Assembly: GCA_017883075.1 (NCBI GenBank)
Contig: JADGOI010000014.1
Span: 1-34,714, forward strand
Length of the DNA: 34,714 nt
DNA from: Acidimicrobiales bacterium
Lineage (GTDB): Bacteria > Actinomycetota > Acidimicrobiia > Acidimicrobiales > RAAP-2
Direction: 5' to 3'
Numbering within the stretch: position 1 is the first letter of the stretch; every line of letters begins with the position of its first letter. This document shows, piece after piece, positions 1 to 34,714 of this stretch. A model generated the notes under the pieces. The model saw only the letters and a program-made list of their open reading frames with translations. It was not told the DNA's origin and ran no database searches. A program made the translations under genes and the position numbers.

Positions 1-2
1 TC

Positions 3-779
3 GCCTTCTACTCGGGCCTTGCGGTCCTGCTCCTCGCGGTTGAGTCGCCGATCGATTACTGGGCGAGCGACTACTTCTTCGTGCACATGCTCGAGCACCT
101 CCTCATCGCCTTCTACGCGCCGATCCTGATCGTCCTCGGTGCTCCGTGGATCCCCCTTCTCTTCGCGTTACCGGTAGGTGCTCGCAGAAAGGTGGGTCGC
201 TTCTTGATCCTCGGGCCCTGGTCACGGCTTCTTCGACGGGTCGGAAGATTTGTCACCGATCCATGGTTCGCCCTGATCTCCTTCAACGTCGTCATGGTCG
301 TCTGGCACTTTCCGGCCGTTTTCGACTTGTCCGAGCGCAACCAGACCGTTCATATCTGGCTGATGCACGGGAGCTTCTTCATCACCGGCGTGCTCTTCTG
401 GCTGCAGATCATCCCCTCGCACCCCTTCAGGTTGAAGGCCAGCCCGATCTGGCAGGCCGGAGCGATAGTCGGTACGAACATCGTGATGTTCGTGCTGGCC
501 ATGGCCCTGAGTATTTTCAGCGCGTCGAGTTGGTACTCGGTGTATGCACACCTACCCGGCGTGAATTTGGCACCCTTCGCCGACCAGCAGATCGGCGCCG
601 CCATCCTCTGGGTCTGTGGTGACTTCTGGGCGGTGCCGGCCCTCATTGTGGTGATCAAGCGGGCGATCGACCAGGAGGGATCAATCTCCAATGTGCTCGA
701 GCGGCTTTCGCACCGCACCGCCGCACCGGCCGTCCACGATCTGCGTCCGCAACGGACCAACACTGCCGACCGGACCTAG
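3..779 (+). CDS. ctaG: CtaG-like cytochrome c oxidase assembly protein (caa3-type CtaG family), 5'-truncated by window edge
   Basis: Frame stays open upstream of the called GTG at 81 ([49 protein letters not shown]); polytopic membrane protein with HMLEHLL, LGAPW and ADQQ..G motifs; beside cox genes. Confidence 0.82.
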
Positions 780-971
780 GGCCAGGCCAGAACCTGTTCG
801 GACCATGCGATGAATAGGTGCTTGACCAGCACCCTTGGTCGGCATACTGTCGGTCTCACCTTTTAGATTCTTCACGAAGTTTTAGGTAACGTCCGGCGTC
901 TGGATAGAAGCAGGCACGGGAGGGTCCGAGGTCGGGCCTGATCGAGTCCTCGACGGCATGAGGGGTACTGG

Positions 972-1649
972 ATGTCATTTGGGGGAAGGCTTTCCGTGGT
1001 CCTCGGACTCTTCGTCGTTGCCGCGGGGTTGGCTGTCTGGGCCGTGGTGGGCTTTATGCTCCCGACGACACCGACCGTCGACTTCACCGCCGCGCAGCCA
1101 TCGGGTGCCCCGGTGGACCTGACCGTGCAGACGGTGGGCACGATCGGATTCGGGGCACATCCCACATGGGTCTCGTACCTGGTGAAGAACCCGAGTGGCC
1201 AGTGGGTCCACTCGACCGTTTGGAAGGTGCCGGCGCATACCCGCATCAACCTGACCATCGAGCAGTACGACTCGGGGAGCCCCCTCCGCAATCAACAGTG
1301 GGGCCTCGTGGCCGGAACCACAGGCGGCGTCGCGACTCTCAATGGCAAGCCGATCGCTTTGTACGACTCCAACAGCGGCAACGGAGTTGGCCACACGTTT
1401 TCGATCCCGACCCTCGGAATCAGCGTTCCCTTGGTCGGTATAGCGGACGACGCCAAAAATCCCTGTAGTCAGGCACCGTGTACCACCGACTTTGACCACA
1501 ACGTCATCAAAGTCTCGTTCGTGACACCGGGGCCCGGTGAGTATCCGTGGCAGTGTTACGTGCCTTGCGGCTTGGGCTTCTTGTACGGAAATGGGGGACC
1601 CATGAGCACCCTTGGATACATGGGCGGCTTCCTGGATGTCACAGCGTGA
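972..1649 (+). CDS. Membrane-anchored cupredoxin-like protein with degenerate CuA-like loop (CYVPCG...GPMSTLGYMGGFLDV)
   Basis: N-terminal TM anchor, beta-rich periplasmic domain, C-x3-C-G loop near C-terminus; overlaps coxII start (GTGA). Confidence 0.7.
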   Translation: MSFGGRLSVVLGLFVVAAGLAVWAVVGFMLPTTPTVDFTAAQPSGAPVDLTVQTVGTIGFGAHPTWVSYLVKNPSGQWVHSTVWKVPAHTRINLTIEQYDSGSPLRNQQWGLVAGTTGGVATLNGKPIALYDSNSGNGVGHTFSIPTLGISVPLVGIADDAKNPCSQAPCTTDFDHNVIKVSFVTPGPGEYPWQCYVPCGLGFLYGNGGPMSTLGYMGGFLDVTA

Positions 1650-2623
1650 CCATCGACAACGCAGAATCTGAGGGCCAGGGCGTGGCGGCAGAGGCGGTGA
1701 TCGCACAGCCAGGCAAGGAACCTCGCCACATCTGGCGCATGGTCGCCATCTGGCTGGTCCTCTCCGCCGTTCTCGACCCCCTCTTCTATATTCTGGTTGG
1801 GCCCCACGTTCCCCCGGGGACGATGACCTCCGCGGCGAAGGACAATCAGTTCGACTTCAATATCCTGTTGGTGGCTGCCCTTCCGGTGTTTCTGGCGGTG
1901 TGGGTCTACCTCGCCTACTCGGCGGTGGTGTGGAGAGCTTCCCGCAAGGGTGCTCCTGAGCCGGTCGGAGGGGCGCAGGCCCGGACCCATCTCGGCGTGC
2001 AGGTCGGGTGGATCGTCACCACCACCGTGATCGTGCTCGGACTGTTCGCCTTCGGCACGGTCGAAGTGATCACCAAAGCCGGTTCCGGCGGAGGTGAAGG
2101 GCCCAATCCGATCTGGACTCCCACGTCGGCCACCATCCTGCCGGTGCAGGTCATCGCCCAGCAGTGGAAATTCACCTACCGCTACCCGACCTTCGGGGGG
2201 TTCGAGAGCCAGCAGCTCATTGTGCCCAACAACACCACCATCGCCTTCCACGTCACCTCGCTCGACGTGATCCATGGTTTCTGGGCCTATGAGTTGAGCA
2301 TCAAGGCTGATGCCAATCCCCAGCAGGACAACGTGGCCTACGCAACCACCCGTCAGACCGGAAGTGTGACCGTTCGATGTGAGGAGCTCTGCGGCTTGTG
2401 GCACGGAGCGATGTTCAACTACGGGAAGGTCGTCTCCAAAGCTGCCTTCATGGCCTGGGCGAAATCGACAGAGGCCGGCACTGCCGCCAATACCAAGCTC
2501 TTGCCGCCCTTTGCCTACACGTACGTGCCCGACGCAAACGGCTCCGATGGCGGGTACTACCCCGACAACGTGGATCCCTATAGCAACTCAGAGGTCTACG
2601 GGGCCAAGCCGGCGGCATCGTGA
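1646..2623 (+). CDS. ctaC: Cytochrome c oxidase subunit II
   Basis: CuA motif CEELCGLWHGAM plus DVIHGFW; N-terminal TM hairpin; GTG start at 1646 overlaps the previous stop, preferable to the track start at 1547. Confidence 0.9.
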   Translation: MTIDNAESEGQGVAAEAVIAQPGKEPRHIWRMVAIWLVLSAVLDPLFYILVGPHVPPGTMTSAAKDNQFDFNILLVAALPVFLAVWVYLAYSAVVWRASRKGAPEPVGGAQARTHLGVQVGWIVTTTVIVLGLFAFGTVEVITKAGSGGGEGPNPIWTPTSATILPVQVIAQQWKFTYRYPTFGGFESQQLIVPNNTTIAFHVTSLDVIHGFWAYELSIKADANPQQDNVAYATTRQTGSVTVRCEELCGLWHGAMFNYGKVVSKAAFMAWAKSTEAGTAANTKLLPPFAYTYVPDANGSDGGYYPDNVDPYSNSEVYGAKPAAS

Positions 2624-2738
2624 CACCGACCATCTGTGGATCCCAGTGCACCAGTCCTGCTAATGATCGGAGTGGCCCGTCGATGATCGGACCAATCAGC
2701 TTCAGCCCGGCACCGTTGAAAAAGGTGATGGTCGATCA

Positions 2739-4730
2739 ATGACCGTGACTGCCGAACGCGAGACTGAAGTTGTCTATCCCGACCCCACTCCACCTGTGCT
2801 CGGCGGATTTCAGGGATTGCCTCAGCGGCCCGGTTGGCTAAGCCAGCACCTAGGCACCGCGGCGATCGGAGCAGTGCTCGGGTATCTGCTGGGACACTGG
2901 CTCGGAAACGTCGTTGCCAGCGGTTATACGAACATCGCAGACAGCGGGGTAAACGCCGTGGCGATCACCGGGGGCCTGCTCCTCGGCGTCTTCGGATGGC
3001 TGTTGGGAATCGGCGCGTTGAACTATCCGCTGGCGAAGATGGTCGGCCTCGAACTGCGTCCCGATTATGAGTCGACCAGTTGGACCAGGTATCTGCGCTA
3101 CACCGTCGACCACAAAGTTGTGGGACTTCAGTACGTCATCGGCGTACTCGCATTCCTCTTCACCGGTGGGCTTCTGGCCATGGGGATCCGTACCGAGCTG
3201 CTCTCTCCCTCCAGTCACCTCTTCGGGCCGGGGACCTACATCGCCATCGTGAGCGAGCACGGCACGATCATGATGATGATGGCCACCTCGGTCATCGTGG
3301 GTCCGCTCGGCAACTGGCTGGTGCCGTTGATGATCGGAGCACGGCGAACCGCGTTCCCCAGGGTTGAAGCCTTCAGCTTCTGGATCTTCACTGCCGGGTA
3401 CCTGGTCATCCTCTCTGCCCTCTTCTACGGCGGGTTCCCCACCGGATGGACGGGCTACGCGCCTCTTCAGACCCAGGCCGGTGGAGGCATGATGTCCTAC
3501 CTGGTCGGCTTCGCCGTCATCGGGCTGGGCATGATGGCCGCCGGCTTCAACCTGGCGGTCACCATCATCAACTACCGAGCACCGGGTATGACCTGGAGCA
3601 GGATCCCCATCTTCGTGTGGTCCATCCTCGCCACCTGCGCCCTACTCACCCTGGCTACCCCGACCCTGGTGGCCGCAGGGTTCTTCGGCATCCTCGACCA
3701 CACCGCCCAGACTGCCTTCTTCGTGACCGAACACGGAGGAAGCTCCTTCCTCTGGGAGAACCTCTTCTGGTTCTTCGGCCACCCTGAGGTGTACATCATG
3801 GCCCTCCCCGGGTTCGGGATCGTCTTTGAGATCCTTCCGGTCTTCACGAGGAAGCCACTCTTCGCCTACAAGGTGGCGGCGGCGGGGATGGTGGGAGTCG
3901 CCCTCCTGTCGTTCTTCGTATGGCAGCACCACCTGTTCCAGAGTGGGATCAATCCGGACATGCGGCCGTTGTTCATGCTGACCACCGAGCTCATCTCGAT
4001 CCCGACCGGGTTCATCTACTTGGTGGGCCTGGGAACGCTCTACAAGGCGAAGATCAAGTTCGAAGTACCGATGCTCTTTGCACTGGCCCTCTTCTTTAAC
4101 TTCCTCATCGGCGGGATTACCGGAGTCTTCCTCTCCGATGTCCCGGTCAACGTGACCGTGCACGGAAGCTTCTTCGTCCTGGCCCACTTCCACTACACCA
4201 TCATGGGTGGATTGATCTTCGCCTTCTTCGGAGGCCTCTACTACTGGTTGCCGAAGATGACCGGCAAGACCATGAACAAGAAGCTGGGGCAGATCCACTT
4301 CTGGATCATGTTCATCTTCTTCAATCTGACCTTCTTCCCGATGTTCCTGATCGGCTTGCTCGGCCAGCCTCGTCGGGTATTCGAATATGCGCAGAACCTG
4401 CAGGCGCTCAACGATTTCTCATCGGTCAGCGCGTTCATCCTCGGTGCTTCGTTCCTTGTCTTCGTGGCCAACTTCGTGTGGTCGATCTTCATCAAGCCGA
4501 CTCCGGCGCCGGCCAACCCATGGGACTCGCTCGGACTCGAGTGGCAGACGCCGACTCCTGTCCCGTACTACAACTTTGAACGCATCCCCGTCGTTCTGAG
4601 TGATCCGTATCACTACAGCGAGGAGAACGCTCCCGCTGTCGCCGATCTCGGCGAAGAAGGTGTACTCGTAGCAGCTGGGGCTTCGTCCCCTGCGAGTGTC
4701 GCCGAGGATCCCCGACCGCCGGCCCAATGA
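2739..4730 (+). CDS. ctaD: Heme-copper oxidase (cytochrome c oxidase) subunit I, divergent A-type-like, with N-terminal membrane extension
   Basis: TVDHK, GNWLVPLMIGA, FWFFGHPEVYIMALPGFG, VWQHHLF, AHFHYT, QPRRV motifs; all six His ligands and the cross-link Tyr present. Confidence 0.95.
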   Translation: MTVTAERETEVVYPDPTPPVLGGFQGLPQRPGWLSQHLGTAAIGAVLGYLLGHWLGNVVASGYTNIADSGVNAVAITGGLLLGVFGWLLGIGALNYPLAKMVGLELRPDYESTSWTRYLRYTVDHKVVGLQYVIGVLAFLFTGGLLAMGIRTELLSPSSHLFGPGTYIAIVSEHGTIMMMMATSVIVGPLGNWLVPLMIGARRTAFPRVEAFSFWIFTAGYLVILSALFYGGFPTGWTGYAPLQTQAGGGMMSYLVGFAVIGLGMMAAGFNLAVTIINYRAPGMTWSRIPIFVWSILATCALLTLATPTLVAAGFFGILDHTAQTAFFVTEHGGSSFLWENLFWFFGHPEVYIMALPGFGIVFEILPVFTRKPLFAYKVAAAGMVGVALLSFFVWQHHLFQSGINPDMRPLFMLTTELISIPTGFIYLVGLGTLYKAKIKFEVPMLFALALFFNFLIGGITGVFLSDVPVNVTVHGSFFVLAHFHYTIMGGLIFAFFGGLYYWLPKMTGKTMNKKLGQIHFWIMFIFFNLTFFPMFLIGLLGQPRRVFEYAQNLQALNDFSSVSAFILGASFLVFVANFVWSIFIKPTPAPANPWDSLGLEWQTPTPVPYYNFERIPVVLSDPYHYSEENAPAVADLGEEGVLVAAGASSPASVAEDPRPPAQ

Positions 4731-5404
4731 GTGGAGACAACGCGGTGACTGATACAGCCGACAAACCCCAGATGTTCACCGAAACTCCCGAGGAGAGGGA
4801 GTTCGAACTGCGCGCTGCAGTCGGTGCCTACTGGTCCGGAGGGCGTCTGCTGATCGGCATGTTCACGTTCCTCTTCGCCTCGCTGGCCTTTGCCTACTTC
4901 TATTTGAGGTCGAACAATGCTGGGCAACTCTGGCGCCCCGGCGGTATAACCGCGCCGACCGGAATCGGTGGGGCAATCTTCGCCGTGGCGGTGGCGTCCT
5001 CACTGCTCGCCATCTACGGACAGGGGCGCCTTCGATCGGGATCGACCCTCGATTGGGAGGTGAGTGGCTGGACAGCGGTCCTCGGAGGACTTGTGGCCAT
5101 CGGACTCCAGATCTGGCAGCTGACCCAGCTTCCCTTCTTCCCCGGATCCAGCGGGTACGCATCGTGCTTCATCGGTTGGGCGGTGATGAACATCATGCTG
5201 CTCGTCAGCGGGGTGTACTGGCTCGAGACCAACCTGGCCCTCTGCATTCGACTGCGTCGCCTCGACGCCGAGGACGGGACACTGGCTACCTCGGTGGGTC
5301 CCGTCGCCCAGCTCTTTCGGGCCAATGTCGAGTCCTGCACGTACTTCTGGGGATTCATGGCGGTGGTGGGCGGCCTGTTCTGGGTGTTCTTCTACCTGAT
5401 CTGA
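4727..5404 (+). CDS. ctaE: Cytochrome c oxidase subunit III
   Basis: Polytopic COX3-like protein; ATGA overlap with subunit I. Confidence 0.88.
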   Translation: MSGDNAVTDTADKPQMFTETPEEREFELRAAVGAYWSGGRLLIGMFTFLFASLAFAYFYLRSNNAGQLWRPGGITAPTGIGGAIFAVAVASSLLAIYGQGRLRSGSTLDWEVSGWTAVLGGLVAIGLQIWQLTQLPFFPGSSGYASCFIGWAVMNIMLLVSGVYWLETNLALCIRLRRLDAEDGTLATSVGPVAQLFRANVESCTYFWGFMAVVGGLFWVFFYLI

Positions 5405-5478
5405 TCAGGACGATTGATCACGAGTAGGGGCAATGGGTATCATTTTGGACACGAAGCGAGAGTGAGGTCGGTAGGCCA

Positions 5479-5595
5479 GTGAGCGTTGCCACAGATAGCT
5501 TCATCGGGCCACAGATACTGACTCTCGCCATTCCCCTCGGCACCCTGTTCGTGGTCTGCCTCTGGGGATTCTTCCAGCGCCAGTCACACCGATGA
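5479..5595 (+). CDS. 38-aa single-TM microprotein (MSVATDSFIGPQILTLAIPLGTLFVVCLWGFFQRQSHR), candidate small oxidase subunit
   Basis: GTG start; hydrophobic segment; stop overlaps ATG of next gene (ATGA); not in supplied ORF track. Confidence 0.65.
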   Translation: MSVATDSFIGPQILTLAIPLGTLFVVCLWGFFQRQSHR

Positions 5596-6437
5596 ACCAA
5601 GGGGCCGCGTCACACCGGTCCCTCGAACCACAGGGCAGCAGAACTTACGAGGCCGATCGCGCATTCCTCTTTGTGGGGGCCGTCATACTGTTCATCGCCT
5701 GCCTGGTCCCACCGTTCTCCTCATACGCTCGGCGTTATGAATTCGTCGAGGCTCTCCAGTTCGCCATATTGGCTGTGGTGGTTCCCGTATTGGTAGTCAG
5801 TGGATCGCCCTGGCGTCTGCTCCGCATTGCTGAACACCTACCTCCAGAGGACCGTGATAATGCGGGCTCGGGGGCGAACTCACTGCGGTTGGTGGACGAG
5901 TTGGCCGCTCATCGGCGGCGCCATCCTGAGGCGCTACGCAGCGTGCTCTTTGCTTCCCTGTTTCTTGCTGGGGTGACGCTCTGGAGGATTCCATTGACGG
6001 TCGATGCCTTAGTCAGGCATCCGTGGTTGGTGGGCGTCGAAGCGGTCACCTTGTTGATGGTCGGCGTCGGCCTCTGGCTCGAGCTGATCGAATCCCCTCC
6101 CCTCTCACCGAGGCTGTCACGACCCAACCGGATCGCCTTGGCCGCTGTCTCCATGTGGACAATCTGGGTCCTCGCCTACCTGGTCGGACTATCGCATGGG
6201 GCGTGGTATCACGCCTACTCGCATCACCCGGGGCAGGGCCTCAGTCTCTCTGCCGACCAGCAGCTGACGACAGGGATGATGTGGTTCGTTTGCGGTTGTG
6301 CATTCATTCCGGTCATCTTCTGGAACCTGATCCGCTGGTTACAGTCGGAGGAGGATCCAGACGCAGAACTGCACCGCCTGGTGCGACAGGATCGAACCCG
6401 GGGTCGCTCATTGGATAGCGGCCAAACCTCGCCGTAA
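5592..6437 (+). CDS. Second CtaG-like cytochrome c oxidase assembly protein
   Basis: Same architecture as gene 1: YEFVEALQFAILAVVVPVLVVSGSPW and WYHAYSHHPGQGLSLSADQQLTTGMMW vs [27 protein letters not shown]. Confidence 0.78.
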   Translation: MNQGAASHRSLEPQGSRTYEADRAFLFVGAVILFIACLVPPFSSYARRYEFVEALQFAILAVVVPVLVVSGSPWRLLRIAEHLPPEDRDNAGSGANSLRLVDELAAHRRRHPEALRSVLFASLFLAGVTLWRIPLTVDALVRHPWLVGVEAVTLLMVGVGLWLELIESPPLSPRLSRPNRIALAAVSMWTIWVLAYLVGLSHGAWYHAYSHHPGQGLSLSADQQLTTGMMWFVCGCAFIPVIFWNLIRWLQSEEDPDAELHRLVRQDRTRGRSLDSGQTSP

Positions 6438-6475
6438 GCGGTTGTGGCGTCGAAGTCAGCTGTTGGGGACGGCGA

Positions 6476-7150
6476 TCAGGTGCCGACGAGGTGTGGAAGA
6501 GCCGGCAGGTCGGGCATCGGCAGCTTGGCACCGAGAATCCTGTCGGCCGCTTCCACATAGGCGTCGGCTCGGGCCCGATCCTTGGCAAGCAGGCCCTCCT
6601 GCTTGGTGAGGTCTGCGATCGTCGAAGTACTTCCCGAGTTGACAGAGAGATTTTGGATGTCCTCGATGGCGGCGAGTGCATCGGAGCTTACCCAGAGGGT
6701 GGACACGTCAACCACCTGCCCGATGTTCTTTCCCGCTGGTGAACCCGACGCCTGCACATTGGAGAGGTCGAAGATGTCACTGTTGGTGAACGAGCAGGCG
6801 GTCTGGTCATCTCGCAGCATGGACGGCGTCAGCGATCGATCAGCAGCGGACAATTGACCCGTCTTCATGTCCTGGTAGATGGTGAATGTCTCCTGGATGG
6901 CATAGGCACATCCTCCGACGTCGGTATTGATCTCATGCATGATGCTGGTTTGGTCGGCAATGTCGGCGGAGACGGTGGTGTGGCTGGGCAGATCGACAAT
7001 TACCGAGGCGGCGACGACGACGACGACTGCCGCGGTGACCAGGACCCACGTTCGCTTGTACCAGGCGCCCTTTGTCGGCGTCTCGGCAATGATGCCGTCC
7101 AGATCAAATGGATCCTGGGGATCGGATGGGCTGGCGATGTTGTCGGTCAT
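6476..7150 (-). CDS. Unknown single-TM exported-domain protein, third gene of TlpA/Sco operon
   Basis: TM segment near N-terminus (TWVLVTAAVVVVVAASVIV); ATGA overlap with the Sco-like gene. Confidence 0.75.
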   Translation of the reverse strand: MTDNIASPSDPQDPFDLDGIIAETPTKGAWYKRTWVLVTAAVVVVVAASVIVDLPSHTTVSADIADQTSIMHEINTDVGGCAYAIQETFTIYQDMKTGQLSAADRSLTPSMLRDDQTACSFTNSDIFDLSNVQASGSPAGKNIGQVVDVSTLWVSSDALAAIEDIQNLSVNSGSTSTIADLTKQEGLLAKDRARADAYVEAADRILGAKLPMPDLPALPHLVGT

Positions 7151-8079
7151 GAGGGCCCTCCAACCAGGCTTTCGGCCGCGTGGGCCATCCCTTGGGCGAA
7201 TTTCTGAATGCTGTCGGGGGACAGGGTGTAGATGCCGAAATGATCCTCATTTGCGAACGGGGTGGCGCGCAGTGTCAGCCGGCCACTGGGATCGATGAAA
7301 TACATGATGTCACTGTGGGTGACCACCCGCGTCTTCTTCCCGACCGCAATGGTGATGCCATAACCGGTCCAGATGCGATTGAGATCGGTGACGGGCCCAT
7401 TGAGAAACGTAACGTTCGCCAGGTTCGCGAGGCCAGTCTGGGTCAGGGCGGGTGGGGACGGGACGACGGATGTCTGCAAGGGGTCCGAGTTGACGATCAC
7501 AAAGTCAACCGCGGCAATCCTTGGACCCAGCAGTTGATCGGCTTGGGCGATTTCCTTGGCGAGCACCGGGCAGATGTCGTCGCACGCTGAGTTGAAGAAG
7601 GCAAGGACGGTCACCTTACCCGGGGCGTATGCAAGGGTCCAGGGTTTGCCGTTGGGATCCTGTAGGGAAATTGCGGGGGCTCGGTTGCCGGCTAGTTGGC
7701 TCAGTCCTATGAACGCATTCAGGGACGCGCTGACGGGAGGAGCGCTGGGCGGGGCGGGCGCGGGGGGCGGGGTGTCGCTGGTTCCAGCCAGGGTGGTCGG
7801 CGGGGTGGCGATCAGTGCGCTGACCCCTGCATTGCCGATGAAATGCTCGGTCAGGACACCGCCCACAGCGAGAACCGCGAACCCGGCGATGATCCAATGG
7901 ATGAACTTTCGGGGGACCGGCACTGATCCGGCACGGAGTGCTGCCCCTCGGTCGATAGGTACTTTGCCGGTGGCGAATGCCGTGGCGCGATCCTCGGGCG
8001 AAAGGTGCGCTCGAGGGTGGGCAATCGGTCCGTCAGTCGGCGGCGCCGTGGTTGTCCTGTCCGGGGGATCGCTGGTCAC
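7147..8079 (-). CDS. SCO1/SenC-like copper chaperone / thiol-disulfide protein
   Basis: Membrane anchor, CDDICP (CxxxCP) motif, downstream THSDIMYFIDPSGRL matching the conserved Sco His region. Confidence 0.85.
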   Translation of the reverse strand: MTSDPPDRTTTAPPTDGPIAHPRAHLSPEDRATAFATGKVPIDRGAALRAGSVPVPRKFIHWIIAGFAVLAVGGVLTEHFIGNAGVSALIATPPTTLAGTSDTPPPAPAPPSAPPVSASLNAFIGLSQLAGNRAPAISLQDPNGKPWTLAYAPGKVTVLAFFNSACDDICPVLAKEIAQADQLLGPRIAAVDFVIVNSDPLQTSVVPSPPALTQTGLANLANVTFLNGPVTDLNRIWTGYGITIAVGKKTRVVTHSDIMYFIDPSGRLTLRATPFANEDHFGIYTLSPDSIQKFAQGMAHAAESLVGGPS

Positions 8080-8693
8080 GGCGTCGCCGTCTTGGTGGTC
8101 AGGACAGCTGCCCAGTGGCGCAGAGACGCAAGCGACTGGGCCCCGAACGCCGCATGGACCACCCGGCCGTTCGAGTCGAGGAAGTAGGTGACCGGCAGAG
8201 CATTCAGGAGATAGGAAGTCGCCACGGTTGCGTCACCGTCGACGGCGACGGGATAGGAGGCCTTGGCACCAGCGAGGAGAGTCTGGGCGGCCGATCCGTT
8301 GGAGTCATTCGAATCGACTCCGATGATGGCCACCCGTCCGGCCGACTGAGCGGACAACGCTGCAAATGCGGAGAGTTCGGCCTGGCAATTCCGACACCAC
8401 GAGGCGAAGAAGTTGACGATGGTCGGCTCCCCTCTGGTACCCGCCAGTGAGACCGGTGGCCCCCCACCCAGGCGGGGAAGGACAAAGGCGGGTGCCTCGC
8501 TGCCGATTGCGAGTGTCGCCGGTGGCGTCACCGGGTAGGACACCGAGCGCTGGCTGTGCGGTCGGGTCGCCACGTAGGCGATGAAGCCGATGAGGAAGAG
8601 CGCCGCCAACGCTGCCAGCAATTTCCATACTTGCTCGCCTTTCTTGACCGGCGTCTTCTCGGAGGTCGATCCGGGCTGTTCGGTGAGCATCAT
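8076..8693 (-). CDS. TlpA-like thioredoxin-fold protein
   Basis: TIVNFFASWCRNCQAEL; N-terminal TM; ALPVTYFLDSNGRVV; likely start MMLTEQPG at 8693, not the 8894 track start; ATGA overlap with Sco-like gene. Confidence 0.85.
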   Translation of the reverse strand: MMLTEQPGSTSEKTPVKKGEQVWKLLAALAALFLIGFIAYVATRPHSQRSVSYPVTPPATLAIGSEAPAFVLPRLGGGPPVSLAGTRGEPTIVNFFASWCRNCQAELSAFAALSAQSAGRVAIIGVDSNDSNGSAAQTLLAGAKASYPVAVDGDATVATSYLLNALPVTYFLDSNGRVVHAAFGAQSLASLRHWAAVLTTKTATP

Positions 8694-9553
8694 CGAGCTG
8701 TCTTCGAAACCGAGGATGAGGTCGTTCGGCGCCCACGTCGGCCGCAACGTAGAGCATCGCAAGGCCGGCCGTGGAGGAGCGCACCCGGTTCGTTCACCAC
8801 GATGATCCGGAATTCGCACAGTACTGCGGACGTCGATAAGGCGGGCAGCGGTGAGGATCGGTGCGGTGGCGACAGAGGTGAAGGCGATCCTCACCGCTCG
8901 CGCGGGTGCCAGCGAGCCGAGCCATGAGGTTTGGTCGTGTCCAAATCACCTGGTGCACCCGAATCCATTTGTCGGCGACAACGGTGCCGGTGTCGCATGT
9001 GGGCTTCGATCAGATCCCTGTGACAAAGCACGTCCAACGGTCTAGCACTGGGGCTTGCTCCCGGATTCGCTCAGAAGGGCATGTGGGAATTGCGATGCGC
9101 CGGGAGGGGACTTGCCGCATCTCGGTGGGCCAGCCGCGTCCAAGCCAGGTCGTCGGGCGGTTCGTGCTGGTAGTGATGTGACGGCGACCGGTGGTACTGG
9201 TTCAACAGCTGTCATTTCGGAATCACACTGCCAGCAGATTAGTCGTGGCGCTGCAACAATGCCGGTAGCCCCAAAAGGCCATGCCTCAGTATGCGAACCG
9301 GTCAGAATCCGAAGTCCTGCCTCTGGTTGACCCGGACGCTGCATGGTCGCCGAGCCAACCCTCTCCCATGCCGAGCCCGGGTCGATCCGGTGCCGATCCG
9401 ATTCGGCATCGACAAGGTGAGCCGGGCGATCCGACAACAGGCCTGTAGGCTGCCGTTCGTTCGATGGCGACAGCCAGCAAACTCGGTAAAGGGTGACGTC
9501 ATGTCCCGGCCGTCGTGGGGATGGGTGCGTGAACCCGGTTGGAGGGACGACCC

Positions 9554-11179
9554 ATGGCCCGCAACATCCTGCTCATCACCAGTGACCAGCAACGGTATGA
9601 CTCGCTCGGCTGCAACGGCGGAACCGTGGCCCGCACGCCGGTCATCGACGCCCTGGCCGCCGGTGGCGTGAACTACCAGCGGGCCTACAACCAGAACACC
9701 GTGTGCATGCCGGCCCGGTCGACCATTCTCACCGGTCAGTACCCGCGCACCCACGGAGTGATCGCCAATGGCGTACCGCTGCCGGTCGACGCCCCCAGCG
9801 TAAGCGCCTACCTCGGCGACAACGGCGGCTATCGCACCGCGCTGTTGGGCAAGGCCCACTTCGAACCGGGTTTCGACCTGGGAGGAAAGTGGGAGGAGAA
9901 CAATCGGGCCCGGCGGGGCGACACAGGTCCCTGGCGGGGATTCGATCGCTCGATACAGGCCATGCACACTCCGGCGGTAACCGTGCCCAGCTTCGATGAC
10001 GGTCCGGATCGGGTGGTCCCCGTGGCGCATTACGGGCGCTGGCTGGTCGACAACCATCCCGAATACGTGGATGGGTTCGCCAGCCTGCTCAGTGCCGAAG
10101 GTGGTGGTGACACCGGTGCTCCCGAAACGAAGAACAACCCCATTCCGACGGCCTCCTACCATACCGATTGGATCGCGGATCTGGCGGTGGAGTGGCTCGG
10201 AGGCCTCGATGACAGCGCCCCCTGGTTCTGCTGGGTGAGCTTCCCTGATCCGCATCATCCCTGGGACCCACCGGCATCGGAGCTCGACCGGGTGCCGTGG
10301 CAGGATCTTTCGTTGCCGCCCGGCCACCCCGGCTCAGAAGACGAGATCCGTCGCATCCTCGGGGCCAAGCCCGCGCACTGGCTGGGCTACTACGACGGCA
10401 CCTGGCAGAACCGGGAGGGAGGACCGGCCACCTTTGTGCCCTCGTCGCTCACCGATGATCAGATCCGTGAAGTGAATGCCAAGACCCACGTGATGAACGA
10501 GCTGATCGACGAGGCGTGCGGACGGATCCTTTCCACTGTGGCGGCAAAGGGCTGGGAGTCCAATACCGATGTGCTGTTCACTACCGACCATGGCGAGCTC
10601 CAAGGCGACATGGGTCTGCTCTACAAGGGCCCCTACCACGTGGATGCACTGATGCGGTTGCCACTGGTGTGGCGTCCGGCACCGTCGGCCTGCGTGTCAC
10701 CGGCGGTCGTCCCCGAACCGGTGGGCCAGGTCGACATAGCGCCGACCTTGTGCGCCATCGCCGGTCTGCCCGTCCCCGAGTGGATGGAAGGACTGCCGTT
10801 GCCGGAGTCTTCTGCGGAGGCAAGAGGCCAGGAGCGTGAACGCGTGCTGTGTGAATGGGATAGCCAGTTCCCCGGATACGGCATGCACCTGCGGTCGATC
10901 GTCCGTGACGGTTGGCTGTGCACCGTCTATGAGGAGAGCACCGACGGGAAACCGAACGGACTCGAAAAGGTGATGGGTGCCGCGGTACTCCGCCCGAGCG
11001 GCGTTCACTACCAGGGTGACGAGGGTGAGCTCTACCGGCTGGACGACGATCCGTGGCAGTGGGAGAACCGATGGAGCGAGCCGTCCATCCGCGCTGTGCG
11101 CGATGACCTGGTGGCCGATCTGTACGCAGCCCTGCCTGAGGGCCGCAGCCAACCTCTCGAAGTGGAGGCACCGGCCTAG
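9554..11179 (+). CDS. Type I sulfatase (formylglycine-dependent arylsulfatase family)
   Basis: MARNILLITSDQQRYDSLGCNGG and active-site NTVCMPARSTILTG (C-x-P-x-R). Confidence 0.9.
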   Translation: MARNILLITSDQQRYDSLGCNGGTVARTPVIDALAAGGVNYQRAYNQNTVCMPARSTILTGQYPRTHGVIANGVPLPVDAPSVSAYLGDNGGYRTALLGKAHFEPGFDLGGKWEENNRARRGDTGPWRGFDRSIQAMHTPAVTVPSFDDGPDRVVPVAHYGRWLVDNHPEYVDGFASLLSAEGGGDTGAPETKNNPIPTASYHTDWIADLAVEWLGGLDDSAPWFCWVSFPDPHHPWDPPASELDRVPWQDLSLPPGHPGSEDEIRRILGAKPAHWLGYYDGTWQNREGGPATFVPSSLTDDQIREVNAKTHVMNELIDEACGRILSTVAAKGWESNTDVLFTTDHGELQGDMGLLYKGPYHVDALMRLPLVWRPAPSACVSPAVVPEPVGQVDIAPTLCAIAGLPVPEWMEGLPLPESSAEARGQERERVLCEWDSQFPGYGMHLRSIVRDGWLCTVYEESTDGKPNGLEKVMGAAVLRPSGVHYQGDEGELYRLDDDPWQWENRWSEPSIRAVRDDLVADLYAALPEGRSQPLEVEAPA

Positions 11180-11654
11180 ACGATGATGGGGAGGTGGTGC
11201 CCGGTCACCCGGGCCCGGTAGTCAACCTGGTCTCACCTGTCCCGAGGACCTGGCCAAGGGTCCCGCGGTCCCGCGGTTCATCCAGGTGCTACCAGCGAGC
11301 GGTCGCCCGAAAGCCCACGGTCGGCATCGGCAGCGGTGAGCCCCGTGCTCGGGGGCGGGTGGCTCATCGAACGCCGCGGGCGTCTTGAACCATCACCGCC
11401 AACAGCCGTTCGACGACAGTCACGGGTTCGCGGGCCGGGGCCCGGCAAGCAGTTGGGAGCCGAGTCGGGCCTTGTTCGTCACCTCTCTGCGCTTCCATCA
11501 GTGGAGACGAGGGTGAATTTGCGGATCCGCTGGGATCGGGCATCCTTGCAGTATGGACGGCGAACGGGTCTGCCAACCAGACTGACGCCGCCGACCACCG
11601 ATGGAGTCGCCCCCACCCGTCCGATTCCGCCGAGCCAACCAGAGAGAAGAGGCC

Positions 11655-12806
11655 ATGCGTACAGCTATCACGGATCTACTTGACATCGAGTTCCCGATCT
11701 TTGCTTTTTCCCACTGCCGCGATGTTGTCGCCGCGGTTACCAAGGCCGGTGGGCTGGGAGTCCTGGGTGCAGTGGCCCACTCCCCGAAGCAGTTGGAGAT
11801 CGACCTCCGTTGGATCGAGGAGGAGGTCGGGGACCGGCCCTATGGCGTGGATCTCATCGTCCCGGCGAAGTACGCCGGCGACGAGGCGGGTGGCTACACC
11901 ATGGACGACATCCGCAGCCTCATCCCGGCTGAGCACCAGGCATTCATCGACGACATCCTCGCCCGCTACGAGGTCCCTGACCTACCTGCCGGTGACGAGT
12001 CCGCCGCCGGTCGGGGCATCGGGAACACCAACGGAACCGCGGCGCCGTTTTCCGCCGCCGCCGCCGGTCCTCAACTCGAGATCGCCTTGGCCCATCGGAC
12101 CGCGTTCGTGGCCAATGCCCTCGGGCCTCCCCCGAAGTTCCTGATCGACCGGGTCAAGGCCGAGGGCCGATTGGTCGGTGCCCTGGCCGGCAAGGCGGTC
12201 CACGCCGAACGTCATGTGCAGGCCGGAGTCGACATCATCATCGCCCAAGGGTACGAAGCCGGCGGTCACACCGGAGAGATCGGATCGATGGTCCTCATCC
12301 CCGAGGTGGTCGACGCGGTCGCCCCTGTTCCGGTGCTCGGAGCCGGGGGAATCGGGCGTGGGCGCCAGATGGCGGCAGCCATGGCCCTCGGAGCGCAGGG
12401 GGTCTGGTGTGGCTCGGTGTGGCTCACCACCGACGAGGCCGAGACCCATCCGACGGTGAAGAAGAAGATGCTGGCCGCCACATCGGCCGACACCCTGCGA
12501 TCCCGATCGCTCACCGGCAAGCATGCCCGCATGCTCAAGTCGGCATGGACCGAGGAGTGGGAGCGGGCCGACACGCCCGATCCACTCGGGATGCCGCTAC
12601 AGCCCATCCTGAGCTCCGAGGCCCAGCGACGGATCAATCGCGGGGCCCACATGCCCGGATCCGGTGCCGAGAAGTTGGCGAACTACTTCGTCGGCCAGAT
12701 CGTCGGCGCCATGAACCAACCGAAGACGGCGGCGCAAGTCGTCTTCGAGATGATCGAGGAGTTCATCGACGCCTCCCAGAGCCTTGCCCATCAACTCGAG
12801 ACCTGA
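11655..12806 (+). CDS. Nitronate monooxygenase / 2-nitropropane dioxygenase-like flavoprotein
   Basis: AAVTKAGGLGVLGA, GYEAGGHTGEIGSMVLIPEVVDAV, VPVLGAGGIGRGRQMAAAMALGAQGVWCGSVWLTTDEA; start MRTAITDLL. Confidence 0.88.
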   Translation: MRTAITDLLDIEFPIFAFSHCRDVVAAVTKAGGLGVLGAVAHSPKQLEIDLRWIEEEVGDRPYGVDLIVPAKYAGDEAGGYTMDDIRSLIPAEHQAFIDDILARYEVPDLPAGDESAAGRGIGNTNGTAAPFSAAAAGPQLEIALAHRTAFVANALGPPPKFLIDRVKAEGRLVGALAGKAVHAERHVQAGVDIIIAQGYEAGGHTGEIGSMVLIPEVVDAVAPVPVLGAGGIGRGRQMAAAMALGAQGVWCGSVWLTTDEAETHPTVKKKMLAATSADTLRSRSLTGKHARMLKSAWTEEWERADTPDPLGMPLQPILSSEAQRRINRGAHMPGSGAEKLANYFVGQIVGAMNQPKTAAQVVFEMIEEFIDASQSLAHQLET

Positions 12807-12959
12807 CAGTCCGGTCCCTGGTAGGGGCCGGGTCTGCTCACGCCCTGACGGTCTCCCGGCCGGCCGGATGGCTGTCCCCGGTTTTCCATTCAGCGGAACC
12901 GCTGTGATAATACGCAGTGACGCCAGAGGCAACGCTCTGATCTACGCCGTGGGGGGCCC

Positions 12960-14315
12960 GTGACCGACACTGCAAACATCGACTCGACCGACCAGGTCAT
13001 CGCCGAACTGGGCGACTGGTTGTCGTCCAACTGGGACCCGGATCTCACCGTGGGAGCCTGGTGGGAACGACTGGGTCTGGCCTGCTGGTCGGCCCCGACA
13101 CTCCCGGCCAACGCCTACGGCCGGGGGCTCTCCCGCAATGACGCGGTGCGGGTGGCCCAGGAGATCGATCGTTTCGGTGCCCTCGGTGCCCCGGCCGGTC
13201 TCGGGCTCCTACTGGCGGCCCCGACCATCGCCACCCATGGCACCCAGGAGCAGATCGACACCTTTGTCCGTGACATCGTCACCGGGCAGAAGTCGTGGTG
13301 CCAGCTGTTCAGTGAGCCGGCGGCCGGTTCGGATCTGGCCGGCTTGCAGACCAGGGCCATCCGAGACGGTGACGAATGGATCGTGAATGGTCAGAAGGTC
13401 TGGACGTCGGGAGGGCAACACGCCAACCTCGGCATGCTGATGGCCCGCACCAACCCCGAGGTGCCCAAGCACCAGGGGATCACCTACTTTGCCATCGAGA
13501 TGATCCAGCCCGGAGTGGAGATACGTCCGCTCAAGGAGATGACCGGACGGGCATTGTTCAATGAGGTCTTCATGACCGACGCCCGGGTGGCCAACGATGC
13601 ACTGATCGGTGGGGAGAACAACGGCTGGGCAGTGGCGAATACGACCCTGGCCAACGAACGGGCCGGTCTGGGCTCGGGGGGAGGGAGCGGTGCCGGTGGC
13701 GCCGCTCTTCCCGGGACAGTGGGTGGCGCCCTCGACGGTCGGGCCGGTGACTTTGCCTCCGTCAAGGGTGGGAAGAAGAGCAACGGCTCGGCCAAGTCGA
13801 AGAAGGGTGGTGGGGACGCGGCCATGGTGCAGGCCCTGGCCGGGGGCACCAAGCTCCTGGTGGACCTGGCCAAGAGCAACGGTACGGCCGCCGATCCCAA
13901 GGTCCGCCAAGGCCTGGCCCAGCTCTACACCTGGGGTGAGCTCGGACGGTTCAACGGGTTGCGGCTGAAGGCGGCCAAAGCCAGCGGCAGCGATATCCCG
14001 GGCATGCCCAACATCTCCAAGCTCTCGATGAGTCACATCATGCGGCTCTCCCGCGATCTCGGCCTGCAGATCTCCGGGGCGGCCGGGATGTTGCACGGCT
14101 ACAACCAGAAGGACCGCGAGGCGGTGGCGGCGGCGACCGGGAACCCGCTGGTCGGTTTCGTGACCGAAATGGCGATGTTTGCCCAGGCTCCCTCCATCTA
14201 CGGGGGTACCGACCAGGTCCAGAGGAACATCATCGGAGAGCGCGTCCTCGGACTGCCCAAAGAGCCCAACAACGATCGCACCACTCCGTTCTCGGAGCTT
14301 CCCAAAAACGTCTGA
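12960..14315 (+). CDS. Acyl-CoA dehydrogenase family protein with Gly/Lys-rich insertion
   Basis: CQLFSEPAAGSDLAGLQTRA, GQKVWTSGGQHANLGMLMART, APSIYGGTDQVQRNIIGERVLGLPKEP. Confidence 0.92.
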   Translation: MTDTANIDSTDQVIAELGDWLSSNWDPDLTVGAWWERLGLACWSAPTLPANAYGRGLSRNDAVRVAQEIDRFGALGAPAGLGLLLAAPTIATHGTQEQIDTFVRDIVTGQKSWCQLFSEPAAGSDLAGLQTRAIRDGDEWIVNGQKVWTSGGQHANLGMLMARTNPEVPKHQGITYFAIEMIQPGVEIRPLKEMTGRALFNEVFMTDARVANDALIGGENNGWAVANTTLANERAGLGSGGGSGAGGAALPGTVGGALDGRAGDFASVKGGKKSNGSAKSKKGGGDAAMVQALAGGTKLLVDLAKSNGTAADPKVRQGLAQLYTWGELGRFNGLRLKAAKASGSDIPGMPNISKLSMSHIMRLSRDLGLQISGAAGMLHGYNQKDREAVAAATGNPLVGFVTEMAMFAQAPSIYGGTDQVQRNIIGERVLGLPKEPNNDRTTPFSELPKNV

Positions 14316-14369
14316 TCCGATCGTGGGTTCGGGCATGCACGACGCCTGCCCCACCTGATCCATGCATTT

Positions 14370-14397
14370 CGTAACCACCAAGACGTAACCACCAAGA
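14370..14397 (+). repeat. Perfect 14-bp tandem duplication (CGTAACCACCAAGA x2) in 5' leader of SDR gene
   Basis: Direct reading: CGTAACCACCAAGA CGTAACCACCAAGA followed by GGAGAGAACATG. Confidence 0.9.
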
Positions 14398-14406
14398 GGA
14401 GAGAAC

Positions 14407-15321
14407 ATGTCAGGAATCTGTGACGGCCGAGTGGTCATCATCACCGGCGCAGGGCGCGGTATCGGCCGGGGCCATGCCATCGAGTTCGCCCGGCAGGGCG
14501 CCAAGGTCGTGGTGAACGACCTTGGCGCCGAAGTGGACGGGAGTGGCAGCTCGGCGGGACCTGCCGGCGAAGTGGTGGAAGAGATCCGCGGCATGGGTGG
14601 CGAGGCCATCGCCAACGGGGAGGACATCTCTGACGCGGACGGGGCGAAGCGTCTCATCGATGCGGCCATCGAGACATACGGCGGACTGGATGTGCTCGTC
14701 AACAACGCCGGCATCCTGCGGGACCGGATGCTCGTCAATATGACGGTCGACGAATTCGATGCGGTCATCCGGGTGCACCTGCGGGGGACATTCGCGCCGA
14801 TGCGTTGGGCTGCCAGCTACTGGAGGGACCGAGCCAAGGCGGGACAGGCCAACGATGCCCGGATCATCAACACCACCTCGCCTTCCGGCATCTACGGGAA
14901 CGTCGGGCAGACCAACTACGGGGCGGCCAAGGCGGGTATCGCCTCGATGACCGTCATTGCCGCCATGGAGCTCGGCCGCTATGGCGTCACCGTCAATGCC
15001 ATCGCCCCCGCCGCCCTCACCCGGATGACCGAAAACCTGGGGATGGGCCAGCCGACCGAGCGGAAGCCCGACGAGTTCGAACCCAATGATCCCGACAACA
15101 TCGCTCCGTTGGTCGTCTGGTTGGGTAGCCCCGAGTCCAAGGACATCACCGGCCGGGTGTTCAATGTCTTCGGCGGCCATATCTCGGTGGCCGAAGGGTG
15201 GGTGGCCGGTCCCGGTGCCGACAAGGATGATCGTTGGGACAGTGCCGAACTCGGTTCTGTGATCCCTGATCTGGTGGCCAAGGCCGCCCCGAACGCCAAT
15301 ATGTTCGGTCGCCGGGGGTGA
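14407..15321 (+). CDS. SDR family oxidoreductase (3-hydroxyacyl-CoA dehydrogenase-like)
   Basis: VVIITGAGRGIGRGHAIEFARQGAKVVVNDLG, NNAG, YGAAKAG. Confidence 0.9.
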   Translation: MSGICDGRVVIITGAGRGIGRGHAIEFARQGAKVVVNDLGAEVDGSGSSAGPAGEVVEEIRGMGGEAIANGEDISDADGAKRLIDAAIETYGGLDVLVNNAGILRDRMLVNMTVDEFDAVIRVHLRGTFAPMRWAASYWRDRAKAGQANDARIINTTSPSGIYGNVGQTNYGAAKAGIASMTVIAAMELGRYGVTVNAIAPAALTRMTENLGMGQPTERKPDEFEPNDPDNIAPLVVWLGSPESKDITGRVFNVFGGHISVAEGWVAGPGADKDDRWDSAELGSVIPDLVAKAAPNANMFGRRG

Positions 15322-16535
15322 AGGTCGACCCGGCGGCGGCTGGAATGGACGACCAGCGGCTCGAACGGATAACCGAGCACTTCAATGAACGCTACGTGGC
15401 TACCGGGAAACTGCCCGGATGCCAGGTGACGGTGGCCCGGGGCCAGAGCGTGGGGTATTTCAGGTCGTTCGGCACCATGGACCGTGAACGCCACAAGCCG
15501 GTCGAAGAGGACACCGTCTGGCGGATCTACTCGATGACCAAACCGATCGCGTCGATCGCCCTCATGCAACTCTATGAACAGGGGGCATTCCAACTCAGCG
15601 ACCCGGTGCACCGTTTCATCCCCGAATGGCGGGGCCTGTCGGTGGAGGAGTCGGCCGAGGACGGATCGGTCCGCAACGTCGCCCAGGACCGACCCATGTC
15701 GGTGCGTGATGCGCTGATGCACATGACCGGCCTGCCGGGCAGTGTGGTTGCCGACCATCCGGTGGACGATCGATTCGCCACCGCCCTCCGGGCGTCGCGC
15801 TCGGGGATGACCCTCGAGGGGATGTGCACGCTGTTGGCCGACTTTCCCCTCAAATTCCAACCCGGTACCCGGTGGAACTACGGGCTCTCCACCGACATCT
15901 GTGGTCGCTTGGTGGAGATCATCTCGGGCCGTCGGTTCGACGATTACCTGCACGACGAGATCTTCGGGCCCCTCGGCATGCCCGACACCGGCTTCTCCGT
16001 CCCTGACGGATCAGCCGATCGCTTCTGCGCCTCGTATCTCTACCAACCGGGCGGAGAGCCGAAACTGGTCGACGATCCCGACACCAGCTCGTATCGCCGC
16101 CCACGCTCCTATCTGTCAGGAGCCGGCGGACTGGTCTCGACGTCCGGCGACTATCTCCGGTTCTGCCAGATGCTGCTGGGAAAGGGAGAGCTCGACGGCC
16201 AACGGGTCATCGGTCGCAAGACCCTCGAACTGATGACCTGCAACCACCTTCCCGGCGGTGGAGATCTCGGACAGTTCGTCAGTGGGGGATTCGGGGAGTC
16301 AGGGTTCGAGGGGGTCGGATTCGGCCTGGGGTTTGCCATCGGCCTGGGCCCGGCCGCCACCGGCACCGCCGGGTCCTTCGGTGAGTACTACTGGGGTGGG
16401 GCGGCGTCCACCGCGTTCTGGGTCGATCCGGTCGAGGAGGTGACGGTGGTCTTCATGGCCCAACTGTTGCCGTCTACCTGCTATCCGTTCCGGTCTCAAC
16501 TTCGCGCCCTTGTCTATCAGGCACTATTGGACTGA
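15318..16535 (+). CDS. Serine hydrolase, beta-lactamase/esterase class C-like
   Basis: SMTK (SxxK) motif, WNYGLSTD, FDDYLHDEIFGPLGMPDTGF; GTGA overlap with SDR gene. Confidence 0.88.
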   Translation: MKVDPAAAGMDDQRLERITEHFNERYVATGKLPGCQVTVARGQSVGYFRSFGTMDRERHKPVEEDTVWRIYSMTKPIASIALMQLYEQGAFQLSDPVHRFIPEWRGLSVEESAEDGSVRNVAQDRPMSVRDALMHMTGLPGSVVADHPVDDRFATALRASRSGMTLEGMCTLLADFPLKFQPGTRWNYGLSTDICGRLVEIISGRRFDDYLHDEIFGPLGMPDTGFSVPDGSADRFCASYLYQPGGEPKLVDDPDTSSYRRPRSYLSGAGGLVSTSGDYLRFCQMLLGKGELDGQRVIGRKTLELMTCNHLPGGGDLGQFVSGGFGESGFEGVGFGLGFAIGLGPAATGTAGSFGEYYWGGAASTAFWVDPVEEVTVVFMAQLLPSTCYPFRSQLRALVYQALLD

Positions 16536-16561
16536 GCACCAGCACACCCGGGGGGGGCTGC

Positions 16562-16774
16562 ATGACGACGGCAATTGTGACGAACACTCCGGAGGTCGAT
16601 GGGGATCCGGAACGCGTGGGGTGCGAGATGGGGAACATCGTCGGTTGCCCGCCTGGGAGAATTCAGGTCGGCATGCCGGTGTCGGTGTCCTGGGCGGCTC
16701 TCTCCGACGGTCGCCACGTTCCCTGTTCGAGCCGAGGCGTGAGGAGAATGCACGATGACGACAACATCGGTTGA
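16562..16774 (+). pseudogene. Probable C-terminal remnant of a DUF35 OB-fold (acyl-CoA-associated) protein, or a truncated 70-aa microprotein
   Basis: MGNIVGCPPGRIQVGMPVSVSWAALSDGRHVPCSS resembles the DUF35 C-terminal pattern 'xxLVGCxPxxLxIGMPVxVxFExxxDGxxLPxF'; no Zn-ribbon half found upstream in any frame. Confidence 0.4.
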
Positions 16775-18338
16775 AACCCAGCGCCGCCGGGAGCTGGCCG
16801 ACAAGGGCATGACGATCGCGTTCTGGGCCGACCGTCAGGGCGACCGGGAGGCGATCATCTCGCCCACCGGCACCCGCACCTTCAGGGAGTTGAACGAGAA
16901 CGCCAACCGTCTGGCCCGGGCCCTCCGCCGGCGCGGGCTTCGGGCCGGGGATGCTGTGGCGCTGTTGTGCGACAACCGTCCCGAGTTCGCCGAAGTCCTC
17001 TTCGCCTGTCAGCGCGCCGGGCTTCGTCTGACCACCGTCAACTGGCACCTCACCGTGGACGAGGTCGCCTACATGGTGGACGATTGCGAGGCGAAAGCCC
17101 TGTTTGCCGACGCCCCGCGGGGAGAGGTGGCGGTGGGGGCGGCGGCACGAGCCGATGCCGAGGTGTTGGTGGTGGCCATCGGAGGCGGATTCGAGGGGGC
17201 GGAAAGCTACGACCGGATGCTGGCCGGCGAAGACGGAGCCGACCTCGAGGACGCGGTGCTCGGAACCAGCATGCTCTATACATCGGGCACCACGGGTCGG
17301 CCCAAGGGCGTGTCACGGCCCCAGGGCGGCACACCGTCGTCGTTCAACCTCAACATCTACGGCTACGACGAGGATGCCGATGACCGGCACCTCTGTACCG
17401 GCCCGCTCTATCACGCCGCACCGCTCCTCTTCTCGTTGGCGGTGCCACTGGCCTTCGGGGTGGGGGTGGTGCTCATGGAGCGATGGGATGCCGAAGACGC
17501 ACTCCGCCTCATCGATGCCCACAGGATCACCCATACCCATATGGTCCCGACGATGTTCCACAGGCTCTTGTCGATATCCGAGGAGACCCGCCGGCGCTAC
17601 GACGTCTCCTCGCTGCGCTATGTCCTGCACGGAGCCGCTCCGTGCCCGGTGGTCACCAAGCAGCGCCTCATCGAATGGCTCGGGCCCATCGTGTCCGAGT
17701 ACTACGCGGCCACCGAGGGTCTCGGGAGTTTCGTCGACTCGGCGACCTGGTTGGCGCACCCCGGGACGGTCGGCAAGCCACTGGCCGAGGGTCTGGTGAT
17801 GGTGGCCGACGACAGGGGTACCCCACTCCCGCCCGGTGAGACCGGGCTGGTGTTCCTCAAGGCCGTCGACGGGGCCGCCTTCGAGTACTACAAGGATCCG
17901 GCCAAGACCGCGGATACCTATGTGGGCGAGTACTTCACCCTCGGTGACGTCGGGCACTTCGACGAGGACGGGTATCTCTATCTCACCGACCGCTCGGCCA
18001 ACCTGATCATCTCGGGTGGCGTGAACATCTACCCGGCCGAAGTGGACGCCATCCTCTTGGAGCACCCGGCTGTCGGTGATGTCGGCACCATCGGCGTTCC
18101 CGATCGCGAATGGGGCGAGGCGGTGAAGGCGGTGGTGGAGTTGCAACCGGGCCTGCAACCGAGCGACGAGTTGGCGGCCGAACTGATTGCCCACTGCCGC
18201 GACCGACTGGCTCACTACAAGTGCCCGCGGACGGTCGACTTCGTCGACGAGCTGCCCCGTCTGGACAACGGCAAGCTGTACCGACAGGTGCTGCGGGAGC
18301 GCTACGCCCACCCCTCGCCCGGTCGCCTGCTCCCCTAG
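16755..18338 (+). CDS. AMP-dependent acyl-CoA synthetase/ligase
   Basis: LYTSGTTGRPKGV, YYAATEG, YLTDRSANLIISGGVNIYPAEVD, LPRLDNGKLYR. Confidence 0.92.
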   Translation: MTTTSVETQRRRELADKGMTIAFWADRQGDREAIISPTGTRTFRELNENANRLARALRRRGLRAGDAVALLCDNRPEFAEVLFACQRAGLRLTTVNWHLTVDEVAYMVDDCEAKALFADAPRGEVAVGAAARADAEVLVVAIGGGFEGAESYDRMLAGEDGADLEDAVLGTSMLYTSGTTGRPKGVSRPQGGTPSSFNLNIYGYDEDADDRHLCTGPLYHAAPLLFSLAVPLAFGVGVVLMERWDAEDALRLIDAHRITHTHMVPTMFHRLLSISEETRRRYDVSSLRYVLHGAAPCPVVTKQRLIEWLGPIVSEYYAATEGLGSFVDSATWLAHPGTVGKPLAEGLVMVADDRGTPLPPGETGLVFLKAVDGAAFEYYKDPAKTADTYVGEYFTLGDVGHFDEDGYLYLTDRSANLIISGGVNIYPAEVDAILLEHPAVGDVGTIGVPDREWGEAVKAVVELQPGLQPSDELAAELIAHCRDRLAHYKCPRTVDFVDELPRLDNGKLYRQVLRERYAHPSPGRLLP

Positions 18339-19105
18339 GCGCCTACCGTCGCGATCCCGCCGTCGACGGGGATGATCGCGCCGGTCAGGTAGGACCCTGC
18401 CCGTGAGGCCAGGAAGATGGCTGTCCCGGCCATGTCATCGGGCCTCCCGATTCTCCGAAGCGGGGCGGATGCCTCGATGTGCTCTCGGAATGCCTCGAGG
18501 GTGGCGGCCATCATCTTCGATTCGAACGGTCCCGGCGCGATGGCATTGACGGTGATGGACGGGGCCAGTCTTTTGGCCAAATGGCGGGTGAGTTGGTGCA
18601 CTGCCGCCTTTGACGCCGAGTAGGAGTACGTCTCCATCTGCGGGACCTGAATGCCATCGATGGAACCGATGTTGATGACCCGGGCCGGATTCTCTGCGCT
18701 CCCCGACGCTTCGAGCAGAGGGAGGAGGAATTTGGTGGTGTGAAAGACACCCTTGACGTTGAGGGCCAACACCCGTTCCCACGCTGCCTCGTCGAAGGAT
18801 TCGATGGGGGCACCCCAGGTGGCCCCGGCGTTGTTGACGAGGATGTCGAGCCTGCCCTCCCTGGCGGCCAGCTGTTCGGCCAGGCCCCGACAGCCGTCCT
18901 CGGTGGACAGGTCGGCGGGAAGAGAGATGCACTCGCCCCGGGTCGACAGTTCAGCCGCTACTTCATCGCAGACCTCGGCCTTTCGCGACGAGATGTAGAC
19001 CTTGGCCCCGGCGTCCACGTACCCCGAGGCGATCATGAGGCCGATGCCCCGAGAGCCTCCGGTTACCAACGCTGTCTTCCCGGCGATGGAGAATAGTTCG
19101 GTCAT
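18335..19105 (-). CDS. SDR family oxidoreductase
   Basis: GKTALVTGGSRGIGLMIASGYVDAGAKVYISSRK, NNAGATWG, YSASKAAVHQLT; start MTELFSIAG at 19105; convergent 4-nt overlap (CTAG) with acyl-CoA synthetase. Confidence 0.9.
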   Translation of the reverse strand: MTELFSIAGKTALVTGGSRGIGLMIASGYVDAGAKVYISSRKAEVCDEVAAELSTRGECISLPADLSTEDGCRGLAEQLAAREGRLDILVNNAGATWGAPIESFDEAAWERVLALNVKGVFHTTKFLLPLLEASGSAENPARVINIGSIDGIQVPQMETYSYSASKAAVHQLTRHLAKRLAPSITVNAIAPGPFESKMMAATLEAFREHIEASAPLRRIGRPDDMAGTAIFLASRAGSYLTGAIIPVDGGIATVGA

Positions 19106-19235
19106 ATGATGACTCCCTTTTGTGGGCCGGCACTGACGTTGACGGGGCCAGCGTAGGGGAGGGGCCCTTCGAGGTCGAGACGACGAGGCGCCCCGCCTTC
19201 GGGTGGTGATGATGGCCGACGGGTTCCCCGATGGT

Positions 19236-20432
19236 TCACCGTAGGGCTGCGACCCGGGATGGTTGGGTGTCCGATGGCGACCGGCCCCGGACTCTGAGCA
19301 TGGCGGCGATTCCGACGAGGAAGACCACCATGGAGAAGAAGAACGAGTCGCCGTAGAGAAGGTTGAGCCCGTGCAGGTTGTACTCGGCGCCATTGCCGTG
19401 GGGAGGCCACCAGATAGGAGCCTGCCAGAACAACAGGGCAGCACCGATCGCCCAGAGGCGTCCGAATTTCGGGCGGTCATCACCCAGCCACAACCAGAGG
19501 ATGACCGGCACGATCCACACCATGTGGTGGTCCCACGAGATCGGCGACACGAGGAGGCCGGTCACGGCACAGACAAGGACCGCCAGTATCCGCGAGGAGG
19601 AGCGATGGGCCCATGCCGCCAGACAGACGCCGGCGACCCCCACCACCACCACCAGCAGGTCCACCACCAGCGCCGGCACCGGTGCATGATTGATGCGCAC
19701 GACGGCGCTCTGGATGTTCTGGTCACTGATGTAGTTCACGCCCACCCGGTTCGCTTGGTAGGCGTATTTCGTCCAGAACTCCCACGAGGTGCGAGGAACG
19801 ACCACGAACATGGCCAGCCCCAGGGCGGCGAACGTCACCACCACGACGACGGCTGTCCGGGTCCGCCGGGCCAACCACAGGTAAGGCACGAAGATGAGCG
19901 GGGTCAGCTTGATGGCTGCGGACAGTCCCAGCAATGCCCCTTCGGGAATCGAGCGCCGGCAGAGGCGCCGGGAGATGGCGAGGTCGCTCATGATCAGGAG
20001 GGTCACCAGAATATTGATCTGGCCGAAGCTCATCGTCTGGAAGATCGGATCGAGGTGGTAGGCGGGCCAGGCCAGGAGCAGCGACCACCACAGGAGATGG
20101 GTGCGGGCCATGGCCGGGCGCACGGCTCGGAGCGAGACGCCGATGAGCGTCACCAGGAGTGCTGCGTTGAACGCGGCCCAGAGGTAGATCGCCGCCTTTG
20201 CCGGCAGCAGGCTGAGCGGGACGAAACAGAGTCCGGCAATGGGCGGATACAGGAACGGGAGACCGAAGTCCGCCGATCGCGCCGTGTAGATGTCACCTTT
20301 GAAGAGATGGGCGGCGCCGGTCAGGTAGACCTCGATGTCCCCGTGCTTGTGGGTCGCCAGTTGAAGCGCTTGCACCAGGAGATACGCCCCTGATGCCGCG
20401 GCTGGTCCCCATAAAACCCAACGCAGTCGCAT
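19236..20432 (-). CDS. GT87/DUF2029-like polyprenyl-phosphate-dependent membrane glycosyltransferase
   Basis: Polytopic; HGDIEVYLTGAAHLFKGDIYTA, FLYPPIAGLCFVPLSLLP, FGQINILVTLLIM, SAAIKLTPLIFVPYLW. Confidence 0.8.
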   Translation of the reverse strand: MRLRWVLWGPAAASGAYLLVQALQLATHKHGDIEVYLTGAAHLFKGDIYTARSADFGLPFLYPPIAGLCFVPLSLLPAKAAIYLWAAFNAALLVTLIGVSLRAVRPAMARTHLLWWSLLLAWPAYHLDPIFQTMSFGQINILVTLLIMSDLAISRRLCRRSIPEGALLGLSAAIKLTPLIFVPYLWLARRTRTAVVVVVTFAALGLAMFVVVPRTSWEFWTKYAYQANRVGVNYISDQNIQSAVVRINHAPVPALVVDLLVVVVGVAGVCLAAWAHRSSSRILAVLVCAVTGLLVSPISWDHHMVWIVPVILWLWLGDDRPKFGRLWAIGAALLFWQAPIWWPPHGNGAEYNLHGLNLLYGDSFFFSMVVFLVGIAAMLRVRGRSPSDTQPSRVAALR

Positions 20433-20593
20433 GGGGGCTGAGGATACCCGAGGCTCCACGGAGACCGACCGAGCGCACGGTCATCCCTGCCCGTAGTTGT
20501 CGATGAGCCACGGATCCGACGGGTCCCGGTGCATCGGGATGTTCCGGAATCAGTCCGGGTTGCCGATACCGAACCGGAACTGGGACTTCTCGG

Positions 20594-20666
20594 TGGTCGG
20601 GACCGGCGTCGATCCGGTGACCTCACGCTTTTCAGGCGCGCGCTCTACCAACTGAGCTACCCGACC
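20594..20666 (-). tRNA. tRNA-Phe (GAA)
   Basis: Acceptor GGTCGGG/CCCGACC; T-arm ACCGG-CGTCGAT-CCGGT on + strand; anticodon loop CTGAAAA. Confidence 0.9.
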
Positions 20667-20688
20667 CCGCCTCGGCGAACCGAGGTGG

Positions 20689-20763
20689 CGGACCTGACGG
20701 GATTTGAACCCGCGACCTCCGGCTTGACAGGCCGGCGTGCACTCCAGGCTGCACCACAGGTCC
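20689..20763 (-). tRNA. tRNA-Asp (GTC)
   Basis: Acceptor GGACCTG/CAGGTCC; loop CTGTCAA; discriminator G followed by encoded CCA. Confidence 0.9.
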
Positions 20764-20791
20764 CCAACCAGCCAACGAGCTGGGGAAAACG

Positions 20792-20864
20792 CACCCCCAA
20801 CGGGATTCGAACCCGTGTTACCGCCTTGAAAGGGCGGCGTCCTAGGCCGCTGGACGATGGGGGC
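20792..20864 (-). tRNA. tRNA-Glu (TTC)
   Basis: Acceptor GCCCCCA/TGGGGGT; T-loop TTCGAAT; anticodon loop CTTTCAA. Confidence 0.9.
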
Positions 20865-20902
20865 TCAAACCCGATCTGGGCTACTGGAGAGTAGCAGAGC
20901 CT

Positions 20903-21403
20903 TCATCGGGCACTGGCCGGTTGTCCGTCGTCAGGGAGTTCCGCGCCCAGGACGTCGATAATCGTCCCCTGCAACACTCCCAACAGGTGGAAGACCGCGT
21001 GTTCGGGCTCCGACGGGTCCCCCGGGGCCGGATCCACCATGCCCTCGCTGACATCGAGGCGGGTCCCGATGACCAGTCGCATCGATCCGATCGCCGACAG
21101 CCATCCGGCGAGCTCATCGGCGCTGAGGGAGTCTGCCGTCACCGTTTCGGTGAGGACCTGTACCGCGTGGTGGTGGTGGCTGTGCAGCGCTCCGTCGACC
21201 AGCTCGCGGTACTGCTGCTCGGCCTCGGAGGTGTGGGTCCCGACATATGCGGGGGGAAAGAGCCGGGTGGCCGCCGGGTCGTCCGAGTCGATCATCGGGA
21301 TCATCTGTTCGGCCAGTGAGCCGAGCAGCGCCCGCACCTGGGGCGACAGCCGCACCGCATACCGCCCGTCCCGCCGACGGCGGATCGGTGAAGTGAAGGA
21401 CAT
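20903..21403 (-). CDS. DUF2017 family protein (actinobacterial, clpS-adjacent)
   Basis: RRRDGRYAVRLSPQVRALLGSLAEQM, LFPPAY, SMRLVIGTRLDV; immediately follows clpS as commonly seen in Actinobacteria. Confidence 0.82.
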   Translation of the reverse strand: MSFTSPIRRRRDGRYAVRLSPQVRALLGSLAEQMIPMIDSDDPAATRLFPPAYVGTHTSEAEQQYRELVDGALHSHHHHAVQVLTETVTADSLSADELAGWLSAIGSMRLVIGTRLDVSEGMVDPAPGDPSEPEHAVFHLLGVLQGTIIDVLGAELPDDGQPASAR

Positions 21404-21434
21404 CAGCCGACCGGTATCGGAAAGGGGATCATCT

Positions 21435-21725
21435 TCATCCCGATTGTTCCATGGTGGCCCACAACCCATGCTCGTGGAGACGATAGACATCGAGCTCGGC
21501 CCGATCACGGGTGCCCGAGGACACCACGGCACGACCCTTCACGTGGACATCCATCATCAGCTTGGTCGCCTTCTCCTTCGAGTAGCCGAACAGCTTTTGG
21601 AAGACAAACGTCACGAATGACATCAGGTTGATCGGATCGTTCCAGACGATGACCAACCAGGGTCGGTCGGGCGCCACCGACTGGTCGGTGTCGGTACGGA
21701 CGTCTCCCGCCGGAACGGTCTGCAC
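21435..21725 (-). CDS. clpS: ATP-dependent Clp protease adaptor ClpS
   Basis: [56 protein letters not shown]; start GTG 21725 or TTG 21734. Confidence 0.9.
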
Positions 21726-21730
21726 GTCGG

Positions 21731-22699
21731 TCAACCGGTGCCGACCTCTGCTGTGGCCGCGTGGATGGGTGTGGCCTGCCCGGTACCGTGCACCGCGGTG
21801 TCGAGGCGATCGGCGGTGAGCTCGGGGGCATGGACCGACATCCGGTGGTGGAACCAGATCACCGTCGACCACACCACCGACGCCCCCAGCACGTGGATCC
21901 CGACCAGAACGGGGGGAAGGTGGGTGAAGAATTGGGTGTATCCGATGATCCCCTGGGCGATCATGACCACCAGCACCACCCGACCGGCGTTCTGCACCGA
22001 TGCGGGGGCATCGCTCCGCCAGAGCATCCAGAGCAGTGCCAGCAACACCACGACGGCGGTGATCACGATCTCCGCATGGATCCGGGTCATGTCCCCCAGC
22101 CCGAGCGGTATCCGCTTCGCCCCTCTTCCGCCGGCATGGGGCCCGGTGCCGGTGGTGGTCGCCCCGGCCGCGAGTACCACCACGACCACCGCCACCAACA
22201 GACGGCTGACCCACAGCGCACCGGCCGACACTGCCACCACGCCACGCCCCCCTTTCGAACCGGCCCGGAGGGTGAGGACCACCGCCACGGCCAGGAGTGC
22301 CATCCCCACCATGAAGTGGGTGGCCACCACGTACGGATTGAGTTTGGAGTAGACCACGACGCCGCCCAGCACCGCTTCACCGATGACCCCGAGGATGAGG
22401 CCGGCGGACAGCCACCGGAGGTCTCGCCTGACCGGCGAGCGGCGCACCGCACCGATGACCGTGGCAGCGCAAGCCACCACCAAGGCGACGACCACCACCC
22501 GATTGGCAAACTCGATCAACGGGTGGAGGGCCAGCACCGGGGTCAAGTGGTGTTGGGAGCAGTTGGGCCAGTCGGGGCACCCGAGACCCGAGTCAGAAAG
22601 TCGGACAGCGGCTCCGGTGACGATATTGAGGACAATCACGGCCAGGGTCAGCTGACAGAGCCGAAGAAAGGGGCGTGGGCCGATACGCAGGGAGGACAC
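21731..22699 (-). CDS. ctaA: Heme A synthase (COX15/CtaA)
   Basis: [31 protein letters not shown], polytopic. Confidence 0.88.
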
Positions 22700-22798
22700 C
22701 GTCCGTCAATGATATCGGGCCGCCTGCTCCCTCCGCCTATCGGCACCAGGACAGTCCCGCTCTGGCCGGATTACCGGCGAGGTCGTAGTGTGGCGACA

Positions 22799-23704
22799 AT
22801 GTCGACGCCGGCTGTTGCCCTGTTGGGCCCACGGACTGGTGGATCCCGGATCGGTGCCTATGTCGCGCTCACCAAGCCGCGCATCATCGAACTCCTGCTG
22901 GTCACCACGCTCCCGACCATGATCGTGGCCAAGCGCGGCCTGCCGTCGATCGGGTTGATGGTGGCCACCTTGGTGGGTGGCACCCTGGCCGCCGGTGGGG
23001 CCAACGCCATCAACATGGTCGTGGACCGGGACATCGACAAGGTGATGCACCGCACCCGGAACCGCCCGCTGGTGACCGGGGCCATGACCCCTTCCAACGC
23101 CTTGATCTTCGCCATCGCGCTGGAGGTGGTGGCCTTTCTCGAATTGTGGCTCGTCGTCAACCTGCTGTCCGCGGTGCTGGCCCTGTCGGCCACCCTCTTC
23201 TACGTGTTCGTCTACACGCTGTGGCTGAAGCGGACATCCAGCCAGAACATCGTGATCGGTGGGGCGGCCGGGGCGGTGCCGGTGTTGGTGGGTTGGTCGG
23301 CGGTGACCAACAGCCTGGCCTGGACCCCGGTGGTGATGTTCGCGGTCATCTTCGTCTGGACCCCACCCCACTTTTGGGCATTGGCCGTGAAGTACAAGGA
23401 CGACTACAAAGCGGCCAATGTGCCGATGCTGCCGGTGGTGGCCACCTTTCGGCGCACCGCACTGGAGATCCTGGTCTACACAGTGGTGCTGGTGGGGGTC
23501 TCGCTGCTTCTGGCCGTGGTGGGCCACCTCGGTGTGATCTACGTGGTCGCCGCGTCGCTGCTCGGAGCGGTGTTCGTCGCCATGTCGATCCGTCTCTGGA
23601 TGCAGGCCACCCCCAAGGCGGCCATGCAGTTGTTCAGCTACTCGATCACCTACCTGACCCTGCTCTTCGTCTTCATGGCGGTCGACATCTTCACCAAGCA
23701 TTGA
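22799..23704 (+). CDS. ctaB: Heme O synthase / protoheme IX farnesyltransferase
   Basis: TKPRIIELLLVTTLPTM, NMVVDRDIDKVMHRTRNRPLVTG, WTPPHFWALAVKYKDDYKAANVPMLPVV; start ATG 22799, not the 21761 track start. Confidence 0.94.
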   Translation: MSTPAVALLGPRTGGSRIGAYVALTKPRIIELLLVTTLPTMIVAKRGLPSIGLMVATLVGGTLAAGGANAINMVVDRDIDKVMHRTRNRPLVTGAMTPSNALIFAIALEVVAFLELWLVVNLLSAVLALSATLFYVFVYTLWLKRTSSQNIVIGGAAGAVPVLVGWSAVTNSLAWTPVVMFAVIFVWTPPHFWALAVKYKDDYKAANVPMLPVVATFRRTALEILVYTVVLVGVSLLLAVVGHLGVIYVVAASLLGAVFVAMSIRLWMQATPKAAMQLFSYSITYLTLLFVFMAVDIFTKH

Positions 23705-24291
23705 CCCGAGCCCCGCGGCGGCTCCGATCGCTCCTCATCGGTTCGGGCGTCGCCGTCGTGTTGGCGGCGTTCCTGTTCCTGGTGCTCAAGCCGGCGGCCA
23801 CCACCAGCAACGGCCAGCCGGCAGTGGTGGGGGTGGGAAGTGTGGCCCCGAACTTCTCGTTGCCCAATCTACTGAGCACTACCGATAGACCCCTGGCGCC
23901 GGTCGACGCCTACGCGCTGGGAAAGAACCGACACCGTCCGGTGGTGTTGAACTTCTTTGCTTCGTGGTGCGTCCCGTGCCGCACCGAGACACCTCTGTTG
24001 GCCGAGGTGGCCAAGGCGGAGATGGCCAAGGGCTCACCGGTGCAGTTCATCGGCGTCGACGTGGCCGACGCATCATCGTCGGCGGTGCCGTTCGTGCAAC
24101 AGTCGGGTATCCCCTACCCGGTGGGAGCCGACCGCACCCTCAACGTCACCTCGGTCCTCTACGGGTTGAACGGTCAGCCCAACACCTTCTTCATCGATGA
24201 GTCGGGCAAGGTCATCGGACATCATCTGGGTGCGCTCACGTCGAGCGAGCTCGCCGACTGGCTGCACCGCCTGGCCGGGGCGGCCGGGTAG
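23701..24291 (+). CDS. TlpA-like thioredoxin-fold protein coupled to ctaB
   Basis: VVLNFFASWCVPCRTETPLLAEV; N-terminal TM; TTG start overlapping ctaB stop (TTGA). Confidence 0.83.
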   Translation: MTRAPRRLRSLLIGSGVAVVLAAFLFLVLKPAATTSNGQPAVVGVGSVAPNFSLPNLLSTTDRPLAPVDAYALGKNRHRPVVLNFFASWCVPCRTETPLLAEVAKAEMAKGSPVQFIGVDVADASSSAVPFVQQSGIPYPVGADRTLNVTSVLYGLNGQPNTFFIDESGKVIGHHLGALTSSELADWLHRLAGAAG

Positions 24292-24341
24292 CCGGGCCGA
24301 GACCACCGACCGCCGGCACCGCCACGCACCGCCACGCACCG

Positions 24342-25082
24342 CTACTCCCAGCGGAAGGTGAGTCCGGCCACCATCGGCGCGGCGATCGCCCAGACCCCCA
24401 GCACCAACCAGTCCCGCCCGGACACGGCCGTCCCACTTCCGAGCGAGGCATGAAGGCCGTCGGCCAATGCCGAGGCCGGGAGCACCTTGGACAGATCGGC
24501 CAGCCATCCGGGCAGCTTGGCCAACGGGATGAGCATGCCCCCCAAAAGAAGCAGGATCACGAACAAGGTATTGACCACTGCCAGGTTGACCAGGGGCTTG
24601 AGCGCCCCGGCCAGCAACAGGCCGATGCCCCCGAAGGCGATGGTCCCGAGCACCATGACCCCGGCGGCCACCCCGACCAGCACACCACCCGAACCTGATC
24701 TTCCCGGGCTCCATCCGAGGGTCAGACCGACCAACACCAGCACCACCGCCTGGACCAGCTCCACCCCGATCACCGTCAGGATCTTTGCGCCCAGCAGCCG
24801 CGGCCGCCCGAGGGGCGTGGTGCCCAACCGCTTCAGGACGCCGTAACCCCGTTCGAACCCGGTGCCGATCCCGAGAGCAGTCATGGCGGTGGACATCACC
24901 GCCAGGGCGAGGATGCCGGGGACCAGGAAGTCGACAGGATGGCTGGTCCCGGTGGGGAGCACGTGCACCCCCGAGAAGAAGAGCAGAAACAACACGGGTA
25001 TCCCCAGGGTCAGAAAGAGGGTCTCCCCGTTGGTGAAGATCATGGTGACTTCGACCCGGAGTTGGGCGAGGAGCGGTCGCAT
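24342..25082 (-). CDS. ABC-2 type transporter permease
   Basis: Six-TM-like, FTNGETLFLTLGIPVLFLLFFSG, RLGTTPLGRPRLLGAKI. Confidence 0.87.
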   Translation of the reverse strand: MRPLLAQLRVEVTMIFTNGETLFLTLGIPVLFLLFFSGVHVLPTGTSHPVDFLVPGILALAVMSTAMTALGIGTGFERGYGVLKRLGTTPLGRPRLLGAKILTVIGVELVQAVVLVLVGLTLGWSPGRSGSGGVLVGVAAGVMVLGTIAFGGIGLLLAGALKPLVNLAVVNTLFVILLLLGGMLIPLAKLPGWLADLSKVLPASALADGLHASLGSGTAVSGRDWLVLGVWAIAAPMVAGLTFRWE

Positions 25083-26095
25083 CAGCGCGGACTCCGTCGT
25101 CCGGCCCGTTGGCCCCGTCGTCCGTCGAGCCCGGGCCCCGACGGAGCATCAGAGGTGCCGGCAGAGCCGGTGATGGCCAGGTAGGCCTCCTCCAGCGACT
25201 GGCCGGTCCGGAGATCGCCCAATGCCAACCCGCGCTCGGCCAACCACCCGGCCAGGTTGGCCACCACTGTCGGGATGGCGGCTCCCGGTGGGGGGCGCAG
25301 GCGGTAGGAGCCGGGGCTCTCTTCGTCCACCCCGACGCTATCCCCCATTGCCAGGACCAGGGCACCGGTATCGATCCCCGGGTCGGTGGTGAATCGGATG
25401 GAGCCATCGGCGGTGCCTGCGGCCAGGGCGGCCGGGCTGTCCTCGGCCAGCTTCCGCCCGTGGTCGATGATCACCACCCGATCGGCCAGGCGTTCGGCTT
25501 CGGCCAACTCGTGGGTGGTGAGGATGACGCAGATCCCCCGCTGGCGACAACCGGCGATGATCTCTCGCACCACGACCCGCCCTTCGGGATCCACGCCGGC
25601 GGTGGGCTCGTCGAGGAACACCACTTCGGGTTTCCCGATCAGGGCCAGGGCCAGGGACAACCGTTGCTGCTCGCCTCCGGAAAGCCTGCGCCACGGAGTG
25701 CGCTGCACGCCCCCCAATCCGACCAGGTCGACCAGTGCGTCGGGATCCTCGGCGTCGTCGTAGTAGTCGGCGAACAGATGGAGCACCTGGGATGGGCCCA
25801 GCATCGGGTAGACGCCGCCCCGCTGCAGCATCACCCCGATGCGGGGGACCAGGGAGGCGTGGTCGCGCCGAGGGTCGAGGCCGAGGACGGCCACCGATCC
25901 GGCGGAAGCCTTGCGGTATCCCTCGAGGGTCTCGACAGTGCTGGTCTTGCCCGCCCCGTTGGGCCCGAGCAGGGCCACCACTTCTCCCGACAGGGCCCGG
26001 AAGGACAGCCCGTCGACGGCCACCAGGTCCCCGTAGCGAATCACCAACTCGTCACAGGTGACGACGGGCGCTGGTGCGTCGGCGAGATGCTCCAC
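25082..26095 (-). CDS. ABC transporter ATP-binding protein
   Basis: Walker A GPNGAGKTS, signature LSGGEQQRLS, Walker B VVFLDEPTAGVD. Confidence 0.93.
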   Translation of the reverse strand: MEHLADAPAPVVTCDELVIRYGDLVAVDGLSFRALSGEVVALLGPNGAGKTSTVETLEGYRKASAGSVAVLGLDPRRDHASLVPRIGVMLQRGGVYPMLGPSQVLHLFADYYDDAEDPDALVDLVGLGGVQRTPWRRLSGGEQQRLSLALALIGKPEVVFLDEPTAGVDPEGRVVVREIIAGCRQRGICVILTTHELAEAERLADRVVIIDHGRKLAEDSPAALAAGTADGSIRFTTDPGIDTGALVLAMGDSVGVDEESPGSYRLRPPPGAAIPTVVANLAGWLAERGLALGDLRTGQSLEEAYLAITGSAGTSDAPSGPGLDGRRGQRAGRRSPR

Positions 26096-26122
26096 GGGCC
26101 GTCACGCTACCGTGATGTGGTC

Positions 26123-27424
26123 ATGATCGATATCCGGCAGGTCAGGGAAGACGTTGATGGGGTAAAGGTGGCGCTCGGACGTCGGGGTGTGGATCCGACC
26201 GAGATCGACCGCCTCTTCCAGCTCGACACTGCGGCCCGGGCTGCCGTCGGCCGACGCGACGATCTCCGGGCCCAGGTGAAAACTCTGTCGAAGCAGGTGG
26301 GTGAGGCCCGCCGTTCGGGGGATGCCACCGGCGCCGACGAGTTGTCCACCCGTAGCCGAGCTCTCGGTGACCAAGAGGCTGCTCTCGACGACGCTGCCAC
26401 CCGCGCCCAGCACGAGGTGCGCGAGGCCCTGCTCTATCTCCCCAACCTTCCTGCCGCCGACACTCCCGATGGAGCGGGTCCCGAGGACAACGTGGTTGTC
26501 CGCACCTGGCCCGAGGTGCCGCCTACCTATAGCGATGCGCAACGGATGCCCCACTGGGAGATCGGGTCCACGCTCGGCATCTTGGACATGGAGCGCGGCG
26601 CCAAGCTGTCCGGCTCCATGTTCCCGCTCTACCGGGGGTTCGGCGCTCGCCTGCTGCGGGCGCTCACCACGTATGCCCTGGACCGACACGCCGACGCCTT
26701 CGAAGAGATCCGTCCGCCGACCCTGGTCAGGACCGAGACGATGGAGTCGACCGGTCAGCTCCCGAAATTCGCCGATGACGCCTACCACCTCGAGCGGGAC
26801 GACCTGTGGGCTATCCCCACCGCCGAGGCCCCGCTCACCTCGATGGCGCGGGGCGACATCCTCGACGAGGACGAGCTGCCCATGCGGTTGATGGCGGCCA
26901 CCCCGTGCTTCCGCCGGGAGTCCGGCTCCGCCGGGCGGGACACCCGCGGACTGCTTCGGGTTCACGAGTTCGACAAAGTGGAGCTGTTCGCCTACGCCAC
27001 CCCCGACCAGGCCCCCGCGGTTCACGCCGACATCGTGGAGCGGGCCGAGGCTCTGCTGGTGGAGCTCGGGCTCCAGTACCGGGTCCTCAGCTTGTGCGCC
27101 GGCGACATCGGGATCTCCGCGGCTCGCACCTTCGACCTCGAGGTGTACGCCCCCGGGGTCGATCAGTGGCTCGAGGTCTCCTCGATCAGCTGGTTCAGTG
27201 ACTACCAGGCCCGGCGGGGAAACATCCGTTACCGGCCGGCCGGCGGGGGGTCACCGGCGTTCGTCCATACCCTGAACGGCTCGGCCCTGGCCTGGGCGAG
27301 GATATGGGCAGCGTTGGTGGAGAACGGGCGTCAGGCCGACGGCTCCATCGTCCTCCCCGAGGTGCTGCATCCCTATCTTCGGGGGGAAGGCGTGATTCCC
27401 GGACCGGGCTCCATGGCGCAGTGA
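26123..27424 (+). CDS. serS: Seryl-tRNA synthetase
   Basis: MIDIRQVREDVDGVKVALGRRG, TAEAPLTSM, CFRRESGSAGRDTRGLLRVHEFDKVELF, GSALAWARIWAALVENGRQADGSIVLPEVL; start ATG 26123. Confidence 0.96.
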   Translation: MIDIRQVREDVDGVKVALGRRGVDPTEIDRLFQLDTAARAAVGRRDDLRAQVKTLSKQVGEARRSGDATGADELSTRSRALGDQEAALDDAATRAQHEVREALLYLPNLPAADTPDGAGPEDNVVVRTWPEVPPTYSDAQRMPHWEIGSTLGILDMERGAKLSGSMFPLYRGFGARLLRALTTYALDRHADAFEEIRPPTLVRTETMESTGQLPKFADDAYHLERDDLWAIPTAEAPLTSMARGDILDEDELPMRLMAATPCFRRESGSAGRDTRGLLRVHEFDKVELFAYATPDQAPAVHADIVERAEALLVELGLQYRVLSLCAGDIGISAARTFDLEVYAPGVDQWLEVSSISWFSDYQARRGNIRYRPAGGGSPAFVHTLNGSALAWARIWAALVENGRQADGSIVLPEVLHPYLRGEGVIPGPGSMAQ

Positions 27425-27454
27425 CTCCACATACCCCCGTCTACTCTGTGGCCC

Positions 27455-28108
27455 ATGAAGACAGCGGGGCGGGTCGTGGTGGCAGCGGTTGCCTTGGCGT
27501 TGGCTTCTCCCCTGCTGGCGGCGTGTTCTTCGAACCCCTCCACCCCGTCGGTCACCACCCAGCCGAATTCCTCGTCAAGCACTTCGTCAAGTCCGGCGTC
27601 ATCCACTCCGGATGGATCGGTGCTGGCCCCAGCCGGCAATGCCGACCAGACATCGCCGGTGGACGGGATCAGCTGCAATACCGATGAACAGCTGGCGTTC
27701 CACATCCACGCCCATCTGGCCATCTACGTCAACGGCGCGCCGAAGCTGCTGCCGCCGGGGATCGGTATCGGTCCCCCTTTGCAGTTCGAACAGACTTCGA
27801 GCGGCCCGTCTGTCGCCAGTGGATCGTGCTTCAGTTGGCTGCACACCCACGACTCGTCCGGCGTGGTCCATATCGAGTCACCGATACAGAGGGTCTTCAC
27901 GCTCGGCGACCTGTTCGATATCTGGGGTCAACCCCTCTCCGCCAGCCAGGTAGGCCCGGCTCGAGGAGCCGTCACCGCCACGATCAACGGGAATCCCTTC
28001 GCCGGGGATCCACGGGGTATTCCGCTGGACGCCCAGAATGTCATCCAGTTGGACGTCGGAACCGCTCTTCCGCAGCCGCAGCCCTATACGTTTCCGTCCG
28101 GCTCATAG
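27455..28108 (+). CDS. His-rich secreted lipoprotein of unknown function
   Basis: Signal peptide plus lipobox LLAAC; FHIHAHLAIYVNG, FSWLHTHDSSGVVHIESP, FTLGDLFDIWGQPLS. Confidence 0.82.
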   Translation: MKTAGRVVVAAVALALASPLLAACSSNPSTPSVTTQPNSSSSTSSSPASSTPDGSVLAPAGNADQTSPVDGISCNTDEQLAFHIHAHLAIYVNGAPKLLPPGIGIGPPLQFEQTSSGPSVASGSCFSWLHTHDSSGVVHIESPIQRVFTLGDLFDIWGQPLSASQVGPARGAVTATINGNPFAGDPRGIPLDAQNVIQLDVGTALPQPQPYTFPSGS

Positions 28109-28248
28109 AGGGCTCCACCTCGGATCTGAGGCAACGGAGGCTTCTGGGGTGCCGTCACGCATGGCGTCACGAGGGATGGGCGATCCCATGCTGCTTCCGA
28201 TGGACGGCGCCGCGGTGGTGACGTACCCGAGACCACCCTTGGAGAGGC

Positions 28249-28983
28249 TCAGTCCGGGGAGGCGTTGAATCGGTAGCCGACACCGCGGATGGTGGTGATC
28301 AGGATGGGCAAGGAGGGATCCACTTCGACGTGATTGCGGAGTCGCTTGATGTGCACGTCGAGAGTCTTGGTATCCCCGTAGTAGTCGGATCCCCAGATCC
28401 GATCGATGAGTACGTCGCGGGTCAGCACCCGACCGGAGTTCTCGATCAACAACGACAGCAGTTCGAACTCCTTACGCCGGAGGTGGACATCCACCTCCCG
28501 GACGGAGACCCGGTGCCGGTCGGGATCGATCCGAATGCCACCGGCTTCGAGAATGGGTCGACTGTCGAGGTGGCCGGCGTCGGAGTCGGAGGGGTGATCA
28601 CCCGTTGGGACGCGCCGCAGCACCGCCCGCATGCGGGCGACCAGCTCGCGGAGCCGATACGGCTTGGCGACGTAGTCGTCGGCGCCGACTTCGAGTCCGA
28701 CCACCGTATCGATCTCGGTGCCCTTGGCCGTGACCATGATGATCGGCACCGATGACCGGGCTCGGATAGAACGGCACACGTCGATGCCCGACAACTTGGG
28801 CAGCATCAGGTCGAGCAGGATCAGGTCGGGTGACACCAGATCGAAGAGGCGGAGTGCCTCGACGCCGTCTCTGGCCACGGTGACGTCGAAGCCCTCCCGG
28901 GTCAGTCCGATCACCAGGGCATCGATGAACGACTCCTCGTCCTCGGCCAGCAACACTTTGGTTTGGGACATCTCTGGGGTCAT
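28249..28983 (-). CDS. regX3: OmpR/PhoB-family response regulator, RegX3-like
   Basis: KVLLAEDEESFIDALVIGL, DLILLDLMLPKLSG, winged-helix YYGDTKTLDVHIKRLRNHVE; alternative start MSQTK at 28971. Confidence 0.88.
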   Translation of the reverse strand: MTPEMSQTKVLLAEDEESFIDALVIGLTREGFDVTVARDGVEALRLFDLVSPDLILLDLMLPKLSGIDVCRSIRARSSVPIIMVTAKGTEIDTVVGLEVGADDYVAKPYRLRELVARMRAVLRRVPTGDHPSDSDAGHLDSRPILEAGGIRIDPDRHRVSVREVDVHLRRKEFELLSLLIENSGRVLTRDVLIDRIWGSDYYGDTKTLDVHIKRLRNHVEVDPSLPILITTIRGVGYRFNASPD

Positions 28984-28994
28984 GGTTGCCCGGT

Positions 28995-30233
28995 TCAGGC
29001 CGAGTACTCGGGGGGTCGCGGAAGAACCAGCGTGAAGGTCGATCCTTCGCCTTCCCGGGAGTCGACCTCGACCCGGCCGTGGTGATTGGTGGCAACGTGG
29101 CGAACGATGGACAACCCGAGGCCGGTGCCGCCGGTTTCGCGGCTGCGCCCCAGGTCGACCCGGTAGAACCGTTCGAAGATCCGCTCGAGGTCCCGGGCGG
29201 GAATGCCCACGCCCTTGTCGGCTACCGACAACTTGACATCCCCGTCCACCTGGCTCCCGGCCACCCGCACCACTCCGTCCTCGGGGGAGAACGTCACCGC
29301 GTTCTCCAACAGGCTGTGCATGGCCGATACCAGCTGTCGCCGATCCCCGATGACGTGGATGGGCGGGTCGGGCTCATCCATCTCGATGGTGATCCGGCGC
29401 TGTTCGGCCGCGGCCCTGACACGCTCGACCGCCTCGGCCATCACCAGGTTGACAGAGGTGGGCTCGCGGGGAGGCGTCTCCTCCGACTCGATGCGGCTGA
29501 GGTCGAGGAGGTCGTCGATGATCCGACTCACCCGGAACGCCTCGGTGTGGATCCGGGACGCCAGCCGTTGGGCAATGACCGGATCGGGCTCGACAGTCAG
29601 GGTTTCGGCCAGCAGTCCGAGAGCCCCGATCGGTGTCTTCAACTCGTGACTCACGTTGGCGACGAAGTCGCGGCGAATCTCTTCGAGGCGACGTCGCTCC
29701 GAGACGTCTTCGATGATGGCGATCACTCCGAGTGGCCGCCGGCCGTCGTCGATGAGGCGGGTGCCGATGGTCAAGGTCTGACGGGGAGGTCCATACAGAT
29801 CGAGCGTGCGCTCGTCCGATCCTTTGTGCCAGGCGTTCTCGAGCAGCTCGGTGACGGCCTGAGCGGCGAGGGCGGCGCCGTGACGGTTGTTCATCAGGGC
29901 ACCTGCACGGGCATTGCGAAACCCGACCTCACCGTTCTCGTCGCACACGATCACACCCTGAGGCAGGGTATCGAGCGCCCGGCGCAGGCGGATGGCGTCG
30001 GAACTGGCCTCGGAGACAGCTTCAGCAGCCTCACCGGTCAACTTCTCGAGGTGGCTGAGGACCGGCTCCATACCGCCCTCGTCGGGTGGTTCCGCCCCCA
30101 GCCGATTGGCCAATGCCGTGAGCCGCTGCTGCAGGCTCCGGCGACCGGCCCGGCGTCCCAGCCGTGCGGCGACCACGACAGCAATGACGGCGACGGCGAC
30201 GATCACGATGTACCCGATGACGTACGGCTTCAC
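28995..30233 (-). CDS. senX3: Sensor histidine kinase, SenX3-like
   Basis: PAS-like LDTLPQGVIVCDENGEVGFRN, H-box FVANVSHELKTPIGALGLLAETL, GTGLGLSIVRHV; likely GTG start at 30233 (VKPYVIGYI). Confidence 0.85.
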   Translation of the reverse strand: MKPYVIGYIVIVAVAVIAVVVAARLGRRAGRRSLQQRLTALANRLGAEPPDEGGMEPVLSHLEKLTGEAAEAVSEASSDAIRLRRALDTLPQGVIVCDENGEVGFRNARAGALMNNRHGAALAAQAVTELLENAWHKGSDERTLDLYGPPRQTLTIGTRLIDDGRRPLGVIAIIEDVSERRRLEEIRRDFVANVSHELKTPIGALGLLAETLTVEPDPVIAQRLASRIHTEAFRVSRIIDDLLDLSRIESEETPPREPTSVNLVMAEAVERVRAAAEQRRITIEMDEPDPPIHVIGDRRQLVSAMHSLLENAVTFSPEDGVVRVAGSQVDGDVKLSVADKGVGIPARDLERIFERFYRVDLGRSRETGGTGLGLSIVRHVATNHHGRVEVDSREGEGSTFTLVLPRPPEYSA

Positions 30234-30317
30234 GGCTCCAGCATGGCAGGCCTGCGTCCGAAGTTGTGACACCAGCGGGTTGGCAGGATGGATTGATAAG
30301 AAACACTATGGAAGGCC

Positions 30318-30346
30318 TTGAAAAATACTGAAAGATCGTTTACCTT
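30318..30346 (+). promoter_or_regulatory. Putative promoter TTGAAA-N17-TACCTT
   Basis: -35-like 30318-30323, 17-nt spacer, TANNNT -10-like 30341-30346; ATG 8 nt downstream at 30354, compatible with leaderless mRNA. Confidence 0.4.
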
Positions 30347-30353
30347 TGGCCTC

Positions 30354-30764
30354 ATGCTCCCTGACCCCCGCGCAGCAGCCCTTGCACACACCGCATCTGT
30401 GGTCGGCCGGCTGGCCGGCTGGGCCGGGGGGTGGCGACCCGCCCTTCGGGCCCACCTCGATGTGGCCCATCCGGTTTCGGGCCGTCTCGCCGACGTGGTG
30501 CTCCACCCTGACACCAACTCTCTTCCCGGCGGGGATGTCCTCCAGAGCCTGATGAACGGGCTGGGCGGCTGGGCCCTGGCGCTGTCCTTGGTCGGGCTGC
30601 TGATCGGCGCGGCGGCATGGGCGCTCGGCTCCCATGGCCAGAATTACCAGCAGACATTCGTCGGCCGGCGGGCGGTGTTGATCTCAGGGCTGGCGGCCTT
30701 GTTGGTGGGAGCGGGCCCGGCCATCGTCAACTTCTTCTACAAGGCGGGGCAGGGGGTCCATTGA
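30354..30764 (+). CDS. Small two-TM membrane protein, VirB2/TrbC pilin-like position in T4SS-like locus
   Basis: LMNGLGGWALALSLVGLLIGAAAWALGSHGQNYQQTFVGRRAVLISGLAALLVGAGPAIVNFFYKAGQG; genomic context. Confidence 0.65.
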   Translation: MLPDPRAAALAHTASVVGRLAGWAGGWRPALRAHLDVAHPVSGRLADVVLHPDTNSLPGGDVLQSLMNGLGGWALALSLVGLLIGAAAWALGSHGQNYQQTFVGRRAVLISGLAALLVGAGPAIVNFFYKAGQGVH

Positions 30765-30765
30765 C

Positions 30766-32163
30766 ATGTTGACCGCGCTGGGCATCCCGTCGATCCCGGG
30801 CTTGGCCTGCCCGGCTGCGGCCGGAGCGCTGGGCGTGGCCGGTCTCGGCCCGATCTGTCAGGCGGCCGGTGGAGTTGCGGGGGCAGCCGCGACCCAGGTC
30901 GCCGGTTTCGGCGTTTCCAGCATCCTCGACGCCATTTCGGGATGGGTTTCCGCCGGAGGAGTCTGGCTGCTCGGACAGATCGGCACGTTTCTGGATGCGA
31001 CCACGACCGTCGATCTCGGGGCTTCATGGTTCACCAGCCACTACCAGACCATGGCCGGATTGGCCGGGGTGGTGATCATGCCGATGCTGTTGCTCGGGGT
31101 GATGCAGGCCATCCACCGGCAAAGTGCCTCGATGCTCATCCGTTCCGTGGTCATCAACGTGCCTCTGGCGATGGTGCTCACCGCCGTGGCGGTCAAACTG
31201 GTCCAGCTCGGACTGGCCCTGACCGACTCGATGAGTGCGACCGTCGCCCATGGTGCCGGGCTCGATAGCGGGCACTTCTTCGGCTCCACCATCACCGGGT
31301 TATCGGGTCCCACCACCGGAGGCCCGGTGACCCCGACGTTCGTGCTGCTCCTCGGCGGCCTGGCCGTGGTCTTCGGGGCATTCCTGTTGTGGGTCGAACT
31401 GCTGGTTCGCTCCGCGGCCGTCTACGTGGCCGTCCTCTTTCTCCCGCTCGCTCTGGCCAGCTTGGCGTGGCCGGCCATCGCCCATTGGACCCGTCGGTTG
31501 GTCGATACCTTGGCGGCATTGATCCTGGGCAAATTCGTGATCATTTCGGTGCTGAGCCTGGCCGTCGGTGCTCTGGCCGGGGGATCGGGTTCGACCCCGG
31601 CCGGTGCGACCGGAGCCGGGGCCGGTGCCCATAGCGGCTTCACCGATGTGCTGGGGGGCGCCGCCCTCCTCATGTTGGCGGCGTTTTCTCCCTGGGCGCT
31701 CTTTCGGCTCCTCCCCTTCCTCGAGGCGGGAGCGGTGAGCCATCTCGAAGGTGCGGGGCGCCGGACATCTCAGACTGCACTGGGGCCGCCCAAGAGCCTG
31801 GCCCAGACGGCCATGCGGATGTCGGCCGGAGGTGCCACCGGCGGCGCCAGTGAGGTTGGCATGGCGATGACGTCAGCGGTAGGTGCCAAGTCATCGCAAG
31901 GCAGTGCGGGCGAGGGAGGCGGGACAGGCGGGTCCGCGTCCCCGCTCCCTGACCTCGGGCGTTCGGCGGTCGAGAAGAACGGGGTGGGGACAGCCACCCC
32001 ACCGGGGGCCAGTGTGCCCCTGCGAACTCCCCATCCCCGGGCCGGTCACGACGCCAGCGCGGTCATGCGCGGGGAGGCGTCTCCGGGTGAGGGGGACACC
32101 TCCGACTCCGCCGGATCGCCATCCCGATCACCGGCAGCCCAACCCCTGACGCTGAAGACGTGA
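30766..32163 (+). CDS. TrbL/VirB6-like polytopic conjugal transfer membrane protein with disordered C-terminus
   Basis: Multiple TMs, Gly/Ser/Pro-rich tail from about 31770; context. Confidence 0.68.
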   Translation: MLTALGIPSIPGLACPAAAGALGVAGLGPICQAAGGVAGAAATQVAGFGVSSILDAISGWVSAGGVWLLGQIGTFLDATTTVDLGASWFTSHYQTMAGLAGVVIMPMLLLGVMQAIHRQSASMLIRSVVINVPLAMVLTAVAVKLVQLGLALTDSMSATVAHGAGLDSGHFFGSTITGLSGPTTGGPVTPTFVLLLGGLAVVFGAFLLWVELLVRSAAVYVAVLFLPLALASLAWPAIAHWTRRLVDTLAALILGKFVIISVLSLAVGALAGGSGSTPAGATGAGAGAHSGFTDVLGGAALLMLAAFSPWALFRLLPFLEAGAVSHLEGAGRRTSQTALGPPKSLAQTAMRMSAGGATGGASEVGMAMTSAVGAKSSQGSAGEGGGTGGSASPLPDLGRSAVEKNGVGTATPPGASVPLRTPHPRAGHDASAVMRGEASPGEGDTSDSAGSPSRSPAAQPLTLKT

Positions 32164-33752
32164 GCGTGTCGGAACCCGCGATGCGCACCGAGCGAGTGCG
32201 CTACCGCTTCGGTCCTTTGGAACAGCGGGGCCTGATCGCCGGTTGGCGAGGCGGACAGATCGGGTCGGTGGCCACCGGGTTGGTGCTCGGTGTCCTCGTC
32301 CTGCGTTCCCATCCCTCGGTGGTCGGCGTCCTCGGGGCACTGCTCTGTACCGGGACCGGTGTGGCTGTGGCCTGTTGGCCGGTGAGGGGCCGGACCGGTG
32401 AGCAGTGGCTTCCGCTGGTGCTGCGTTGGTTGGTGGCCGAGTTGCGCGGTGGCCACCGACAGCACGCCGGCGCTCCCGGTCTGGGCCATCTGGCTGCGGT
32501 AGGCCCTCTCGACGATGGGAGTGACCGTTCGTCAGTTCGCACTGCTCGACCTGCCGGGCACCGAGCCTTCGCGGCACCTGGGGTGTTCGACGGGCTCCGC
32601 ATCATTCCGCTACCGGTCAGCGACGACCGGGATGCACCGGTTGCCGGAGTGGTGATGGATGCCCGGGCCCGGACCGCCACTGCGGTACTGGCGGTGCGTG
32701 GCCACAGTTTCGCGCTGCTCGGTCCGAATGACCAGGATTCGCGCATCACCGCCTGGGCCCGGGTGTTGGCATCCATGGCTCGAGAGGGATCCACCGTCCA
32801 CCGGGTGCAGTGGGTCGAATCGTCCCTCCCCGACGACGGAAGTGGGGTGCGGCATCACCGAGAAGCGAATGCGGTGCTCGGGGTCGACACCGCTCCGGGG
32901 CGTTCCTATCAGTCATTGGTCGACCAGTCGGCCCCGGTGACCCGACGCCACCGGGTGTTGCTGGCCGTATCGATTCATACCGCCCGCTCGTCACGGGCGA
33001 TCCGGGCGTCGGGGGGCGGAGACAAGGGGGCGGCTGCGGTGCTGCTGCGAGAGGTGATGGCTCTGCAACGACTGATGGAGGAAGCCGATGCCACCGTCGA
33101 CGGGATTCTGGGGCCGGGAGGTTTGGCCTCGGTGGTGCGGGAGTCGTCGGCCCCTTTGACTTCGGCGGCCGGCTCGGGGACACCTCCGTTGCCGGGCATG
33201 GCCACAGGTTCGGGTGGAAGTGGACGTGAACCGTCGCACGGGTGGCCGTGGCCGATGGTGATCGAACCGCAGTGGGATTCGGTCCACATCGACGCCACCT
33301 GGCACGCGACCTATTGGATCGCCGAGTGGCCCCGGATCGATGTGACGCCTGACTTCTTGGGCCCGTTGCTCTTCTCACCGCTCCGACGTTCCATCTCCCT
33401 GGTGATGGAACCGGTGAGCCCGAGTCGGGCCGCACGCCAGGTTGCCCAGGCACGGACTGCCGACATCGCTGACGGCGAGCTGCGACGGCGGGGCGGCTTC
33501 CTGGTGACTGCACGCCAAACCCGCGAGAAGGAAGGGGTAGAACATCGGGACGTCGAGTTGGCCGACGGCCATGCCCAATACCGATTCTCGGGGTACATCA
33601 CCGTGACCGCCGACAGCCGTGATGCCCTGCGCGACGACTGCGGGTCCATTGAACAAGCGGCCGGGCAGGCTCGGATGGAGCTCCGGCAGCTCTACGGAGA
33701 ACAGGATGTGGCCTTCGCCTGCACCCTGCCGCTGTGCCGGGGACTCACATGA
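32160..33752 (+). CDS. SCO6880-family-like protein (VirB4 N-terminal-like, T4SS component)
   Basis: YRFGPLEQRGLIAGWRGGQIGSV, TWHATYWIAEWPRIDVTPDFLGPLL, RQVAQARTADIADGELRRRGGFLVTARQTREKE; GTGA overlap with previous gene. Confidence 0.75.
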   Translation: MSVSEPAMRTERVRYRFGPLEQRGLIAGWRGGQIGSVATGLVLGVLVLRSHPSVVGVLGALLCTGTGVAVACWPVRGRTGEQWLPLVLRWLVAELRGGHRQHAGAPGLGHLAAVGPLDDGSDRSSVRTARPAGHRAFAAPGVFDGLRIIPLPVSDDRDAPVAGVVMDARARTATAVLAVRGHSFALLGPNDQDSRITAWARVLASMAREGSTVHRVQWVESSLPDDGSGVRHHREANAVLGVDTAPGRSYQSLVDQSAPVTRRHRVLLAVSIHTARSSRAIRASGGGDKGAAAVLLREVMALQRLMEEADATVDGILGPGGLASVVRESSAPLTSAAGSGTPPLPGMATGSGGSGREPSHGWPWPMVIEPQWDSVHIDATWHATYWIAEWPRIDVTPDFLGPLLFSPLRRSISLVMEPVSPSRAARQVAQARTADIADGELRRRGGFLVTARQTREKEGVEHRDVELADGHAQYRFSGYITVTADSRDALRDDCGSIEQAAGQARMELRQLYGEQDVAFACTLPLCRGLT

Positions 33753-34714
33753 GGACGCCGACGCCACGTGTGCCGGCCCATATCGCCACGACCAGGCATC
33801 TCAGTGTCGCCTATCCGCTGGCCACCGAGGCCGGGCTCGGCCATCAAGGGGTGCTGATCGGTCAGGACGTGCTGGGCGGCTCATTCGTCTATGACCCGTT
33901 CGTGCTCTACCTCCAGGGGGTGATCACCAATCCCAACATGGTGGTGTTCGGCCAGATCGGTCGGGGGAAGAGTTCATTCGTGAAGTCGTACCTGTGGCGA
34001 CAGGCGGTGTTCGGTCGGCGGGCTTGGGTGGTCGATCCGAAGGGGGAGTACGGCCCCTTGGCCCGGGCCTGGGGGGTCACACCGGTGGCGCTGCGTCCCG
34101 GCGGCTCAGTCCGACTCAATCCGCTCGATACCGGGGAACTGAACAATGGCGCGGGCCCCGAGGATGACCGTCGACCCGATGGCGCCGGCGGTGGAGCCCG
34201 TGGCGACGAGGCGTGGCGCCGCCGGGTCGAGCTCACCGCCTCGTTGGCGGTGGCCTGTCTGGGTCGCCAGCTGGTGCCGAGGGAGCGGGCCGCCATCGAC
34301 GCCGCCCTCACCGAGGCCACCGAACGTTCGCGGACGGCTCAGATGCCGGCACCCACCCTCCCCGACGTCGTCGAGTCGCTACTCGATCCGAGTGCGCACG
34401 CCGCCCGCCAGCTCCGTACCGATCAGCTCACGTTGATGGAGGACGGAAGAGATGTGGCTCTCGAGCTCCGGCGCCTTGTCTACGGTGACCTCCGGGGGAT
34501 GTTCGACGGACCCACCACACCGGGCCTCCGCCTCGATGCCCCCCTGGTGGTTCTGGACCTGTCGGCGGTCTACAACTCACCGGCCCTGGGAGTCCTGATG
34601 GCGTGCGCCACAGCGTGGCTCCAGAACGCGGTCCAGGCCGAGCACCGGCACCGGGTCATCGTGGTGGTGGACGAAGCCTGGGCGATCCTCAGCAAGACGG
34701 GCGTTGCCCTGCGC
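33749..34714 (+). CDS. VirB4/TraC-like ATPase, 3'-truncated by window edge
   Basis: ATG at 33749 (ATGA overlap), frame open to window end; Walker A FGQIGRGKSSFVKSYL, DPKGEY, Walker B RVIVVVDEAWAIL; absent from the ORF track because there is no stop. Confidence 0.8.
   Translation, partial: MRTPTPRVPAHIATTRHLSVAYPLATEAGLGHQGVLIGQDVLGGSFVYDPFVLYLQGVITNPNMVVFGQIGRGKSSFVKSYLWRQAVFGRRAWVVDPKGEYGPLARAWGVTPVALRPGGSVRLNPLDTGELNNGAGPEDDRRPDGAGGGARGDEAWRRRVELTASLAVACLGRQLVPRERAAIDAALTEATERSRTAQMPAPTLPDVVESLLDPSAHAARQLRTDQLTLMEDGRDVALELRRLVYGDLRGMFDGPTTPGLRLDAPLVVLDLSAVYNSPALGVLMACATAWLQNAVQAEHRHRVIVVVDEAWAILSKTGVALR

Follow-up and report, generated by a model that had tools for sequence, protein, structure and literature searches.

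The right-hand end of the DNA analysed here, a stretch of 34,714 nucleotides from an Acidimicrobiales bacterium that is called the window below, carries the beginning of an operon that probably encodes a domesticated, relaxase-less type IV machine of five genes for the exchange of chromosomal DNA. We put the probability of this reading at about 55%, with cargo and direction inferred, whereas the anatomy of the operon and its vertical inheritance are to be regarded as highly probable. Conjugation machines are normally the property of mobile elements, and to our knowledge chromosomal type IV secretion systems (T4SSs) that lack a relaxase and move cellular DNA are known from archaea (Ced/Ted) and in part from Helicobacter (ComB). 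An earlier description of DUF6112, of an Acidimicrobiia T4SS or of a senX3-linked T4SS was not found in the literature outside subscription papers and preprints.

Organization of the operon

The window comprises all of contig C42 from a draft genome (G000; 2.8 Mb, 94% complete, 232 contigs) and ends inside the last of four genes that lie on the same strand between positions 30354 and 34714. The genes are co-directional and, as claimed in an earlier note on this sequence, tightly packed, with a 1-nt gap between the first two (30764/30766), a GTGA overlap at 32160–32163 and an ATGA overlap at 33749–33752. Gene 1 (30354–30764, forward strand, as are the following three) encodes a DUF6112 protein with two transmembrane helices (PF19607, E 1.7e-7), a putative VirB2/CedA1-like subunit, and gene 2 (30766–32163) a polytopic membrane protein of the SCO6881 family that resembles VirB6/TrbL channels (NF047967, E 2e-10, which is below NCBI's cut-off for the family). 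Gene 3 (32160–33752) belongs to the SCO6880 family, with two transmembrane helices and a VirB4 N-terminal domain and without an ATPase domain (NF042935, E 1e-78), and gene 4 (33749–34695) is the first part of a VirB4/TraC C-terminal ATPase (matches to VirB4 families, E 6e-18); these family matches bear out the names SCO6880-like and VirB4-like that the two genes had been given before.

A predicted promoter for the operon is located at 30318–30346 on the forward strand, with a −35 element TTGAAA (30318–30323), a 17-bp spacer and a −10 element TACCTT (30341–30346). As it ends 7 nt before the ATG at position 30354, it supports this codon as a near-leaderless start, and an alternative DUF6112 start at 30462, which the gene caller had proposed in a congener, was set aside for the same reason. 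Promoters of this type of arrangement precede 10 of the 66 loci, including those of the related genomes G001, G002 and G004, as compared to 0.2% of shuffled sequences. The gene caller was home-made, and gene starts beyond the window are approximate.

The expectation that the operon runs on past the window turned out to be correct. The rest of virB4 is located on contig C13 of the same genome, which was matched by means of the DNA downstream of virB4 in G001 (95% identity over 5.9 kb), and about 10 nt past virB4 this contig encodes a VirD4/TraG coupling protein of 550 aa (PF02534, E 8.5e-28; TraG-D_C, E 8e-20). Contig C46 had also been considered as the continuation and was rejected; it bears a related element junction. 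In close relatives virD4 is followed by metabolic genes (amidohydrolase, P450 and ROK-family kinase, named by inspection). Since C13 adds virD4 and metabolic genes come next in the relatives, the operon consists of five genes, encoding DUF6112, SCO6881, SCO6880, the VirB4 ATPase and VirD4. Of the downstream functions that had been proposed for a search, the coupling protein was thus found, whereas a comparison of the relatives' loci detected no relaxase, integrase, NlpC/P60 or primase gene that is conserved within the operon, so that the lack of relaxase and integrase seen in the window also holds for the completed operon.

VirB4 split over two genes

The type IV secretion-like nature of the locus, which had been proposed from the window alone, is supported by the coupling protein and by structural comparisons of the motor. 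With the family profile of gene 4, solved VirB4 structures are found (PDB 4ag5/4ag6, E 4e-26), in agreement with a role as the ATPase half, and the VirB4 profile NF045971 spans both genes, matching gene 3 (202–362) and then gene 4 (413–565). The AlphaFold model of gene 3 (AF2; pLDDT 87, pTM 0.86) gave R388 TrwK/VirB4 as its first fourteen Foldseek matches (best E 4.3e-10, probability 1.00), and because this model matches the N-terminal half, VirB4 is split over genes 3 and 4, with SCO6880 having in its model the fold of the N-terminal half of VirB4. Gene 3 starts with two hydrophobic helices, in keeping with a VirB3/PrgI-like portion joined to VirB4, and these may represent such a portion. Sequence searches of PDB chains with the SCO6880 and SCO6881 profiles gave nothing usable.

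Gene 3 also passes the Pfam cutoff for EccE, a component label of ESX/type VII secretion. The next structural match of the model after VirB4 is the ESX-3 structure 6umm (E 7.5e-5), and the label can be explained by this secondary likeness. A gene 3 product of the EccE type was rejected, since the matches to VirB4 structures are much stronger (E 4e-10), and the operon differs from ESX loci in that no EccC-type FtsK/SpoIIIE ATPase is present in it, its ATPases being VirB4 and VirD4 by family.

The ATPase motifs are well preserved. In the VirB4 proteins of senX3-linked loci, Walker A is kept in 64 of 64 and Walker B (DEAW) in 63 of 64. The P-loop of VirD4 is often of an unusual form, GPTQ[ST]xKT, which counts against the preferred reading of the machine. 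For gene 2 the AF2 model is all-helical and poor (pLDDT 66); five of its six best PDB matches are R388 TrwI/VirB6, with weak scores (E 0.03–0.15). Gene 1 is small, has two hydrophobic segments and a conserved core at 30489–30758 (alignment of 24 rows), and although DUF6112 is a family without a function, its product is plausibly VirB2-like.

Chromosomal position and inheritance

Upstream of the operon the window contains three conserved landmarks, recognized by synteny: serS for seryl-tRNA synthetase (26123–27424, forward strand), a regX3-like response regulator gene (28249–28983, reverse strand) and a divergently oriented senX3-like histidine kinase gene (28995–30233, reverse strand). The order serS> <regX3 <senX3 DUF6112> SCO6881> SCO6880> VirB4> VirD4> recurs in dozens of genomes. 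The full operon in this order was found in about 40 loci of family f1 and in some 45 from other families, it also occurs in named Acidimicrobiaceae/Acidimicrobiales genome records derived from metagenomes, such as PKXA01000061 (palsa_655), and in the survey the linked operon was present in 50 genomes from 17 families, i.e. the family of the window and 16 further ones in the order. Salsipaludibacter albus has a homologue that is not linked to senX3. The suggestion that conservation beside senX3-regX3 should be examined across Acidimicrobiia thus gave a strongly positive answer. VirB4 itself is encoded in 112 of the 120 genomes of the window's family, covering 20 of its 21 genera, and the carriers include small genomes of 1.4–2.9 Mb, with about 55 species of one small-genome genus among them.

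The sequences have been maintained by purifying selection, as indicated by dN/dS values of 0.08–0.36 and the lack of stop codons when G000 is compared with G001, G004 or G002. Because a near-identical operon recurs in dozens of genomes under selection against amino-acid change, its conservation is far beyond chance. A tree of VirB4 plus SCO6881 and a tree of SenX3 plus RegX3, both from 60 linked loci, are congruent (Mantel r 0.81, reached in none of 2000 permutations); they have 31 of 57 splits in common, as compared to 0.2 after shuffling, and six of the eight families represented by more than one genome are monophyletic in both.

The operon is nevertheless related to actinobacterial conjugative modules. 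The module SCO6871–6884 of S. coelicolor, represented in the present genomes by the mobile-type loci of G062, G086 and G099, carries homologous genes for DUF6112, SCO6881, SCO6880, VirB4 and VirD4 in the same order, and such modules occur in mobile-looking loci of the order, with both types present in several genomes, which could suggest that the operon is a conjugative or integrative element, or the decaying remnant of one. The mobile loci differ in having a VirB8-like gene, a primase gene, an SNF2/methylase gene and a spacing between VirB4 and VirD4, whereas the window type occupies one chromosomal site. Within the order, the mobile-type loci lack the senX3 context and possess primase and helicase-methylase genes, and their VirB4 proteins form one clade of their own (support 99). 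The VirB8-like gene (its VirB8 nature assigned by inspection) lies between the genes for DUF6112 and SCO6881 in these loci and is missing from 63 of the 64 senX3-linked loci, the exception being G097; minimal T4SSs such as Ced are without a VirB8-type scaffold. A genome-wide scan for one relaxase family, PF03432, found it in only three of 61 genomes (G001, G004 and G008) and not in G000, and each of the three carriers has a second, mobile-type T4SS copy. In view of the fixed context in 17 families, the congruent trees, the purifying selection, the separate clade of mobile VirB4s and the lack of a nearby relaxase, the operon is a chromosomal machine that is inherited vertically and not a conjugative element. 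Of the two possibilities left by the earlier note, a conjugative element or a chromosomal export machine, the chromosomal machine has stood and the mobile element is largely refuted and now very improbable.

The fixed position next to senX3-regX3 could also be taken to point to a machine that secretes proteins, such as effectors or toxins, to neighbouring cells or to the medium, with VirD4 acting as the receptor. In mycobacteria, control of ESX secretion is linked to senX3-regX3, and retention of VirD4 together with the lack of a relaxase is also found in T4SSs dedicated to effectors. Yet conserved genes that resemble effectors are absent from the operon and from its flanks, the conserved neighbours being serS and genes for a P450 and an ROK kinase, and no PHO-like direct repeat was detected in 34 intergenic regions between senX3 and the DUF6112 gene. 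Control of the operon via a PHO box and RegX3 was rejected for this reason, and regulation by RegX3 would, from position alone, be a guess. Protein secretion also does not predict the absence of ComEC or the targeting of virB4 that are described below, and we consider it unlikely.

Fixed location and vertical inheritance would equally suit a complex that handles the chromosome during division or differentiation and moves DNA within the cell or across a septum. The precedent is the cmdABCDEF cluster of Streptomyces (SCO4126–4131), which is chromosomal, conserved in the three streptomycetes tested, and by description encodes a VirB4-like CmdB and SCO6880/SCO6881-like CmdC and CmdD; CmdB, CmdC and CmdD are described as closely related to SCO6878, SCO6880 and SCO6881, and in mutants the chromosomes segregate incorrectly (PMC2782261). 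The text of that paper sets the cluster apart by its other gene set and location and its tie to sporulation, whereas the operon studied here is kept in small, streamlined genomes with no known differentiation. The operon is moreover dispensable, since it is missing from eight of the 120 family genomes and disrupted by elements in others, and a role in chromosome handling does not predict the exclusion of ComEC. Such a role therefore seems quite improbable. The cmdABCDEF cluster has effects on sporulation and on the segregation of chromosomes, and it was unable to take over plasmid transfer (PMC2782261), an observation that speaks against a role of the present operon in DNA exchange.

Absence of ComEC

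None of 37 genomes from the family of the window contains the Competence domain of ComEC (PF03772), as opposed to 19 of the 24 other members of the order that were tested. A larger draw comprised 218 genomes of the order, of which 131 possess ComEC and 93 VirB4, and the neighbourhoods were then read. ComEC is present in none of the 50 genomes with a senX3-linked operon (17 families) as compared to 131 of the 168 others (Fisher 8e-26), although this p value is overstated if the linked families belong to a single clade, as they may, and the anticorrelation perhaps reflects a single evolutionary event. VirB4 and ComEC occur together in 21 genomes; a locus linked to senX3 was detected in none of these. 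A further 15 genomes lack both ComEC and a T4SS. The close relative G001 has retained DprA and a YifB/ComM-type ATPase, proteins whose action follows the uptake of DNA.

A chromosomal T4SS that serves natural transformation and DNA uptake is known as ComB in Helicobacter pylori (PMC13395361), which is a Gram-negative organism and in which ComEC is also part of transformation. Since ComEC is missing here, it is conceivable that a machine with the same anatomy releases chromosomal DNA into the medium or passes it to mates, all the more so because export is the usual role of VirD4 and VirB4. We regard this variant as rather unlikely: no relaxase that could start export was found (PF03432), and an exporter alone would not rid the donor of mobile elements, so that import or exchange accounts better for the fact that virB4 is targeted.

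Mobile elements inserted in virB4

In seven genomes (G000, G004, G008, G045, G050, G101 and G233) virB4 is interrupted at one and the same codon. They represent three genera and a second family, with G008 and G045 belonging to genus g5, G050 and G101 to genus g15, and G233 to family f45. In G000 the interruption follows ATCCTCAGCAA, at the Walker B region and directly behind DEAWAILS. The residues with which the window's reading frame ends beyond this motif are foreign: comparison with the intact site in G001 (ATCCTCAGCAACCTCGGGG) indicates that the last 19 nt (GACGGGCGTTGCCCTGCGC, 34696–34714, forward strand) do not belong to virB4 but to a mobile element that has inserted there, of which they form the left end, and the right end of the insert opens contig C13, where it makes up the first 327 nt of the reverse complement. 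The virB4 gene of G004 is cut at the same place, between contigs C85 and C107, and in G001 and G002 it is intact. A short target duplication is present at the insertion in virB4, and the sequence presumably recognized by the recombinase is ATCCTC(AGC/TCC)AAC.

The inserts differ from one another. A right end starting with GACATGGGTTAGC is common to G000, G004, G008 and, in a variant form, G045, and this end was found in four of 100 genomes, while a reversed control gave no match. In G004, tandem element units are joined right end to left end. The first gene of the element in G101 encodes a serine recombinase, and its start lies no more than about 40 bp from the cut; in G050, virB4 has a second cut before Walker A, made by another element, which by inspection likewise has a serine recombinase gene at its beginning. 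Except in G101, the junctions fall at contig ends or on separate contigs, and the inserts are known from their ends, none having been read through. The insertions appear to be recent, since both halves of virB4 in G000 and G004 still show constraint. A group II intron as the insert was rejected in view of the target duplication and the absence of an Rfam intron domain at the junction. The sole Rfam intron match is sub-threshold and lies elsewhere on contig C46. Further same-site insertions considered in G281, G270, G224 and G269 were discarded, the breaks being contig ends or unrelated fragments.

When elements insert into competence genes of different genera at sites that are orthologous but not perfectly conserved, this has been argued to show that they target transformation (Croucher 2016, PMC4774983), and the virB4 insertions fit this description. 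The elements may also use virB4 simply as a conserved site.

Possible function of the machine

The archaeal Ced/Ted systems offer a parallel in type: these domesticated chromosomal T4SSs, which move DNA, comprise VirB2-, VirB6- and VirB4-like parts and lack a relaxase (PMC9905601). The operon described here differs in keeping VirD4 and in its split VirB4, and the match to the CedB profile has an E value of only 0.005, so that the likeness does not imply direct sequence membership.

If the preferred reading of DNA exchange is correct, a machine related to actinobacterial conjugation modules would have been fixed beside senX3-regX3 in an ancestor from which much of the order Acidimicrobiales descends, and inherited vertically since. 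SCO6881 would form the membrane pore, which DUF6112 may line or extend as a pore subunit or short pilus; SCO6880 and the C-terminal VirB4 would act together as one split motor, and VirD4 would supply, receive or handle the substrate DNA. The substrate may be single-stranded chromosomal DNA that passes between sister cells, most likely by import or reciprocal exchange, with the single strands made by host enzymes in place of a relaxase, as has been proposed for archaeal Ced (PMC9905601). The system would then replace ComEC-based transformation, and integrative elements may cut virB4 to escape their removal by incoming DNA. Import or exchange is favoured over export alone because it best accounts for the loss of ComEC as well as for the disabling of the motor by elements. 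That all this forms one coherent story, in which a lineage lost ComEC, captured a conjugation machine for sister-to-sister exchange and had the motor gene repeatedly shut off by elements, is a more tentative proposal, somewhat less likely than not.

If true, the operon would be in actinobacteria what Ced is in archaea, and the conflict between mobile elements and transformation would have a second arena. It would also cast new light on gene exchange in common soil and water actinobacteria, mostly uncultured, that lack ComEC (at least 17 families in one order). The proposal predicts that recombination depends on virB4 and that lineages with an element inside this gene turn clonal. On a smaller scale, the label EccE that is attached to SCO6880 proteins can be corrected, as they look like halves of a split VirB4.

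Mobile elements within virB4

The virB4 gene of genome G000 harbours a mobile element; element sequence lies at positions 34696-34714 of the window, at 1-327 of the reverse complement of L058 (contig C13, with the remainder of virB4 and the VirD4 gene) and at 1295-1394 of the stretch L032. On contig C46, a related right end (RE) is fused to a left end (LE) that is identical to the final 20-21 nt of the window; the junction reads RE-CTCCAA-LE, and element units therefore exist in tandem or circular form. A second, independent insertion is present in virB4 of genome G050, upstream of Walker A at about position 4040 of L141, and the element found there opens with a gene that by inspection is a serine recombinase.

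The contigs of genome G004 that bear element ends carry further genes, at 6243-8876 and 17357-20622 of L096 (C107) and at 7063-10603 of L136 (C46 of G004). Two XerC/D-like tyrosine recombinases lie side by side on these contigs. E1/JAB/E2-like genes, with functions assigned by eye, also occur there and by their appearance look like a ubiquitin-like defence cassette. An Arr-like rifampin ADP-ribosyltransferase gene was recognized in the same way.

Linked and mobile-type loci

Only one senX3-linked locus, that of G097 (L072), still possesses the VirB8-like gene of mobile loci, and it could be an intermediate of domestication. The VirD4 P-loop in linked loci is often GPTQ[ST]xKT, in which R, H, M, F, Y, Q or L takes the place of the usual glycine before the lysine. 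For 15 of the 218 order genomes surveyed, G085 among them, the searches found no ComEC and no VirB4 of the operon's family. The same order also contains distinct mobile-type T4SS loci (L047, L048, L068, L074, L075 and L076), some of which encode a Toprim primase along with helicase-methyltransferases of giant size.
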